Below, one piece after another: positions 1 to 64,000 of a DNA stretch of 64,000 nt. Position 1 is the stretch's first letter. Each line of letters starts with the position of its first letter. The notes beneath the pieces are model-generated. The model ran no database searches, had not been told where the DNA came from, and worked only from the letters and a program-made list of their open reading frames with translations. Position numbers and translations under genes: made by a program. This DNA is from Methanomicrobium mobile BP. GTDB taxonomy: Archaea > Halobacteriota > Methanomicrobia > Methanomicrobiales > Methanomicrobiaceae. The stretch covers positions 1 through 64,000 of the forward strand of contig NZ_JOMF01000006.1 of NCBI RefSeq assembly GCF_000711215.1. Reading direction: 5' to 3'.

Positions 1-2
1 TG

Positions 3-86
3 TGTCTCACCGGTTTTGAAGATACGTTTCACTTCGGCACACTGATTCTATCGACTTTGTTTAAATCTAAAGGAATTAGCGGTTAA
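3..86 (+). CDS. Possible C-terminal end of a gene entering from the left
   Basis: Reading frame 3 is open from the window edge to a TAA at 84-86 and gives 27 residues beginning CLTGFEDTFHF and ending KSKGISG. The composition looks protein-like, and the other two plus-strand frames stop early. I do not recognise the family. It could be chance, since a 27-codon open frame is weak evidence. If real, most of the gene lies outside the window and it converges on hcp. Confidence 0.3.
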   Translation, partial: CLTGFEDTFHFGTLILSTLFKSKGISG

Positions 87-615
87 TAAATAAATTTCCG
101 CATTATCAGTACCAACGTCGGAACCAACACTCCCATCCGAGCGATTTTGGCTCCCCATCAGAAGAAATTCGAGGAAACAATATTGGACTTTATTACTAAT
201 AAAGTACGTTGTTTCCTACCTATACAGCGGACTTTTTCTGCTCGCGGTTTTTCACCGTTTCTTTGAGCAATCCACGATATTTTTGAATTTCTGCTTTATT
301 ACGCCGTTTTTATCACGGGCGTTTTCCCGTGTTTGGGGCGTAATACTTTCAGCCTTACAATGTTAGTGTGCGGCGTATATAAGAGTTGCCAATTGCGAAA
401 GAGAATATGGGTATGCAACGGCATTGCGGCATATGAAAAACTCGACATATCGGAATTTTTTCCGCTACAATAATACAATCGCGCAGATTCACACCGTCAA
501 ATATCGCATGATCGCGACCCATACGGCAAAACCATATGCAATACCCTTACGCAACAACCAAGGCAGGCATTGCTCAAAAAAAGATTGAATATAATTTGAT
601 TTGATCACAACACTC
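87..615. other. Gene-less stretch left of hcp
   Basis: I see no convincing gene. The main structure is the 46-bp interrupted palindrome at 172-217. On the minus strand, short open pieces around 225-330 (ending REQKKSAV at a stop) and around 480-607 read like fragments with stops between them. They may be remains of a decayed gene, but none has a clear start or a recognisable family. Confidence 0.4.
172..217. repeat. Interrupted palindrome with two nested arms
   Basis: The outer arms AGGAAACAA (172-180) and TTGTTTCCT (209-217) are perfect inverted copies. The inner arms CTTTATTA (188-195) and TAATAAAG (197-204) flank a single C. RNA from it would form a two-part hairpin. It could be a transcript end for the gene at the left edge, a protein-binding site, or a mobile-element remnant. 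No flanking transposase was seen. Confidence 0.6.
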
Positions 616-2193
616 TCAGATACAGTTCAGCTTTTTTAGATCGGTCTGAACGTCCGATGCCGCCTGAATGCCGAATGTCTTCACAAGCAGATCGAGGACT
701 GCGGGCGAGACAAACTTCGGAAGAGAAGGTCCGAGCATTATGTTCTTTACACCCAGATGAAGCAGAACAAGAAGGACAAGAACCGCTTTCTGCTCGTACC
801 AGGCGATATTGTAGGATACGGGAAGATCGTTTATTCCGCAACCGAATGCCTCGGCAAGAGCGGATGCGATAACGACAAGACTGTAGGAATCATTACACTG
901 TCCCGCGTCAAGAACACGCGGAATGCCGTCGATATCCCCCAGATCAAGAGTATTGTATCTGTACTTCGCACAGCCCGCCGTCAGAATCACGGTATCCTTC
1001 GGCAGCGCTTTTGCAAACTCGGTGTAATATTCGCGCGCACTGTCGCGTCCGTCGCATCCCGCCATAACAACGAAACGCCTAATCTTTCCTGCCTTGATAA
1101 GCTCGATGACCTTACCCGCAAGCGCCAGAACCGCATCATGACCGCATCCGGTAAGCATGGGCGGAATCTTAAGATCTTTCGGTGCCGGAGACTGCTTTGC
1201 AAGCTTAATCACTTCGGAGAAGTCCTTTCCCGACGGAGTCTCGGGTATGTGAACGCATCCCGGGAAACCCACGGCGCCTGTTGTAAAGACTCTGCCCTTG
1301 TAGGACTGAAGCGGCGGCACAATACAGTTCGTGGTAAATACCACCGGACCGCCGAAGGACTCGAGCTCGGCTCTCTGATTTGCCCACGAAGTTCCGTAGT
1401 TCCCTTTGAAGTGCTTGTATTTCTTAAATTCCGGATAAGCATGCGCGGGAAGCATCTCGCCGTGAGTGTATACGTCAACACCCGTTCCTTCGGTCTGCTT
1501 CAGAATCATCTCGAGATCTTTGAGATCATGACCGCTTACCGCAATTCCCGGGTTGCTTCCTGGCGTCGTGTTCACCTTCGTTATCTCGGGAACGCCGTAG
1601 TGACGGTTTGCCTTGTCGAGCAGAGCCAGAACATCAGCGCCGTACTTTCCGCATTCGAGAACAAGCGCGGTTCTCTCCTCGATTGAGAGTTTCATGAATC
1701 TTGACGCGAGCGCTTTGGTGATGAAAGCCAAAAAGGCGTCATTCTTCTCACCGAGTGCGACCGCATGGGAGTAGTATGCCGCAAGCCCTTTCACGCCGAA
1801 GAGCAGCAGCGAGAAGAGCGAACGTTCGTTCTCATCCGCGATTGCATCCAGCCCGATCTTCTCCGAACCGACAATTTCCTCTTCGTTTGCCGGTTTCCAC
1901 GAGCATGCTTCGGGTTCATCCGCTTTGGACGGAAGACTGTCGCGGTGATCGGTTATGCACTTAAGATACCCGACAAAGCGCGCCTTATCGAAGCTTACAT
2001 TCGTAAGTGTAGCAAAGAGCGGCTCTATAATACAGGGTTCGGGGAGTTTTCCCTCCGCATTCAGTCTGTAACAGAGTCCCGAGAGACAGTACAGTACCGC
2101 ATCCTGATAAGCCGCCGTTACTTTATCCTTACCGCATACGCCGCCGTGAGTGCATGCCGGTGCTTTTGATTCCTGACATTGTTGACAATACAT
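616..2193 (-). CDS. hcp: Hybrid cluster protein (hydroxylamine/NO reductase type)
   Basis: Cytoplasmic Fe-S protein that carries a [4Fe-4S] cluster and a hybrid Fe-S-O cluster. The family reduces hydroxylamine in vitro and is linked to nitric-oxide and nitrosative stress. From the ATG at 2193 the protein has 525 aa and starts MYCQQC. The N-terminal cluster cysteines are C3, C6, C14 and C20. Distal hybrid-cluster motifs are visible in order: YTHGEM, TTNCIVPP, GFPGCVH, AGCAKYRYN and GQCNDSYS. The ORF could start 9 bp earlier at a GTG (2202), but that GTG sits inside the Shine-Dalgarno-like AGGTGA. That motif is well spaced for the ATG, so I prefer the ATG. It is divergent from an HxlR regulator, and a perfect 8-bp inverted repeat lies between the two starts, which suggests local control. 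Family assignment is secure; the physiological substrate is inferred. Confidence 0.95.
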   Translation of the reverse strand: MYCQQCQESKAPACTHGGVCGKDKVTAAYQDAVLYCLSGLCYRLNAEGKLPEPCIIEPLFATLTNVSFDKARFVGYLKCITDHRDSLPSKADEPEACSWKPANEEEIVGSEKIGLDAIADENERSLFSLLLFGVKGLAAYYSHAVALGEKNDAFLAFITKALASRFMKLSIEERTALVLECGKYGADVLALLDKANRHYGVPEITKVNTTPGSNPGIAVSGHDLKDLEMILKQTEGTGVDVYTHGEMLPAHAYPEFKKYKHFKGNYGTSWANQRAELESFGGPVVFTTNCIVPPLQSYKGRVFTTGAVGFPGCVHIPETPSGKDFSEVIKLAKQSPAPKDLKIPPMLTGCGHDAVLALAGKVIELIKAGKIRRFVVMAGCDGRDSAREYYTEFAKALPKDTVILTAGCAKYRYNTLDLGDIDGIPRVLDAGQCNDSYSLVVIASALAEAFGCGINDLPVSYNIAWYEQKAVLVLLVLLHLGVKNIMLGPSLPKFVSPAVLDLLVKTFGIQAASDVQTDLKKLNCI

Positions 2194-2220
2194 CTGTGTC
2201 ACCTGCTTTCTTTTTGATAT

Positions 2221-2241
2221 TTAGTATATTGAGTATACTAA
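2221..2241. promoter_or_regulatory. Likely HxlR operator between hcp and hxlR
   Basis: TTAGTATA and TATACTAA form perfect 8-bp inverted arms around TTGAG. The site is 28 bp upstream of the hcp ATG and about 33 bp upstream of hxlR. It overlaps AT-rich TATA-like sequence for both directions (GATATATA at 2242-2249 for hxlR). Size and symmetry suit a dimeric winged-helix repressor such as the adjacent HxlR protein. Binding is inferred. Confidence 0.6.
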
Positions 2242-2273
2242 GATATATACGAAAGAGTTTCCAAAACTATACC

Positions 2274-2633
2274 ATGGACGAAAACTGCACGGTGAATCTG
2301 ACCGTGAAATATCTGACAAAGAAATGGACTCTGCTTATCATTCTGGAGATCTATAAGGGCGAAAACTCAACGCGGCGCTTCTCCGAACTTAAAGATAGAC
2401 TTGACGAAATTACCCCGAAGATTCTCTCGGAACGTCTCACCGAACTGGAAGCGGAAGGAATAGTCAAAAAAACGGTTGATGCTTCAAAAGTGCCGATAAT
2501 CTCAAAATATACACTTACCGAGAGCGGTCTTGAACTTATAGACGTTATCCGCGGCATAAAATACTGGGCACTGAAATGGAAGATAGACAATATCCCCTGC
2601 GGCAATCAGGAATGCAAAAACTGCCGCCTCTGA
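2274..2633 (+). CDS. HxlR-family winged-helix transcriptional regulator
   Basis: DNA-binding regulator of 119 aa, normal for the HxlR (MarR-like) family. The start MDENCTVNLTVKYLTKKWTL carries the conserved early Cys (C5) and the KKWTLLIILE helix. It is followed by the recognition region around RFSELKDRLDEITPKILSERL and the wing around ISKYTLTESGLELI. The C-terminus has a Cys cluster (CGNQECKNC), so together with C5 it could respond to redox or electrophile stress. The frame is open 40 codons further upstream, but that part crosses the operator and does not look like a protein. A TATA-like GATATATA about 25-30 nt before this ATG suggests a leaderless mRNA. Divergent hcp is the probable target. 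Confidence 0.88.
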   Translation: MDENCTVNLTVKYLTKKWTLLIILEIYKGENSTRRFSELKDRLDEITPKILSERLTELEAEGIVKKTVDASKVPIISKYTLTESGLELIDVIRGIKYWALKWKIDNIPCGNQECKNCRL

Positions 2634-2734
2634 GACGAAACCGGATAAATAAAGGAAAAAACAGAAAAGTGTCCGTAACGACATAAAAAGAGTTTTCAAA
2701 TTTTTCAATATTTCAAATACCCGCAGTTCGCAGA

Positions 2735-3028
2735 TCAGCGGTGCCGTTTCTCAAGTTCGGCAAGAACGTCCGCAAACTCGACATCGGTCGCCTTGAGCGC
2801 GAGTATCAGGTGGAATAAGAGATCGGCGGCTTCCTCGACCTTGCGCTCGTAGCTGTCGTTCTTGGCAGCGATTATGAACTCGGTTGCCTCTTCGCCGACC
2901 TTCTCGAGAGCTTTGTCCATTCCTTTTCTGTGATTGAGAATATCAAGAACATAGCTCTTTTCAGGCGGATTCTCAATCCTTGAGAGAATTGTCTCCCATA
3001 TCTCGTCCAGTATTGCAGTATCGGTCAT
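2735..3028 (-). CDS. hisE: Phosphoribosyl-ATP pyrophosphohydrolase
   Basis: Cytoplasmic enzyme of histidine synthesis, second step: PR-ATP to PR-AMP plus pyrophosphate. At 97 aa it is a stand-alone HisE rather than a HisIE fusion. The MazG-like all-alpha Mg-binding motifs EKVGEEATEFIIAAK and EEAADLLFHLILAL are intact. No other his genes adjoin it. It lies downstream of the NusA-like gene on the same strand, and the gap between them is a degenerate 13-bp tandem repeat whose last unit contains the hisE ATG. Confidence 0.93.
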   Translation of the reverse strand: MTDTAILDEIWETILSRIENPPEKSYVLDILNHRKGMDKALEKVGEEATEFIIAAKNDSYERKVEEAADLLFHLILALKATDVEFADVLAELEKRHR

Positions 3029-3125
3029 TTTTTCACTCTATTATTACTCTATTTTTTACTCAATATTTTCATTCTATATTTCAATCTGTTTTTTCACTCG
3101 GTTTTTTCATTCGGTTTTTTCACTC
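3026..3125 (-). repeat. Degenerate ~13-bp tandem repeat joining nusA end to hisE start
   Basis: Read on the minus strand, about eight head-to-tail units resemble GAGTGAAAAAACC. The first units are GAGTGAAAAAACC, GAATGAAAAAACC and GAGTGAAAAAACA; the middle ones drift (GATTGAAATATA, GAATGAAAATATT, GAGTAAAAAATA). The array encodes the last residues and stop of the NusA-like protein, and its final unit supplies the hisE ATG. Replication slippage is the likely origin. Confidence 0.75.
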
Positions 3126-3559
3126 TCATTTAAAAGGAGGACTTCCCCCATATCCATTCCGAAATATCTCTGCAGAAGCAGACCCGCTTTCGCGACATTG
3201 CAGCCGTTTTTGCCGATTGCAATCCCGAGAGAACTCCGCTGCGAGAGATAAACATTCACTTTTCCGGACTCTTCGTCCGCTTTCGCACTGTGAATCTGCG
3301 CGGGTTTAAAGATATTTTCGACGAATGTCTGAAGGTCTTCGCCTTCCTCCACCATCTCTATGCGCTTACCGAGTGTCTTCGTAAGACGCTTTATGTTTGC
3401 GCCGTCCTTTCCGATGGCAAGACCCATATCGCCTTTCTTTATGACATAGATGATACGATCGAAACCGTCGTCGATTATGCAGTCAATCGCCGTCGACTTG
3501 GAAGCATTCTTAAGCTCCTCAATATACCGCCGCTCTTTAAACCCGATATCAGACCGCAT
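3107..3559 (-). CDS. nusA: Archaeal NusA-like transcription factor (two KH domains)
   Basis: RNA-binding protein of 150 aa, the short archaeal form that lacks the bacterial N-terminal and S1 domains. Two KH domains are visible: the first with GDMGLAIGKDGANIKRL (about residues 43-60), the second with SLGIAIGKNGCNVAKAGLLL (about 108-128). Both have the GxxG loop. The family is associated with RNA polymerase and elongation or termination control. In many archaea this gene sits between rpoA2/rpl30e and rps12; none of those genes is nearby here. The C-terminal residues SEKTE come from the tandem repeat that begins at the stop codon. Confidence 0.85.
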   Translation of the reverse strand: MRSDIGFKERRYIEELKNASKSTAIDCIIDDGFDRIIYVIKKGDMGLAIGKDGANIKRLTKTLGKRIEMVEEGEDLQTFVENIFKPAQIHSAKADEESGKVNVYLSQRSSLGIAIGKNGCNVAKAGLLLQRYFGMDMGEVLLLNESEKTE

Positions 3560-3647
3560 AAAATACTATAATAGATAGAACCTGCTTCATTAAATTACTT
3601 GCACAGACACATGCAAAAAAATGATAAAATGATTGGGGGTCAATTGA

Positions 3648-4094
3648 TCAGTCGATAGGCTCAATGCAGTCTTCATACATAACCCGCTTTTTCCTGCATA
3701 CAATGTCGAGAATGCCGTTTTTAATGCAATGAGTAAATCCGCGGGCTGTAACCGCGCAGGGAAGGTCGATATGATAATCGATTAAGCCGAAACCGATATG
3801 CACGGATCTCTCGGATACGTCAATCTCCGGCAAGACCGCGATATCGAAAGGAACTTCGACCGTAAGGTAAAGAAGATCATCCCCTTCCACGATCTCGTAT
3901 TCCAGTTCGCGTGCATCCGCCTTGATTCTGCCGCCGGGGATATCGTGCGTGATGATACGCGGCTCACTGTCGGGTCCGGAGATTACCGTGCATCCGATAA
4001 AGCGGGTATTGCCATCCTTTTGCAGGTTTTCGATAATACCCTCCACTACTTTTGCAATATTCTTAAAGACATCGTCGCCCGTATCATCTGACAT
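3648..4094 (-). CDS. Hsp20/alpha-crystallin-like small protein
   Basis: 148 aa. The beta-rich central part (SEPRIITHDIPGGRIKADA, then LEYEIVEGDDLLYLTVEVPF) resembles the divergent Hsp20-like proteins of euryarchaea, where an immunoglobulin-like chaperone domain follows a helical N-terminus. The family match is from pattern only. The frame is open 9 bp upstream to a GTG, but the ATG at 4094 is preferred. It overlaps the 3' end of the upstream winged-helix gene by 11 bp, so the two are translationally coupled. The second half (CAVTARGFTHCIKNGILDIV) is not typical Hsp20. A chaperone or stress role under the coupled regulator is plausible. Confidence 0.55.
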   Translation of the reverse strand: MSDDTGDDVFKNIAKVVEGIIENLQKDGNTRFIGCTVISGPDSEPRIITHDIPGGRIKADARELEYEIVEGDDLLYLTVEVPFDIAVLPEIDVSERSVHIGFGLIDYHIDLPCAVTARGFTHCIKNGILDIVCRKKRVMYEDCIEPID

Positions 4095-4863
4095 AATTAT
4101 CACATATCCTGTATAGACTGCCTGTTCTCTCCACTATTCCTTTTGCCTCGAGTCCCCGCAGACCTTCGGCAACCTCCGGGACCGGAGTTTTCAGTAACTG
4201 ACTCAGATCCTCAGCACTTATCTCATATCCCGCAAGTGCAAGTACTAAGTTCAACTCTGTCTCGCTACCTATTATTTCTTTGCAGGCTGTTTTCAGTTCC
4301 AGTATTTTATCGTTTACCTCGGACTCCAAAGCTCTCAGATCCGAGAGAATTTCAGAGCGCGATTCCATAAGATAACGGATATCAGATATACAGCCCAAAG
4401 TGCGCCCGACATCCGCGTCGGAAATGCGTCCGGAAACGGCGGCGTTATCTTTGTCTGCGACGGATGTGCCGCGCGTATCCGATGATGAATCCGATGCGGC
4501 GCAGTAACCGTCAGCGCCGGCAGCCTCATTATGCGGCACCCGGGACTTTGCTTCTTTCAGAAGAGCGGAATCGGCAGGCAGACCTTCATATTCGGCATTG
4601 CTTATAGCCTCGGGACTTATGACTATCTGGAAATTATTCGAGAGATAGTAGTATTTCCTGCGGTTTAAGTCGTATCTGACCGATAATATCTGTTCGCGCT
4701 CCATAAGCTGAAGATGATCTATCACTGCTTTGGGGCTTATCATAAGCAGATCGGATATCTCCGTAACAAAACACGGCCGCTCACGCAGGAGCATGATAAT
4801 TCTGCGGCGGTTTTTGTTGCCGAGAATATCGAGCATGCGCGAGACATTCTCATCTTCAAGCAT
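4084..4863 (-). CDS. ArsR-like winged-helix transcriptional regulator
   Basis: 259 aa from MLEDENVSRMLDILGNKNRR. The N-terminal 75 residues form an ArsR-type winged helix (RRIIMLLRERPCFVTEISDLL, ISPKAVIDHLQLMEREQIL), followed by a wing (RKYYYLSNNFQIVI). The middle is low complexity and variable (about 95-160). The C-terminal region carries a helical coiled segment (RSEILSDLRALESEVNDKIL) and a second small helix-turn-helix-like part (SAEDLSQLLKTPVPEVAEGLRGLEAKGIV). The frame opens 14 codons earlier, but a TATA-like AATATATTA lies about 25-32 nt before this ATG, which fits a leaderless start here. It overlaps the Hsp20-like gene, which is probably co-regulated. Confidence 0.8.
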   Translation of the reverse strand: MLEDENVSRMLDILGNKNRRRIIMLLRERPCFVTEISDLLMISPKAVIDHLQLMEREQILSVRYDLNRRKYYYLSNNFQIVISPEAISNAEYEGLPADSALLKEAKSRVPHNEAAGADGYCAASDSSSDTRGTSVADKDNAAVSGRISDADVGRTLGCISDIRYLMESRSEILSDLRALESEVNDKILELKTACKEIIGSETELNLVLALAGYEISAEDLSQLLKTPVPEVAEGLRGLEAKGIVERTGSLYRICDNYVR

Positions 4864-4884
4864 ATATACCAAAAGTAAGTGTAA

Positions 4885-4897
4885 GTAATATATTAAT
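4885..4897 (-). promoter_or_regulatory. TATA-like box of the winged-helix/Hsp20-like pair
   Basis: AATATATTA on an AT-rich background, about 22-34 nt upstream of the ATG at 4863. The spacing places the transcription start at or next to the start codon. Confidence 0.45.
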
Positions 4898-5005
4898 GTA
4901 GTCAATACCCCGAGGCATGAGGCGGTTAAACCGTGACGGATACTTACGAAAAAATCTGAAAAAAAAGGAATATTGTATCGATGAGAACGGATTTGTATTC
5001 GAAAT

Positions 5006-6469
5006 TTATTTTGAAATTCTGTAATTGGGTGCCTCGTCCGTGATCAGAATATCGTGCGGGTGGCTCTCAATCTGACCGGCTGCGGTAATTCTGATGAATT
5101 TCGCGTTCTCTTTAAGGTCGCGGATTGTTGCCGAACCCGTATATCCCATCGCGGATTTAAGACCGCCGATAAGCTGATAAATGACCTCGGAGACCGTGCC
5201 CACATAAGGTGTTGCACCCTCGATACCTTCGGGAACATACTTGTTCTGACCGATATTCTTCTGGAAGTATCTGTCGCTGGAATGACCGCCCGTCATCGCG
5301 CCCAGAGATCCCATGCCGCGATATTGCTTGTATTTCCTGCCCTGAATCGAGATGACGCGTCCCGGAGCCTCGTCAGTTCCAGCAAAGAGACTGCCGAGCA
5401 TTACGCAGTCGGCACCCGCGGCGATTGCCTTTGCGACATCTCCGCTGTATCTGATACCTCCGTCCGCGATAACCGGCACATTGTAGCGCGACGCAACCTC
5501 GGCAACCGATGAAATTGCCGTAATCTGCGGGACGCCGACACCCGCGACAACTCTTGTCGTACAGATTGACCCGGGTCCGATACCCACCTTAAGACCGTCG
5601 ACATACGGGGCAAGCGCTTCCGCGGCTGCGGCGGTCGCGATGTTTCCGGCAACGACGTCACAGGATACGGCTTCCTTGATCTTCTTTACGGACTCGACTA
5701 CATTCAGGTTATGACCGTGCGCACAGTCCGATATGATTACATCGACGCCGGCCTCATCGAGAAGTTTGGCTCTCGGAATATCGAAAGGTCCGACTGCCGC
5801 GGCAACGCGAAGTTTTCCGTCCTTATCGTGGTTGGCGTTGGGATACTGCTGACTCTCGAGAAGGTCCTGCATTGTGATGATACCCAAAAGGCTGTTATCT
5901 TCGGAAACGACCGGCAGCCTCTCGACCTTCTTTGTATACATAAGCTCAAGCGCACTCTCGAGCTTGACGGAAGCATCCACGGTTATCGGGTTTCTCGTCA
6001 TGACCGTGCAGATATTCTCGGATGCGCGTGAAGGCATTATGCCCCTTAAGTCGCGGCGCGAGACAATGCCCACAATCTTGTTATCCTCAAGAACAGGCAG
6101 ACCGCCGATATTTCTCTCGCGCATGAGGTAATGGACATCGGCAACGGTTGCATCCGAGGATACCGTGAGAACATCCCTCTCGATAAATTCGCCGGCACGC
6201 TTGACGAGTTTCACCTCTTCGACCTCGCGCTCGGGCGTCATGTTTCTGTGAATTACGCCGATACTGCCGGCGCGTGCAAGGGCAATGGCCATTGTCGAGG
6301 TGGTAACGGTGTCCATTGCGGCAGAAACAAGAGGTATTGACAGATTTACATTCTTTGAAAAACGTGATTTTACATTTACCTGATTCGGCTCAACAGACGA
6401 TGCCGCAGGTATTAAAAGAACGTCATCAAATGTGAAACCGGTTTGCATATCCAGTTTTTCGGTATACAT
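5006..6469 (-). CDS. guaB: Inosine-5'-monophosphate dehydrogenase
   Basis: Cytoplasmic enzyme that oxidises IMP to XMP with NAD+, the committed step of GMP synthesis. It has 487 aa, normal for the family. The TIM barrel is interrupted by two CBS domains (about residues 95-205; [12 protein letters not shown] and [20 protein letters not shown]). The catalytic loop [18 protein letters not shown] contains the nucleophilic Cys. The phosphate-binding [19 protein letters not shown] and the flap GMGSLGAMT are intact. It starts 9 bp after the mfnB stop on the same strand, so mfnB and guaB are very likely one transcript. GTP feeds cofactor synthesis, but no direct link to methanofuran is shown here. 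Confidence 0.97.
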
Positions 6470-6478
6470 ATAATATAT

Positions 6479-7165
6479 TCACCTTACCATTGCAATAGCT
6501 TTTTGCACAAGTTCTTCACGTATGGCATTACTGCGGTCACCGCCGCAGACCATACCGCGGACGCCGATGATCTCGGGGTTGATGCGCTTTAAAACAGGCA
6601 GATCGTCGAACTTCAGCGAACCCGCAAGTGCGGTCCTGAGACCGAGTGCGCGGTTCTTTGAGGTGAATTCGGTCAGTTCAGCCTCGTTTAAGTGATCGAA
6701 GAGGCTCTTTCCGTCCTTGATTGCGGTATCGATCATTGCGACATCCGCGCCCGCCTTTGCCGCGATGGGCGCCATGTCAAATGGAGAGATCGAGTCCACC
6801 CTGCCGTAATCCGCATAGGTCGCGATTACGACGGTTTTTTCGGGGAACTTCCACTTTACTGCGCGTGTAACCGCCTGAATAAACTCAAGAGCCTTTTCAT
6901 CACCGTCAAACATCAGACCGACTTTGACATAATCCGCGCCGGCACATGCCGCGCCGAATGCTCCCTGCGATGCGCCGCCGGGCAAAAAAGCATAATCTCC
7001 GATTGCGGCGCTGACCGGTTTATCGGTCATATCTTTTATAGCCGCAATTACCCACGGAAAGTTTGCGCCGAGCGACCCTTCCGAGGGTTTTTTCACATCA
7101 ATTATGTCAGCGGAAAGTGCGTATTTTGCTTCTTCCGCACTTGCCGGACTAACTAACAAATCCAT
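6479..7165 (-). CDS. mfnB: (5-formylfuran-3-yl)methyl phosphate synthase
   Basis: Cytoplasmic enzyme that condenses two glyceraldehyde-3-phosphate molecules into the furan precursor of methanofuran, the first C1 carrier of methanogenesis. It has 228 aa, normal for the family. The N-terminal signature DIIDVKKPSEGSLGANFPWV holds the Asp/Lys active site. Further conserved parts are YVKVGLMFDGDEKAL and the C-terminal VRGMVCGGDRSNAIRE. The frame continues 95 codons upstream of this ATG, but that extension looks non-coding. An AT-rich TATA-like box (about 7184-7192) sits just upstream, so the start at MDLLVSPAS is preferred. This gene is the strongest sign that the host is a methanogen. Confidence 0.93.
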   Translation of the reverse strand: MDLLVSPASAEEAKYALSADIIDVKKPSEGSLGANFPWVIAAIKDMTDKPVSAAIGDYAFLPGGASQGAFGAACAGADYVKVGLMFDGDEKALEFIQAVTRAVKWKFPEKTVVIATYADYGRVDSISPFDMAPIAAKAGADVAMIDTAIKDGKSLFDHLNEAELTEFTSKNRALGLRTALAGSLKFDDLPVLKRINPEIIGVRGMVCGGDRSNAIREELVQKAIAMVR

Positions 7166-7514
7166 ATTAAGATTATGGTATTCAATATAATTAGTGATTA
7201 TTATCCATTCGCGTCTGGAGGCAAAAACCGTCACTAACAGGACCGCGCATAAGGGTATCGCGCATACGACGCATACGAATGCCCGTGCCGAATCAATCTC
7301 CGATACCCTATGCCAGATTCCTGCGACGGTCAGTAAACAGGACGCGACCCGCGTTGACACACGGTGACTCACGGTGCGCACAATGACGCGGTCGCAAAAT
7401 AAAAGAGAAACATTACTATTACTCAGAATAAAGCATTGAATTGCAAACATTGAATTACAATAATTAAATTACAAAAATCTAATTGCAAACAATTCCGAGA
7501 GAGACGGCATCACA
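7166..7514. other. Divergent promoter region between mfnB and the hisAF-related gene
   Basis: No gene is supported here. The part next to mfnB has a TATA-like AATATAATT (7184-7192). A 9-bp inverted repeat, AGGGTATCG (7252-7260) and CGATACCCT (7301-7309), encloses about 40 nt and could give a long stem-loop. The right part is AT-rich with the short repeats at 7435-7490. Confidence 0.5.
7435..7490. repeat. Degenerate ATTGAATTGCAA-type tandem repeats
   Basis: Four related units follow one another: ATTGAATTGCAAAC, ATTGAATTACAA, ATTAAATTACAAAAAT and CTAATTGCAAAC. They lie directly before the hisAF-related gene and probably include its AT-rich promoter. Confidence 0.6.
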
Positions 7515-8225
7515 ATGAAGATATATTTAGCTGTGGATATCCTCGACGGCAGGGTCGTTCAGGGATATAAGGGTCAGAGAGATATCTACAAACCTCTGGA
7601 CTGGGGTCTGGCGAAGTCGGTCATACCTCACGAATATCTGGCGGAGATGCGGCCTAAGAATGTCTATATCGCCGACCTCAACCGAATCCTTGGCAAGGGC
7701 GACAACAATGAGGCTATTCTTGCCTGCGGCATCCTGAAGGACGGGATAGATTCCGCCGTCATCAACCGCGGCTCGAAAATGCCTGAAGCGCGTATGGGTG
7801 ACCCTTCGGGGAGATACGCGGACTGGGCGGATAAACTGGAATATGTCATAAGTACGGAGACATGCCGCGGCATACAGAGCGATTTCGATTTCGAGTTCTT
7901 CAGCATAGTGATAAAGGACGGACTCGCCTCTCCGTCGGGGGAGGTACCGGAGAAAGTCTTCAAAGAGTGCGTAAACTGGAATTTTAAAGGCGGCGTCGTG
8001 ATGAATCTCTCAAGTGTCGGCGCGGAGGACAGTATGGGGGGACTCGATATAGAAGCCATCAGAAAAGCATACCCGCATCCGAAGACACTTCTCTACGGCG
8101 GCGGCGTCAACAGCACGGATGACCTTATGCGACTCAAAGACGCAGGTTACGACGGCGCGATAATTGCGACCTCGGTTCATAAAGGGCGCGTGCCTTTGGA
8201 GTTACTGCGTGCGGGGGAGATCTGA
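7515..8225 (+). CDS. HisA/HisF-related TIM-barrel protein
   Basis: 236 aa beta/alpha barrel of the hisAF-related family found in methanogens. It starts with MKIYLAVDILDGRVVQGYKG, the counterpart of the HisA strand-1 Asp and DLxxG phosphate site. The second phosphate site is in the C-terminal half (LLYGGGVNSTDDLMRLKDAG, then GAIIATSVHKGRV). Histidine-pathway activity is not implied, because residues between these sites differ from true HisA. The substrate is unknown to me. It is divergent from mfnB, and tmk starts one base after its stop, so the two are co-transcribed. A role in one-carbon or nucleotide cofactor metabolism is a guess from neighbours. Confidence 0.8.
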   Translation: MKIYLAVDILDGRVVQGYKGQRDIYKPLDWGLAKSVIPHEYLAEMRPKNVYIADLNRILGKGDNNEAILACGILKDGIDSAVINRGSKMPEARMGDPSGRYADWADKLEYVISTETCRGIQSDFDFEFFSIVIKDGLASPSGEVPEKVFKECVNWNFKGGVVMNLSSVGAEDSMGGLDIEAIRKAYPHPKTLLYGGGVNSTDDLMRLKDAGYDGAIIATSVHKGRVPLELLRAGEI

Positions 8226-8226
8226 G

Positions 8227-8823
8227 ATGCTGGTTACAATCGAAGGTATTGACGGTACGGGAAAGAGCACATTGATTGAGGGGCTTAAAACCGAACTTGC
8301 CGATTTGAACCCCGTATTCACCCGCGAACCCGGAAGTTCGTGGATCGGCGGGGCGGTAAGGCGCGGCATAAAGGAAGAGATCAATCCGATAGCCGAGGCA
8401 CTGCTCTTCGTAGCCGATCATGCTGTGCATGTAAATACCGTAATCAGACCGGCATTGCGGGAGAAAAAACTCGTTATCTCCGACCGCTACTCGGATTCAA
8501 GATATGTGTATCAGTCAAAGACCCTCAAGGGATATATTGCCGATCCCGTGAAATGGCTGAAAGACATGCAGAGTGAATGGACGGTCGTCCCCGATATCAC
8601 ATTCCTGCTTGTTCTTCCTGTGGAAGAGTCCCTGCGCAGAATCAATGCCGAAAGAGAGAGCACCGAGCACTTCGAATCCGACGGTGTCCTCCGCGAAGTT
8701 CAGGAAAATTACATGAAACTCACCGAAGAGGAGCCGAAACGTTTTGTGATAGTCGATGCCAAAAAGGATAAAGAAGAGATATTGAAATTTGTGGCGTCGG
8801 TAATAAGATCTAAGATAGTTTAA
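8227..8823 (+). CDS. tmk: Thymidylate kinase
   Basis: Phosphorylates dTMP to dTDP with ATP. It has 198 aa from MLVTIEGIDGTGKSTLIEGL, whose P-loop is GIDGTGKST. The DR motif with substrate-binding residues is ISDRYSDSRYVYQS (about residues 83-96), and a lid-like stretch around RRINAERESTEHFESD follows. The frame is open upstream, but that part lies inside the preceding gene. The ATG comes one base after the TGA of the hisAF-related gene, which indicates coupling. Confidence 0.9.
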   Translation: MLVTIEGIDGTGKSTLIEGLKTELADLNPVFTREPGSSWIGGAVRRGIKEEINPIAEALLFVADHAVHVNTVIRPALREKKLVISDRYSDSRYVYQSKTLKGYIADPVKWLKDMQSEWTVVPDITFLLVLPVEESLRRINAERESTEHFESDGVLREVQENYMKLTEEEPKRFVIVDAKKDKEEILKFVASVIRSKIV

Positions 8824-9019
8824 CAAAGTACCGTCAGACATAATCTTCAATCAAAATCATGCATTTTTATCCGGTCGCATTCATTTTTATTCACTTTATT
8901 CCGACTCACTCCATGCAATTACAGCCATTTTTTTAACCCGTACAGCCGATAGTATATTAAAAAATTACGGGAAAATTATTGATACTGAAAGAGACAGAAA
9001 GAGGCAGCGGGGAATAGAG

Positions 9020-10444
9020 ATGAGCGGAGAAAGGATACTTATTGTCGACGATGAAGTTTCGGAGGCTATCGACACACGTAAACTGTTGAGAAGCAATAAA
9101 TTCGACATTGCGGGTCTTGTCATAAACATTGTCGATGCCATCCAGCAGGCGGGTGCGGATAAACCGGATCTCGTTCTGATGAAGGTGGGCATCTCGGGAG
9201 GCATGGATGTCATTGACGCCGCATCCAAGATTATTGCAAACTATAATCTGCCGGTTCTCTTCATTGTCAAAGACAACGACATAGAACTTCTGAGTAAGAT
9301 CAAGAAACTGAATAATCCCGTAATCGTAATTCATCCCTACACCGAAATCGAGCTTGTAAAAAGCATAAAAATAGCCCTCACCCGTCATGCCGCCGAGATG
9401 AAAGCCATGCACGAGAAGGAATCGGCAAATGTCGATCCCGTCCAGACGGAACTTGCGGCAATACCCGCGCCGGCAATCACAATCAACAAACGCGGCGCCA
9501 TTACAAGGATAAACAAGGATATGGAGTTCCTGACGAAATTCTCAAAGAACGAGCTTATCGGCAGGAAAGTAATGTCCCTTATCGCCGCTTCCGACGGCGC
9601 CGTCTCAGAAGAAAAGGTAGATGACGCTGACGAAGAGAGCATTACGGGAATCTGGCCGGATAAAGTGCTTATCAGGACGGCGGACGGCGGCACGAAAAAA
9701 GTCGTGGTAATGTCCGGATTCCTCAAGGACTACGGCGACAATCTCGACGAGATGGTGCTTATCTTCAAGAAGGTCACGGGCGAGGTCGAGTTCTCGACAA
9801 AGGACATAGACGTAATCTTTGCCAAGGTCTTAAACTCCCTTGAAGATATGGTATTTGTCCTGAACAAAGACATGGAGATCACCCACTATAACTCAAGATT
9901 CTTTAAATTCGCAAAACGTCTGGGTATTACCGAGTTCCAGCTCGAACGTCCGCTCTATGAGATATCTCAGTTCTCAAAGATTGCCTCGGTAAACATGTAT
10001 GAGGAACTCTTCAGGACAGGTGCGGAGACAAAACAGCTGCGCAGATACGGTTCGGAAAAAGAGCCGCTATATATGTATTTCCGCTTTATTCCGTTAATCT
10101 CCGAGGGTGAAACAACGCATATGATCACGGTCATGCGCGATATCACCGAGATTGAGGAGGCGCGCCAGAACAGCAAGAGCATCTATGAAGAATTCATGAA
10201 GAACAGGACACTTATCAGCAAGATTCAGAGGGGAATGTCCGATATCAGAGCCTCAATGTACCAGATTATCAAGTTCGTGGAGAAAAATCCGGAGAGAACC
10301 ACAAATCCTTCACTCAAGCAGATGGCAAAACTGACAAAGAATGCGGAGCAGAAACTTCTCGCTTTCGATGTCGTCTGGTCAAAATACGAGACACAACTCA
10401 ATATGCTGCAGATGAATGCGAAATATAAGTTCGACAAAAAATAA
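9020..10444 (+). CDS. PAS-domain protein with degenerate receiver domain (copy 1)
   Basis: 474 aa signalling protein. Residues 1-120 have a response-regulator receiver fold (GERILIVDDEVSEA, then PDLVLMKVGISGGMDVIDAA). The phosphoacceptor Asp is Lys55, and the conserved Lys near the end is His105 (VIHPYTEIEL). The acidic pair D10/D11 remains. Two PAS-like regions follow at about 145-250 (APAITINKRGAITRINKDME) and 270-395 (DMVFVLNKDMEITHYNSRFF). A helical C-terminus ends YKFDKK. No histidine-kinase, HTH or GGDEF domain is present and no membrane segment is seen. It is paralogous along its whole length to the next gene. Phosphotransfer through the receiver is unlikely, so it is probably a protein-interaction module. 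The start has a GGGGAATAGAG leader. Confidence 0.85.
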   Translation: MSGERILIVDDEVSEAIDTRKLLRSNKFDIAGLVINIVDAIQQAGADKPDLVLMKVGISGGMDVIDAASKIIANYNLPVLFIVKDNDIELLSKIKKLNNPVIVIHPYTEIELVKSIKIALTRHAAEMKAMHEKESANVDPVQTELAAIPAPAITINKRGAITRINKDMEFLTKFSKNELIGRKVMSLIAASDGAVSEEKVDDADEESITGIWPDKVLIRTADGGTKKVVVMSGFLKDYGDNLDEMVLIFKKVTGEVEFSTKDIDVIFAKVLNSLEDMVFVLNKDMEITHYNSRFFKFAKRLGITEFQLERPLYEISQFSKIASVNMYEELFRTGAETKQLRRYGSEKEPLYMYFRFIPLISEGETTHMITVMRDITEIEEARQNSKSIYEEFMKNRTLISKIQRGMSDIRASMYQIIKFVEKNPERTTNPSLKQMAKLTKNAEQKLLAFDVVWSKYETQLNMLQMNAKYKFDKK

Positions 10445-10817
10445 CGAATGCATAAAAAGCATCAGACAAAAAGTCAATAAAAACATTAACCCTTAAAACC
10501 ATTTTTCAAATAAAATTGCTTATTACAGACCGGCATTCACGGGATAAACGCTCTTTGCGAAGGAATTGCGCACATTACAATGAATCGGAAAGAGGGTGTC
10601 AAATGAAAATAAACTTTATTATCTAATAGGCATATAAGAAAGTATAAGTATATATACCGACTTCGGTTGCTCTTAAACAATACCGCCAATCACCGGTATA
10701 TAGATTGAATTTTTGGTATTATCATGACCCGATAACGAATAGCGCTGCAAAATACCCCAACCATATCCAAACCGGATGTCCAACCAAATAACTTGAGAAA
10801 CGGCAAAGGGAAGACAA
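10445..10817. other. Spacer between the two PAS paralogues
   Basis: No gene seen. A strong TATA-like AAGTATATATACC lies at about 10645-10658, roughly 160 nt before the second gene. The paralogues are therefore likely transcribed separately, the second with a long leader. A GGGAAG Shine-Dalgarno-like motif precedes the ATG at 10818. Confidence 0.45.
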
Positions 10818-12239
10818 ATGACAGGTGAGAAGATACTTATTGTCAACGATGTGGTCTCGGAGGCTATCGCAATAAGACAAATTCTGAGGAAGAATAAGTT
10901 CAATATTGCGGGTCTGGTTATCGATATCGTTGATGCCATTCAGGAGGCGGGTGCGGATAAGCCCGATCTTGTCCTGATGAAGATAGGTATCTCGGGAAGT
11001 ATGGGTGTCATTGATGCCGCCTCAAAGATCATATCAACCTACAATCTGCCGGTTATGTTCATAGTCGGAGATAACGACGTTGAGCTTGTGAATCTTATAA
11101 AAAAGATAAACAATCCCGTTATCCTGTTCCAACCGTTCAAGGAAGCCGATCTCATTAAAAGTATTAATTCCGCCATAACCCGTCATATTGCCGAGACGAA
11201 ACTCCTTGAGGAGAAGGCGATGGCAAACATCGACCCCATTCAGACGAAACTTGCCTCCATACAGGCTCCGGCGATTACAATCAACAAACGCGGCGCAATC
11301 ACACGAATGAACAAGGAGATGGAATTACTTACAAAATATACAAAGACCGAGCTCATCGGCAGGAAATTCCTCTCACTTATCGATACAACGGACCGCATAG
11401 AATACATAAAAGGTCACGAGATTGATGAGGAAGACAACGTGGAGATATGGCCCGACAAAGTCGGTCTTAAGATTGCCGACGGAAGTACCGCAAATGTCCT
11501 TATTATATCGGGTTTCATCAAGACCTACGGGGACAATCTGGACGAACAACTGCTGATCTTCAAGAAAATGACGGGCGAGGTCGAGTTCGCAACCAGAGGA
11601 ATGGACATAATCTTTTCCAAAGTCCTGAACTCCCTTGACGACATGATATTTGTTCTGAACAGAGATCTTGAGATTACACACTATAATTCCAAGTTCTTCG
11701 TATTCGCCAAACGTCTGGGAATTACCGAGTATCAACTCACTCACCCGATATACGAGATCTCGAAGTTCTCGAAGATCGGTGCCGTAAACATGTATGAGGA
11801 ACTTTTCAGGACAAACGCGGAGACGACTCAGATGCGCAGATACGGTTCCGATAAAGAATCGCTCTATATGTATTTCCACTTTATTCCGCTCGTCACAAAC
11901 GGCATTACAACTCAGATTGTTACAATAATGCGCGACATAACCGAGACGGAAGATTTACGCCAGAAGAGCAGGGATATCTCGGAGGAGTTCATGCAGAACA
12001 GGGCGCTTCTCAAGAAGATCCAGACAAATATATCCGATCTCAGATCGTCGATGTATGAAGTCGTAAAATTCGTCGAGAAGTGTCCTGCCACAGCCAGAAA
12101 CCCCACGGTGCTTCAGATTGCCAAACTGACAAAGAAAGTGGAGCATAAACTTCTGGCATTCGATATTCTCTGGTCAAAATACGAGACTCAGCTCAATATG
12201 GTGCAGATGAATGCCAAATACAAATTTGACAAGAAATAA
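10818..12239 (+). CDS. PAS-domain protein with degenerate receiver domain (copy 2)
   Basis: 473 aa, aligning end to end with the preceding gene. The receiver is even more eroded: the acidic pair is N10/D11 (LIVNDVVSEA), the phospho-site is Lys55 (LVLMKIGISGSMG), and the conserved Lys is Gln105 (LFQPFKEADL). PAS-like regions are at about 145-250 and 270-395 (DMIFVLNRDLEITHYNSKFF). The C-terminus YETQLNMVQMNAKYKFDKK is nearly identical to that of copy 1, which suggests it matters for function. No output domain was recognised. Soluble and cytoplasmic; ligand and partner unknown. The pair arose by tandem duplication, and both copies keep the Lys55 substitution. Confidence 0.85.
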   Translation: MTGEKILIVNDVVSEAIAIRQILRKNKFNIAGLVIDIVDAIQEAGADKPDLVLMKIGISGSMGVIDAASKIISTYNLPVMFIVGDNDVELVNLIKKINNPVILFQPFKEADLIKSINSAITRHIAETKLLEEKAMANIDPIQTKLASIQAPAITINKRGAITRMNKEMELLTKYTKTELIGRKFLSLIDTTDRIEYIKGHEIDEEDNVEIWPDKVGLKIADGSTANVLIISGFIKTYGDNLDEQLLIFKKMTGEVEFATRGMDIIFSKVLNSLDDMIFVLNRDLEITHYNSKFFVFAKRLGITEYQLTHPIYEISKFSKIGAVNMYEELFRTNAETTQMRRYGSDKESLYMYFHFIPLVTNGITTQIVTIMRDITETEDLRQKSRDISEEFMQNRALLKKIQTNISDLRSSMYEVVKFVEKCPATARNPTVLQIAKLTKKVEHKLLAFDILWSKYETQLNMVQMNAKYKFDKK

Positions 12240-12390
12240 TCAAAATACTGATACTGATTGAAGCTATCCCCTAAAATATCCCTAATACGATTCTTTTTTT
12301 CTTTTCTGCGTTATGATTGTCTGTCCGGCACTTTTCGCGGGTTTTGCCCGATATACCGACAGGTTTTTTGATCTCGTCAAGAAAATTCCT

Positions 12391-12436
12391 GCTGAAAAAT
12401 TGAAAAATTGAAAAATTGGTAAATTGAAAAATTGGT
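12391..12436. repeat. TGAAAAAT tandem repeats downstream of valS
   Basis: TGAAAAAT occurs three times in a row (CTGAAAAAT, then TGAAAAAT twice), followed by GGTAAATTGAAAAATTGG copies. The array lies just beyond the 24-bp duplication at the 3' end of valS. Confidence 0.65.
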
Positions 12437-12484
12437 AATTCGGTTATTGTGAACCGTTACAATTCAGTTCTTGTGAACCGTTAC
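12437..12484 (-). repeat. 24-bp direct duplication containing the valS stop codon
   Basis: Two adjacent 24-bp units (12437-12460 and 12461-12484) differ at two positions and share TTGTGAACCGTTAC on the plus strand. The coding copy (12461-12484) specifies the last residues VTVHKN and the TGA. In the downstream copy the base that makes the stop differs (CGA in frame), so the frame could continue if the first TGA were lost. Confidence 0.8.
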
Positions 12485-15058
12485 GATTACATCCTCGGAG
12501 AGTGTGAGAACTTCCACTTTCTCGCCCTCAACGCTGAATGAGTATACCGGCTCAAACGAATCCGCAATAACCTCAATCTCGGCACCGTCAACCTTGACCG
12601 TCTTGGGCGGGTTCAGAATCTGATCCTCCGGGAGTGCCTTGATTGCATTCATGTAACCGCTCGCCTGCTTTCTTAGTTTGGGACCGATGACACCGAAGTT
12701 AAACTTCACATCCGAGACCGCGCGGGTAAGCTTGGGCTTCTCGCACTTAAACTCGACATTCGCATTGATTGCAGATGCGCAGTCGCCGCCGTCGTTGATC
12801 TCGAAAGGCGTGTAGACAACCACATGTCCGAGCGGGGCATTGAGTGCCATTCCCGCATCGTGCTTGTAGCGGCGAATCTCGGATACGACCTTTACAACCA
12901 GATCGCCCTCATCGAGAGCAAGTTTGTCGACATAGTCGAAGTCAACCCAGGACTGTTTGTGAACGCTCTTGCCGCCGGTAAGAATCGTATAACACTCCTC
13001 CGCGAAGAAAGGAGTAAACGGCGCAAGCATCCTGCACAGGGCATCGATTGTCGTGCGCAGCGCATAGAGAGCGCTTGCCCTTCCAGCGCCGTCACTGTAG
13101 AGACGTCCCTTTACGAGCTCTATGTAGTTGTCGGCAAAGATATCCCTTGCAAACTCACGGATGACGCGGATGGCGCCGTCGAAGTTGTAGACGTTCATGA
13201 ATCCCGTGACATCCTTCTCGACCTGCGAAAGTCTGTGCATGAGCCATCTGTCCGCAAGAACCTCCGCCTTGTCGGATTCGGGACCTCCCTTCTCGAGCTG
13301 CATCATTGCAAAGCGGCAGATATTCCACATCTTCGTCTGGAAACGCGCACCCGCGGTTATGTCGTTCCAGCTGAAGACAATATCCTGTCCCGTTGCCGCA
13401 CCGCTCGCACTCCACTGCCTGAATGCATCCGCGCCGTGCTTTGAGAGGACTTCCTCGGGTACAATGACGTTTCCGCGGCTCTTCGACATCTTGAAACCGT
13501 CGTCGCCGAGCACCATACCGTTGACGAGGATCTGCTCCCACGGCTTTCCGCCCGTGAGCGCATTCGCGCGCAGAATTGTGTAGAATGCCCATGTTCTTAT
13601 GATATCGTGACCCTGCGGACGAATCTGCGCGGGGAAAAGGTCGGGCACTTTCGAGCCGTCCCAGCCGGTTACGTTGAGAACGGAGATCGATGAATCCATC
13701 CATGTATCCAGAACATCGGTCTCGCCGACAAACTCGTTGCCGCCGCACTTCGGACAGGCATGCTTGGGTTTATCCACGGTAGGATCGACAGGTAAATCGG
13801 CTTCGTCGGGGAGGATGACCTCGCCGCACTTCTTACAGAACCATACCGGAATCGGGGTGGCAAAGATTCTCTGCCTTGAGATACACCAGTCCCATTCCAT
13901 CTGCTGTGCCCAGTTCTCGAGGCGCGATCTCATGTGCTCCGGCGTCCAGCTGATCTGCCTTGCCTTCTCCAGAATCTCGTCGTTGTGAACCTTGACGAAC
14001 CACTGGCGTTCCGAGAGAATCTCAATCGGCGTCTTGCATCTCCAGCATGTACCAACGTGCTGGTCAAGAGGCACCTGTCTCTTAAGGATACCCTGACTCT
14101 TCATGTCGGCGAGGATTGCCTCACGGCATTCGGTCGAGGTCATTCCCTGATACTTGCCGGCAATCGAGGTCATTCTGCCTGTCATGTCGATTGCTTTTCT
14201 CAGGTCGAGTTTATGCTGTTTCCACCAGTGAACATCCTGCTTGTCACCGAAGGTACAGATCATTACGGCGCCGCTTCCGAACGAGGGATCGACGGCTTCG
14301 TCCGTGATAATCTTAACACTGTGACCGAAAAGAGGAACCTTGAGTGTCTTGCCCTTAAGCGACGTGTAGCGCTCGTCGTCGGGGTGGACGGCAACCGCGA
14401 CACATGCCGCAAGAAGTTCGGGTCTTGTGGTTGCTATCTCCAGACCGTCAAAGTCGAAGTAATTGAGTTTTGTTGTCCTGTCCTCGTATGAGACCTCGGC
14501 GAAAGCGATTGCCGTTCCGCAACGTGTACAGAAGTTTACGGGGTGCTCGCTCTGATAGATGTCGCCCATCTTATACATTCTGAGGAATGATAACTGAGTC
14601 TTTTTGTAATACTCGGGCATCATCGTGATGTATTCGTTGGACCAGTCGTTTGAGAAACCGCAACGCCACATTGTCTTGCGCATCTTCTCGATGTTGGAGA
14701 GTGTAAGCTCGCGGCACATCTTTCTGAACTCTTCACGCGGAACGTCGTTCTTTGTGATTCCGTTGAGTTCCTCTACCTTAACTTCGGTAGGAAGTCCGTG
14801 GCAGTCCCAGCCCTGCGGAAACATGACGTTATATCCGCACATTCTCTTGTATCTGGCAATGAAATCAATATAGCACCAGTTAAACGCGTTTCCGATATGG
14901 AAGTTTCCGGTAGGATACGGCGGCGGAGTGTCGATTACAAACTGCGGCTTTTTGGAGTGACGATCAAAATAATAGTCCTCTTTCTTCCACGTGTTCATCC
15001 AACGCTCTTCTACCTCTATTGGATCATAGTTTTTAGGTATTTCCTTTGGCTGAGACAT
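12464..15058 (-). CDS. valS: Valyl-tRNA synthetase
   Basis: Class I aminoacyl-tRNA synthetase, 864 aa, that charges tRNA-Val with valine and edits threonine. The Rossmann-fold signature is [16 protein letters not shown] (HIGH variant HIGN, about residue 53), and the KMSKS loop is FKMSKSRGN (about 525). The editing CP1 domain includes [20 protein letters not shown]. Zinc-type Cys pairs occur ([24 protein letters not shown]). The C-terminal anticodon-binding helical domain is present. The length matches the archaeal form without a long C-terminal coiled coil. The last six codons and the stop belong to a 24-bp tandem duplication. Confidence 0.97.
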
Positions 15059-15252
15059 ATTCCCTTATATTTTGTTCCTGTTATGAGATATATTTGTTGA
15101 GAGAGGATCGCGGAAACACCCTGCCTCGGAACTTTATTCGTAAGGATGTGGTAATGACTATGGTCAGAGCTATGGTAAGAGTTATACTAAGGATTGTGAT
15201 TCGCACGGACCATGATTAATATTAAATCGGTCAGTAACAAACTTTATTTATC

Positions 15253-16461
15253 ATGGCAGTCGGTAAAAATGCGGAACTGTGGCTGGCGCTTATCGCATCA
15301 GTTGTCGCCGTCGCGATAGCGCCGCATATCAGACCGCAGTGGATTGTTGCCGTTGCCGCAATAATTATCTGCGCACTTTACTATCTGATTGCCAATTCGC
15401 GTTATCCCGCAATAGGTATAGGAATAATCGCGGTTCTCTACGCCGCGGATATGATCTCACTGATGATCTTCCTATCGACGATTGCCATCGTCATTATGGG
15501 AGAGTCGGCTTACAGAATATGTCGGGATGAAAAACGTAAACCGCTGGCATTCCTTGCGGTCGCGGTCGTAGCCTCGTTTGCCACGACATTTTATCTCGGA
15601 TATACGCTCTATCTCGTCCCGCTTACGGGTATCATCGTTGCCGCGATGTTAAAGACCATTCTTAAGAGGCGTGAGGATGCACTGCTTCTGGAATGTTTCG
15701 GAACGGCAATGACCATGCTTCTCTTTGAGGATATCAGTTACGTTCCGAGGATGGATCTGCTCATCTTTGCGATAATTATCTCTTTTGCATTCGGAATCGC
15801 GGCATACGAGATGCGTGCCGCCGATCTGTCGGGTCTATTCAGCGCCGCACTCATGGGTATCCTCATCATTGTCTTCTCGGATATCACGTGGTTCTTTGTA
15901 ATGCTGACTTTCTTCATACTCGGCTCGGGATTTACGAAATTCAAGTATGATGTCAAGAGAAAACAGGGCGTTGCCGAGTCGCGCGGAGGTATGCGCGGAT
16001 TCCTGAATGTCTACGCAAACGGCATGGTGTCGCTTGCCGCAGCCATCCTCTACGGCATCTACGATCAGAATCTCATATTCGCGGCACTCTTCCTGGGCAG
16101 CGTATCCGCGGCAATGGCGGATACGACGGCAAGCGAACTGGGTATGCTCGGCAAGCGCCCGTATCTTATTACGACATTCAAGCGCGTGCCGAAAGGTACG
16201 GACGGCGGCGTCACGCTCTTCGGCGAGGTGGCGGCGGTGATTGCCGCGATTATTCTATGCGCCGCGGCATATTTCATGGGTATGGCAACGCCGGAGATTG
16301 CCGCCATATGCGTTGCGGCAGGTTTCGTCGGCACGAATATCGACAGCCTTGTCGGCGCAACTCTCGAACGCGGCGGCTATATCCACAATACGGGAACCAA
16401 TTTTATCTGCACGCTCTCGGGCGGTCTCTTCGCCGTGCTCCTCTATATTCTGCTTATTTGA
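15253..16461 (+). CDS. DUF92 family integral membrane protein
   Basis: 402 aa with about ten hydrophobic segments. The C-terminal half carries the DUF92 signature: SRGGMRGFLNVYANG, SVSAAMADTTASELGML, then TTFKRVPKGTDGGVTLFGE. The family is found in archaea, cyanobacteria and plants, where VTE6/PGK-type members act on isoprenoid phosphates; the archaeal function is unsettled. A role with prenyl phosphates is inferred only. It is divergent from valS. Short CTATGGTNAGAG repeats lie in the gap (15158-15185), with an AT-rich ATTAATATTAAAT (about 15213-15225) as a possible promoter element. Confidence 0.8.
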   Translation: MAVGKNAELWLALIASVVAVAIAPHIRPQWIVAVAAIIICALYYLIANSRYPAIGIGIIAVLYAADMISLMIFLSTIAIVIMGESAYRICRDEKRKPLAFLAVAVVASFATTFYLGYTLYLVPLTGIIVAAMLKTILKRREDALLLECFGTAMTMLLFEDISYVPRMDLLIFAIIISFAFGIAAYEMRAADLSGLFSAALMGILIIVFSDITWFFVMLTFFILGSGFTKFKYDVKRKQGVAESRGGMRGFLNVYANGMVSLAAAILYGIYDQNLIFAALFLGSVSAAMADTTASELGMLGKRPYLITTFKRVPKGTDGGVTLFGEVAAVIAAIILCAAAYFMGMATPEIAAICVAAGFVGTNIDSLVGATLERGGYIHNTGTNFICTLSGGLFAVLLYILLI

Positions 16462-16469
16462 GCGCCAAG

Positions 16470-17324
16470 TCACTTTTTATAAAAATCGTCGACGCTTAAG
16501 TTGCTGTCGTCAGATTTTTCAGGTATCTTTCCGAGCATGGAGATCAAAGACACCGTAAGTTCATCGCGGTAGAATATCGCCTTATACGGCATAAAGAGAA
16601 GTGTAAAGAGGAGAACTGCAATTCCCGCAAGAACGGCGGTTACAAAGACGCCGTGTTCTCCGAGAAGGCTGACGAGGTTTGCGGGATCCTGCGAGAACGC
16701 CGCAAGCTCGGACTGCGACATGGTAAGCAGAGGTTCGAACTCCTCCGCAAGCAGAGAAGACCAGATCATCGTATAGCCCATGAATAAGACGAAGACGAGC
16801 AGAGCCGCGACAATATAGAACAGAATAACCTCGAGCGGCTTTGCCATTACAAGCTCAATGCTTCTCTTAAGGCTCTCGAAGATCTTCTTATCCTCGAATA
16901 TTGCCGCCGTATCAAAGAAGAATGTCAGCAGAATCAGCGCGATGCCGATGATATACGCAAATACGAAGAGCCCTGCGGCACCGGTGAAAAACGCAGGTAC
17001 GGTCGCAATGAACGTTAGCAGAATAATTGCAAAGAGCAGTAAGAAGCAGGGGAGCATTACCCTGAAGTAGCCCCCGGCGGCGGACTTAATGTAAGCATTG
17101 ACCGAGAAATCGCCGCTTTTCACCGCGGCATAAGTTCCGGCGATGAAGAAGGGGCTTACGAAGATGAAGAAGAGAATCGCAAGCTTCAGTCCGAAATAAT
17201 CCGTGATATCCGCAAGACCAAACATTACCGCCGCAAATACGAACAATCCGGCAATTATCGGATATATCCACATTACCGGATTCTTCAGCGTCAAAATTCC
17301 CTGATTAAGTGCCTGCATTCCCAT
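16470..17324 (-). CDS. Uncharacterised polytopic membrane protein
   Basis: 284 aa with about six to seven hydrophobic helices, for example VMWIYPIIAGLFVFAAVMF, MLPCFLLLFAIILLTFIA, IGIALILLTFFFDTAAIF and LAGIAVLLFTLLFMPYKAIF. The repeated pattern of a long helix, then a short charged helix (DKKIFESLKRSIELV), resembles archaeal membrane proteins of the DUF7847/DUF4013 kind, but I am not certain of the family. No catalytic motif is seen. It converges on the DUF92 gene with 8 bp between their ends, and lies upstream of no obvious partner. Confidence 0.65.
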   Translation of the reverse strand: MGMQALNQGILTLKNPVMWIYPIIAGLFVFAAVMFGLADITDYFGLKLAILFFIFVSPFFIAGTYAAVKSGDFSVNAYIKSAAGGYFRVMLPCFLLLFAIILLTFIATVPAFFTGAAGLFVFAYIIGIALILLTFFFDTAAIFEDKKIFESLKRSIELVMAKPLEVILFYIVAALLVFVLFMGYTMIWSSLLAEEFEPLLTMSQSELAAFSQDPANLVSLLGEHGVFVTAVLAGIAVLLFTLLFMPYKAIFYRDELTVSLISMLGKIPEKSDDSNLSVDDFYKK

Positions 17325-17360
17325 AAATATTCAAGTCCGTTTTTCCCAAAAATTATGATA

Positions 17361-17954
17361 TCAGCGGTTTCTCGGCATTGCCGCAATCTCTCTTACCTGA
17401 AGGTTGAAGTAAGATGCCGTGTGAGAAGGCTTGATGACGCATACGGTATCGGCGCCCTCCATTGTGCCGCCGACGGCGATAACTTCCTCATCGGGACTGA
17501 CATAGCCCTGATCCGCGGCAATGAGCGTGCATTCGACGGCGACCTTGAGTCCTACGGCAATGGTGCGCCTAAGAGTCTCGGCTATAACTTCGGTCCTCGA
17601 GACTCCGCCGAGTGCGGGATTTCTGGAGATTGCACGTTCAAGACCCGAGAGGGCATGTGTTCCCGTGACAATCGTCACACCCTTGGAGCGCAGATCCTCG
17701 GCAATCCCGGTCGAGAACTCCCATTCGCCGGGCTTTGAGAAACCGACGACATGCGTCACGACTATCTCTTTAAGCCCGCTTACCTTTGAGATCTCCTTAT
17801 GGAACTCGACCGCGGTCGCACCGCTGCAACTGGCAACGACAATCTTTGATATCCCGAGTTCTTTTGCGCGTTCAACGGCAATCTTTGCGCAGTCGCGTGT
17901 ATTCTCGGCTCCGGGTCTGTCGAAGTAACAGACAATCTTCTGCGTATATGTCAT
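17361..17954 (-). CDS. Pyruvate-kinase C-terminal-domain-like protein
   Basis: 197 aa soluble protein matching the stand-alone pyruvate kinase alpha/beta C-terminal domain family. The N-terminal strand and helix YFDRPGAENTRDCAKIAVERA is followed by SKIVVASCSGATAVEF, IVVTHVVGFSKPGEWEF, and a C-terminal DEEVIAVGGTMEGADTVCVIKP. The catalytic barrel of pyruvate kinase is absent, so it cannot be a pyruvate kinase. The fold binds nucleotide or sugar-phosphate effectors in the enzyme, and archaeal free-standing members have no established role known to me. It is a lone gene on its strand with its own AT-rich upstream region. Confidence 0.8.
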   Translation of the reverse strand: MTYTQKIVCYFDRPGAENTRDCAKIAVERAKELGISKIVVASCSGATAVEFHKEISKVSGLKEIVVTHVVGFSKPGEWEFSTGIAEDLRSKGVTIVTGTHALSGLERAISRNPALGGVSRTEVIAETLRRTIAVGLKVAVECTLIAADQGYVSPDEEVIAVGGTMEGADTVCVIKPSHTASYFNLQVREIAAMPRNR

Positions 17955-18092
17955 GATAACTATATTGTCGGCAGGAACCGATTTATTTTTTATCGTAATA
18001 TTTCGTCGGAAAATGCAGAGAAAAAAGTCAGAATTATATCAAAACAAAGCCAACTGAGATTATCAGGATATCACGGACGGCGAGATGAAAAA

Positions 18093-19265
18093 ATGATAAA
18101 CTTAGCAATCGCGGGCAAACCGAACTGCGGAAAATCGACATTTTTCGCCGCGGCAACAATGGCACCCGCTGAGATAGCAAACTATCCTTTCACGACAATA
18201 GACGCCAATAACGGCGTTGCATACGTGCGTGTGGAGTGCGCATGCAAAAGTCTCGGGATCGAAAACTGCCCCGCATGTCAGAACGGCGTGCGCTTCATCC
18301 CGATTGGGCTCATAGATGTCGCGGGACTTGTCGAGGGAGCGCATGAAGGGCGCGGTCTGGGAAACAAGTTCCTTGACAACCTTCGCGAAGCCGATGCAAT
18401 AATTCACATTCTGGACGCAAGCGGCTCTACGGATGCGGAGGGCAACCCCGTTGACCGCGGCTCGCATAATCCCAAACAGGATATCGGATTCATCGAGTCA
18501 GAGATGAAGATGTGGGTCTACGGTCTTATCGAGAAGAATTGGAACAAGATTCAGCGCTCGTCCCAGCAGAAGAACTACTCTATTGAGGACGCGGTTGCCG
18601 ATCAGCTCGCGGGACTTCAGATCACGGTCAATCATGTCGAGGAAGCGGTCAGAATCACGGGCATAAACCTCAAGACCTGCAATGAGGAGGAACTCATCAA
18701 CTTCTGCGGCGTCCTTGTTCAGCACGCAAAGCCCTTCATAGTCATCGGAAACAAGGCGGATTTCGCACCGGCGGAACTTCTGGATGAACTGAAGAAGGAG
18801 GACATAAAGTTCACATGCGCCGCTGGCGAACTTGCCCTGAAGAAAGCCGCGGAAGCGGGACTCATCAACTATATCGCTGGCGACGGCGATTTCACGATAA
18901 ATGCGCCGGAAAAACTTACCGCGCCGCAGAAGGCGGGTCTTGAGGCAATCCGCGCCATGATGAAACAGTTCGGCGGCACCGGCGTTCAGCAGGCGATAAA
19001 CAGCGCGGTATTCGACCTTCTCGACATGATTGTCGTATATCCGGTCGAGGATGAGAACAAATACTGCGACGGCAAAGACAGGATTCTCCCCGATGCATAC
19101 CTCATGAAACGCGGCTCAACCCCGCACGATCTCGCATATCAGGTCCACACCGATATCGGAAAGGGTTTCCTCTACGCAGTCGATGCAAAGACAAAGATGC
19201 GCATCAAAGAGAGTCACGAACTCAAAAACGGCGACGTAATCAAGATAGTTTCCACAAAGAAATAA
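18093..19265 (+). CDS. ychF: YchF/OLA1-family translation-associated ATPase
   Basis: 390 aa Obg-related P-loop NTPase of the archaeal YchF type. G1 is IAGKPNCGKSTF, G2 is the YPFTTIDAN region, and G3 is LIDVAGLVEGAHEGRGLG. G4 is VIGNKADFA (about residue 215), close to the NxxE/NKxD variation typical of the group. A helical insertion follows G3, and a C-terminal TGS domain (SLTPHDLAYQVHTDIGKGF with KNGDVIKIVS) binds RNA. The family associates with ribosomes. Cysteines CACKSLGIENCPAC (about 50-63) form an archaeal zinc-ribbon-like insertion. It has no close co-directional neighbour upstream and is followed by T-rich tandem repeats that probably end transcription. Confidence 0.92.
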   Translation: MINLAIAGKPNCGKSTFFAAATMAPAEIANYPFTTIDANNGVAYVRVECACKSLGIENCPACQNGVRFIPIGLIDVAGLVEGAHEGRGLGNKFLDNLREADAIIHILDASGSTDAEGNPVDRGSHNPKQDIGFIESEMKMWVYGLIEKNWNKIQRSSQQKNYSIEDAVADQLAGLQITVNHVEEAVRITGINLKTCNEEELINFCGVLVQHAKPFIVIGNKADFAPAELLDELKKEDIKFTCAAGELALKKAAEAGLINYIAGDGDFTINAPEKLTAPQKAGLEAIRAMMKQFGGTGVQQAINSAVFDLLDMIVVYPVEDENKYCDGKDRILPDAYLMKRGSTPHDLAYQVHTDIGKGFLYAVDAKTKMRIKESHELKNGDVIKIVSTKK

Positions 19266-19276
19266 TCTTTTTTGCC

Positions 19277-19364
19277 TTTTTGGCATTTTCTGCTTTTTGG
19301 TATTTTCTGCTTTTTTTGGTTTTTCTGCTTTTTTTGGTTTTTTCTGTTTTTTTTGCTTTTTCTT
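19277..19364 (+). repeat. T-rich 17-18-bp tandem repeats after ychF
   Basis: About five consecutive units resemble TTTTTGGYATTTTCTGC. The first two (19277-19293 and 19294-19310) differ at one base, and later ones gain T residues. The array begins 12 bases after the ychF stop. The long oligo-T runs would serve as an archaeal intrinsic terminator. Confidence 0.75.
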
Positions 19365-19524
19365 TTTTGTACATCCTGACGAAGGTTGCGATCGCCCCCG
19401 TTGCCGTGCCCGTCACGAAAGCCGACATGACGAGCCGAAATCAAAAAATAACGTCTGACAATTGTCGGACGACTCTTTTCGGCAGAAAGCATTTTTATAG
19501 ATAAAGTCCAATACTGTGTCAATT

Positions 19525-19845
19525 ATGAGTACTGAGATCTATCAGGCACAGGTTATACGAAACTTCTTTGACACTATAACAGGTACCGATAGGAATCTTA
19601 CCCGCATCTACATGTGCGTTATAAGTCTTGCTAAACTGCGCTCGGAAGAGCCGGAAAAGCTCGCTCACCTCATCGATCAGATGAAGAAGAGCAAGGTTAA
19701 GAAGGAGCTTTCCATAGATATCATAGACTATATGTGCACCTGCGCCGCCGAGATTGACATTACTCACGTGCAGACCGCTTTCGGCGTCCGCGAGATCTCG
19801 GATATGGCGGATACGTTTAACTCAATAAGCCTTGACTCGTTCTGA
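19525..19845 (+). CDS. Small helical protein of unknown function
   Basis: 106 aa, not recognised. It is predicted mostly alpha-helical (YQAQVIRNFFDTI, RIYMCVISLAKLRSEE, KKELSIDIIDYMCTCAAE) and soluble, with a small Cys cluster MCTC around residue 73. The ATG at 19525 is chosen over a GTG 9 bp upstream because a TATA-like TTTTTATAG at about 19491-19499 lies some 26-34 nt before it, which fits a leaderless start. It stands alone between the ychF repeats and the Rrf2 gene on the opposite strand. Confidence 0.65.
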   Translation: MSTEIYQAQVIRNFFDTITGTDRNLTRIYMCVISLAKLRSEEPEKLAHLIDQMKKSKVKKELSIDIIDYMCTCAAEIDITHVQTAFGVREISDMADTFNSISLDSF

Positions 19846-19961
19846 AATACGGGGCGTCGGTCATAAATAACTTTTTTTTCGGTCTTTTTTGACTTCGCAA
19901 TTCTGCGAAATATTGTCATTCAAAAATGAAATTATAGATAAAATTCAAAAAGAGTTGATTT

Positions 19962-20402
19962 TTATTTTTCTGTTTCCAGAATCTCACGCATTCCGGTTCT
20001 CAGATCCGCAAGTGTGTACTTCTTCAGTTCATCCTCCATTGCGGTCTGTATGGCTTTCAGTTTGTCATCAAGCAGGGCATGAATATTCCGTCCGACCGGA
20101 CAATCGGGATTAGGCGCTTCATGAAAACGGAAAAGGTCTCCGCCTTCCAACGGCTCTATAGCCTGATAAACGTCGAAAAAACTGATCTCGGATAAATCCC
20201 TTGTCAGTGTGATACCGCCTGTGCCCCTGGCAACCTTAATGAGTCCCGCTTTCTTCAGTTTCGCCAAAATCTTACGTATGATTACCGGATTGGTATTGAT
20301 ACTGGCGGCAAGGAAGTCGCTGGTCACCTTATAGTTCTCTTTAAAGGTATCCACGCAGGTGAAGATGTGTAGGGCCACGGTAAATCTGCTTGATATCTGC
20401 AT
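19962..20402 (-). CDS. Rrf2-family regulator, YwnA-like
   Basis: 146 aa winged-helix repressor. It begins MQISSRFTVALHIFTCVDTF, has the recognition region SINTNPVIIRKILAKLKKAGLIK, and a wing ARGTGGITLTRD. The three-Cys Fe-S ligand set of IscR/NsrR (C-x5-C-x7/8-C) is missing; only NPDCPVGRNIH keeps one Cys. This places it with Fe-S-free YwnA-type members, which tend to sense thiol or electrophile stress by that Cys. It follows the SnoaL-like gene on the same strand by 58 bp, and a 15-bp palindrome upstream of that gene is a plausible operator, so autoregulation of the pair is likely. Confidence 0.85.
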   Translation of the reverse strand: MQISSRFTVALHIFTCVDTFKENYKVTSDFLAASINTNPVIIRKILAKLKKAGLIKVARGTGGITLTRDLSEISFFDVYQAIEPLEGGDLFRFHEAPNPDCPVGRNIHALLDDKLKAIQTAMEDELKKYTLADLRTGMREILETEK

Positions 20403-20460
20403 TACATCAAGATAGACGCCGCCAGTATAGAACTGTTTTGCTGTAATTCAGATGATTACA

Positions 20461-21234
20461 TCAGAATTTTCCGTTCCTGTTTGCCCACGTATCCTCTGAG
20501 GCAATGGTCTCCATGACATCCCAGTGCTCGACAATCTTTCCGTTCTCAATGCGCCAGAGATCGTAGTATGAAGTGGGTACGCCGCCGAAAGTGCCTTCCG
20601 AGACCGCAAGAACAAAATTGCCCTGTGCAAGGACCTGATGAACCGTATCATAGACCATACGGATATCCTTCTCCGCAAGAGCGGCCAGCGCGTTACCTAG
20701 ACCTGAGAGTCCGTCGGCAATACCCGTATTGTGCTGGATGTAGACATCGCCGTTAAAATACGAAGGTGTCTTCTCGGGTGCCTTGCCCTGCAGAACATCG
20801 TGAAGGAAATTCTTCACCAGCCGGCGGTTCTCCTCGGTCTTGTCAAGATCTTTAAGCATGTTTGCACCGTCTATCTGCGTATGACCCGAAGGATTGAGCT
20901 CTGCTTTAGCGGCAAGGTTATCCCAGTGCTCGGCAATCAGACCGTTCTCATCGATACGGAATATGTCGAAAGCAACCTGATCTCCCGCTCCCGCAAAATT
21001 GTATACGGTCTGAAGAAATACCTTATCGCCGTCCTCAAACGCGCGAATGTTCTTTACTGTTGTCTTGACCGGCGCGGAAGCAAGCCATGCCACGCTGTTT
21101 ACAAAGGCAACACGACCTGTGCCGTATGCAAGGTTGTGCTGAATGTAACCTTCAGCAAGAAGGGACTCAGCTTTTCCTGTATCTCCGGTAGCAAATGTAT
21201 TAATGAGTGCCAATGCTTTTTCCTTGTTTGTCAT
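20461..21234 (-). CDS. Tandem SnoaL/NTF2-like protein
   Basis: 257 aa made of two repeated SnoaL-like cone folds, about residues 1-120 and 130-250. Each repeat has the pattern Y-I-Q-H-N (SLLAEGYIQHNLAYGTG; GDVYIQHNTGIADG) and ends with a W-x-N/V-x-E-H-W-D element (GLIAEHWDNLAA; GKIVEHWDVMET). Family members bind or isomerise small hydrophobic molecules, and many are linked to stress genes. No substrate can be given. The ATG at 21234 has GGTGAAAACC in front of it as a Shine-Dalgarno-like site. It is in a unit with the Rrf2 regulator and divergent from a drug exporter, so a detoxification role is reasonable. Confidence 0.8.
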   Translation of the reverse strand: MTNKEKALALINTFATGDTGKAESLLAEGYIQHNLAYGTGRVAFVNSVAWLASAPVKTTVKNIRAFEDGDKVFLQTVYNFAGAGDQVAFDIFRIDENGLIAEHWDNLAAKAELNPSGHTQIDGANMLKDLDKTEENRRLVKNFLHDVLQGKAPEKTPSYFNGDVYIQHNTGIADGLSGLGNALAALAEKDIRMVYDTVHQVLAQGNFVLAVSEGTFGGVPTSYYDLWRIENGKIVEHWDVMETIASEDTWANRNGKF

Positions 21235-21273
21235 GATGGTTTTCACCAAATTATTGTATGACCTCTTTTGATA

Positions 21274-21288
21274 TAACCATTATGGTTA
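21274..21288. promoter_or_regulatory. 15-bp palindrome, probable Rrf2 operator
   Basis: TAACCAT-T-ATGGTTA is a perfect inverted repeat about 40 bp upstream of the SnoaL-like start. It overlaps a TATA-like GTTATATC read toward that gene. Size and position fit an Rrf2 dimer site, and the Rrf2 gene is second in the same unit. Confidence 0.55.
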
Positions 21289-21344
21289 CAACAAACATAG
21301 GCAGGCAATACCCCTAAATAATTTCAATACCGATTACCGCCAAA

Positions 21345-21369
21345 ATTACTCGGACATTAATCGAGTAAT
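21345..21369. promoter_or_regulatory. 8-bp inverted repeat upstream of the exporter gene
   Basis: ATTACTCG (21345-21352) and CGAGTAAT (21362-21369) are perfect inverted arms with a 9-bp spacer, about 60 bp before the Bcr/CflA start. They differ from the palindrome at 21274, so a different regulator may bind, or the site may be a hairpin in the leader. Confidence 0.4.
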
Positions 21370-21429
21370 CTCGCAGTTACACCAGAAATAAACCTGAAAT
21401 CTACAAATAAAGCGAAACGGACGACCCGC

Positions 21430-22629
21430 ATGAATCCTCAAAAATATCTGACGCCGCATATTTTGATTGTTCTCATCGTCATTCTCTCGATAGTCGCACC
21501 GTTTTCAACCGACATGTATCTCCCGGGTCTGCCGATAATCGTGGAATACTTCGGGACCACGGATGCCATCCTCAACATGACGCTCTACGGCTTCATGATG
21601 TTCATGGCTGTGGGCATACTCATCCTCGGACCCATAAGCGACAAATACGGACGAAAACCCATACTGCTCGTATCGCTCATAGCATACACGATAATCAGCA
21701 CCCTCTGCGCGTTTTCGCCCGACATCCGGGTATTCATTCTTCTCCGAATCATACAGGGTATTGCCGCAGGCGGCATGCTGGTTATCTCAACCGCGCTCAT
21801 AAAAGACTGCTTCGAGGCATCGATACGCGACAGAATCCTCACGCTGACTGTCGTGATGGGCGTCGTGGGACCCCTGCTCTCCCCGATCGTCGGCGCATAC
21901 CTTATTGAAGCAATCAGTTGGCAGTCGACGCTTATCGCGCCGGCGTTTCTGACCGCCGCATCGGTCATTGTGAGTCTGTTCTTCACGGAATCCCTGCCCG
22001 AAAACGAGAAATTTACGGGCAGCGTTCTCGGCGTAATCCTTCATCAGATAACGCTTTGCAGGAATAAGGCGTTCACGCTCTTCCTGCTCTCGACAAGCAT
22101 GCTGAAATTGCCGTTCATGGCATTCCTTGCGGTATCGTCCTACATCTTTATCGCCGGATACGGAATCAGCGGCTCGCTCTACAGTATCTTTCTGGCAATA
22201 GACATCGTGGTCGGAACCGCGGGCATGCTTGTCATTCAGCAGATAGGCTACCGCATCGGCGGCAGAAGAACGGGACCGATATTTATCGCGCTCGGGTTCT
22301 TAAGCGGCATTCTCATGCTGACCTTCGGACATGCCGGCGCATACATCTGCCTCTTATGCTTCATCCCCTGCGGAATCTCCGCAATCGGAGTAAGACCCTA
22401 CACAATCAGCAATCTCCTTAAGCAGTATGACGGCGATACGGGCTCGGTTTCATCGCTCTTCAACTTCACGGTCATGTTTATCGGCTGCACGGGCATGATA
22501 ATCGGCACCCTGCCGTGGCCCGACTATATCACGGGTCTCGGAACATGCAGTATCTGCGCGTCGATTGCATCGGCAGTTCTGTGGATAATACTCGTGAAGA
22601 GCGGCATGAAATTAAGAGGAATGGATTAA
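21430..22629 (+). CDS. Bcr/CflA-type major facilitator exporter
   Basis: 399 aa inner-membrane drug/proton antiporter of the MFS DHA1 group, with about 12 hydrophobic helices. The N-terminal TM1 motif APFSTDMYLPGLP is typical of Bcr/CflA. The loop 2-3 motif GPISDKYGRKPILL (motif A) and the TM5 antiporter motif VMGVVGPLLSPIVGAYLIE (motif C) are intact. Substrates cannot be predicted. It is divergent from the SnoaL/Rrf2 unit, with two candidate operator palindromes between them. The stop codon is part of a 12-bp tandem repeat. Confidence 0.9.
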   Translation: MNPQKYLTPHILIVLIVILSIVAPFSTDMYLPGLPIIVEYFGTTDAILNMTLYGFMMFMAVGILILGPISDKYGRKPILLVSLIAYTIISTLCAFSPDIRVFILLRIIQGIAAGGMLVISTALIKDCFEASIRDRILTLTVVMGVVGPLLSPIVGAYLIEAISWQSTLIAPAFLTAASVIVSLFFTESLPENEKFTGSVLGVILHQITLCRNKAFTLFLLSTSMLKLPFMAFLAVSSYIFIAGYGISGSLYSIFLAIDIVVGTAGMLVIQQIGYRIGGRRTGPIFIALGFLSGILMLTFGHAGAYICLLCFIPCGISAIGVRPYTISNLLKQYDGDTGSVSSLFNFTVMFIGCTGMIIGTLPWPDYITGLGTCSICASIASAVLWIILVKSGMKLRGMD

Positions 22630-22654
22630 TTTAAGGATTGATTTAAGGATTGAT
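22623..22654 (+). repeat. 12-bp tandem repeat over the exporter stop codon
   Basis: GGATTAATTTAA (22623-22634) is followed by GGATTGATTTAA and a partial GGATTGAT. The first unit contains the exporter's TAA (22627-22629). Only one base differs between the first two units. Confidence 0.8.
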
Positions 22655-22669
22655 CCGTTAAAACAGGAG

Positions 22670-23986
22670 TTATTGAGGTAATTGCGGCAGATTTTCAAGC
22701 TGAACGGGTTTTCCTTTCAGATTTGACAATGCCTCCGTAAGTTTTTCGCATGCGGACGGATATTCGGCTTCCAAACCGGCAACCGCATCTTTGTTGGACG
22801 CAATCGTATTCTTTGACCTTTGCAAATTCTCTTTCAATTCTGTCCTGCGTGAGGATAACTCAGCAAGCCGTTTTGCCGCATCCGAACTTTCAATCTTCAG
22901 AACATATTCGGAAAGGGACTGCTTCTGCGCGGCATAACTCTTGCGGAGTCCGGATATCTCCGAGATCAGCGCGCCGTCATCGGTTAAGAGGCGCTCTTCC
23001 GATTTTGTCTTGATAAACGAGGGATTGTCTCGGACATAACCCGCGACCGCGGAATATAGCGGCGACCAGAGAGTTTCAATCTCCGAGGCATCCTCCTTTT
23101 CTTCGGCGCTTAAATCGTATGCATTCAACGCCGCCTCGAACCGCGCGATATCCTTCACGAGTTCTTTTGCACCGTCCTTTTCCGCCGCATACGACACTTT
23201 GCGGAGGACATTGCCGAGATTGGCGGTTATCAGATGGAGGCTGTCGGCAATGCGGACAAGCTCCTCTCCGGCGGCGGTCTTGCCCGCAATCGCCGCTTCG
23301 TAATCTCCGTATTCCGACGAATCTTTCAGTTCCGAGATACTCCTCTCAATCTCGGAGAGTTCCGGTTCCGAGTCCCCGATCTCCTTCTCAAGCCGCATGT
23401 TCTCTTCGAGAAGGGCTCCGTGTCTCTCCGCGATATCCCTGCATCTCTCATAGGATTTCGAGACCGCATCAATGCGCGCGGTCTTCTCGAGCGCGGGTCT
23501 GAAAGTCCCGTTCATTGAGTTGATCTCGCGACCGATTACGTCAATATGACCTTTAAGCTCTTTCATCTCCTCGGGAAACGCCGCAATGACATATCTGCCT
23601 TGACCGCGGATGCACTTCGTGACGGACTTCAAAGTCTCCGCAACCGCATTGTAATACTCCTGCGGATCCTCGGGAAAACTGTCCTCGTCGGGAACGGTCT
23701 TCCTGAGCGCCGCCGCAAACTGGGGCAGAGACCTCTCGACAACGGATTTCACGCGCGCGTTGAGCTCGGCATCGGAGTCCACCTTTAAATTCATGAAATT
23801 ATCGGCGACCGCCGCTACATCCTTTAGCGCCTGCGAGATAATCCCGCGCGATCTCTTCGCTACATCATTGAGCGAGGCTGACACACTATTCTCCTCCGAC
23901 TCAAGATCCGAAGGAATGGTATTGTAATCGCATATCAAAGGCGAATTGTCATCCTTTGAAAAAAGTTTTTTCAGAAAACCTGCCAT
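22670..23986 (-). CDS. Long coiled-coil protein of unknown function
   Basis: 438 aa, soluble, largely helical and rich in Glu, Lys and Ala. The conserved-looking N-terminus MAGFLKKLFSKDD is a short amphipathic helix that could touch the membrane. Strong heptad stretches occur at about residues 180-235 (LLEENMRLEKEIGDSEPELS) and 335-425 (ISGLRKSYAAQKQSLSEYVL). No enzyme motif is seen. It is the last gene of a probable larB-nadM-coiled-coil unit, 21 bp after nadM. I do not recognise a named family; a scaffold or structural role is a guess. Confidence 0.6.
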   Translation of the reverse strand: MAGFLKKLFSKDDNSPLICDYNTIPSDLESEENSVSASLNDVAKRSRGIISQALKDVAAVADNFMNLKVDSDAELNARVKSVVERSLPQFAAALRKTVPDEDSFPEDPQEYYNAVAETLKSVTKCIRGQGRYVIAAFPEEMKELKGHIDVIGREINSMNGTFRPALEKTARIDAVSKSYERCRDIAERHGALLEENMRLEKEIGDSEPELSEIERSISELKDSSEYGDYEAAIAGKTAAGEELVRIADSLHLITANLGNVLRKVSYAAEKDGAKELVKDIARFEAALNAYDLSAEEKEDASEIETLWSPLYSAVAGYVRDNPSFIKTKSEERLLTDDGALISEISGLRKSYAAQKQSLSEYVLKIESSDAAKRLAELSSRRTELKENLQRSKNTIASNKDAVAGLEAEYPSACEKLTEALSNLKGKPVQLENLPQLPQ

Positions 23987-24007
23987 ATTTACCTCTTTAA
24001 AAAAAAC

Positions 24008-24559
<552 letters not shown>

Positions 24560-24607
24560 TTACTCCGTTCCTGTTACTCGTTAAACTACTCTTGTCGCTA
24601 TGATAAT

Positions 24608-25447
24608 TTATCTTTGTTCATCGGCGTTTTCGGCGTTTTTGGCATTCCCAGACCCGGAAGCGCCCGCCGCCATATTGGCAATCAGCGCCGCATATGCGCC
24701 GGCGGTAAATCCCGCATCGATATTGACGACGGTCAGCACGGCGCAGGACTGAAGCATACTCGCCAGAGCCGCCTCGCCGCCGCCCATATACCCGTATCCC
24801 ACGCTCACGGGAACGCCTATAACGGGGCGGTCGACAAGTCCCGCGATGACGGTCGGAAGCGTTCCTTCTCTGCCGGCGCAGACCACAAAGGCATGCGCAT
24901 CGAGGAGGTCTTTGACGGCGGGAAAGAGCCTGTGTATACCCGCCGCACCCGCATCGTATGCCGTCTTTACAACGCAGCCCATCTCCTGCGCAATCACCTT
25001 GGCTTCTTCGGCGACGCGGATATCCGAGGTGCCCGCGGTGATGATTCCTACTATGCCGCCCGTTCTCTTCTCGCAGCGTGCCTTGACTTTTTCATCGCGG
25101 GTCATGATGAACATGCGCCCTTCGGGGTTGTATTCGTGAATATAGCCTTTTTCAACCGCAAATTTTGTAAGTTCTTCGACCTGAGCGGGAGTGACGCGGG
25201 AGGCAAGGCATCTGCCGTTTGCCTGCGTTATCTTATCGACAATCGAGATAAGATGCGGCAGGTCCTTGTTCTCGGAAAGAACGACCTCGGGAATGCCGCA
25301 CCGGATATTTCGCCCCGTATCTATCTTTGCGCAACTGCCTATCATATCCAGACGCAGACCGCCTATCAGAAGTTCCGCCTCTTCGAGAGAAATCTCTCCC
25401 GAGGCATAACCTTCAAGGACTCCCTTCAGACTGTTGTTAATAACCAT
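24608..25447 (-). CDS. larB: LarB-like nickel-pincer cofactor protein (AIR carboxylase fold)
   Basis: 279 aa from MVINNSLKGVLEGYASGEIS. The N-terminal 120 residues contain the LarB-specific part (EVVLSENKDLPHLISIVDKI). The C-terminal PurE-like domain has GIVGIITAGTSDIRVAEEA, VVCAGREGTLPTVIAGLVDR and PVIGVPVSVGYGYMGGGEAAL. LarB carboxylates and hydrolyses nicotinic acid adenine dinucleotide to start synthesis of the nickel-pincer nucleotide. Adjacency to nadM, an NAD-pathway enzyme, fits that substrate. larC and larE are not in the window. The C-terminal 15 residues are low complexity. The start at 25447 skips 15 upstream codons that look unrelated. Confidence 0.88.
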   Translation of the reverse strand: MVINNSLKGVLEGYASGEISLEEAELLIGGLRLDMIGSCAKIDTGRNIRCGIPEVVLSENKDLPHLISIVDKITQANGRCLASRVTPAQVEELTKFAVEKGYIHEYNPEGRMFIMTRDEKVKARCEKRTGGIVGIITAGTSDIRVAEEAKVIAQEMGCVVKTAYDAGAAGIHRLFPAVKDLLDAHAFVVCAGREGTLPTVIAGLVDRPVIGVPVSVGYGYMGGGEAALASMLQSCAVLTVVNIDAGFTAGAYAALIANMAAGASGSGNAKNAENADEQR

Positions 25448-25557
25448 AGTTCTTCTCCGATTCGGGCATATAAGACCGCACGCATTATTCACAGTTGCTT
25501 ATGCCGCAACTTTTCGATAACTAAGATATTCTCGGGCGTTGAATAATAACTATTGTC

Positions 25558-26067
25558 ATGGAGCACACGTATCTCATATATGTCGGCATCTTCGGTTGCG
25601 CGGTTGCCGCATATCTCTGGATGAGGGATGCAAGAATATTCTACAGAACGGCACTGCCCGGATACCGCAAGGCGGCATACTACGGGGTCGCATATACGGC
25701 GCTTTCAATTACGGGCGTCCTCTTCATGATGAGTTTCATGGAACTGTTGGGACTCGGCATGATTCTTCTGGCATTATACCTTCAGAGCGCAATCGTAAGG
25801 GAACGCGACCGCATATGGAGTGCGAATTCCGGCACACTCGACAGGGCACTCGGAAAAGCAGTCTTACAGAAAGCCGACCGGAAATCCGAAACAGCCGGTT
25901 TGGCAGACGAATCCGATGTCAGACTCTCAAGACACGAGAGAAAGATGAAGGAAAGGGCGGGTAAGGATAAGGAAAAGAAGGATGCCGATGATAAAGATAC
26001 GGAAACTGATACGGAGACGGGAGATTCGACAAACGGAGATTCAACGAACGAAACATCCTCAAAATAA
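25558..26067 (+). CDS. Small membrane protein with charged C-terminal tail
   Basis: 169 aa, not assigned to a family. The N-terminus has three hydrophobic helices (LIYVGIFGCAVAAYLWM, AYYGVAYTALSITGVLFMM, LLGLGMILLALYLQSAIV). From about residue 85 a long hydrophilic tail is rich in K, D, E, T and S, ending in short imperfect repeats (DTETDTETGDSTNGDSTNET) encoded by duplicated DNA units. The tail is probably cytoplasmic and disordered. It is divergent from larB; no functional link is evident. Confidence 0.65.
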   Translation: MEHTYLIYVGIFGCAVAAYLWMRDARIFYRTALPGYRKAAYYGVAYTALSITGVLFMMSFMELLGLGMILLALYLQSAIVRERDRIWSANSGTLDRALGKAVLQKADRKSETAGLADESDVRLSRHERKMKERAGKDKEKKDADDKDTETDTETGDSTNGDSTNETSSK

Positions 26068-26133
26068 AATATCCGCAGAATAACGGCAAAATCACGATCA
26101 AAGATAACAAGACTAAATGCGGAACAGATACAA

Positions 26134-26190
26134 AATCATATACCGAATCATATACACAATCTGATAATTTCGGATAATTTCGGATAAAAT
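26134..26190. repeat. Two short tandem repeats before hisS
   Basis: AATCATATAC occurs at 26134 and 26146 with a 12-bp period. GATAATTTCG then occurs at 26163 and 26173, with a partial third copy at 26183. They form the AT-rich region upstream of hisS. Confidence 0.7.
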
Positions 26191-26230
26191 ATCTACAGAT
26201 TTTAAACAGATTTAAGTTTAAGGTGAATCA

Positions 26231-27466
26231 ATGCTTCAGAAACCACGAGGAACAAGAGATTTCCTGCCCGACGAGATGGAACAGAGGCGCGAGATAGAGA
26301 TGCGCCTGCGCAAAGTCGCGCGAAACTGGGGATACAGGGAGATCTGCACCCCGACATTCGAGACACAGGAACTGTATGTCCTGCGCTCCGGCGAAGGCAT
26401 CATCAACGAGATGTATACCTTCGAGGACAAGGGCGGACGCAAACTTGCCCTGCGTCCCGAAGGAACCGCTGCCGTGATCAGGATGTATGTCAACGAGGCT
26501 AAGGTGCTTTCAAAGCCGCTCAGATGGTGCTATCTATCGGACTGCTACCGCTACGAGCGCCCGCAGAAAGGCAGATACCGTCAGTTCTGGCAGTTCGGCG
26601 TCGAACAGATAGGCGCTGACACCCCCGCCGGCGAAGCGGAGATTATTCTCCTTGCATATGAAATGCTGAAGTCGACCGGCGTCCGCTTCGAACTGCATAT
26701 AGGTCACCTCGCGCCCATGAAGCATATCCTCTCGGAGTTGTCGGATGCCGACAGAAAAGCCGTCATGGCACTGCTCGACAAGAAGAACTTCGAGGATCTG
26801 AAGAAATATCTCGAAGGCATCAATGCCGCGGGTCTCTACGATTCACTCATAAAACTCATTGAATGCAAAAACATAGACGAAGCAATCGAGCTCTGCAATA
26901 ACTGCGGAGTTTCGAGCGATATGCCCGACAAAGACAGGATGAAAGAGCTTATCGCAATCATCGACAGTCAGAAGATAGACTATAAACTGAATCTGGGCAT
27001 TGTAAGGGGACTCGACTACTATACTGGCATGGTCTTTGAGGGATTCGCCGACAACCTCGGCGCCGAAAACCAGATCCTCGGCGGCGGCAGCTATCGTCTG
27101 GCGCACCTCTTCGGCGGCGACGATACGGCAACATGCGGCTTCGGAATCGGCTTTGACAGAGTCATGGTCTCACTCGGAGAAGTAAAACCCGCATCGTCAC
27201 CGACGGTCGCGGTCGTGTATACTTCGGATGTCGCGGGATATGCCTTCACCGCCGCAAAAGAACTCAGAAGTGCGGGGATAAATACCGAACTCAACCTTCT
27301 TGACCGCGGTATAGGCGCACAGATGAAGTATGCCGCAAAGACTGCGGATTATGCGGTCGTAATCGGCGCACGCGAGGCTGAAGCGGGAACGATCACGCTT
27401 AAAGATCTGAAGTCCGGCGAACAGAAGGAATGCACGGTCGCGGATGCGGTACAAAGTATTTTATAG
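26231..27466 (+). CDS. hisS: Histidyl-tRNA synthetase
   Basis: Class II synthetase, 411 aa, that charges tRNA-His. It starts MLQKPRGTRDFLPDEME, the typical PRGTRD opening. Motif 1/2 residues are in RPEGTAAVIRMYV and RYERPQKGRYRQFWQFGVEQ. The histidine motifs are GLDYYTGMVFEGF and the GGGSYRLAHLFGG region. Motif 3 is TCGFGIGFDRVMVSL. A C-terminal anticodon-binding domain (TVAVVYTSDVAGYAF) follows. AGGTGA precedes the ATG with short spacing. This is the last core gene before the composition changes to AT-rich. Confidence 0.97.
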   Translation: MLQKPRGTRDFLPDEMEQRREIEMRLRKVARNWGYREICTPTFETQELYVLRSGEGIINEMYTFEDKGGRKLALRPEGTAAVIRMYVNEAKVLSKPLRWCYLSDCYRYERPQKGRYRQFWQFGVEQIGADTPAGEAEIILLAYEMLKSTGVRFELHIGHLAPMKHILSELSDADRKAVMALLDKKNFEDLKKYLEGINAAGLYDSLIKLIECKNIDEAIELCNNCGVSSDMPDKDRMKELIAIIDSQKIDYKLNLGIVRGLDYYTGMVFEGFADNLGAENQILGGGSYRLAHLFGGDDTATCGFGIGFDRVMVSLGEVKPASSPTVAVVYTSDVAGYAFTAAKELRSAGINTELNLLDRGIGAQMKYAAKTADYAVVIGAREAEAGTITLKDLKSGEQKECTVADAVQSIL

Positions 27467-27745
27467 ATTACAAATATCAAAAGTATATCAAAATATGTAA
27501 ACAAGATCAGAAAATCCAAGACCATTTACTAATGGACATTATGATGCAAAGTGCGAATAATAAATATGCAAACATTTCTTTTACATACATCACATCATAT
27601 ATTTTCCCAATATCGCCCAAACAGAGTTTATTTACTTTTTTCAGCACATTAATCTATAAAAAAAATCATAGGTGGAACAGACCAATATAACCAAAGTAAA
27701 CAAAGAACATCTTTTATTACTGATCAAAATAAGACTAAAACTAAG

Positions 27746-28642
27746 ATGAGTAATTCAGTTTCGGTTGAAAAACAATCACTGCCAAAATCATTGTTTAAAT
27801 TAATGCGTCCCAAACAATGGATAAAGAACGGATTCGTTTTTGCTCCGCTTCTTTTCGTAGGCGGATTGTTCGACATTAAACTATTTACTCTTGCATTTTG
27901 CGGAGCGGTTCTTTTCAGTCTTGCGGCAAGTGCGGTTTACATTTTAAATGATATTGTTGACCGAGAGAAAGATAGTAAGCATCCAATTAAGTGTAAACGT
28001 CCGATAGCAAGCGGCGCAGTATCGATACATACCGCACTAATTCTTCTTTTGGCACTTGTTATATCTGTATTTGCTGCAAGTATCTATTTGGACATCTCAT
28101 TTACTGCAGTTTTAGCAGCATATTTCTGCTTTAATATACTCTATTCATATGTACTGAAACACATTGCAATCGTCGATGTGATCAGCGTTGCGACCATGTA
28201 TGTCTTCCGTGTCGTTGCCGGTGCTGTAATAATACACTGTTCGACAATATCACCATGGATAATCGTGTGTACATTTTTTATCTCCGTTTTAATTGCGGTC
28301 CAGAAAAGAAAAGGAGAAATTGCATCAATGGGTAACGGAAATGTTGAAGGTCGTAGCGTTCTTAAAAACTATACCGAGCCAATGCTCCGCGATATGTCAG
28401 TTACACTCGGTGCAGTAACTATTACTGCTTACTGCCTGTATACATTTCAGTCTGAAACATCACCATATATGATTCTGACAATACCTTTTGTTATTTTCGG
28501 ACTATTGCGTTATCAGATGCTGACGGATTCCGGAAATAAAGGTGAAACCCCTGAAGAGATCGCAATTCATGATAAACCAATGATAATTGATCTGGGTCTT
28601 TGGATTTTATTCTGTATAGTGATAATTTACATTATTAGGTGA
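27746..28642 (+). CDS. UbiA-family prenyltransferase (phosphoribosyl-polyprenyl-phosphate synthase type)
   Basis: 298 aa polytopic membrane enzyme with about eight to nine helices. RPKQWIKNGFVFAPLLF and the first Asp motif NDIVDREKDSKHP, followed by KRPIASG, match the subgroup that joins phosphoribosyl pyrophosphate to polyprenyl phosphate (DPPR synthase, mycobacterial Rv3806c type). Assignment within UbiA is by motif; the lipid is unknown. It begins the AT-rich block and is followed 4 bp later by a HAD phosphatase that could remove the 5-phosphate. A GT-C-like protein seven genes on could use the product. Confidence 0.85.
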   Translation: MSNSVSVEKQSLPKSLFKLMRPKQWIKNGFVFAPLLFVGGLFDIKLFTLAFCGAVLFSLAASAVYILNDIVDREKDSKHPIKCKRPIASGAVSIHTALILLLALVISVFAASIYLDISFTAVLAAYFCFNILYSYVLKHIAIVDVISVATMYVFRVVAGAVIIHCSTISPWIIVCTFFISVLIAVQKRKGEIASMGNGNVEGRSVLKNYTEPMLRDMSVTLGAVTITAYCLYTFQSETSPYMILTIPFVIFGLLRYQMLTDSGNKGETPEEIAIHDKPMIIDLGLWILFCIVIIYIIR

Positions 28643-28646
28643 AGAA

Positions 28647-29225
28647 ATGATTACAGTCCCTCTCAATTCCATAAATGTCTATGACTTCGACAAGACAATC
28701 TATGACGGGGATTCAACAATAGATTTTTGGATATTCTGCATGAAAAGAAACAAGTCGATTTTACTGTATGTTCCAAAAATCATATTCGCATATTTCATAT
28801 CAATAATTGGTCTCCAGAGTAAAACGGAGTTTAAAGAGGTTTTTTTTTCATTTATGGATAAAATACCCGATCCTGATTTGGAAATTTATCTTTTTTGGAA
28901 AGAAAACTCATGCAAGATAAAAAAATGGTACCTTGATTTAAAATCAAATGATGACTTAGTTATTTCCGCGTCACCTGATTTTTTATTGCGACCAATTTGC
29001 AATGAATTAGGTGTTCGTTTAATCGCATCCAAAATCGATAAAAGAACAGGTATTTTTGAGGGTGAAAATTGTCGAGGAGAAGAAAAAGTGAGACGATTTA
29101 AAAATGAGTATTCAGGTATATTAGTGAACAAATTTTATTCAGATTCTGTTAGTGACATGCCTTTTGCAGAACTATCAAATGAAGCATATTTAGTGTGTGG
29201 AAGCAAAATTAAGCTATGGAAATAA
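28647..29225 (+). CDS. HAD-family phosphatase (IB-like)
   Basis: 192 aa. Motif I is VYDFDKTIYDGDST with nucleophile and acid Asp residues, motif II is VISASPDFL (Ser), and the C-terminal KFYSDSVSDMPF holds the motif IV Asp residues. The cap is a helical C1 insert (about residues 35-95) with a hydrophobic stretch ILLYVPKIIFAYFISIIG, so it may sit at the membrane. A GGTGA site overlaps the end of the UbiA gene. The likely substrate is the phosphorylated polyprenyl-phospho-pentose made by UbiA; this is inferred from context. The family also includes phosphoserine phosphatases and unrelated lipid-phosphate enzymes. Confidence 0.82.
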   Translation: MITVPLNSINVYDFDKTIYDGDSTIDFWIFCMKRNKSILLYVPKIIFAYFISIIGLQSKTEFKEVFFSFMDKIPDPDLEIYLFWKENSCKIKKWYLDLKSNDDLVISASPDFLLRPICNELGVRLIASKIDKRTGIFEGENCRGEEKVRRFKNEYSGILVNKFYSDSVSDMPFAELSNEAYLVCGSKIKLWK

Positions 29226-29296
29226 TAGTATGCAGGATTTTAACTCTGATAAAGAAATACTATATTCATAAATGATATAGAAAATAAGTGATTGAT

Positions 29297-29989
29297 ATGG
29301 CAATGACAGACAAACAGATTGATACTTCTCAAGATTTGGAAAAACTTTACTCAAATAGATTTGATGGAGATCAAACATTAAAAAAAAGAGATGTAATGTG
29401 GAAATGTATTTGTAAATATTTCTTGCAGAAATATATTCCAAAAGATGCAAAAATATTAGATATTGCAAGCGGGTATTGTGAATTCATTAATAATATTGAA
29501 GGATCTGAAAAATATGCAATCGACCTAAATCCAGACATCACCAATTTTGCAGACAAATCTATAAAAGTTATCCATGAAGACATTTTGGATGACAAAACCA
29601 ATTTGCCAATTAATTATTTTGACATAGTTTTCATAAGTAATTTTTTAGAACATCTTGATTCTAAAGAAGATGTAAAACGTGTAATTAATAAATCAAAACA
29701 ATATCTGAATGAAAATGGAAAAATAATTATTTTACAGCCAAACATTCGATATGTTAAAGGACGCTATTGGGATTTTTTTGATCACAAAACTCCTTTAACA
29801 GAAAAATCACTAATAGAATGTGCCAACATTCTAAATCTTAAAGTCGTTAAATGTTATAAAAGAACACTCCCATATACGCAAAAAAGCAAAATACCCATGC
29901 ATAGCTTTTTAATAATATGTTATTGCAAATTAATGCCTATAAGTAGTATTTTCTTAGGTGCGCAATCACTAATAATCTTAAAAAAGTAA
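29297..29989 (+). CDS. SAM-dependent methyltransferase, class I
   Basis: 230 aa. The SAM loop is ILDIASGYCEFINNI (about residues 51-65), the acidic end of strand 2 is YAIDLNPDITNF, and motif IV is FDIVFISNFLEHLDS. Substrate unknown; a sugar or lipid-linked glycan is likely from the setting. An in-frame GTG lies 9 bp upstream (29288) and another ATG 6 bp downstream, so the exact start is uncertain. The stop overlaps the first of two possible starts of the next gene (TAATG). Confidence 0.8.
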   Translation: MAMTDKQIDTSQDLEKLYSNRFDGDQTLKKRDVMWKCICKYFLQKYIPKDAKILDIASGYCEFINNIEGSEKYAIDLNPDITNFADKSIKVIHEDILDDKTNLPINYFDIVFISNFLEHLDSKEDVKRVINKSKQYLNENGKIIILQPNIRYVKGRYWDFFDHKTPLTEKSLIECANILNLKVVKCYKRTLPYTQKSKIPMHSFLIICYCKLMPISSIFLGAQSLIILKK

Positions 29990-30000
29990 TGGTGGAAATA

Positions 30001-31047
30001 ATGGCAAAATATTTCATCACAGGCGGTGCCGGATTTTTAGGCATCAATCTAACACGTTATTTGTTGGAAAAAGGAAACACTGTTGTTTCATACGATATAA
30101 GCAAAGAATATGATTATCCTGAAAAAGAGGATCCTCGTGTCACTGTAATATCCGGAGATATAAGAGACTATGAACCCATGAAAAATGCAATGAACAATTG
30201 TGAAATTGTTGTTCATACGGCAGCTGCTTTACCGTTATATAAAAAGGAAGATATATTCAGCACAGATATTGATGGTAGCCGAAATGTCTTACTCGCTGCA
30301 AAAGCTAATGGTATCTCTCGTGTCATTCAAATATCATCTACTGCAGTATATGGCATACCGGATCACCATCCGTTGCTTGAAACCGATAAACTTGACGGAG
30401 TGGGGCCATATGGTGTTGCAAAAATAGAAGCCGAAAAAACGTGTGCGGAATTCAGAAAAGAGGGTATGATTGTTCCGATTATCCGACCCAAATCTTTTGT
30501 GGGTCCTGAAAGATTGGGTGTTTTTGTTCTGCTGTATGACTGGGCACAGGACGGAAGAGGATTTCCTATGATTGGCAGCGGAAACAATCGATATCAGCTT
30601 TTAGATGTATATGACTTATGCTCTGCCATATATCTGTGCGCCACATTAGACAACGAAATTGTAAATGATACTTTCAATATAGGTGCAGAAGTCTTTACCA
30701 CTATGCGTGAAGATTATCAAGCTGTATTAGATAAAGCAGGTTTTGGAAAAAAAGTTATTGGTTTCCCGAAAAAACCTATAATCTGGTCTCTTCGCTTCCT
30801 TGAATTTTTGCATCTGTCGCCGTTATACAAGTGGGTTTACGAAACTGCCGGTGAAGAATCATTTGTATCTATTGAAAAAGCGAAGAAGCAGCTGGGTTGG
30901 AAACCAATATATTCCAATAAAGATGCACTTCTTAGAAATTTTGAATGGTACCTGCAGCACAAAGATGAGTTTAAAAATAAATCGGGAGTGTCGCACAGGG
31001 TTCCTTGGAAACAGGGCATTCTAAGTATCGCGAAGAGATTTTTTTAA
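30001..31047 (+). CDS. NAD-dependent sugar epimerase/dehydratase (extended SDR), first copy
   Basis: 348 aa. The Rossmann site is YFITGGAGFLGINLTRYLL, and the catalytic Ser-Tyr-x3-Lys part is ISSTAVYGIP with GPYGVAKIEAEK. The C-terminal substrate part includes RPKSFVGPERLGVF. The start at 30001 follows a GGTGGAA site; an ATG four codons upstream overlaps the methyltransferase stop. It resembles NAD epimerases that act on nucleotide sugars or, in lipid-pentose pathways, a reductase partner such as DprE2. Substrate not known. Confidence 0.82.
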   Translation: MAKYFITGGAGFLGINLTRYLLEKGNTVVSYDISKEYDYPEKEDPRVTVISGDIRDYEPMKNAMNNCEIVVHTAAALPLYKKEDIFSTDIDGSRNVLLAAKANGISRVIQISSTAVYGIPDHHPLLETDKLDGVGPYGVAKIEAEKTCAEFRKEGMIVPIIRPKSFVGPERLGVFVLLYDWAQDGRGFPMIGSGNNRYQLLDVYDLCSAIYLCATLDNEIVNDTFNIGAEVFTTMREDYQAVLDKAGFGKKVIGFPKKPIIWSLRFLEFLHLSPLYKWVYETAGEESFVSIEKAKKQLGWKPIYSNKDALLRNFEWYLQHKDEFKNKSGVSHRVPWKQGILSIAKRFF

Positions 31048-31075
31048 TATTTTTAGCACATAAAGCGGATTAAGA

Positions 31076-32017
31076 ATGAACAAAGATTCGAAGATCATTA
31101 TAACAGGAGCTTCCGGACTGTTAGGACAAAACACGATACTGCTCTTGAGAGAGATGGGATATAACCATATAGTTGCAATAGATAAGCACCACAGCAATTT
31201 AGCCATACTCAAAGATCTAAATCCTGATGTAAAGATAATAGAATGTGATCTAGCTGAAAAAGGATCTTGGATGAATGAATTTGAGGGGGCTGATGTCTTG
31301 TTGCAACTTCATGCTCAGATTACCAGTCTGTACTTGAATGAATTTGAACGAAATAATATTACTGCTACTGAGAACGTTCTTGATTCAGCAAAAAAATACC
31401 ATGTTCCATATATTGTTCACATAAGCTCATCAGTAGTCATCTCTGTTGCAAATGATTATTATACCAATACAAAAAAGACTCAGGAAAAATTAGTCGAAGA
31501 TTCGGGAATCCCATATTGTTCACTTCGCCCTACACTCATGTTTGGCTGGTTTGATAAAAAGCATTTAGGATGGCTGTCAAGATTTATGAAAAAAACCCCT
31601 GTCTTTCCCATACCCGGAAACGGCAAATATCTTCGTCAACCACTCTATGCACGAGATATGGCAAGAGTTATCATTTCTGCAATGGAAATGCAACCAAAAT
31701 GTGAAACATACAATATTATTGGAAAAGAGGAAATTGATTATATCGATATAATTAAATGCATAAAGAAAGTCAAAGGATATAGGACCGTTATTCTTTGCAT
31801 ACCATTTTGGATGTTTAAATCTCTCATGAAGTTTTATGCATTATTCTCCAGTCATCCGCCGTTTACTGCTCAACAGTTGGATGCTCTTGTAGCAGGAGAT
31901 TACTTTAAGGGGGATCCCTGGTGGGATATCTTTAATGTCGAATCAACACCGTTCGATAAAGCAATAGAAGAAACATTTGGTCACAGTAAGTATTCAGACA
32001 TTGTATTAAAGCCATGA
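31076..32017 (+). CDS. NAD-dependent sugar epimerase/reductase (extended SDR), second copy
   Basis: 313 aa. The nucleotide-binding site is IIITGASGLLGQNTILLL. In place of the usual YxxxK motif there is a Tyr-x3-Lys-like YYTNTKKTQEKLVED (about residues 127-141), with the Ser in HISSSVVISV. The C-terminal part has RPTLMFGWFDKKHLGWLSRF. It differs from copy 1 in length and substrate loop. It overlaps the FAD gene by four bases (ATGA), so the two are translationally coupled. A reductase partner to the FAD enzyme, making a 2-epimerised pentose lipid, is a possibility from context. Confidence 0.78.
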   Translation: MNKDSKIIITGASGLLGQNTILLLREMGYNHIVAIDKHHSNLAILKDLNPDVKIIECDLAEKGSWMNEFEGADVLLQLHAQITSLYLNEFERNNITATENVLDSAKKYHVPYIVHISSSVVISVANDYYTNTKKTQEKLVEDSGIPYCSLRPTLMFGWFDKKHLGWLSRFMKKTPVFPIPGNGKYLRQPLYARDMARVIISAMEMQPKCETYNIIGKEEIDYIDIIKCIKKVKGYRTVILCIPFWMFKSLMKFYALFSSHPPFTAQQLDALVAGDYFKGDPWWDIFNVESTPFDKAIEETFGHSKYSDIVLKP

Positions 32018-33330
32018 CAGCAAAAGAAAGCATATCCAAAAAAATTGCAGTAATCGGCGGTGGACCTATGGGGCTGACATGTGCCTATTGCTTGGCAAAG
32101 AAAGGACACTCTGTAGATGTATATGAAGCAGACAGTATTCTTGGCGGAATGTCAGCCCATTTTGATTTTTCAGGTCTTGATATAGAGAAATATTATCATT
32201 TTGTATGCGGACCCGATTACCCTCTGTTTAACCTGATGAAAGAACTGCAAATATTTGACAGACTCCGTTGGACGGATACAAAGATGGGTCTATTTTATGA
32301 CGGTACATTATATAAATGGGGGGGACCTTTTGAACTGCTATCATTTCCAAAAGCAGGACTATTTTTAAAGTTAAGATATGGTTTCCATGTATTTTATGCC
32401 AGCAAAATTAAAAATTGGCATAAATTGGATGATACAACATCTCTTGATTGGATAAAAAAATGGGAAGGTAAGAAAGGCTATGATATGTTTTGGGACAGTT
32501 TGTTCCAATTAAAGTTCTATGACCTAAAATCTAAAATTTCTGCACCCTGGCTGTGGTCCAGACTTGCACGAGTGGCAAAATCCCGTAAAAGTATTTTCCA
32601 GGAGAGAATGGGTTACATTTCCGGAGGTTCAATAGTTGTCATAAATGCTTTGGCAGATAAAATTAAAGAATATGGTGGTCGTATACATACATCATCACCG
32701 GTAGATGAAATTGTTTTTGAGAACAATGCAGTATCGGGAATAAAAATCAATGGTCAGTTCATAAATTATGACATAGTTGCATCTACAATCCCTATTCAGT
32801 ATCTTACAAAAATAGCTCCATCTTTGCCAAAAATTGACAAAGATAAGCTTAAATTGCTTGATAATGTAGGGGTGGTCTGTGTTATCGTCAAACTTAGTCA
32901 AGCCCTTACAGAAAATTTTTGGCTGAATATTTCAGATAATGAAATGGATATTCCGGGAATTATTGAAATATCCAATTTAAACACAGAATTAAAGGAACAT
33001 GTTCAGTATGTACCTTTTTATTTACACAAGGATAATCCAAAGTATAGTCTGCCTGATGACTATTTCATTGATAAAGTGAAAGGATACCTTATAAGAGTGA
33101 ATCCCTCAATAACACCGGATAAAGTAAAGGACATTCGTGTTTTTAGATATGAATATGCTCAGCCGGTATCTACAACTCATTTCTTGGAGAAATTGCCGCC
33201 GATTTACTCAGATGGCCGTAAAGGATTTTACATGTCAGATACTGCATATTGTTATCCGGAAGACAGATCAATTACAGAGAGCATAAAGGCAGCAGTAAAC
33301 ATTGCAGACGTTATTGAAAAGACAATTTAA
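32014..33330 (+). CDS. FAD-dependent oxidoreductase, amine-oxidase/protoporphyrinogen-oxidase fold
   Basis: 438 aa. The FAD dinucleotide site is IAVIGGGPMGLTCAYCLA with the following acidic YEADSILGGMSAHFDF. A substrate-domain motif GYISGGSIVVINALADKI and the C-terminal FAD-contact GFYMSDTAYCYPEDRSI are visible. The domain order matches NAD(P)/FAD oxidoreductases often found in glycan loci, with distant similarity to UDP-galactopyranose mutase. The vanillyl-oxidase fold of DprE1 is not seen, so any oxidation of a lipid-pentose would use a different enzyme class. Coupled to the SDR upstream; GtrA follows after 5 bp. Confidence 0.8.
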   Translation: MTAKESISKKIAVIGGGPMGLTCAYCLAKKGHSVDVYEADSILGGMSAHFDFSGLDIEKYYHFVCGPDYPLFNLMKELQIFDRLRWTDTKMGLFYDGTLYKWGGPFELLSFPKAGLFLKLRYGFHVFYASKIKNWHKLDDTTSLDWIKKWEGKKGYDMFWDSLFQLKFYDLKSKISAPWLWSRLARVAKSRKSIFQERMGYISGGSIVVINALADKIKEYGGRIHTSSPVDEIVFENNAVSGIKINGQFINYDIVASTIPIQYLTKIAPSLPKIDKDKLKLLDNVGVVCVIVKLSQALTENFWLNISDNEMDIPGIIEISNLNTELKEHVQYVPFYLHKDNPKYSLPDDYFIDKVKGYLIRVNPSITPDKVKDIRVFRYEYAQPVSTTHFLEKLPPIYSDGRKGFYMSDTAYCYPEDRSITESIKAAVNIADVIEKTI

Positions 33331-33335
33331 TAGTC

Positions 33336-33749
33336 ATGAAGTATATTAGTGATTTTAAGAGTATCGAATTTATTGGCTTCTTTGTATGCGGAGCTATTGC
33401 CGCAGCCGTAAATATTACATCACGAATAATTTTCAATGCTATTTTACCATCATATGTTATATCTATATTATTAGCATTTGTTGCAGGTTTACTTACCGGC
33501 TTCATACTGGACAAATATTTAATTTTCAAGAAAAGTAAAACTTCAACAGAATGGCAGATATGCGCATTTATTGCAATAAATATTATTGGGGTTCTACAAA
33601 CAGTAGTATTCAGTTTGCTGTTCTATGAAATAATTTTCCCAGCAATAAACTGGACATTCTATCCGGATACAATTGCACATATGATTGGCGTCGGTATTCC
33701 GGTGTTTACCAGTTATCTCGGTCACAAATATATTTCGTTTGCAAATTAA
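33336..33749 (+). CDS. GtrA-family small membrane protein
   Basis: 137 aa with four hydrophobic helices (FIGFFVCGAIAAAVNITSRI, YVISILLAFVAGLLTGFIL, FIAINIIGVLQTVVFSLLF, TIAHMIGVGIPVFTSYLGHK). The FxxGxxAAxxN opening, the FILDKYLIF segment and the terminal GHKYISF are GtrA features. GtrA proteins are proposed to flip or hand over polyprenyl-phosphate sugars; the mycobacterial member Rv3789 is tied to arabinan synthesis. Here it sits between the FAD enzyme and a GT-C-like protein, matching such a role. Confidence 0.88.
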   Translation: MKYISDFKSIEFIGFFVCGAIAAAVNITSRIIFNAILPSYVISILLAFVAGLLTGFILDKYLIFKKSKTSTEWQICAFIAINIIGVLQTVVFSLLFYEIIFPAINWTFYPDTIAHMIGVGIPVFTSYLGHKYISFAN

Positions 33750-33883
33750 TGATTGTCTTATAATAATTGATGATCACAAAAAATAACATCAAATTGATTT
33801 GTTCAAGAGTTATCGGCAGGCATATATTTAGAGGTACTAAATAATATGTCATAAATAGGACACTTATTGCTGGGAGTTAAATT

Positions 33884-35473
33884 ATGAGAGAATACATACC
33901 GATTGGCAATCTGAAACATATCTCAAATATTCGTCTGTCGACTGAACAAAAATATCTTGCAATATTGGTCTTAATCAACATAATTTGTAATCACATATTT
34001 TTTTTTAGCCTCAAATTTTATTCTGATGATTGGACATTGTTATATTATGCAACTTTTGATCTGTCACCGTATTTCACAAGCGAACGTCCATTACTTTTCA
34101 TGCTTCCAAATATCCAACAAGCACTATTTGGTCAAACGGCATTACTCTATCAAATTACTTTAATCGCAGAAACATCATTATTTCTAATTATTTTTTATTT
34201 TTGCATAAAGCAGATCCTGAAACAATTAAATTTTGATAAATCGATGCTTTTGGCATATACTGCAGCATTAATATTCTGTGTATTGCCATTTAAAGATGAA
34301 ATGTATGCCTGGCCCACTATGGCATCAGGAAACAATTTTGCGATGATAATGTATATCCTAATGCTCTATTTCTTCTTATACAGAGATGAGAATAATCATT
34401 ATCTAATTTATTCGCTGATATGCTATGCATTTGCAGCTTTTACGTATGAAGTCGGTTTATGTCTCCCAATATTTATTGCGTTATACTGCATAATAACTAA
34501 ACAAAAATGGCTAAAAGAGTTTATATGTTACTGCTGTGTATGCGGTATATATGCTATATTTAGGATCCATCAAAATATAACTACTGGCGATGTATTAGGG
34601 CATATAACCAACTATGATGCAGCATCAAATGTTGCGATAAGAGGGATTGATTACTACATAAATGGCGGAATAACATACCTAACTTACTCTCCAGCCGGAC
34701 TTTTAAATTTAGGCACATTGTCAATCTTATTGCTGGTGCTTTTGGATATCGTCATTGTGTTTTTTGTATATCGCTCATTTGATAACATACCAACTGAATC
34801 AATCAATGATTCTAAAGAACTGATAAAATCTATGGCAGTAGCTGTAAGTTTGTTCATTGTTTTGGCAATGCCGTTCATGATCAGAGATGGTTTAACTGCA
34901 TTCATAGGTGAAACTAGGCATGCATATTTGATAGAAACTGCTGTTGCGTTGATAATCTTAGGATTTGTAATTTATTTACCACTATTTGAGAAAATAGATC
35001 ATTTAAAGAAAAATGTATTTGTAATATTTTTATTTTTACTTTTAGTTGTCAATCAAGGTTTCTATGCTAATTGGGTGTCTTGCGGAGATTTTCAAGAAGA
35101 TGTAAATAATCTAATTCAACTAGATTCTGAAATAATCAGTCAATCTGATTTAATATATTTCAATTCCTCATCTTTTAAGGATGAAATTCATGATACTTTT
35201 GTTCAAGATAAAAAGAACGGAATAGGCATATATAATTCACAGGGTCTTAGACACTGGTCATTATCTAAAATGCTACAAAATGCATCATTTAGTAGCAATG
35301 TAGTGCTATACTCATCGTATAATGGTGTTCCATTTACAGGATATAAACTATTATACCTAACGGATAAAGAGTTATGCTATTTAAAGATAGTCGATAATGT
35401 AACAACTACCATTGATCGAAAGAGAGTGTATGAAATTAATTCATCATTATTGCATAATTTCAAAAGCAGATAA
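33884..35473 (+). CDS. Large polytopic GT-C-like glycosyltransferase
   Basis: 529 aa with about ten or more transmembrane helices (for example YLAILVLINIICNHIFFFSL, NVFVIFLFLLLVVNQGFYA). The first extracytoplasmic loop after TM1 holds FYSDDWTLLYY, an acidic pair typical of GT-C enzymes that use polyprenyl-phosphate sugars. A C-terminal soluble part (about 400-529) faces outside. The exact family is uncertain. It is the last gene of the UbiA block and has its own 134-bp upstream gap. The likely task is to transfer the lipid-linked sugar to a glycan or protein outside the cell. Confidence 0.72.
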   Translation: MREYIPIGNLKHISNIRLSTEQKYLAILVLINIICNHIFFFSLKFYSDDWTLLYYATFDLSPYFTSERPLLFMLPNIQQALFGQTALLYQITLIAETSLFLIIFYFCIKQILKQLNFDKSMLLAYTAALIFCVLPFKDEMYAWPTMASGNNFAMIMYILMLYFFLYRDENNHYLIYSLICYAFAAFTYEVGLCLPIFIALYCIITKQKWLKEFICYCCVCGIYAIFRIHQNITTGDVLGHITNYDAASNVAIRGIDYYINGGITYLTYSPAGLLNLGTLSILLLVLLDIVIVFFVYRSFDNIPTESINDSKELIKSMAVAVSLFIVLAMPFMIRDGLTAFIGETRHAYLIETAVALIILGFVIYLPLFEKIDHLKKNVFVIFLFLLLVVNQGFYANWVSCGDFQEDVNNLIQLDSEIISQSDLIYFNSSSFKDEIHDTFVQDKKNGIGIYNSQGLRHWSLSKMLQNASFSSNVVLYSSYNGVPFTGYKLLYLTDKELCYLKIVDNVTTTIDRKRVYEINSSLLHNFKSR

Positions 35474-35843
35474 ATGATAAATACATATTGAAAAATGATT
35501 GTAAATAATGTATCAAAAAACAATCAGCAAATTATACATGAACATCAGACTGTGAACCTATTTTTTTGAAATAGTAATCAATACGCACAGAGCAAAAAAG
35601 ATTGATTCAAATTAAATAATCGAAACTGGTAAACAAATGAACCGAACATATCCTATGCATAGCATTATATATATTCTACAGACTTTAAAAACATATTAAC
35701 GAAATATTCGCATAGATATAACCGATACAATTTTTAAAATAGAACTAATTATGAAAAAAAGAACAAAACAAGCATAACAAAACATAACAAACATAACAGC
35801 AATACGATAAATATTATCAAAATGGGATGGATATACACAAATC
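35474..35843. other. AT-rich gap between the UbiA block and top6B
   Basis: No gene seen. Near its right end CATAACA occurs three times (35772-35800), and a TATA-like GATAAATATTATC (35807-35819) lies about 25-37 nt before the top6B ATG. This is where composition returns to the core type. Confidence 0.5.
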
Positions 35844-37655
35844 ATGGATTTAGCGGAAGAACTTGCGGCACAGCAGAGAAGTATCAGCGTAGCCGAATTC
35901 TTTGAGAAGAACAAGCATCTCTTGGGCTTTGATTCACCGACACGCGGGATAATTACTACAATCAAAGAGGCAATCGATAACTCTCTCGACGCCTGCGAAG
36001 AGGCCGAGGTGCTTCCCGATATCTATGTCGGCATCAAAAGGGTCGACAAAGATGTCTACAGAATAATCGTCGAGGACAACGGCCCCGGAATTATTCCGAA
36101 ACAGGTGCCATATGTCTTCGGAAAACTCCTCTACGGCTCAAGATTTCACCAGATAAAGCAGAGCCGCGGTCAGCAGGGTATCGGTATCAGTGCCGCCGTC
36201 ATGTATGCCCAGCTGACAACGGGAGTGCCGACCGTGGTCATCTCGAGAACGGGTCACAAGTCAAAGGCGCACAGGTTCGAGATACTCATAAAGACCGAGC
36301 AGAACGAGCCGCAGGTCTTAAAGGACGAAGAAATAGACTGGGATCGCATGCACGGCACGCGCGTGGAGATTGAGTTCAAGAGCACGCTTGCGGCAAAGAA
36401 GAAGCTCATCGATTATCTGAGATACACGGCAGTCGTAAACCCGCACGCAAGAATTCAGGCGGATATCGACGGCGAAAAATACACCTACGAACGCGCGGTC
36501 GAGCAGGCAATAGTTCCCCCCAAAGCCATAGCACCGCACCCGCACGGCATTGAGTTCGGACAGCTGAAACGAATGGCCGACACCAGCAAAGACAAGGTGA
36601 AGGACTTCCTCATAAACGGCTTCTCAAGGGTCGGCGAGAAAAGCGCGGATGAAATTCTGGGCATCGCTAAGATAAAACCCGACAGAAAGGCATCGGGTCT
36701 TACATCCGATGAACTCAAGGTTCTGCTGGATGCCATGCAGACCGTCCAGATTCCCCCGCCGCCGGCATCGGTCTGTCTCTCACCAATCGGCGAAGAGAGC
36801 ATTGTTCAGGGTATCGACAAAGAATACGAACTGGATTTCGTGCGGTCAAAGACGCGCAAGAGTCAGGTCTTCTCGGGTCATCCGTTCATAGTCGAGGCGG
36901 CAATCGGATACGGCGGCAAGCTGGACGGCGACGGTCCCGGGCAACTTCTGAGGTTTGCAAACCGCGTCCCCCTCCTTTACCAGCAGGGCGCCTGCGTCAT
37001 CACCGAGGCGGTTTCGGGTATAAACTGGAAACTTTACAATCTCTCGCAGCAGGGGCTTCCGATGGGTCCCGTGCTCATTCTGGTTCATGTGGCGTCAACC
37101 AACGTTCCCTTTACCAGCGAAAGCAAGGATGCCATTGCCGCCATTCCCGAGATACAGAAGGAGATTACGCTTGCGCTCCAGGAACTCGGCCGCGAGCTCA
37201 AGAATTTCATATCGCGCCGCGACAAGAACAGACAGGTCGAGGAGAGAGCCCGCGCCGTCTGTGCAATCTTGCCGGATATTGCCGCAAAGGTCTCGGAGAT
37301 TGTCGAGAAGCCCGTGCCCGACGTGACTCCTCTGGAGGCGCAGATAATGCGCAAGGTTGTCGTCAAAAAGCGCGTCAACAATGAAACGGGCAAGACCGAG
37401 ATTGTCATCAATAACTTCACGCGCAACGCGGTTACGCTTACATTATACTGCATGTCGCCGGATAATGCGGCGGATTCGCTTGTGAAACCCGACTTTACCG
37501 ACACTATCGGGGACGAATTCAATATCGTCTGGAAGATAAACGTGGAGCCGGAGTCCTCGTGGAAAACGGAGTTTTCCGGAACTGCGCACAGCACGGTCAG
37601 CGTGAGAGGCGTTGAAGAGAAACTTCTGGTCGTTGTCGACCTTGCGGGTATATGA
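35844..37655 (+). CDS. top6B: DNA topoisomerase VI subunit B
   Basis: ATPase subunit of the heterotetrameric type IIB topoisomerase that relaxes and decatenates DNA in archaea. It has 603 aa. The Bergerat GHKL motifs are [15 protein letters not shown] (N box), EDNGPGII (G1), [15 protein letters not shown] (G2) and [10 protein letters not shown]. The H2TH part lies near [17 protein letters not shown] (about 255-275). The transducer domain carries [18 protein letters not shown] with the switch Lys region. A C-terminal Ig-like domain ([19 protein letters not shown]) follows. The stop overlaps the start of a 33-codon ORF, and top6A comes about 100 bp later. Confidence 0.97.
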
Positions 37656-37753
37656 AAGGTAAAGGGATGGTAACCTACGATATGGTATACGAAACGAAAT
37701 CGTATCTGAAGCGGAAAAACGGAATTGTCATGATTAACGGATTAAGGGGATAA
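37652..37753 (+). CDS. 33-codon ORF filling the top6B-top6A gap
   Basis: The ORF begins with an ATG that overlaps the top6B TGA (ATGA) and ends with a TAA one base before the top6A ATG. It encodes 33 residues, basic and hydrophilic, starting [10 protein letters not shown] and ending MINGLRG. The exact fit suggests either a real microprotein or a frame kept open so that ribosomes pass from top6B to top6A. Its last codons provide the AAGGGGA Shine-Dalgarno-like sequence for top6A. A short open frame can also occur by chance. No known family. Confidence 0.4.
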
Positions 37754-37754
37754 T

Positions 37755-38843
37755 ATGAGAAAAGAAGAACTGGACAGACTTGCGGATACAAAGCTCTACG
37801 ATATCGCCGATAAATGGTATAATCAGATGCAGAATGCTTTGATTCCGTTCATCTCGCTGCCGACGAGGACAAAGCACAATATCGAGTATGACGAGAGGTC
37901 CGAGGTCTGGAAGTACGGCGACCGCGAGACTCTGCGCAATGCAAACAATGCCAAGGGGGCGACGCATCTGCTGAAGATGGCTTACGTCGTCTGGTTTATC
38001 AGGCAGCAGCTTCGCGAGAACCGCTCTTCGACGCTGAGAGAGATGTATTATATCTCGGAGGGCTGGAAACGCGCGAAGTTCGGCGCGCAGGACGAGAGCA
38101 ACCATCTTATAGAGGATCTGGAGATTATTACCGAACTTTCCAGAGAGGCATTCCATTTAAGACCCGAGGAGGACGGCGCGTCCGTATACGGTCCGCTCAG
38201 GATTAAAGAGAACACCCGCCGCGGCGAGAAGGTTCTGCACTGTCAGGAGGATGTCGGAGAGTCGGGGTATTCGATTCCGAATAATATCGAGAACGTCGAT
38301 TTCGTGGAGCACGACGCCAAGTTTGTGATTGCGATGGAGACCGGCGGTATGTATGCGCGTCTGATGGAGAACGGTTTCGATGAGGAGTATAACGCAATCC
38401 TCGTCCACCTGAAAGGTCAGCCTGCGCGCGCAACGAGGAGGTTTCTGCACCGCATCAATGACGAACTGAAGTTGCCGGTCGTTGTCTTCACCGACGGCGA
38501 TCCGTGGTCTTACCGTATCTATGCTAGTGTTGCCTACGGCTCGATTAAGGCGGCGCATATGTCCGAGACTCTGGCAACGCCGAGCGCGCAGTTTATCGGC
38601 GTTCAGCCCTCGGATATCAGTCATTACAATCTGCCGTCGGATACCTTATCCGAGAAGGATATCGAGGCGCTTAAGGCAGAACTGACCGATCCGAGATTTG
38701 ATACGGATTACTGGAGACGCGAGATTAATCTGCAGTTAAAGCTTGGTCTGAAGTCGGAACAGCAGGCTTTTGCGGCAAGAGGACTTGATTATGTCACGAA
38801 GGAGTATCTTCCGGCGAGACTGAGTGAACTTGGGGTGCTGTGA
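37755..38843 (+). CDS. top6A: DNA topoisomerase VI subunit A
   Basis: Spo11-like cleavage subunit, 362 aa. The winged-helix CAP domain contains the catalytic Tyr in [16 protein letters not shown] (around residue 97). The Toprim domain has the acidic motifs [13 protein letters not shown] and [15 protein letters not shown], which bind Mg. The ending [22 protein letters not shown] is typical. AAGGGGA before the ATG is a good ribosome-binding site. The TGA shares a base with the ATG of the following GT4 glycosyltransferase, so that gene may be translated from the top6 transcript. Confidence 0.97.
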
Positions 38844-39874
38844 TGGTGGATTTTGAGTATACGCTGGGGTTGTTTGCGAATATGTATCCTGCCGATGATA
38901 AGAGTTCGTTCGGCAATTTTATCAAACGCGATGTCGACTCACTTGAAAAGAGAGGAGTTATCGTAAAAAAGGCAGTAAAAACATCCAAGTCGGTATCGGC
39001 GTATCCGAAATTTTTCATGGACAGCTTCAAACTTGCAAAGAGCAAAGAATGCGATATTTTTCAAGCGGAGTATATCCCGCACAGCAGTTTTGTTCCGGCG
39101 TTTTTTAAGGGAGATACGCCGCTGATTATTAAATACTTGGGTACGGACGGACGAATATACCCCTACAAGAATAAAATTAACCACAAAATTATCGAGTATA
39201 TGAATCGCCGTGCCGATCATATCATTGCTGTCAGCGAAGAGCTTAAACAGAATATTCTTAAGTTAGGCGGAGATTCTGAAAAGATAACGGTAATCTCCAC
39301 CGGAGTTGACACCCAAAAGTTTCGTAATCCAGGCAAAGATACTTGCCGCAACAAGTTAGGGCTTCCTTCTGATAAGATGATCTGTCTCTACGTGGGCAGA
39401 CTTCATACGCAAAAAGGCATAGGGGAATTACTTAAAGCGGCAGAGAAGAGACAGGATATTTTTTTTCTAATATGCGGACCCGGGGAAATCCCTCAACATA
39501 CCGATAACTGCCTTTTTACGGGAGAAATACTTCATGAGAAGATCATTGAGTATATCTGCGCCGCAGACTGTTTTATTCTCCCAAGTTATTCGGAAGGGCT
39601 TCCAAATGTCCTAATGGAATCACTCTCCTGTAAGACCCCCGTTATCGCAACATCTGTAGGGGGATGTCCCGAGGTTGTTGAAAATTACAAATCGGGAATA
39701 CTGATAGCACCAAAAGATGTCAATGCAATAATTGAAGCAATTGACTGGATGAATGAAAACAGTTCATTATGGGAGAAGATGGGAGAGTACGGAAGAACTG
39801 ATATGATTAACCGATACGAACATGAAAAGATGATTGACAGACTGGTCAATGTCCATACGAATCTTATTACTTAG
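38843..39874 (+). CDS. GT4-family glycosyltransferase coupled to top6A
   Basis: 343 aa GT-B fold enzyme, cytoplasmic. The C-terminal half has MICLYVGRLHTQKGIGELLK and the donor-binding E-x7-E pattern ILPSYSEGLPNVLMESLS. The N-terminal acceptor half has LGLFANMYPADDKSSFGNFI. Donor and acceptor unknown. The ATG at 38843 overlaps the top6A TGA; a GTG one codon earlier is also in frame. The first 25 or so codons look like core-genome composition and the rest becomes AT-rich, so the island boundary appears to fall inside or near this gene. Confidence 0.85.
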   Translation: MVDFEYTLGLFANMYPADDKSSFGNFIKRDVDSLEKRGVIVKKAVKTSKSVSAYPKFFMDSFKLAKSKECDIFQAEYIPHSSFVPAFFKGDTPLIIKYLGTDGRIYPYKNKINHKIIEYMNRRADHIIAVSEELKQNILKLGGDSEKITVISTGVDTQKFRNPGKDTCRNKLGLPSDKMICLYVGRLHTQKGIGELLKAAEKRQDIFFLICGPGEIPQHTDNCLFTGEILHEKIIEYICAADCFILPSYSEGLPNVLMESLSCKTPVIATSVGGCPEVVENYKSGILIAPKDVNAIIEAIDWMNENSSLWEKMGEYGRTDMINRYEHEKMIDRLVNVHTNLIT

Positions 39875-39983
39875 AAACATTCAACATAATAATCGACTAA
39901 ATAAGCATTTCCTATAAGTACAGTTCAGATTGTCATTCATATCAGCGATATTCTGAAATACTCATCACTAATATAACCTAATT

Positions 39984-40913
39984 ATGTACCTTGTCACCGG
40001 CGGACGCGGATTCATAGGTAAAGATCTGATAAGGAGACTTCTCTCAGATAACGAAGAAGTGCTGTTATTAAGCAGTACGCCCTGCAATGATACGGACATC
40101 AGTCCGCAAATATCCGTAACAGGTACAATACTGGACACCGAGTTTTTAAATCGCATTTTTTCGGAGAATGAAATAACGGGAATATACCATCTCTCTGCAA
40201 TATCGGATATAAGAAGATCAATCGCGGATCCTTATGAAACATTTAATCTGAATGTAATCGGGACGGTAAACCTGTTGGAAGCAATGCGAAGACATGACGT
40301 AAAAAGAATGGTATTTGCTTCAACCGCGGCAGTATACGGCAATTCTGCCGAACCTGTGAAGAAAGAATCCGGAGAAACAATCCCCTTATCGCCATATGCC
40401 GCTTCAAAACTAATGGCTGAAGAATACTGTAATATCTATTCATCACAGTACGGAATGAACATCAAATCATTAAGGTATTTTAATCCGTACGGCCCAGGTA
40501 TGCGCCCCGATTCTCCTGCATCTGTCGTGCTCAAATTCATAAACAGCATAATATCGAAAAAATCGCCGGTGATATTCGGAGACGGCACACAAACGCGCGA
40601 TTTTGTATATATTAACGACATCACTCAGGCGAGCATTAAAGCAATGAATTACGGAGAATTTGGGATTTACAACGTAGGTACAGGTGTAGCAACACCACTT
40701 CGAGAGCTTGCTGCTATGATAATGGAAATAACAGGCATTAATGTAAGTATCGACTATCAGGATGCACGTATAGGTGATATTCTGCATTCTTCCGCCGATA
40801 TATCAAAAGCAAAAAGAGGTTTCGGATATTCCCCTGAATATTCATTGCATAAAGGATTGAATGAGATGATAAATGCGCTTTACGGGAATGAACTGCATAA
40901 CTCAAGCAAATGA
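39984..40913 (+). CDS. UDP-glucose/GlcNAc 4-epimerase-like protein
   Basis: 309 aa extended SDR. The NAD site is YLVTGGRGFIGKDLIRRLL, the catalytic Ser is in FASTAAVYGNS, and YxxxK is PYAASKLMAEEY. The substrate part has RYFNPYGPGMRPDSPASVV and DFVYINDITQASIKA. This pattern matches GalE-like epimerases that interconvert UDP-Glc/Gal or the N-acetyl forms. Exact sugar uncertain. It has a 109-bp gap upstream, so it may have its own promoter. Confidence 0.85.
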   Translation: MYLVTGGRGFIGKDLIRRLLSDNEEVLLLSSTPCNDTDISPQISVTGTILDTEFLNRIFSENEITGIYHLSAISDIRRSIADPYETFNLNVIGTVNLLEAMRRHDVKRMVFASTAAVYGNSAEPVKKESGETIPLSPYAASKLMAEEYCNIYSSQYGMNIKSLRYFNPYGPGMRPDSPASVVLKFINSIISKKSPVIFGDGTQTRDFVYINDITQASIKAMNYGEFGIYNVGTGVATPLRELAAMIMEITGINVSIDYQDARIGDILHSSADISKAKRGFGYSPEYSLHKGLNEMINALYGNELHNSSK

Positions 40914-41044
40914 GAAATATACTGAATATTGAGGACAATTTGAGTAACAGACCGCACTGTGTGACATTCATTCTTTCGGACGTAAACAATTCCGTATTTT
41001 TTTGGTGAAATTCATATTAAATAACGATCCATATCATAGTATAC

Positions 41045-42076
41045 ATGAAATATGCGGATTTTTTTGAGAACAAAGTTGTCTTAGTCACCGGCGGAGTAGG
41101 ATCCATCGGCAGCGAAATTGTCAAAAAATTAGTGAAATTATCTCCTAAAGCGGTAATTGTATATGACAACAATGAGACGGGTCTCTTTGATCTGCAACAG
41201 GAATTAAAATCAGATCGTGTAAAACTTATTGTAGGGGATATCCGTGACAGGGATCGTCTGGTTACCGCTTTCACTGGAGTGGATATAGTATTTCATGCCG
41301 CAGCTTTAAAACATGTGCCTCTCTGCGAATATAACCCGTATGAGGCGGTAAAGACAAACATTGTCGGAACACAGAACGTGCTTGATGCGGCTATATTGGA
41401 TAAAGTCTCCAAAGTAATAATTATTTCAACCGATAAAGCAGTAAATCCGATAAATACAATGGGTGCCAGCAAATATCTTGCGGAGAGGCTGACTATCGCG
41501 GCAAATAATAATCCGCAAAATAACGGAACGGTCTTTTCCGTAGTCCGCTTCGGAAACGTACTAAATTCGCGCGGGTCGATTATACCGATATTTATGAATC
41601 AGTTACAAAATAATCTGCCGCTGACAATTACGGATGAAAAGATGACCCGTTTTGTTATGACAATACCCGAGGCGGCAGAGCTTGTCATGCATGCATGCGC
41701 AATTGCAACGGGAAAAGAGATCTACATTCTTAAGATGCCTGCCCTGAAGATAATTGATCTGGCTGAAGTTATGCTGGATAAGTTGGCGGCAAAATACTCA
41801 TACAATCGCGAAAAGAATCCTATTCAAAATATAGGCATACGCATCGGAGAAAAATTGTACGAAGAGTTACTGACGCTGCAGGAGTCCGCGTATTCATTTG
41901 AAGACGATGATATGTTTATAGTCTATCCGCCGGATGTTGTCGCGGATGATGCCTTAATTAAGCAGAAACTTCCGGCGGGATTTACCAAATGTAAGATCTC
42001 GGATTATTCATCCAAGAATGCTGTGCAGTTGTCATTGAGTGAGATTGGAGAATATATTGAAAAGATTTTCAGATAA
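41045..42076 (+). CDS. CapD/PglF-like nucleotide-sugar 4,6-dehydratase
   Basis: 343 aa, soluble, without the membrane domain of full-length PglF/WbpM. The NAD site is VVLVTGGVGSIGSEIVKKL. FHAAALKHVPLCEYNPYEAV, IISTDKAVNPINTMGASKYL and VRFGNVLNSRGSIIPIF are hallmarks of UDP-HexNAc 4,6-dehydratases. The usual active-site Tyr of YxxxK is Met (MGASK), as in this subgroup. It would make a 4-keto-6-deoxy sugar nucleotide for an amino-dideoxy sugar, but no aminotransferase adjoins it. TATA-like CATATTAAATAA lies about 30 nt before the ATG. Confidence 0.87.
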   Translation: MKYADFFENKVVLVTGGVGSIGSEIVKKLVKLSPKAVIVYDNNETGLFDLQQELKSDRVKLIVGDIRDRDRLVTAFTGVDIVFHAAALKHVPLCEYNPYEAVKTNIVGTQNVLDAAILDKVSKVIIISTDKAVNPINTMGASKYLAERLTIAANNNPQNNGTVFSVVRFGNVLNSRGSIIPIFMNQLQNNLPLTITDEKMTRFVMTIPEAAELVMHACAIATGKEIYILKMPALKIIDLAEVMLDKLAAKYSYNREKNPIQNIGIRIGEKLYEELLTLQESAYSFEDDDMFIVYPPDVVADDALIKQKLPAGFTKCKISDYSSKNAVQLSLSEIGEYIEKIFR

Positions 42077-42482
42077 TGAGAAATATGTAGGTCAACATTT
42101 TTCACAAAAAAACATATATATATATGTATATATTGTTATATTTTAAGCAAATTATAAATTCTGCAAAATAATCTATAAATGAAATATAACCCCATACTGC
42201 CTATATGACTAAAAAAGAACCTGATCAAGAAATCTTATCACTCTTTAATGAATTCAAGAATACAAAACAGAAAACCTACATAACTAAATATGTCTTCATA
42301 TACAACATAAGAATGAAATCACAAATTGTATTACTGCGTCTCAGACATTAAGATACTAAATCATTTTTCAAAATCATGCTATAATCTCACATATAATTCA
42401 AAGTAACAATGACTTTCAAATGATGCAATGACAACTGCTATAAACTAGAGTGTTCTCAATACTACATGTATAGCGAGAATAT
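42077..42482. other. AT-rich gap before the beta-propeller gene
   Basis: No supported gene. CATATATATATATG with following TATATATTG (42111-42131) is a simple AT repeat just after the dehydratase. The rest is AT-rich with stops in all frames and no other clear structure. Confidence 0.5.
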
Positions 42483-43433
42483 ATGCTTGATAATATGTTT
42501 CACGGAAAATTACTCATTAAAGTACTTCATAACCCATTATTGCCATTCAGATATGAAAGTTGGAATATCGGTGTGATATACAATTATTCACAATCGGATT
42601 TATTATCGAAAAACTGTACGGATATTGCTTGGCTTCCTCCTTTGAAGGGAGGTTATTTCCGTGCAGATCCATTTATTACAGACTATTTTGGAAATACAAC
42701 AGTTTTCTTTGAAAACTATGATATGAATAGAGGACTTGGAAATATATCATACTTTGAATTAAATGACGATAAAGGATCAATTAATTTAATGTCCTCTAAA
42801 ATGATTCATAAAGCTTTGGAAGAAGCGACACATCTCTCGTTTCCATATCTATTTGAATATCAAGAAAATTTGTATATGGTTCCTGAAAATTATCAATCTA
42901 ACAAAATTCGCTTCTATGTATCGGAAAATTCCCCTGCAAAATGGAGAGAATGTGCATGTTGTATAGAGAACTTTCCAGGAATAGATCCTATTATTTTTGA
43001 GTATGATGGAATATGGTGGTTATTTGCAACACCTTATGATGAAGACAATAATATTTCCCGAACGAATTTGCATATTTGGTACTCTGAAACTCCTCTTGGT
43101 AAATGGAAAGAACACCCATTGAATCCCATAATATATTCCGAACCGATTGCAAGGAATGGAGGAAGACCGATTCTTATGGGCGATACTCTATACCGTTTAA
43201 GTCAGGATTGTACAAATCGTTATGGAGAGAAACTTGTAATCAATAAGATCATAAAACTAACGCCAACTGAGTTTAAAGAAGAAGTTGTTTCAAAGTTAGG
43301 TGGTTATAAACCATATGATGAGGCATTTCATACATTCAACAGTTGCAAAAATATCTCGGTTATTGATGGTAATCGTTATAAATACAGTATCCGGACTGCA
43401 ATTCAAAATGCAAAAAATTTACTGCGAAAATGA
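42483..43433 (+). CDS. GINT1-N-terminal-like beta-propeller protein of glycan loci
   Basis: 316 aa, soluble. Repeated blade-like segments carry aromatic and Asp/Glu pairs: GYFRADPFITDYFGNTTVFF, LSFPYLFEYQENLYMVPE, GIDPIIFEYDGIWWLFATP, and GRPILMGDTLYRLSQDC. This resembles the five-bladed propeller called the glucosamine inositolphosphorylceramide transferase N-terminal domain, found in bacterial and archaeal sugar-modifying loci, sometimes next to formyltransferases. No catalytic residues are obvious; a carbohydrate-binding or hydrolase-like role is possible. The Asp and Arg clusters could bind sugar. It directly precedes the adenylation/carrier pair. Confidence 0.65.
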   Translation: MLDNMFHGKLLIKVLHNPLLPFRYESWNIGVIYNYSQSDLLSKNCTDIAWLPPLKGGYFRADPFITDYFGNTTVFFENYDMNRGLGNISYFELNDDKGSINLMSSKMIHKALEEATHLSFPYLFEYQENLYMVPENYQSNKIRFYVSENSPAKWRECACCIENFPGIDPIIFEYDGIWWLFATPYDEDNNISRTNLHIWYSETPLGKWKEHPLNPIIYSEPIARNGGRPILMGDTLYRLSQDCTNRYGEKLVINKIIKLTPTEFKEEVVSKLGGYKPYDEAFHTFNSCKNISVIDGNRYKYSIRTAIQNAKNLLRK

Positions 43434-43534
43434 TAATGACAATCCAGCAAATATACAGACTTCATTCCATAAGTTATGTAACGGATACATATTACTGATA
43501 TAAATAGAATGCTTGAAAAAGAATTTAGGTATAC

Positions 43535-45070
43535 ATGGTAAATTTACTGATAAATTGTTTCGATGAAACGGTTCGAAAGAATGCAGATAAGACTGCAATA
43601 ATAGATGGTAATGAAAAGGTTACTTTTACAAAGCTGCAAGAGATCAGCTTGAAATTAAGCATCATTATCAATTCAAAGATGCAAAATGAGGTCAAACAAC
43701 CTATTGCCGTATATACAAAAAAATCAATTGCAAATGTAGCTTCAGATATAGGAATACTATATTCCGGAAATGCATTCTTAAATCTTGATGTAAAATCACC
43801 AGCGAATCGAATAAGTGCAATTCTTTCGGCAATTAAACCGGGATTAATTATAGCAACAAAGGAATCTGCCAAAAATCTGGAATCGATTTATCCAATATGT
43901 AACATTCTTATCTATGATGACATTGAATTCAGTGCAGTAAATATAGATCAAACTCTTAAGCATCACCAATTATCAAGAATAATTGATGCTGATCCGATGT
44001 GCATTATTACAACTTCAGGATCTACAGGTACTCCTAAAGGAGTAGTGTTGAATCACAGAAGTTTCATGGACTTTACAAAATGGGCACATGACGCAGGATT
44101 AATCCATGATACTGATATAATTGGAAATCTGTCCCCGATTGTATTTGATCTATATTGCTCCGATCTCTGTATGATGATGAGATATGGAACAAGCATTGTC
44201 TTACTTTCGGAGAAACATGCCGCATTTCCGACATATTTGTTGGAGACGATACGTGATAACAGAGTAAGTTACATTTTTTGGGTTCCGACCATAATGGTAA
44301 ATATCGCAAATATGAGCTTGTTGGACAAAATTTCGTTACCTGATTTGAAGACAATATGGTTTTCGGGAGAAGTTTTCCCCACAAAACAGTATAATGTTTG
44401 GAAAAAACATCTGCCGCAGGCAAAGTTCGTTAATTTGTACGGACCGGTAGAGGCAACGGTTGATGTAACTTATTACGTTGTCGAGAAAGAAATCGCGGAT
44501 GAAGATCCAATACCTATAGGGTATGCCTGTGAGAACACTGATGTATTCCTGTTATCTGAGGAAAATACCGCTTGCAAAACGGGTGAAGAAGGAGAGATTT
44601 GTATCCGGGGAACATCGCTTGCCATGGGCTATTACAACGATCCGGAGAAGACGGCCAAAGTATTTGTGCAAAATCCGTTAAATAAGCAATATCCAGAGAT
44701 AATCTATAAAACCGGAGATATAGGGGTAATTAACGAAGCAGGAGAGATGATCTTTAGGGGTCGTAAAGACACACTTATAAAGCATGCGGGTTACAGAATC
44801 GAACTTGGTGAGATAGAACATACAATCATAAACAAATTGAAGCTGATCGAAAACGGTTGCATTGTGTATAATTCGGTAGCAAAGGAAATAGTACTGTATT
44901 ATGAAACAATGTCAAATATTACTCCGCAAGATATTCGCGTAAGACTAAGCAACGAACTTCCACAGTATATGATCCCATCAAAGTACATTAAGTTAAATGC
45001 AATGCCGCGCAATACTAATGGAAAGATAGATCGATTGTATCTTAAAGAATTGTGCTTACACGGAGAATAA
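43535..45070 (+). CDS. Amino-acid adenylation enzyme, DltA/NRPS A-domain type
   Basis: 511 aa stand-alone adenylation domain. Core motifs in order: A3 ITTSGSTGTPKGVVLNH (about residue 153), A4 FDLYCSD, A5 VNLYGPVEATVDVTYY (about 304), A7 IYKTGDIGV, A8 GRKDTLIKHAGYRIELGEIE and A10 NTNGKIDR with the catalytic Lys. It activates a carboxylic acid, probably an amino acid, as the AMP ester and loads it onto the carrier protein encoded 1 bp downstream. The arrangement is like DltA-DltC of Gram-positive bacteria. The substrate cannot be read safely from sequence alone. AT-rich codon use, like the rest of the locus. Confidence 0.9.
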   Translation: MVNLLINCFDETVRKNADKTAIIDGNEKVTFTKLQEISLKLSIIINSKMQNEVKQPIAVYTKKSIANVASDIGILYSGNAFLNLDVKSPANRISAILSAIKPGLIIATKESAKNLESIYPICNILIYDDIEFSAVNIDQTLKHHQLSRIIDADPMCIITTSGSTGTPKGVVLNHRSFMDFTKWAHDAGLIHDTDIIGNLSPIVFDLYCSDLCMMMRYGTSIVLLSEKHAAFPTYLLETIRDNRVSYIFWVPTIMVNIANMSLLDKISLPDLKTIWFSGEVFPTKQYNVWKKHLPQAKFVNLYGPVEATVDVTYYVVEKEIADEDPIPIGYACENTDVFLLSEENTACKTGEEGEICIRGTSLAMGYYNDPEKTAKVFVQNPLNKQYPEIIYKTGDIGVINEAGEMIFRGRKDTLIKHAGYRIELGEIEHTIINKLKLIENGCIVYNSVAKEIVLYYETMSNITPQDIRVRLSNELPQYMIPSKYIKLNAMPRNTNGKIDRLYLKELCLHGE

Positions 45071-45071
45071 T

Positions 45072-45296
45072 ATGGAGAAAATCTTAGAAATATTAAAAAC
45101 ATTGCACCCCGAATATGATTACGAAAAAAGTACAAATTATCTGGATGATGGGTTATTGGATTCGTTTGACATCATTGCTTTGGTGACCGAATTGGAAGAT
45201 AATTTTAACATTGACATTGATCCAATTGAAATAATTCCGAATAACTTTGAGTCAATGAATAAAATAAAGAGTTTTGTGGAGAATAAGCAGCACTGA
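45072..45296 (+). CDS. Acyl/aminoacyl carrier protein (DltC-like)
   Basis: 74 aa acidic four-helix protein. The phosphopantetheine site is DDGLLDSFDIIAL, with attachment Ser31. Length and the helix 2 start FDIIALVTELEDNFNIDIDP match D-alanyl carrier proteins. It starts one base after the adenylation gene stop. It needs a 4'-phosphopantetheinyl transferase, which is not in the window and is uncommon in archaea. The loaded group is probably passed to a sugar or glycan by the GNAT-like protein that follows. Confidence 0.9.
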   Translation: MEKILEILKTLHPEYDYEKSTNYLDDGLLDSFDIIALVTELEDNFNIDIDPIEIIPNNFESMNKIKSFVENKQH

Positions 45297-45556
45297 GAAT
45301 CAAGTATTATACATTTCCCAATTGAAATACATATGTATGATAGGGATCAGAATAGTATATCGGATAAAAATATTATTATTGAACATCCCTAATATCATAA
45401 TAGCGTAAACGTAGTTGAAATTATGATGACCCTCTTTAGTAGAATGGCATATAATATGTATGTACTGGGGTTACATATGTATAAAACATGCTGTTGCTTA
45501 TTGAATCGGAAAAATATGTCTGATTGAATCGCTATATATTTGTTTTTACTGATATT

Positions 45557-46687
45557 ATGAATATTATAACAATATATAAACAGGATTTGTCATCTGAATT
45601 GGAGAATAAGATTGCTTCTTTTCTATCTGAATATTTCCATTCTGAAATAAATGAAATATGGAAGTTAAGATTCAATCTAATCTGGCATTCTAATCCATAT
45701 CTTACAGATGATGTCCCAGCAGGCTGGATCCTAAAAAACGATGACGATGAAATATGTGGATTTCTGGGTAACGTCCCTGTAGAATTCCAATATGAAAATA
45801 TTGTTTTAAATGCATCCGGAGCAGATTCGTTGTATGTATCCAAAAAATATGCAGGTATTGAGGGTGCACGATTGTGCATATCATTCATAAAACAAAAAAC
45901 TGACATCCTCATTGATAGCACTCCCAATGAGACTGCGGAAAAGATATTTGAGAAACTAAAATTTAACAAAATTCGTGTTGAGTACATTACAAGTTATATC
46001 ATTGTTATAGCCCCATTTTCATTATTAAAGTATCTATATAATAAGTATCATTCGAACAATGTCCATGAATCAAATCTGTTTCATTCAAAAAAATTAAAAT
46101 ACTTTGAAAATAATGGGCAACCGGTCTCTCAAAGTAGGTTTGATATACAAAATTTAGACTTTTTCACAAGTCATGGATACAGCTTGAAACGTATCTCGTC
46201 AGTTTCCGAATTCATGAACTGTATTAATAGTCACACCGTTGACAAACGTATATTATTATCCCGAAAAATTGAATCATTAAACTGGATTTTATTTTCACAA
46301 GAAGTTCAAAGCTTGTTGCACAGGTCTGTAATTTCGATATGGGATCAGGCAGAGAATTATATCGGGTATTGTGTATTCGACATTAAAGAAGAGAGTCGTT
46401 CTCAAAGATATCTGTTGGTGAGACAAATTGATTTGATAGTCTCTGATGTAAATATACTAAAAGCCCTAAAGAAATATTTAAAAGTTGTAGCTAAACGAAA
46501 CGGTTGTTTCATGATACAAATCAGATTAATAATGCCTGATGTAAATTTGGATCTTATGCTTCGAAAAGTTATTCGTCTGAAAAAAGAAGGCAAAAATAAT
46601 TATCTTGTAAAACTGCCAAATGACAGAGATTTCTCGCTTGATGAATTTTATGCCTCTGCATTGGATCCAGATCTCGGATTTGTATAA
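45557..46687 (+). CDS. GNAT-fold acyltransferase, probable partner of the carrier protein
   Basis: 376 aa. The N-terminal half has GNAT-like features (IWKLRFNLIWHSNPYLTDD, DEICGFLGNVPVEF, LYVSKKYAGIEGARLCISF). The C-terminal half (RKIESLNWILFSQEVQSLLH, YIGYCVFDIKEESRSQRYLL) looks like a second, related domain, so it may be a double-GNAT protein. Substrate is not readable. The ATG at 45557 is chosen over an upstream TTG. A 260-bp AT-rich gap follows the carrier gene, but order and strand suggest a link. An aminoacyl transfer to a sugar amine is the working idea; O-acyl transfer is the alternative. Confidence 0.62.
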   Translation: MNIITIYKQDLSSELENKIASFLSEYFHSEINEIWKLRFNLIWHSNPYLTDDVPAGWILKNDDDEICGFLGNVPVEFQYENIVLNASGADSLYVSKKYAGIEGARLCISFIKQKTDILIDSTPNETAEKIFEKLKFNKIRVEYITSYIIVIAPFSLLKYLYNKYHSNNVHESNLFHSKKLKYFENNGQPVSQSRFDIQNLDFFTSHGYSLKRISSVSEFMNCINSHTVDKRILLSRKIESLNWILFSQEVQSLLHRSVISIWDQAENYIGYCVFDIKEESRSQRYLLVRQIDLIVSDVNILKALKKYLKVVAKRNGCFMIQIRLIMPDVNLDLMLRKVIRLKKEGKNNYLVKLPNDRDFSLDEFYASALDPDLGFV

Positions 46688-47235
46688 TACAGTCAATAAG
46701 ATATCCCCATTTCATTTGTTAACAAATTTTTATATACCCCATCCTAAATGTGATATAATATTGCAACACAAAATATCATCAATGTATACATCCATATTTT
46801 ATTAACTATGATCCTAAATTAACCTGTATTAGTTCGCAATGATGAGAAGGCTAAACTGCAAAATCTGCCGAGACGGAACGATTTTTCGGTGTTTTTAAAA
46901 ACCAAAATAACAATTGTTTATGCATCTTTTATATGAATTATTCTGGGGCAGATTTCTAAGATGAGTAAAAACTTCAGAAATCGTAAATTTTAGTGGAGTG
47001 AATACTCACTGTAGACGGCGGTTTATAAAATTAGATCGGTGTAAAGAGAACCTTATAGTTCAGTCAATACATAATGTTTTTAGGTCAAGACAAAGTGCAT
47101 TAATTATAGTTTGATCTAATCATGACAATATCCTTAAGAGCACATATTCATATGGCTGAGAGTTGAAATCATAGTCTTATACCTTTATAGAGAGAAACAG
47201 ATGATATTTATCGCATAAAAGAAACATTAGTATTA
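46688..47235. other. 548-bp gene-less stretch
   Basis: No supported gene. A 12-bp palindrome GTTTTTAAAAAC lies near 46893-46904. A short ORF near 46840 (MMRRLNCKICRDG) has a CxxC-like pair but ends after 19 codons. It resembles the start of a zinc-ribbon transposase or helicase only loosely, so I do not call it. Confidence 0.45.
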
Positions 47236-48147
47236 ATGAACAAATGTCCGTTAGTTAGTGTAGTAATTCCTGTATATAACGGAAGTAACTACGTCAGAGA
47301 GGCTATTGACAGTGCTCTTGCGCAGACATACAAAAATATTGAAATATTAGTGATAGATGATGGATCCACGGATAATACATGGGATATCCTTCAGTCTTAC
47401 GGAGATAAAATTAGAAAATACCATAAACAAAACGGCGGGGTATCTACCGCACTGAATATGGGAATAAAAAATATGCGAGGTGAATGGTTTGCATGGCTCA
47501 GTCATGATGATCTGTGGCTTCCGGAAAACATCGAAAAAAAGATCGAATTTCTCAACGCGCACCCCAATTATAGGATGTGCTATGGCGAAATAGATCATAT
47601 TAACTCAGAACATAAAATTTTGAAGATATACAATACCACAGGTAGATGGTATCCAAAAGGAAAAATGCTACGACAAATGCTCAGAAGTGGATATATTGTA
47701 GATGGGTTAACCACAATAATCAACAAAGAATGTTTTGAGAAAATAGGAGTCTTTAACGAGAATCTGAGGTACTGTCAAGATTATGAATTTTGGTATAGAC
47801 TTGCACAAGTATATGATCTGGGCTTTTGCAAAGGTAAATACTCACAATCAAGAGTCCATCCAGAGCAAACAGGATATATACATAACATATCATGCCATGA
47901 TGAATTTAGAAAAACCAGACTTTATTTATACAGGAAAACCAGAACAGAAGAGTTTTATCCCGAATTATTAAATCCAAATATGTCTAAAATTAAGCTAATT
48001 GTTTTACAATTTTCATCAGGGATCTATTTGAAATACCTAAAACTTTGTATACAACACAATATTCCAGAATTAAGTGAAATGCCTAAAGAAATAGCCAGAG
48101 CAATTCTCCCAAAAAAAATAAAAGCATATATCCGTAATAATTGGTAA
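47236..48147 (+). CDS. GT2-family glycosyltransferase
   Basis: 303 aa GT-A fold enzyme. The N-terminal nucleotide-sugar site is SVVIPVYNGSNYVREAIDSA with EILVIDDGSTDNTW. The DxD-like metal motif is WLSHDDLWLPEN, and the acceptor-side FNENLRYCQDYEFWYRLAQV includes the ED-type base. No transmembrane helix is evident. Donor unknown; possibly one of the HexNAc-type sugars made in the next genes. The gene is isolated by long AT-rich gaps on its left side. Confidence 0.9.
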   Translation: MNKCPLVSVVIPVYNGSNYVREAIDSALAQTYKNIEILVIDDGSTDNTWDILQSYGDKIRKYHKQNGGVSTALNMGIKNMRGEWFAWLSHDDLWLPENIEKKIEFLNAHPNYRMCYGEIDHINSEHKILKIYNTTGRWYPKGKMLRQMLRSGYIVDGLTTIINKECFEKIGVFNENLRYCQDYEFWYRLAQVYDLGFCKGKYSQSRVHPEQTGYIHNISCHDEFRKTRLYLYRKTRTEEFYPELLNPNMSKIKLIVLQFSSGIYLKYLKLCIQHNIPELSEMPKEIARAILPKKIKAYIRNNW

Positions 48148-48285
48148 TGACAACAGATCTATGTGATATGTAGCTATAAAGCAAACCTAATCATATGATG
48201 AAAATGTATAATAGGAATATATACTTACGAAAAATATCGATGAAGATATTATAACTTAAAATTCAATATTATAATGGGAGCCTGT

Positions 48286-49341
48286 ATGAGCAATAATAAC
48301 GGAAACAGAAGTTACAAAGAAGCACTTGCAAATAAAACAATACTTGTAACCGGAGGAACGGGTTCTTTTGGTCATAATGTCGTTGAAAAGATACTGCAAA
48401 CCGCAAATCCAAAAGAAATAATCATATTCAGTCGGGATGAAAAAAAGCAATTTGATATGAGGAATGAGTTTCAAAACGATAAACTCACTTTCCTCATAGG
48501 TGATGTCCGTGACAAAGACTCGGTTTCAAAAGTCATGAGACGTGACATTGATTACGTATTTCATGCGGCGGCACTTAAACAGGTCCCTTCATGTGAATTT
48601 TTCCCACTTGAAGCGGCAAAAACAAATATCATCGGATCGTCCAACGTGCTTGATGCGGCAGAAGAAGCAAACGTTGAAAAGATGGTTATTCTAAGTACCG
48701 ACAAAGCGGTATATCCCATAAATGCAATGGGAATTTCCAAAGCAATGATGGAAAAACTCATGCTAGCCAAAGCAAGATCTCACACATCAGACACAATATT
48801 CTGCGGAGTCCGTTACGGCAATGTCATGTATTCCCGCGGATCTGTTTTCCCGCTCTTTCTGGAACAGATGCAAAGAGGCTTGCCGATTACCGTTACCGAA
48901 CCCAATATGACGCGTTTCCTGCTCCCTCTTCCGGTTGCAATAGACCTGGTCCTTTTTGCCATGGCTAACGGTGAAAACGGAGATATTCACGTAAGAAAAT
49001 CACCCGCAGCAACCGTTCAGCATATGGCTGAAGCAATGCGTGACTTATTTAAGCCGAATGCCGAGATTAAATCAATCGGTATTCGTGAGGGGGAGAAGAT
49101 GCATGAGACACTAGTCACCCGTGAAGAACTGATGAAAGCTGTTGAATACGATGATTATTTTAGGATCAGAAGTTTAGAGAGAATCGATTATGACAAATAT
49201 TTCTCTGCAGGTCAGGCCGTTCCAGTGCCTAAAGAAGATTACAATTCATTCAACACTCGCAGATTAAGCTTAGATGAGACTAAAGAACTCCTGTTATCAC
49301 TTCGTGAAATAAAGGAAGCACTTAAACATCCAATTGTATGA
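48286..49341 (+). CDS. capE: UDP-GlcNAc 4,6-dehydratase/5-epimerase, first UDP-FucNAc enzyme
   Basis: 351 aa SDR. NAD site KTILVTGGTGSFGHNVVEKI; DYVFHAAALKQVPSCEFFPL; active-site stretch VILSTDKAVYPINAMGISKA; VRYGNVMYSRGSVFPLF. It converts UDP-GlcNAc by dehydration and 5-epimerisation toward UDP-L-FucNAc (CapE/FnlA/WbjB). The ATG at 48286 follows GGGAG; an ATG four codons upstream is possible. It overlaps the CapF gene by four bases and is followed by the CapG-like epimerase, so the pathway is complete in gene order E-F-G. Confidence 0.92.
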   Translation: MSNNNGNRSYKEALANKTILVTGGTGSFGHNVVEKILQTANPKEIIIFSRDEKKQFDMRNEFQNDKLTFLIGDVRDKDSVSKVMRRDIDYVFHAAALKQVPSCEFFPLEAAKTNIIGSSNVLDAAEEANVEKMVILSTDKAVYPINAMGISKAMMEKLMLAKARSHTSDTIFCGVRYGNVMYSRGSVFPLFLEQMQRGLPITVTEPNMTRFLLPLPVAIDLVLFAMANGENGDIHVRKSPAATVQHMAEAMRDLFKPNAEIKSIGIREGEKMHETLVTREELMKAVEYDDYFRIRSLERIDYDKYFSAGQAVPVPKEDYNSFNTRRLSLDETKELLLSLREIKEALKHPIV

Positions 49342-50447
49342 AACTGCGCATAGGTATCACGGGACAGAACGGATTCATAGGATATCATGTTCTTCAACAT
49401 TTGAGGCTTCAACCGGAGTTATACGAGATTATTCCTTTTGAAAAGGAATTTTTCAACACACCTCAAAAACTTACAGACTTTGTAAGTAAATGTGATGTAA
49501 TTATCCATCTGGCTGCAATGAATAGAGGGGATGAACAAGAGATCTATGATACAAATATCTCGCTGGTCAAAAAACTGATTTCCGCAATGGATGATGCGGG
49601 TGTAACTCCGCACATCTTATTTTCTTCATCTACTCAAGAAAATAAAGGCAACCCATACGGAAACTCCAAAAAAATAGGTGCTGAACTGTTTTCACAATGG
49701 TCGCAAAGCAATAATTCCGTATTTACTCACTACGTAATTCCCAATGTATTCGGTCCGTTCAGCAGACCATATTACAATACAGTTGTTGCAACATTCTGTT
49801 ATCAGTTAACGCATGGTGAAAAACCCGTTATTATAACAAATACTGAAATGAATCTCATATATGTCGGAGATTTAGTCAGTGATTTTTTTGCACACATTAA
49901 CGATACAAAATCATCGGTTGTTTCACCAAAACCGGTTACATCAATTAATGTCAGTGGTCTTCTGTATAAATTAGAACTATTCAAAGAATGGTATTTTGAC
50001 AAAGGCATGATTCCTAATCTTCAGAATTCTTTTGAGGTTAATCTCTTTAACACATTCAGATCTTTTGCAAATGATATTATGCCCATTTATCCCGATCTTC
50101 ATTCAGACCCAAGAGGAACATTTGTCGAGGTCATAAAAGAGAGGACCGGTGGTCAGACTTCATTTTCAACAACGTTACCGTCAATAACCCGCGGAAATCA
50201 CTTTCACATGCGCAAAATAGAAAGGTTTTGCGTTGTTAAAGGAAAAGCACTTATTCAAACACGAAAAATTGGAACAGATCATGTTAATGAATACATGGTA
50301 AGTGGCAATAAACCGGCGTTTATTGACATGCCAATTTTTTATGCGCATAACATTAAAAATATTGGAGAAGAAGAACTGCTTACAATATTTTGGACTAATG
50401 AAATATTTGACCCCAATGATCCGGACACATTTTATGAGGAAGTGTAA
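49338..50447 (+). CDS. capF: CapF-like bifunctional 3-epimerase/4-reductase
   Basis: 369 aa, the length of known CapF/FnlB. The N-terminal SDR has RIGITGQNGFIGYHVLQHL, FSSSTQENKGNPYGNSKK (YxxxK) and YVIPNVFGPF. The C-terminal cupin (about residues 245-369) has DPRGTFVEVIKERTGGQTSF and the His metal site GNHFHMRKIERFCVVKG. The cupin epimerises C3 and the SDR reduces the 4-keto group with NADPH. Start and stop overlap the neighbours (ATGA and TAATG), so the trio is tightly coupled. Confidence 0.93.
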   Translation: MKLRIGITGQNGFIGYHVLQHLRLQPELYEIIPFEKEFFNTPQKLTDFVSKCDVIIHLAAMNRGDEQEIYDTNISLVKKLISAMDDAGVTPHILFSSSTQENKGNPYGNSKKIGAELFSQWSQSNNSVFTHYVIPNVFGPFSRPYYNTVVATFCYQLTHGEKPVIITNTEMNLIYVGDLVSDFFAHINDTKSSVVSPKPVTSINVSGLLYKLELFKEWYFDKGMIPNLQNSFEVNLFNTFRSFANDIMPIYPDLHSDPRGTFVEVIKERTGGQTSFSTTLPSITRGNHFHMRKIERFCVVKGKALIQTRKIGTDHVNEYMVSGNKPAFIDMPIFYAHNIKNIGEEELLTIFWTNEIFDPNDPDTFYEEV

Positions 50448-51574
50448 TGACTGAACTGAAAGTAATGACAATTGTGGGCACCCGTCCTGAGATTATACGC
50501 CTTGCATGTGTAATGCAGGAATTAGACAAATACGTAACTCAAGTCATTGTTCACACGGGTCAGAACTATGATTATGAACTGAATGAAATATTCTTTAAGG
50601 AACTTGGACTTCGAAAGCCGGATTATTTTATGAATGTGGACACTTCAAGTCTTGGAAATGTCCTAGGCGGTGTTCTCATCAAAGCTGAGGAGATCATTCG
50701 TGCCGAGTGTCCGGATGCGGTATTAATTCTTGGTGATACCAACAGCAGCATAGCCGGAATTATTGCAAAACGGCTGAAAGTACCAATCTTCCATATGGAA
50801 GCAGGAAACAGATGCTTTGATCTGAATGTTCCCGAAGAAATCAACCGCAGAATAATAGACCATATTGCCGATTTCAATCTGGTATACACGGAACATGCAC
50901 GAAGACATCTTTTGTCTGAAGGACTGCCTCACAGAAGAATATACCTTACAGGTTCTCCTATGTACGAGGTTCTGCACAAATATGAAGATAAAATTACATC
51001 TTCCAAAATCTTAAAAGAATTGCACCTTAAAGATCGGGAATATTTTGTTGTAAGTGCACATCGCGAAGAAAATGTAGATAATCCGGAACATTTGAAAAGT
51101 ATTTTGAGTGTTCTTAACGAACTTGCCGAAAAGTATGATGCGCCCGTTATTGTATCCACACACCCCAGAACACGCAAACGTCTGGAGTCTGCTTCAGATA
51201 TTACAATAGATTCGCGGGTCAAATTCCTTAAACCCTTCGGATTCTTTGATTATGTACACCTTGAGATGCATGCGCTTTGTACCCTTTCAGATTCAGGAAC
51301 CATATCCGAAGAATCAGCCATAATGAAATTCCCGGCAGTTACAATAAGAGAAGCTATTGAAAGACCGGAAGCTCTTGATGCGGGATCTATAATCATGACA
51401 GGACTTGACAAGGATGTCATTATGGCGGCGGTTGCCTTGGCTATAGATAAACGTTCTGAAGACGTTAGCAGGGCTGTTCCGGATGAGTATGCGGTAGCCA
51501 ATGTTTCGGAGAGAGTTGTTAAATTGATTCTGGGTACAAGTAAATTGAGCAATAAGTGGTGGGGGATAGAGTAA
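50447..51574 (+). CDS. capG: CapG/WecB-like UDP-N-acetyl sugar 2-epimerase
   Basis: 375 aa GT-B-like epimerase. Motifs: MTIVGTRPEIIRLACVMQEL, VIVHTGQNYDYELN, ILGDTNSSIAGIIAKRL, HMEAGNRCFDLNVPEEINRR, SAHREENVDNPEHL and DSGTISEESAIMKFP. In this context it makes UDP-L-FucNAc by 2-epimerisation of UDP-N-acetyl-pneumosamine. Other WecB-like uses, such as making UDP-ManNAc, cannot be excluded and could also serve the uronate pathway downstream. Confidence 0.92.
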   Translation: MTELKVMTIVGTRPEIIRLACVMQELDKYVTQVIVHTGQNYDYELNEIFFKELGLRKPDYFMNVDTSSLGNVLGGVLIKAEEIIRAECPDAVLILGDTNSSIAGIIAKRLKVPIFHMEAGNRCFDLNVPEEINRRIIDHIADFNLVYTEHARRHLLSEGLPHRRIYLTGSPMYEVLHKYEDKITSSKILKELHLKDREYFVVSAHREENVDNPEHLKSILSVLNELAEKYDAPVIVSTHPRTRKRLESASDITIDSRVKFLKPFGFFDYVHLEMHALCTLSDSGTISEESAIMKFPAVTIREAIERPEALDAGSIIMTGLDKDVIMAAVALAIDKRSEDVSRAVPDEYAVANVSERVVKLILGTSKLSNKWWGIE

Positions 51575-51575
51575 A

Positions 51576-52754
51576 TTGGCAATACACAGTTACAAGAAAG
51601 ATAACTTAGATAAACAAAAAATATTATTTATTACACATGCATCGTCAAACCTAAATTATGGTGCCGCAAGAAGTCTGGGAATGCTACTAAGAGAAATATC
51701 ATACCCTTTTGATATTATGTTCCCTATTATACCATTTAATCGTAATTTCATAAAGAGATCAAATCTAAAAGAATATTGTGGAAATTCTGTGTATCATATC
51801 TACTTTAACCTGTTTTTACCATTCAATTACAGTGCTATATATGGGGAGAAATATCATAGCTCGTCTAAACAAACCAATCTGCTAAAAGAATGCATCAAAG
51901 AATGTGCTTATGCCCTGTCTAAATTATGCTTAAAAATAGTCCTACGAATCGGGAAATACAAATTTATTCACCTAAACTCATTGGGATACTGTGATCTGAT
52001 TGACAAAAAACAAAATTACGTGATACATGTTCGGGAAGTCTTCAGAGGTTCTGAAAGTGAGTTTGAAAATGTTTCCAAGCACTTGTCACTAGCAAAATTA
52101 GTTATATTCATAGATAATTCAACATATTTACCGTTTAAAGAAATAGCTCTGAATTCAATTATTTTGGAAAATCCTTTTGATATGCGACATGTTGAAGAGA
52201 TAAATTCAGAAGATGTTTTCTCAAAGTATAATATAGATCACAATAAAATCATAATATCTATTCTGGGTGTAATTGATTCAATAAAAGGTGTTGATTTTGT
52301 TATTAATGCGTATAATCAAGCAAATAATGATGAGATAATATTGTTCATTGTTGGCAGATTCGAACACAAAAGTTACTATAAGGAGTGTATAAATATTGCA
52401 AAAAATAACTCAAATATCATATTTACAGGAGATCTCGAGAACCCGAGTGAAATATTCAAGATTAGCGATTATATTATTCGAGGAGAAGACAAATTTTGTC
52501 TGGGGAGAACGGTAAATGAAGGGCTATACGCAGGATGCCACGTAATTATACCATATTCTCCCAATAGTGAAGTCAATTTAGACATCATTGACAAAAAATA
52601 TCATGATAATATCCAATTATATGTTGCCAGAGATATCAATTCGTTAGTAAGCATCTTAAATAAATGTAAAAAATTAAATCCTAATTCAAGAGAATATGCA
52701 TCAAATCTTGAGGAATATGTGGATAAATTTAAAGCAGCAACAGAACTAATGTGA
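51576..52754 (+). CDS. GT4-like glycosyltransferase after the FucNAc genes
   Basis: 392 aa GT-B enzyme. N-terminal KILFITHASSNLNYGAARSL; C-terminal ISILGVIDSIKGVDFVINAY, IIFTGDLENPSEIFKISDYI and FCLGRTVNEGLYAGCHVIIP. The last has the Glu pattern of GT4 donor sites (E in VNEGLYAG). A TTG start is used, one base after the CapG stop; no ATG occurs in the first 28 codons, and GGGGGATAG precedes it. Position suggests it transfers L-FucNAc, by analogy with capsule loci. Confidence 0.8.
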   Translation: MAIHSYKKDNLDKQKILFITHASSNLNYGAARSLGMLLREISYPFDIMFPIIPFNRNFIKRSNLKEYCGNSVYHIYFNLFLPFNYSAIYGEKYHSSSKQTNLLKECIKECAYALSKLCLKIVLRIGKYKFIHLNSLGYCDLIDKKQNYVIHVREVFRGSESEFENVSKHLSLAKLVIFIDNSTYLPFKEIALNSIILENPFDMRHVEEINSEDVFSKYNIDHNKIIISILGVIDSIKGVDFVINAYNQANNDEIILFIVGRFEHKSYYKECINIAKNNSNIIFTGDLENPSEIFKISDYIIRGEDKFCLGRTVNEGLYAGCHVIIPYSPNSEVNLDIIDKKYHDNIQLYVARDINSLVSILNKCKKLNPNSREYASNLEEYVDKFKAATELM

Positions 52755-53096
52755 GAGTTAATTACTGAATCAAGTTACTAAATATAATATACATGATCTT
52801 TTTTTAGGGCAATAATTTCAAAGTATTAATTGTATAGATAGGATACAACATTCATTGAACAAGAATTTCGCTGGATGATATCCACTATTGAAGAAATCTG
52901 AAAACTAAAAAAATAACACACGTTGATTATTTCATTTTTGAGTCTTTTTTTTTGTATATATGTTTAGAATATTCACCCTATAACAAAACTAGCACATGAA
53001 TTGATAGATAAAAATTGTATACATTCCAATAGATATAGAACACATGTGAATCAGAATCACAACACTCATTCATGATTAAAAATAAGATAATATCTA
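52755..53096. other. AT-rich gap, likely promoter of the uronate genes
   Basis: No gene seen. Several AT-rich TATA-like stretches occur (for example TTTTTTTTTGTATATATG near 52945-52962), with AAGATAATATC about 15 nt before the aminotransferase ATG. No clear palindrome. Confidence 0.4.
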
Positions 53097-54182
53097 ATGA
53101 TACCTATAGCAAAACCTTATGCATCAGAAGAGGAAGCAACACATGTACGTGAAGTTATTCTTTCAGGAATGATGGCAGCAGGAGATATCGTTCACGAGTT
53201 TGAGCAAAAATTTGTGGATTTTTGTGGCGCTAAATACGGAGTGGCAACAACCAACGGAACTTCAGCTTTACATGCGGCGGTTCTTGCTTCCGGAATATCG
53301 AAGGGCGATGAAGTAATCGTTCCCGCATTCACATTTTATGCATCCGCCAGTTGTGTTTCAATGTGTGGCGCAACACCCGTCTTTGCAGATATTTTACCAG
53401 ATACATACAATCTAGATCCTAAATCGGTTGAAAATAAAATAACAGATAAAACTAAAGCAATTATTGGAGTGCACTTATTTGGACAATGTTGCAACGTTAC
53501 AGAACTCTCGCGTATTGCCAAAAATAACGACATAACATTTATAGAAGACGCGGCACAGGCTCACGGTGCCGAATGGAAAGGTGTACGTTCCGGGTGCCTC
53601 GGTGACATGGCAACATTCTCTTTTTACCCCACTAAAAACATGACAACAGGTGAGGGAGGGATGATTGTGACAAATGATTATAGCAAATCAGAACTTGCGC
53701 GTGTAATATGTAACCACGGTCAAACAGAAAAATATCGTCATACTATGCTTGGCTACAATTATCGCATGACAAATATCAATGCTGCAATCGGTCTGGAACA
53801 GTTAAAACGTATTGAAAAATTTACGGAAATGCGCATTAGGAACGCAAAGATTCTTTCGGAAACAATACAGACCAAAGGCATTACAGTCCCTTTTGTTTCA
53901 CCCAAGGCAAAACATGTGTATCACCAATATGTCATTCGTGTTGAAGATGACTTTCCTATGACACGTGATGAACTCATGTCCTATTTAGCATCAAAGGGTA
54001 TTGGTTCAGCAGTTCATTACCCAATACCACTTCACAAACAGCCATACTTTGCTGAGAATAATGCTAACACACAATTACCGGTATCCGAAGACTGCGCAAA
54101 ACGCGTACTCAGCATACCCGTACATCCGGCAGTTACAGAAGATGAATGTTTATACATAGCTGATACATTAAACAGTATTTGA
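53097..54182 (+). CDS. UDP-3-oxo-GlcNAcA aminotransferase (WlbE/WbpE type)
   Basis: 361 aa PLP-dependent DegT/DnrJ/EryC1 enzyme. GVATTNGTSALHAAVLASGI, IEDAAQAHGAEWKG (PLP Asp) and FYPTKNMTTGEGGMIV with the Schiff-base Lys (around residue 183). The C-terminal part has YHQYVIRVEDDFPMTRDELM and GSAVHYPIPLHKQPYF. It transfers an amino group from glutamate to C3 of the UDP-3-oxo-uronic sugar. The role is set by three neighbours: Gfo/Idh oxidase, UDP-sugar 6-dehydrogenase and hexapeptide acetyltransferase. Confidence 0.88.
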   Translation: MIPIAKPYASEEEATHVREVILSGMMAAGDIVHEFEQKFVDFCGAKYGVATTNGTSALHAAVLASGISKGDEVIVPAFTFYASASCVSMCGATPVFADILPDTYNLDPKSVENKITDKTKAIIGVHLFGQCCNVTELSRIAKNNDITFIEDAAQAHGAEWKGVRSGCLGDMATFSFYPTKNMTTGEGGMIVTNDYSKSELARVICNHGQTEKYRHTMLGYNYRMTNINAAIGLEQLKRIEKFTEMRIRNAKILSETIQTKGITVPFVSPKAKHVYHQYVIRVEDDFPMTRDELMSYLASKGIGSAVHYPIPLHKQPYFAENNANTQLPVSEDCAKRVLSIPVHPAVTEDECLYIADTLNSI

Positions 54183-54367
54183 TTTGGTGAAAAAATGACA
54201 CATCATTTTCAAAAATGCTGCATGTTATAATATTTATTTTTATGCTCGATAAGGTCTGTGCAATTTAGGATATCTCCCCATACTGAATAAAAAACACTCA
54301 CACAAAACATATTATAAATTACTGCTAAAAATTATCAGTAAATAGAGAGTTAAGGCAGTATTTTAAA

Positions 54368-55279
54368 ATGAATATTGGTGTAATAGGTACCGGAGTTATG
54401 GGACAAAACCATGCCCGTAACTACGCAGATATGAAAGGCATAGACGAGATTTATCTTTTTGACGTTTTTACCGAAACTGCCCAAAAAACAGCCGAACGTT
54501 TGAATGCGAAAACTGTACCATCAGTAGATAAACTGCTTGACAAAGTTGATGCCGTAAGCATATGTGTACCAACACAGTTTCACAAAGACACGGCATTTCA
54601 AGTATTGAATACAGGTGTAGCGGCACTCATTGAAAAACCAATATGTTCTACAGTTTCCGATGCAGAATACTTAATTGAGAATATTCCGAAAGGCATCATT
54701 ACAGGTGTTGGACATATTGAGAGATTCAACCCAATTATCAATGAGATTTCACGAATTGCCGAAAAACCACATTATGTAGCGATACATCGACATAATCCTG
54801 TTTCGGCAAGAATTACAGGAACACCTGTTGTCGAAGATCTCATGATTCATGACATCGATATTGTTCTCAACAAGTTTATCAAAGGAGATTATTCTCTAAG
54901 CGCATGCGGAACAGATGATGTAATGGGAGTTCTGATAAACAATAACAATACTCCTATTTATCTCTCTGCAAGCCGAAAAGCATCCAAAAAAATTCGATCA
55001 ATATCTGTCGAAACAGAAAATTTTACTATTGAAGGAGATTTCATGACTCAGGAAGTATACATTTATCGCAAAGCAGGAGTATACCATGCTGAGAACATGC
55101 GCTATGTGCAAGAAAATGTTGTAGAAAAAGTAATGGTTACTAAAGTAGAGCCACTCAAACTTGAACTGCAAACATTTCTGGACTGCGTCAAAAACAAGAT
55201 CCAATTCCCGATCACACTTGAACAGGCAACAGAAAACCTCAAGCTATGCGAAAAGATCCACAAAGCAGCAGGGGCATAA
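54368..55279 (+). CDS. UDP-GlcNAcA 3-dehydrogenase, Gfo/Idh/MocA (WlbA type)
   Basis: 303 aa. Rossmann site MNIGVIGTGVMGQNHARNYA; AVSICVPTQFHKDTAFQVL; EKPICSTVSDAEYL; the catalytic region GHIERFNPIINEIS; RHNPVSARITGTPVVEDLMI followed by HDIDIVL. It oxidises C3 of UDP-N-acetyl-glucosaminuronate, feeding the aminotransferase. Short for the family but complete. It ends three bases before the next start. Confidence 0.88.
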   Translation: MNIGVIGTGVMGQNHARNYADMKGIDEIYLFDVFTETAQKTAERLNAKTVPSVDKLLDKVDAVSICVPTQFHKDTAFQVLNTGVAALIEKPICSTVSDAEYLIENIPKGIITGVGHIERFNPIINEISRIAEKPHYVAIHRHNPVSARITGTPVVEDLMIHDIDIVLNKFIKGDYSLSACGTDDVMGVLINNNNTPIYLSASRKASKKIRSISVETENFTIEGDFMTQEVYIYRKAGVYHAENMRYVQENVVEKVMVTKVEPLKLELQTFLDCVKNKIQFPITLEQATENLKLCEKIHKAAGA

Positions 55280-55281
55280 AC

Positions 55282-56706
55282 ATGAATAAACTGGAAGATA
55301 TCATAAAAGCACGTGGACCGATAAACAAAGTAGGGGTTATTGGAATGGGATATGTAGGGATACCTGCCGCAATGCTTCAGGCAGATGTACCCAACCGCAA
55401 AGTCTACGGATTCCAACGAGAATCAAAAACGTCGGGTTACAAGATTGATATGCTAAATAATGGGGAGTGTCCATTAAAAGGTATAGAGCCCGGTCTTGAA
55501 GAACTTGTAAAGAAAGTTGTCAACGAAGGAAAATTCACATGCACTTCAGATTTTTCAAAAATTTCCGAACTGGATGCGGTTACACTCTCCATTCAAACGC
55601 CATTTAAAGATCCCAAGGATTTAATACCTAATTTTGATGCTTTAATCGAAGGCCTAAAAAATGTTGGAAAATATCTTGTTCCGGGAACATTAGTAGTTTT
55701 AGAATCGACAATCACACCCGGAACTACCACGATTCTGGCCAAAGATATTCTTGAAAAAGAATCGGACCTTAAAGCAGGAGTGGATTTTGCTCTTGCCCAC
55801 GCGCCGGAACGTGTTATGGTCGGACGACTTTTACAAAATATACGTGAATATGATCGTTGCGTAGGCGGAATAGACGATGTCAGTACAGCACGTGCCATAG
55901 AACTATATGCCCCGATTCTCACAAAAGGAAAGGTAATACCAATGAGTGCAACAGAGGCTGAAGTAACCAAGACAACCGAAAATACTCTCCGAGATCTTCA
56001 GATTGCCGCTGCAAACCAACTTGCTCTTTATTGTGAAGCTATGGGAATCAATTTTTATAACGTAAAAGCAGGAATTGACTCTCTGAAAGGTGAAGGTCTG
56101 ACACGTGCACTGCTATTGCCGGGTGCCGGTGTCGGAGGACACTGCCTTACAAAGGATACATATCATCTTGAGCGCGGAATGCACACACTTTCGGGTGAGA
56201 AATATGACTATCCCAAAGGTGAAGAGTCAATATATGTTCTGGCACGTCACATTAATGATTTCATGCCGAAGCACATGATAAATCTGACAAAAAATGCTCT
56301 GCGCTGTGATTCATTAAGAAACAAGAAAATTGCTTTGCTTGGTTGGGCGTTCCTGGCAAACACAGACGATGCAAGAAACACACCATCCGAAACATACCGT
56401 TCACTGGCACAAGCGGAAGGAGCATGTATAAAAATACATGATGTTTGGGTGAAATCAGATCAGGAAAAACCCGATCTTGTGATAGACAAGGACATTTCCG
56501 AAACGGTCAAAGGTGCCGACGCGGTTATACTCCTTACTGCCCACAATGAATACAAAGAGCTGGACCCCAAATTGCTTAAAAAAATGACAGCTAACGAGCA
56601 TCCCGCAGTAATAGACGGAAGAAACATATTTGATCCGGATTCATTCATCAATAACGGTTGGATTTACCGTGGAATAGGTCGCGGAGACAAAAACAATCTG
56701 AGTTAA
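55282..56706 (+). CDS. UDP-N-acetylhexosamine 6-dehydrogenase (WbpA/WecC type)
   Basis: 474 aa. NAD site VGVIGMGYVGIPAAMLQ, substrate parts ESTITPGTTTILAKD, APERVMVGRLLQNI, the catalytic Cys in GAGVGGHCLTKDTYHL (about residue 290), and the C-terminal lobe IALLGWAFLANTDDARNTPS. It oxidises C6 of UDP-GlcNAc (or UDP-ManNAc) to the uronate with two NAD+. With its three neighbours UDP-GlcNAc is the probable substrate. The start is at MNKLEDIIKARGP, with GCAGGGGC before it. Confidence 0.92.
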   Translation: MNKLEDIIKARGPINKVGVIGMGYVGIPAAMLQADVPNRKVYGFQRESKTSGYKIDMLNNGECPLKGIEPGLEELVKKVVNEGKFTCTSDFSKISELDAVTLSIQTPFKDPKDLIPNFDALIEGLKNVGKYLVPGTLVVLESTITPGTTTILAKDILEKESDLKAGVDFALAHAPERVMVGRLLQNIREYDRCVGGIDDVSTARAIELYAPILTKGKVIPMSATEAEVTKTTENTLRDLQIAAANQLALYCEAMGINFYNVKAGIDSLKGEGLTRALLLPGAGVGGHCLTKDTYHLERGMHTLSGEKYDYPKGEESIYVLARHINDFMPKHMINLTKNALRCDSLRNKKIALLGWAFLANTDDARNTPSETYRSLAQAEGACIKIHDVWVKSDQEKPDLVIDKDISETVKGADAVILLTAHNEYKELDPKLLKKMTANEHPAVIDGRNIFDPDSFINNGWIYRGIGRGDKNNLS

Positions 56707-56711
56707 TAACT

Positions 56712-57320
56712 ATGTCAGCAAAAAATGCAATTGGTAAAAATGTCACAATATTTGAGCCTGTTCAATTGGGATTTCCTTCAAGAGAGCATATTGGAAAGAA
56801 TGAATGGAACGGTGTCGTCATCGGTGATGGTTGTATTATACGTTCGGGATCTATAATATATTCCGACGTAATTATGGGTAAAGGATGCCAAACAGGGCAT
56901 AACGTATTGATACGTGAAAAAACAGTTATCGGTGATTACACTGCAGTCGGCACAGCAACTGTGATAGACGGTAACGTTACAATCGGCACAAATGTAAGCA
57001 TTCAAAGTCAGGCATACATACCTCCGGGAACAAAAATTGGGAACAATGTTTTTATAGGCCCTAATGTTGTCATAACAAATGATATGTACCCTCCGACAGG
57101 TATCGGAGGTCTCCAGGGTGCGACAATTGAAAATTTTGCAGCAATCGGTGCAAATGCAACTCTAATTCCTGGAGTGGTTATAGGCAGAGGTTCTTTTGTT
57201 GCGGCAGGATCTGTAGTGACAAAAGATGTGCCTCAAGACATGATGGCAATAGGTAATCCGGCAAAGATCAAAGATCTACCAAAAGCAATGAGAAAAAATG
57301 ACGACAATAACGTAGTATAA
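56712..57320 (+). CDS. Hexapeptide-repeat N-acetyltransferase (WlbB/WbpD type)
   Basis: 202 aa trimeric left-handed beta-helix enzyme. Repeats run through GVVIGDGCIIRSGSIIYSDV, NVLIREKTVIGDYTAVGTAT and IGTNVSIQSQAYIPPGTKIG, with an external loop VVITNDMYPPTGIGG and a terminal AAGSVVTKDVPQDMMAIGNP. It acetylates the C3 amine with acetyl-CoA to give UDP-GlcNAc(3NAc)A, completing a four-gene set. The ATG at 56712 is 5 bp after the dehydrogenase stop. Confidence 0.88.
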   Translation: MSAKNAIGKNVTIFEPVQLGFPSREHIGKNEWNGVVIGDGCIIRSGSIIYSDVIMGKGCQTGHNVLIREKTVIGDYTAVGTATVIDGNVTIGTNVSIQSQAYIPPGTKIGNNVFIGPNVVITNDMYPPTGIGGLQGATIENFAAIGANATLIPGVVIGRGSFVAAGSVVTKDVPQDMMAIGNPAKIKDLPKAMRKNDDNNVV

Positions 57321-57550
57321 ATTTAGAGAATCTATAAATACTATTGTTAATTGCAATTCCAGAGAATAACAAAATGACACCTAGAATATAAGAGTGAGTG
57401 GAGACCAGAACATAATCTATCTAACAAGTATGGCTTCCCAGAAAGAATTAAATATAATTATCAGTACCGATAGACAACGTCTTTTGAATTTTGGATAAAT
57501 CATATTTTCATATGCTATCAATTTATTATTCCTAATATCGAAGTACAATT

Positions 57551-58387
57551 ATGACTAAATTCATTGAACGGGCGGTTAATCTCACAATTGGTGCTGCACT
57601 ACATATGTTTAAGCATAAATTTTTCTGTAGACCACTATTCCAAAAATGCTTTTTAATTGGATTAATACATTACACCAATTTTGCACAAATGAGTTATTCT
57701 AGCGCTAAAAATCACTGGGAACTTGAGAGTAGCACAGTACATACAAGAACTGATGAGAGTACATTCAAAAATATGTCTATAATTATCAGTGATGCCATAG
57801 ACATACAGCCCTCTGATGACATTTTGGATATTGGATGCGGAGAAGGATCAATCGATTATTACCTTAAACAAAACTGCCATACATTATCAGGATTTGATTT
57901 TTCTGAATCAAAAATCGACGCGGCACGTAAAAAGAATCCGGAATGCAGATATGAAATACATTCTTTTCTGGACAAATATCCAAAATATAAAGCAAATAAG
58001 TTATTCTCATATGGTGTTGCGCAATATTGTAATCCAGCAGATCTTAAAACATTTATACAACAACAAGTGGAATGCATATTCGATAATAAAACACAGATAA
58101 AGAGAGAAGATGATATGCAAGATTATCTAATTGCAATACTAGATATCCCCGATAAATCAAAAGCTTTTGAATACTATAAATATCACTACAAATTGTCTTC
58201 GTTGACCCTTGAAAACTGTGATTCTCTGTTAGATAAATTCAATGCAATTTATACTGATGGAAGCTATTGGCAAGATCTTAAAATGATGGAACATATTGTA
58301 CTCTCATTCGGATTGTCATCAGAGATAATTGATTCAAATTGTAGTTACAGAAGCCACCTTATCATTCGATTTCAACGGAATACATGA
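57551..58387 (+). CDS. SAM-dependent methyltransferase
   Basis: 278 aa. SAM motif I is DDILDIGCGEGSIDYYL (about residues 93-109), the strand 2 acid is GFDFSESKIDAARKKN, and motif IV is KLFSYGVAQYCNP. The first 40 residues are hydrophobic and basic (FKHKFFCRPLFQKCFLIGLI) and may bind the membrane. Substrate unknown, likely a glycan hydroxyl or carboxyl. It stands between gaps of 230 and 105 bp. Confidence 0.8.
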   Translation: MTKFIERAVNLTIGAALHMFKHKFFCRPLFQKCFLIGLIHYTNFAQMSYSSAKNHWELESSTVHTRTDESTFKNMSIIISDAIDIQPSDDILDIGCGEGSIDYYLKQNCHTLSGFDFSESKIDAARKKNPECRYEIHSFLDKYPKYKANKLFSYGVAQYCNPADLKTFIQQQVECIFDNKTQIKREDDMQDYLIAILDIPDKSKAFEYYKYHYKLSSLTLENCDSLLDKFNAIYTDGSYWQDLKMMEHIVLSFGLSSEIIDSNCSYRSHLIIRFQRNT

Positions 58388-58492
58388 TAAATAAGGGGTT
58401 TGATCAACAATTACAGCAATACAGACAATAACAGATTATGCAATAAATGTTGAAATAAATGATGCAAAATGTATGTAAGGAGATATCTATAA

Positions 58493-59530
58493 ATGTCTAC
58501 TGTCACTATTAAAATATTGAACGAAAATGAGAAAGAACGATGGGATGACATTGTCAAACGCTCCCCACATTCAACACCTGTCCACCTATATGACTGGCTA
58601 AAAATAATTGAAACATATACGAATACTAAATTATATCTGTTTGTGGGCTACATCGGTGACGAGATTGTTGCGGCAATACCATTGTTTTATTCAAAGAAGC
58701 ACTTTTTTAAAATTTTATCATCACCCCCGGCAAATGTTGTCATTCAGAATTTAGGACTGATTATCCCGGAATATAATTCATTAAAGCAAGACAAAAGAGA
58801 GTATTACTTTCGTGAATTCATGACAGAGTTTAACAAATATCTCGCTAAAACAATCAAACCTGATGTCGTGAGTATTGTTACTCCACCGGGATTGGTAGAT
58901 GCACGTCCATACAACTGGAACAATTACATTGTTACCCCGAAATATAACTACGTCTGTGATATATCGGACCTTGAAATAGTCTGGAAAAACTTCAAAAAGA
59001 CATTGCGTAAGAATATTGAAAAAGCATCAAAACTGAAATTTTCAATTGAAGAAGGGGATATCTATGAATATATCAAAATATATGAGTTTGTTGTAAAAAG
59101 GCTAAGTGATCAGGGGCGTGATGCTACGACACCTTGTGAATATTTCAGATCATTATACCAAACAATCTCCAAAGACACCTTAAAAAATTTTGTCGCAAAA
59201 TTAGACGGAGAGGTTGTCACAGGGATAATTGTCTTTGGGTATCATGAGAAAATTTCAATATGGGTAGGTGCAACACAAGTAAATATGCCTGGCTTATACC
59301 CTGTTGATTTATTGCAATGGGAAATCATAAAATGGGCATCTGATCATGGATACAAATATTGTGAGATTCTTGGAGCAAACACGCAATCAATAAGTTATTT
59401 TAAGTCACGATATAATTTTGATCTCGAAATATATTACAGTGCTGAATATTATGGATTGAAAGCATATCCAATATATGCTCTGAGGAAATATTTCAATCGC
59501 CTGGTAAATTACAGGAAAAAATCTGATTAA
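58493..59530 (+). CDS. FemAB-like GNAT transferase
   Basis: 345 aa with two GNAT-like halves of the FemAB/BioF2 type. HSTPVHLYDWLKIIETY at the start, KNFKKTLRKNIEKASKL in the middle (basic, as in acyl-tRNA-binding forms), and VAKLDGEVVTGIIVFGYHEK, then GLYPVDLLQWEIIKWASDHG at the end. Bacterial FemAB adds amino acids from tRNA to murein; archaea of this type have no murein, so it more likely adds an aminoacyl or acyl group to a sugar, or is related to PEP-CTERM/XrtA FemAB-like proteins. Function inferred only. Confidence 0.75.
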   Translation: MSTVTIKILNENEKERWDDIVKRSPHSTPVHLYDWLKIIETYTNTKLYLFVGYIGDEIVAAIPLFYSKKHFFKILSSPPANVVIQNLGLIIPEYNSLKQDKREYYFREFMTEFNKYLAKTIKPDVVSIVTPPGLVDARPYNWNNYIVTPKYNYVCDISDLEIVWKNFKKTLRKNIEKASKLKFSIEEGDIYEYIKIYEFVVKRLSDQGRDATTPCEYFRSLYQTISKDTLKNFVAKLDGEVVTGIIVFGYHEKISIWVGATQVNMPGLYPVDLLQWEIIKWASDHGYKYCEILGANTQSISYFKSRYNFDLEIYYSAEYYGLKAYPIYALRKYFNRLVNYRKKSD

Positions 59531-59758
59531 GCAAATTATTGACAATATTACCGACAATCATTTTTTTTAGGAGCAAATAACTTTTTTTAGATTATTCTGT
59601 AATTACTGTAATCTACAAAAAGTGTCTCTTTCCCATTTTTGTATGGGGATATACCCTGCAAACAATCATAGTATCTTTTTTAAATAATATGTAAAATAAT
59701 CAATACCCTATAAACCATGTTAGTTTTCTAGTTTATTCAATATGGATTACTTTTACAA

Positions 59759-60805
59759 CTATAGATCGTTTTTCTTAAACCACTCACATATTTCTATTCC
59801 ACTTGTCATCCATGCATTTTTTTCCAAACAATATGACAAGATTTTCTCGTACATTTCACACTCCATTGTTCCTTTAATTATTGAGGAATTGTGCCAAAGT
59901 AATGTAAATACGCCATGAAGATCCGCAACTGTATCAATTAATTCTTTAATTAACTTCAATGCACATTTAGGTGTAAGTCTCATATATGAATTAAACAGAG
60001 TGACATCCATTACAATTAATGGAATTTCCAAAATATTTACGTAATTCTTTGTATTCAAATTATATGGATAATACGGAAAACACATACCGCTTCTAAAACC
60101 TACACAATCAGCATATCCAAACGTAGTATCATATTTAAATCCAGCTTTAGCAAGAATCTCCCAGGTATCGGGAACCTTGAATTTGAGACAATGATTTCGA
60201 TAACCAGCAACTTTTTTACCTAATACATTCTCTAATCGTTCTTTTTCGGATATTAGATTATCATATGTGTTCCACGCATTATGTCCTCCATGAAGCCCCA
60301 CTTCACAACCTCTTTCATCAATCTCAAATAATAACTCTGAAATTTCATTAAGATCATAGTTATAACTCATCTCGTTAGGGGCCAATGCCAGAAAATAAAA
60401 TGATGATTTGGCATCGAATTTTTCTTCAATGTCAAGTATGTCGGTAAGATTAAAATATGGTCGCTTTTTGTCGGCAAGCGATCTGATATTCTTAAGGGTC
60501 TCCAATATTTTCAGATTACAAGCTGATCTCATGCACGTAAGTCCGTTTGCTCTTAATGATACAAACAAAACATCAATATCATGAGTCAAACAGACTGCAA
60601 ATGATTTTCCAGAGGGATATATTGGTATATTTTCTTCCTCTTTTGTGAGCATAGCAGATACTTTCGGTACAAAAACATCTCGATTACTGCTTTCATAATG
60701 TGGAAATCTGCCAAAATTGTCGGGATATTTGAAATGATATTCTTCTTTAGAGGTTGCAATATCCCAAAGTTCCGGAGTTAATTTTGAGAGATAGTCCGTT
60801 TTCAT
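59759..60805 (-). CDS. Polysaccharide-deacetylase-like (NodB fold) protein
   Basis: 348 aa, no signal peptide. The NodB motif 1 is FAVCLTHDIDVLFVS with the metal/base Asp, motif 2 is GCEVGLHGGHNAW (about residues 170-182), and later motifs are VAGYRNHCLKFKVP with the Arg and TLLWHNSSIIKG with the His. This matches the subfamily with LTHDxD at the start of the barrel, which occurs in glycan loci. It could N-deacetylate a lipid-linked or nucleotide sugar in the cytoplasm. One of few genes on the minus strand here; divergent from the next gene. Confidence 0.82.
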   Translation of the reverse strand: MKTDYLSKLTPELWDIATSKEEYHFKYPDNFGRFPHYESSNRDVFVPKVSAMLTKEEENIPIYPSGKSFAVCLTHDIDVLFVSLRANGLTCMRSACNLKILETLKNIRSLADKKRPYFNLTDILDIEEKFDAKSSFYFLALAPNEMSYNYDLNEISELLFEIDERGCEVGLHGGHNAWNTYDNLISEKERLENVLGKKVAGYRNHCLKFKVPDTWEILAKAGFKYDTTFGYADCVGFRSGMCFPYYPYNLNTKNYVNILEIPLIVMDVTLFNSYMRLTPKCALKLIKELIDTVADLHGVFTLLWHNSSIIKGTMECEMYEKILSYCLEKNAWMTSGIEICEWFKKNDL

Positions 60806-60963
60806 AATAATTAATTAGTGCATTAATGCATAAAATGTATGTCATTATAAGACCATTCGAAAATATATTATTCATATATTCATAGGCGCTCTCTCAGCCC
60901 ACTCAGATTAACTAAAACTAAATTAGATATAGATCTAATCAATATCTATAAGAGAGTAATAAA

Positions 60964-62649
60964 ATGACAGATTCCGGTAGCCCTTTTCAAGAGATTCTAG
61001 ATATACCAATTATAAATGATAAGACTATTATTGAATTATTGGAATATGATAATTACTCTCACTGGTGGTCATTGGAATACAACATTCATACAAGTGTATT
61101 GAACCATTCAATACCCTCCAATACATACTCTCAGTCAATAATAACCAGAATATTCACCAAAATACGTAGCATAAAAATTATAGATATCTATTTATGTATG
61201 GCATATGATTTGATTAATTACATCATATTCCAGATAGAGAACAAATTATATAGGACTCAGTCAAACAAAGCTGAAAAAACTACATCCTCAATAATTTTTC
61301 CATTTGATCATTATGATTGGAGACTGGATAAAAAAAGTAATTCACGAAATCTTGAAAACATCTATAACAAGGAGATAATATCACAACTTCCTAACGATGT
61401 TAAAGTAATTACACCCTACGATGCGGATATTTTTTCATTTAAATCACATCATTCAGTATATCCAAAGATTATTTCTTCAAATTATAGATATGTATCATGT
61501 ATTTATTGGGAATATTGGTCTTGGTCAACCTGGATTTCAGAAAAAAAATCGATTACACATTTTCAAGAGATATGGGATCAAATATCAGTAGCAGATAATT
61601 GGTTTTCAAAATGGAATCTTGCTTTTGGAATTAATACAATTGATTTCAAAGAATATTTCAAAACATTGGTGATTCATCTAATTCCAAAAGCAATTTCCTT
61701 TTTTGCAATGGCCGAAAGGGCAATTATGATTGAAAAACCAAGCGCAATTATACTAACTAATGAGTACTCTATGCATAGTCGTGGGTGGATATATGCTGCC
61801 AAAAAGCACAGTGTAAAGTCTATAGCGATACAACACGGGACTATTTCAAAAAATCACCAAAAATATTGCCTTAATCATAATCCACAAGATGTATCGGTCG
61901 CAGGTAAAAAAATTGGTACATCATATCCCATTCCCGATATAACATGCGTATGGGGTAAATCAGATTATGATGTACTGGTAAAGTATGCTGGATACCCCAA
62001 AGATCAAGTAATTATTACAGGAAATCCACGATATGATTACTTGAGCCAGGCCCACGAGAAATATTCCAGATCTGCTTTTTGTACAAAATACAATATTAAT
62101 CCAAGTAATAGGATCATTCTTTGGACAACAGGTACACACGGTGAAAATTATGAGGATAATATAGCATATATTAACGAAGTAATATCTGCATGCAATGTCA
62201 TCCCAAATGTCACTTTAATCATTAAGCAGCATCCTAACGAGCAACCAGAACATACCAAAATATATAGGGACGCAATGGAAAAAAATAAGGACAGATTCCA
62301 AATTATTCTGCCGGATAAAATGGAGGATACTACTGAAATGGTATTCTCATCAGACATCCTCATCATAAGAGCATCTACAGTTGGTCAAGAGGCAGTTGCA
62401 TTTCATAAACCAATAATCATTTTAGACTTCTCTGAGAAAAAAGATCTTCTCGAATATGTTAAAGAAAATGTTGCTGTTCCTGCTTACTGCGAAGGGTCAT
62501 TACGCAATGCATTAATTACCTGTCTTCAAAACAACCCCATAACAAGAGACAATCAAGATACTTATATTACCAATCACATGAATAGAATAGATGGACTTGC
62601 AGCAAAAAGAATAGCTAAAATAATTGAAGACAATATCCATAGACAATAA
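60964..62649 (+). CDS. GT-B-fold transferase, capsule/CDP-glycerophosphotransferase-like
   Basis: 561 aa. The C-terminal 320 residues have a GT-B appearance: SAIILTNEYSMHSRGWIYAA, SIAIQHGTISKNHQKYCLNH, VIITGNPRYDYLSQ, LIIKQHPNEQPEHTK, and a phosphate-binding LIIRASTVGQEAVAFHKPII. These resemble the CDP-glycerol glycerophosphotransferase and capsule polysaccharide export/polysialyltransferase groups. The N-terminal 250 residues are unfamiliar and Trp/Tyr-rich (YVSCIYWEYWSWSTWISEKK). The exact reaction is unknown. It adjoins the NeuA-like gene, so a CMP-sugar donor is possible. Confidence 0.7.
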   Translation: MTDSGSPFQEILDIPIINDKTIIELLEYDNYSHWWSLEYNIHTSVLNHSIPSNTYSQSIITRIFTKIRSIKIIDIYLCMAYDLINYIIFQIENKLYRTQSNKAEKTTSSIIFPFDHYDWRLDKKSNSRNLENIYNKEIISQLPNDVKVITPYDADIFSFKSHHSVYPKIISSNYRYVSCIYWEYWSWSTWISEKKSITHFQEIWDQISVADNWFSKWNLAFGINTIDFKEYFKTLVIHLIPKAISFFAMAERAIMIEKPSAIILTNEYSMHSRGWIYAAKKHSVKSIAIQHGTISKNHQKYCLNHNPQDVSVAGKKIGTSYPIPDITCVWGKSDYDVLVKYAGYPKDQVIITGNPRYDYLSQAHEKYSRSAFCTKYNINPSNRIILWTTGTHGENYEDNIAYINEVISACNVIPNVTLIIKQHPNEQPEHTKIYRDAMEKNKDRFQIILPDKMEDTTEMVFSSDILIIRASTVGQEAVAFHKPIIILDFSEKKDLLEYVKENVAVPAYCEGSLRNALITCLQNNPITRDNQDTYITNHMNRIDGLAAKRIAKIIEDNIHRQ

Positions 62650-62713
62650 ATAGTGAATAATATCCACAAATCAAATTGTCTCCAACACATAGATTATCTA
62701 ATGTTATTATCAA

Positions 62714-63481
62714 TCAAAAAATATTCTCAACAATTTTCCTAAAATCATCATCCCATGTAGCAAAATAACTACACAAATACTCCATCAATTCAAAATCCTC
62801 CTCACTGTCGATATCCAACACCGCCGTATCCCTCATCATTACCGCTGAACATCTTCCCTCAAACAGTTTATCTGAAGAAGACTCTTCAAGGAATCGACCA
62901 TCATAAGCATATATTGATGCATTCATGTCATAAACAACAGGCGCCTGTTGCCTCGATGTATACCCGTAATTCATCACCAACTCATACTCGCCGGTTTCGG
63001 AAATCTCCTTGACCTGATTAAAGAAAGGACTGCGCCGTGAATTTGTAACCGAGAAAACTATGTCAAATTGGGGATTATTTCGTTTTTTCTCATAAACATT
63101 AACAATATCCTGAAGTCTTCTTATCGGAGACGTGATATCCAAATCAATCACAATGTCGTGATATATTCCATAATACTTATTGGAACGAATAAGGGCATCC
63201 CTTATAACCGCGATTTTACCAACCATGTCTCCGCTGAGTTCTTCTGACCTGTCGACACAAAATACATCAAAAGCCTTCTGGGATGTTATCAAACTCAGTA
63301 ATTCTTTACTGTCCGAACTTGCACACACATGAATTGTATCCAATCCTTTGTTGTGTTTAATGAATAAATCAATTGCCGATAATGTGTAGTATACTAACGG
63401 CTTTCCGAGCATGTTTTTAAGGTTCTTGTTCTTGACACCTTTTGAGCCGGCTCTGCCGCATACCGTGAATAATATGTTCAT
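62714..63481 (-). CDS. NeuA-like CMP-sugar synthetase
   Basis: 255 aa cytidylyltransferase. The N-terminal CTP loop is MNILFTVCGRAGSKGVKNKN, followed by MLGKPLVYYTLSAI. DIVIDLDITSPIRRLQDIVN holds the Mg Asp and Arg. The ending has VLDIDSEEDFELMEY. It activates a nonulosonic acid such as legionaminate or sialate as the CMP-sugar. The start overlaps the end of the Gfo/Idh gene by four bases, a pairing seen in legionaminate (ptm/leg-like) clusters. The sugar cannot be fixed without the synthase genes, which would be beyond the right edge. Confidence 0.88.
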   Translation of the reverse strand: MNILFTVCGRAGSKGVKNKNLKNMLGKPLVYYTLSAIDLFIKHNKGLDTIHVCASSDSKELLSLITSQKAFDVFCVDRSEELSGDMVGKIAVIRDALIRSNKYYGIYHDIVIDLDITSPIRRLQDIVNVYEKKRNNPQFDIVFSVTNSRRSPFFNQVKEISETGEYELVMNYGYTSRQQAPVVYDMNASIYAYDGRFLEESSSDKLFEGRCSAVMMRDTAVLDIDSEEDFELMEYLCSYFATWDDDFRKIVENIF

Positions 63482-64000
63482 TCTAAGTCACCAGATTCTC
63501 CCAATGCAATTTTTAATGTATCATACGCCGTTTTAATATCATTCAAATTATCTTTTTTCACACCGGTGCAGAGATCAATGAAATAATTCATCTCCAAAAC
63601 ATACGGATCATTGACTCTGTTTACAGGAATATCTTTTATTTCGGTTCCATTATCGAATGAAACTGTTTGACTGATAAAATCAGCTTTCATTGTTCCGCTT
63701 TCGGTAAATAATTCCAACTGACGCACCGACCGTCTTCCAAAATAATCAAGATGCAATTCAACGATTTTGTCAGTATATTCTGCAATATACACTGCAATAT
63801 CATCACTGTTGATCTCTAATTCGGATTTTGTACCACACAGATAGAACAGCTTACGCGGTTTACCGAACAATAATTTCAGATAATCCCATTCATGAATCAG
63901 ATCTAAACTGACACCCCCACCCATATCTTTTTTAGCACTGTAATTATCGCGATAATCAATATTTTTGCGCCATTTCGGAAGATATGAGGAGCAAATTGCC
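63478..64000 (-). CDS. Gfo/Idh/MocA oxidoreductase, C-terminal part (cut by window)
   Basis: The frame is open to the window edge, so only the C-terminal 173 or so residues are seen. The visible part runs through WRKNIDYRDNYSAKKDMGGG and VSLDLIHEWDYLKLLFGKP, the typical C-terminal domain of the family with the catalytic His (DLIHE). The N-terminal NAD-binding domain must lie to the right. A start within the window at 63924 would give a fragment without NAD binding and should not be used. Coupled to the NeuA-like gene. It probably acts on a sugar precursor of the CMP-nonulosonate. Confidence 0.85.
   Translation of the reverse strand, partial: AICSSYLPKWRKNIDYRDNYSAKKDMGGGVSLDLIHEWDYLKLLFGKPRKLFYLCGTKSELEINSDDIAVYIAEYTDKIVELHLDYFGRRSVRQLELFTESGTMKADFISQTVSFDNGTEIKDIPVNRVNDPYVLEMNYFIDLCTGVKKDNLNDIKTAYDTLKIALGESGDLE

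Follow-up and report, generated by a model that had tools for sequence, protein, structure and literature searches.

The window, a stretch of 64,000 nucleotides from Methanomicrobium mobile BP, houses three neighbouring genes in a surface-glycan gene cluster of this Methanomicrobiales methanogen. They encode a stand-alone adenylation domain (A-domain), a small carrier protein and a tandem-GNAT transferase (Table 1). The carrier gene starts one base past the A-domain stop, as a preliminary description of the locus had stated. From the carrier stop to the GNAT start codon there are 260 bp, so that co-transcription is not assured and the GNAT may form a separate transcription unit. The beta-propeller gene already noticed just before the trio belongs to the GINT1_N type, and GINT1_N genes were also found near the GNAT at three other loci (L026, L027 and L121). 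Among the NCBIfam matches of the FnlA/FnlB/FnlC-like genes further downstream, only WecB lay above its cut-off. The genes behind them probably form a pathway of the 2,3-diamino-uronic acid type with a free 3-amine intermediate, making them a candidate source of the acceptor discussed below.

Table 1. Genes of the trio and of the surrounding glycan locus, in window coordinates.
Feature	Position	Strand	Evidence
GINT1_N beta-propeller protein, 316 aa	42483..43433	+	PF24793 (E 9e-43)
Stand-alone amino-acid adenylation domain, 511 aa	43535..45070	+	PF00501, TIGR01733 and DltA models, alignments, residue positions
Carrier protein, 74 aa, predicted phosphopantetheine site Ser31 (DDGLLDS)	45072..45296	+	Carrier profiles, similarity to solved carriers
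Tandem-GNAT transferase, 376 aa	45557..46687	+	Structure model, Foldseek, family alignments, carrier linkage
Glycosyltransferase family 2 (context)	47236..48147	+	PF00535 (E 9e-35)
FnlA/FnlB/FnlC-like genes, UDP-L-FucNAc-type pathway (context)	48274..51574	+	Best NCBIfam matches FnlA, UDPAcbARedWbcJ, WecB
Aminotransferase, UDP-GlcNAc 3-dehydrogenase-like, nucleotide-sugar 6-dehydrogenase-like, hexapeptide acetyltransferase (context)	53097..57320	+	NCBIfam; 6-dehydrogenase sequence read directly
Second, different GNAT of the glycan locus (Acetyltransf_6)	58493..59530	+	PF13480 (E 2e-12)

The A-domain matched PF00501 (E 1e-57) and scored 303.5 bits against TIGR01733, slightly under the cut-off of 317.4. 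All the core motifs attributed to it earlier could be located: A3 (TSGSTGTPKG) at residue 160, A4 (FD) at 204-205, A5 (NLYGPVEAT) at 300, A7 (YKTGD) at 391, A8 (HAGYRIELGEIE) at 417 and A10 (NTNGKIDR) at 493. Motifs A3 to A10 are thus intact as in NRPS-type A-domains, and the alignment places Asp205 at the amino-group position and Lys497 at the catalytic one. The pocket signature reads D-L-S-T-W-S-L-V-D-K; its end, S-L-V-D-K, resembles serine-type codes, and serves as a lead only. In DltA, the corresponding residues are an alpha-amine-binding Asp, a catalytic Lys and the D-alanine-selecting Cys269 (PMC4176424). Ser277 of the A-domain aligns with Cys269, and the paralogous A-domain of a second cassette in the same genome has Cys at this position.

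The carrier resembles solved carrier proteins in sequence and was hit by DltC/ACP models (PRK05087, E 5e-9). Searched alone, it remained under the Pfam threshold, and the genome scan gave a PF00550 match below the cut-off (E 0.005). Ser31 is present as first described, but since it lies within DDGLLDS the motif is DxxxDS/GLLDS and not DxxDS. The serine in a DS motif, the carrier length and a phosphopantetheinyl transferase (PPTase) in the genome all fit a phosphopantetheine carrier. Searching the genome for this enzyme, as had been proposed, revealed a single one, of the AcpS type. Acyl carrier proteins are absent from most archaea and scattered in others via transfer from bacteria (PMC3533463). 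In the PF00550 scan of this genome exactly two carriers were detectable, both on one contig and each within an A-domain/carrier/GNAT cassette. The only two detectable carriers and the single PPTase seem to be reserved for glycan cassettes, a concrete job for such machinery in a methanogen. Across the order, a PPTase was found in 9 of 11 GNAT-bearing genomes vs 21 of 139 others (Fisher p 7e-6, relatedness ignored). The two GNAT-bearing genomes in which none was detected are G098 and G109, the latter of which nonetheless has a carrier.

The open reading frame of the third gene can be extended to a TTG at 45524, but the ATG at 45557 is the likely start, because the homologues begin there. The protein had no Pfam or NCBIfam match. 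It belongs to a family that occurs in archaea and bacteria and is without an NCBIfam name, and our literature search found no description of it. When 15 members were scanned against Pfam, some of them gave weak scores to GNAT models. The predicted structure (mean pLDDT 79.8, pTM 0.78) matched tandem GNATs in Foldseek, with N-myristoyltransferase (NMT) as the best match (E 3e-12, TM about 0.55) and 3n7z, 2i00 and Eis2 as further ones; NMT and the Eis-type double GNATs were matched at E about 1e-11 to 1e-12. According to this model, the protein carries two GNAT domains per chain, and the fold match together with the weak GNAT-model scores bears out the label 'double-GNAT-like' given to it before. 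We could rule out membership in several known families among the same 15 members: there was no Pfam NMT match, which leaves the likeness to NMT at the fold level, NodA (PF02474) was unmatched at E 0.5, and neither FemABX nor MprF was matched. The GNAT had no relatives in searches of plasmids and viruses, and a PDB profile search gave chance matches only. As the top structural match is a protein acyltransferase, the aminoacyl group might be handed to a protein or lipid instead of a sugar, as with NMT or MprF-type GNATs. However, this match is remote, the genomic context is one of sugar biosynthesis, and the deacetylase linkage described below points toward an amino sugar, and we regard such an acceptor as very unlikely.

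To describe the surroundings of the GNAT family, we surveyed 42 loci from archaea and bacteria, 25 of which form a less-redundant set. At 23 of the 42 loci, the GNAT has a carrier gene no further than 3.5 kb away (binomial p 4e-8; 9e-6 for the 25 less-redundant loci), and only one more carrier match lay at a greater distance, 6.3 kb. At 18 loci no carrier was found in the searched stretch, among them each of the five from Methanococcoides and kin (L043, L072-L075). The linkage recurs in Methanomicrobiales, in one Desulfocapsa genome and in Gammaproteobacteria. The enzyme predicted to load the carrier varied. An A-domain lies beside GNAT and carrier only in the window and in one gammaproteobacterium (L114), and the exact trio was seen at these two only. 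By similarity, a SerRS-like amino acid--[ACP] ligase takes this place at seven loci (L109, L111, L113, L116, L117, L119 and L126); three of the seven were scanned and had NF005479 as their best match (E 7e-47 to 9e-45, below its cut-off). Other loci have an AMP-ligase (L026, L030-L034, L037, L038 and L051), ketosynthases (L047 and L121) or FkbH (L049). Conserved linkage in relatives, which had been named as a check, thus holds for GNAT and carrier across archaea and bacteria, but not for the exact trio; the recurring unit is a GNAT, a carrier and some loader. In a tree of the GNAT family, the two loci with an A-domain were forced apart and the amino acid:carrier ligase label needs three changes, so that linkage to amino-acid loaders falls on separate, well-supported branches. 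As such, the GNAT is linked to carriers of any kind. In some relatives, the AMP-ligase points to acyl groups other than amino acids, so that the 'amino' part of the reading rests on the loader type. A polysaccharide deacetylase was encoded within 4 kb of the GNAT in 15 of the 42 loci, and at L053 deacetylase and GNAT lie within a single ORF. In the window, the GINT1_N propeller stands in the slot beside the GNAT that the deacetylase holds elsewhere.

These data bear on an alternative in which the GNAT is an ordinary sugar acetyltransferase using acetyl-CoA or acyl-CoA, while A-domain and carrier serve a separate step, for instance the modification of a carrier-bound amino acid for some other use, and became its neighbours by shuffling of glycan loci. 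The carrier-less family members, the weak likeness of the family to ordinary GNAT models and the gap between carrier and GNAT would fit this, as would the mosaic character of glycan loci (GC 30-42% vs 53% in the adjoining TopoVI genes). It does not account well for the clustering of carriers on the GNAT in unrelated phyla with differing loaders, nor for two remotely related GNAT groups of one genome that both occur with an A-domain and a carrier. We therefore consider it unlikely.

The second of these groups belongs to the second cassette, which lies on the same contig and comprises a paralogous A-domain (40%) and carrier (36%), a deacetylase, a GNAT termed GNAT2 and a formyltransferase. Compared directly with the first GNAT family, GNAT2 at first showed no match. 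With a profile that included three GNAT2 homologues, hhalign identified it as a remote relative (E 2e-5, probability 79%); a four-sequence profile was set aside because one member came from the first family's search, and this sequence was left out. The best homologues of GNAT2 derive from plasmid records, and bacterial GNAT2 homologues likewise adjoin carrier/FkbH genes or a deacetylase.

The preliminary description had proposed that the trio aminoacylates a surface sugar, with the GNAT in place of a DltB-type transferase. The two genomic findings that would have spoken against this, no PPTase and no conserved linkage in relatives, were both checked and did not refute it. A carrier-fed GNAT in a glycan locus fits the context, but the comparison with Dlt fails on every testable component. 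Dlt does likewise combine a stand-alone A-domain with a carrier of about 75-80 aa; its partner, however, is an MBOAT, whereas the window trio pairs with a GNAT transferase. The A-domain stayed below the DltA thresholds (TIGR01734, 285 bits vs 559.85; PRK04813, 302 vs 476), as did the carrier for DltC (PRK05087, 36.1 vs 68; TIGR01688, 23.2 vs 52.35), and no DltB MBOAT or DltD was recognised among the genes neighbouring the trio. Because the DltA and DltC cut-offs were missed, DltB and DltD are unlinked and Cys269 of DltA is replaced by Ser, we ruled out that the trio belongs to the Dlt system. A true Dlt-like system, in which a membrane O-acyltransferase would esterify an extracellular surface polymer from the aminoacyl-carrier, could still be suspected from the profile kinship of A-domain and carrier to DltA and DltC and from an MBOAT gene on the same contig (C6:107720-109174), which lies about 2.3 kb away from the carrier gene of the second cassette. 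This MBOAT matched DltB with 171.8 bits, far under the cut-off of 375, no DltD match was found, and Methanocorpusculum genomes bearing a related A-domain/carrier operon are without the MBOAT. Together with the features that set the trio itself apart, this leaves a Dlt-like system with a minimal probability, the lowest of the alternatives considered here.

We propose that A-domain, carrier and GNAT probably constitute a carrier-protein-dependent glycan aminoacylation module, in which amino acid and acceptor are putative. The AcpS-type transferase present in the genome would place phosphopantetheine on Ser31 of the carrier. The A-domain, judged by its intact motifs, would adenylate an alpha-amino acid whose side chain is small or polar, then thioesterify it to the carrier. 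From linkage, fold and neighbours, the tandem GNAT would have the aminoacyl-S-phosphopantetheinyl carrier as its donor instead of acyl-CoA and would pass the aminoacyl group to a nucleophile, most likely an amino group on one of the locus's sugars in nucleotide-activated or lipid-linked form. In many relatives, the adjoining deacetylase would expose this amine beforehand, as NodB does for NodA. The loader would be the swappable part setting which acyl group is added, with GNAT and carrier as the recurring core. The context lends good support to the idea of a glycan-locus GNAT that is supplied with aminoacyl groups by a carrier, given the PPTase, the recurrent GNAT-carrier linkage and the amino-acid loaders on separate branches.

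As far as function can be predicted, the closest analogues appear to be NodB/NodA/NodF and lincosamide synthetase. In Nod factor synthesis, the NodB deacetylase frees a sugar amine, which NodA re-acylates from the dedicated acyl carrier NodF. Many GNAT relatives similarly have a deacetylase beside GNAT and carrier. Unlike the Nod system, the window has a predicted amino-acid donor, a tandem GNAT of about 375 aa without a NodA match, a propeller instead of the deacetylase and an archaeal host. In lincosamide synthetase, the stand-alone A-domain LmbC and the separate carrier LmbN-CP serve to link an amino acid with an amino sugar through an amide (PMC4351081), and A-domain and carrier of the window are likewise stand-alone and separate. 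Its other condensing components LmbD, E, F and V, however, are described as having no or other relatives (PMC4351081), and what it makes is an antibiotic instead of a surface glycan. This precedent, along with the fact that a stand-alone A-domain plus carrier is a classic NRPS loading unit, would agree with a mini-NRPS whose product is a small, soluble metabolite of amide or peptide-like nature. Yet the glycan locus around the trio is long and includes nucleotide-sugar genes as well as glycosyltransferases, neither a condensation nor a thioesterase gene was seen near it, and GNAT relatives recur in sugar loci, for instance next to FnlABC-like genes at L051 and a GINT1_N-glycosyltransferase fusion at L121. 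A mini-NRPS is thus quite improbable.

FemAB and MprF are GNAT-fold enzymes that move aminoacyl groups in an aminoacyl-tRNA-dependent manner (PMC2922099), whereas the predicted donor of the window GNAT is a carrier protein, and it has no FemAB Pfam match. Methanococcus glycans bear the threonine-substituted ManNAcA6Thr, whose responsible enzyme was unknown as of a review (PMC2952790). With threonine on the uronic-acid C6, the activated carboxyl would be that of the sugar; we set this precedent aside because the A-domain activates the carboxyl of the amino acid.

SerRS-like amino acid:carrier protein ligases charge a stand-alone carrier with an amino acid, according to PMC9437257, which cites Mocibob 2010, and their neighbourhood has already been noted to include liposaccharide genes as well as a conserved, uncharacterised protein (PMC2922099). 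The GNAT relatives that adjoin such a ligase and a carrier resemble these systems, unlike the window, where the loader is an A-domain. Tentatively, and with somewhat less confidence than for the module itself, the tandem-GNAT family may represent across domains the transfer step so far missing downstream of stand-alone aminoacyl- and acyl-carriers, including those charged by SerRS-like ligases. It would act as a plug-in module that swaps the acetyl of amino sugars in surface glycans for an amino acid or other acyl group set by the interchangeable loader. If true, this would supply the downstream enzyme for the ligases near liposaccharide genes and a function for an unnamed GNAT family common to archaea and bacteria, and it predicts aminoacylated surface sugars detectable by mass spectrometry. 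Gene islands for flagellin glycosylation in bacteria combine ACP, LuxE, LuxC, an acyl ligase and FabG (PMC4875605); unlike the window, these islands use an acyl and not an amino-acid loader, and the tandem GNAT is not named in the passages considered. The same kinds of genes are grouped with the GNAT at the archaeal locus L026.

The source genome of Methanomicrobium mobile BP (1.71 Mb, 12 contigs, completeness 91%) has relatives within Methanomicrobiales, among them records of Methanocorpusculum, Methanofollis, Methanoregula and Methanomicrobiaceae. Its glycan locus starts near 27.7 kb on contig C6 and extends beyond 64 kb; topoisomerase VI genes lie within the window and mtr genes further along the contig, both in keeping with an archaeal methanogen. 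The G+C content of the locus is mostly 30-42% versus 53% in the neighbouring topoisomerase VI genes, which suggests an acquired, mosaic region. As the preliminary description had claimed, the locus harbours an A-domain, a carrier and a double-GNAT-like protein; only a start codon and the wording of a motif needed small corrections. One base separates the A-domain stop from the carrier start, and 260 bp separate carrier and GNAT. An additional GNAT (Acetyltransf_6) is located at 58493-59530.

Positions of the glycan-locus genes and of the second cassette
Feature	Position	Strand	State and location
GINT1_N	start 42483		intact, in glycan locus
A-domain	start 43535	+	intact, in glycan locus
Carrier	start 45072	+	intact, in glycan locus
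Tandem GNAT	start 45557	+	intact, in glycan locus
Second cassette: polysaccharide deacetylase, GNAT2, A-domain, formyltransferase, carrier	C6:111434-116182 (= L024:7434-12182)	minus	outside window

In the window A-domain every core motif is present, as are Lys497 and, to bind the amino group, Asp205; its closest PDB sequence matches were linear gramicidin synthase, other NRPS adenylation domains and DltA. When searching the genome for a phosphopantetheinyl transferase, as had been proposed, we found a single one (C5:236244-236513). PF00550 carriers number exactly two, one in the window and one in the second cassette, and two A-domains score beyond E 1e-40. One activator, two carriers and two A-domains form a closed set, subject to the genome being 91% complete. 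Among 150 Methanomicrobiales genomes, 30 encode a phosphopantetheinyl transferase: 9 of the 11 with a convincing GNAT versus 21 of the 139 others (Fisher p 7e-6, kinship ignored; G055, a genome with a weak GNAT match, was left out of this count).

The window GNAT had no match in Pfam, NCBIfam or PDB sequences; among its family members, weak matches to ordinary GNAT models were found. An AlphaFold2 model built from 15 sequences (pLDDT 79.8, pTM 0.78) resembles N-myristoyltransferases (E 3e-12, TM about 0.55) and Eis-type double GNATs, and the transferase is therefore assigned, at fold level only, as a predicted tandem GNAT. No description of the family was found in open-access literature, which is weak evidence of absence.

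A neighbourhood comparison covered 42 GNAT-family loci from Methanomicrobiales, Methanococcoides and kin, Desulfocapsa, Elusimicrobia and Gammaproteobacteria, 20 of them from the phylum of one gammaproteobacterium. The carrier HMM gave 24 matches, of which 23 are no more than 3.5 kb from the GNAT and one is at 6.3 kb, still in the same gene cluster. Since the near-GNAT region makes up only 42% of the bases searched, this proximity is far from chance (p 4e-8 for the 42 loci; 9e-6 for 25 less-redundant loci).

The partner predicted to charge the carrier varies. A-domain and carrier stand beside the GNAT in the window and in the proteobacterial locus L114 (A-domain 362 bits, above the TIGR01733 cut-off), whereas seven proteobacterial loci combine the carrier with a SerRS-like protein (best model amino acid--[ACP] ligase, sub-threshold). 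Other loci harbour AMP-ligase and carrier (Methanomicrobiaceae, Methanofollis, L051), AMP-ligase, LuxE and LuxC (Methanocorpusculum L026), ketosynthase and carrier (L047, L121) or FkbH and carrier (L049). In a 41-sequence GNAT tree both A-domain cases fall on separate branches and the amino acid:carrier protein ligase cases require three changes. The GNAT family thus keeps its linkage to carriers over time, while the loader is exchanged. SerRS-like ligases load amino acids onto carriers (PMC9437257), and their surroundings had earlier been noted to include liposaccharide genes along with a conserved protein of uncharacterised type (PMC2922099).

In 15 of the 42 loci a polysaccharide deacetylase is encoded no more than 4 kb away, and in L053 it forms a single ORF with the GNAT; the window, L026, L027 and L121 instead have a GINT1_N propeller close by. 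The linkage to deacetylases in relatives suggests, by analogy, a remove-acetyl, add-acyl scheme, as is known for NodB and NodA.

Several of these loci show further features. L026:2324-11327 is an archaeal cluster of AcpS, carrier, AMP-ligase, LuxE, LuxC, SDR, two transketolase halves, GNAT and GINT1_N. Enterobacterial flagellin islands contain ACP, LuxE, LuxC and ligases (PMC4875605), and the L026 cluster resembles them in these components. NAD-synthase-like and WbpG-like (Asn_synthase/PP-loop) proteins recur near GNAT and carrier in L030, L031, L035 and L037. In L121:11378-13483 a glycosyltransferase-28 domain is fused to a GINT1_N propeller; a matching gene on the Sphingomonas plasmid NZ_CP032828.1, annotated as formyl transferase, suggests another fusion. 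At L032:5318-7032, overlapping ORFs contain repeated peptides (SSPRVWGT / FIPTRVGNT / VHPHACGEH) and resemble an array of CRISPR-type repeats in translation.

The analysis establishes that genes and motifs are intact, that the carrier serine and the activator are present, that the GNAT has a tandem fold by prediction and that the linkage is statistically strong. In the proposed mechanism, the A-domain would charge the carrier with an amino acid and the GNAT would draw the acyl group from the carrier thioester onto a sugar, probably at an amine. Two candidate acceptors are offered by the locus: the 3-amino intermediate of a predicted diamino-uronic acid pathway (window 53097-57320) and the 4-amino sugars of the legionaminic-type pathway (C6 about 65-73 kb), for which LegB and LegC scored over cut-off. 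The latter region (L022:1418-8994) encodes LegB, LegC, NeuB and NeuC with a PIG-L deacetylase and a formyltransferase. As lincosamide synthetase demonstrates, amide delivery to an amino sugar can be served by a stand-alone A-domain and carrier (PMC4351081). Independent context supports the earlier proposal of a module in which a GNAT, standing in for the Dlt transferase, would pass an amino acid to a putative surface sugar, but the trio is not a Dlt system. Ser277 occupies the position of DltA Cys269, which selects D-alanine (PMC4176424), while the second A-domain has Cys there; a DltB-like MBOAT occurs only by the second cassette, about 2.3 kb from its carrier, and is sub-cut-off (171.8 bits versus 375).

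The A-domain of the second, independent cassette is 40% identical to that of the window, and the cassette suggests an N-formylated aminoacyl group. Single-sequence comparison of GNAT2, its transferase, with the first GNAT found nothing, whereas with three homologues hhalign gave E 2e-5 (probability 79%), which makes GNAT2 a remote relative of the first GNAT. Plasmid-borne bacterial GNAT2 homologues lie beside FkbH and carrier (Subdoligranulum) or a deacetylase (Sinorhizobium). The MBOAT, absent from the tested Methanocorpusculum genomes, overlaps a 360-aa protein that matches nothing in Pfam or NCBIfam (L024:3720-6237), and the two may form an O-acyltransferase pair. A 261-nt sequence is present in three direct copies flanking the cassette (C6:110565-110817, 110984-111244 and 116211-116446) and nowhere else in the genome; these copies may mark how the cassette was inserted or exchanged. 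Related A-domain/formyltransferase/carrier operons of the genus Methanocorpusculum (L028:8807-11448, L029:8132-11165, L039:31-1733) have no GNAT and are surrounded by housekeeping genes, with an AcpS-type gene directly upstream where visible.
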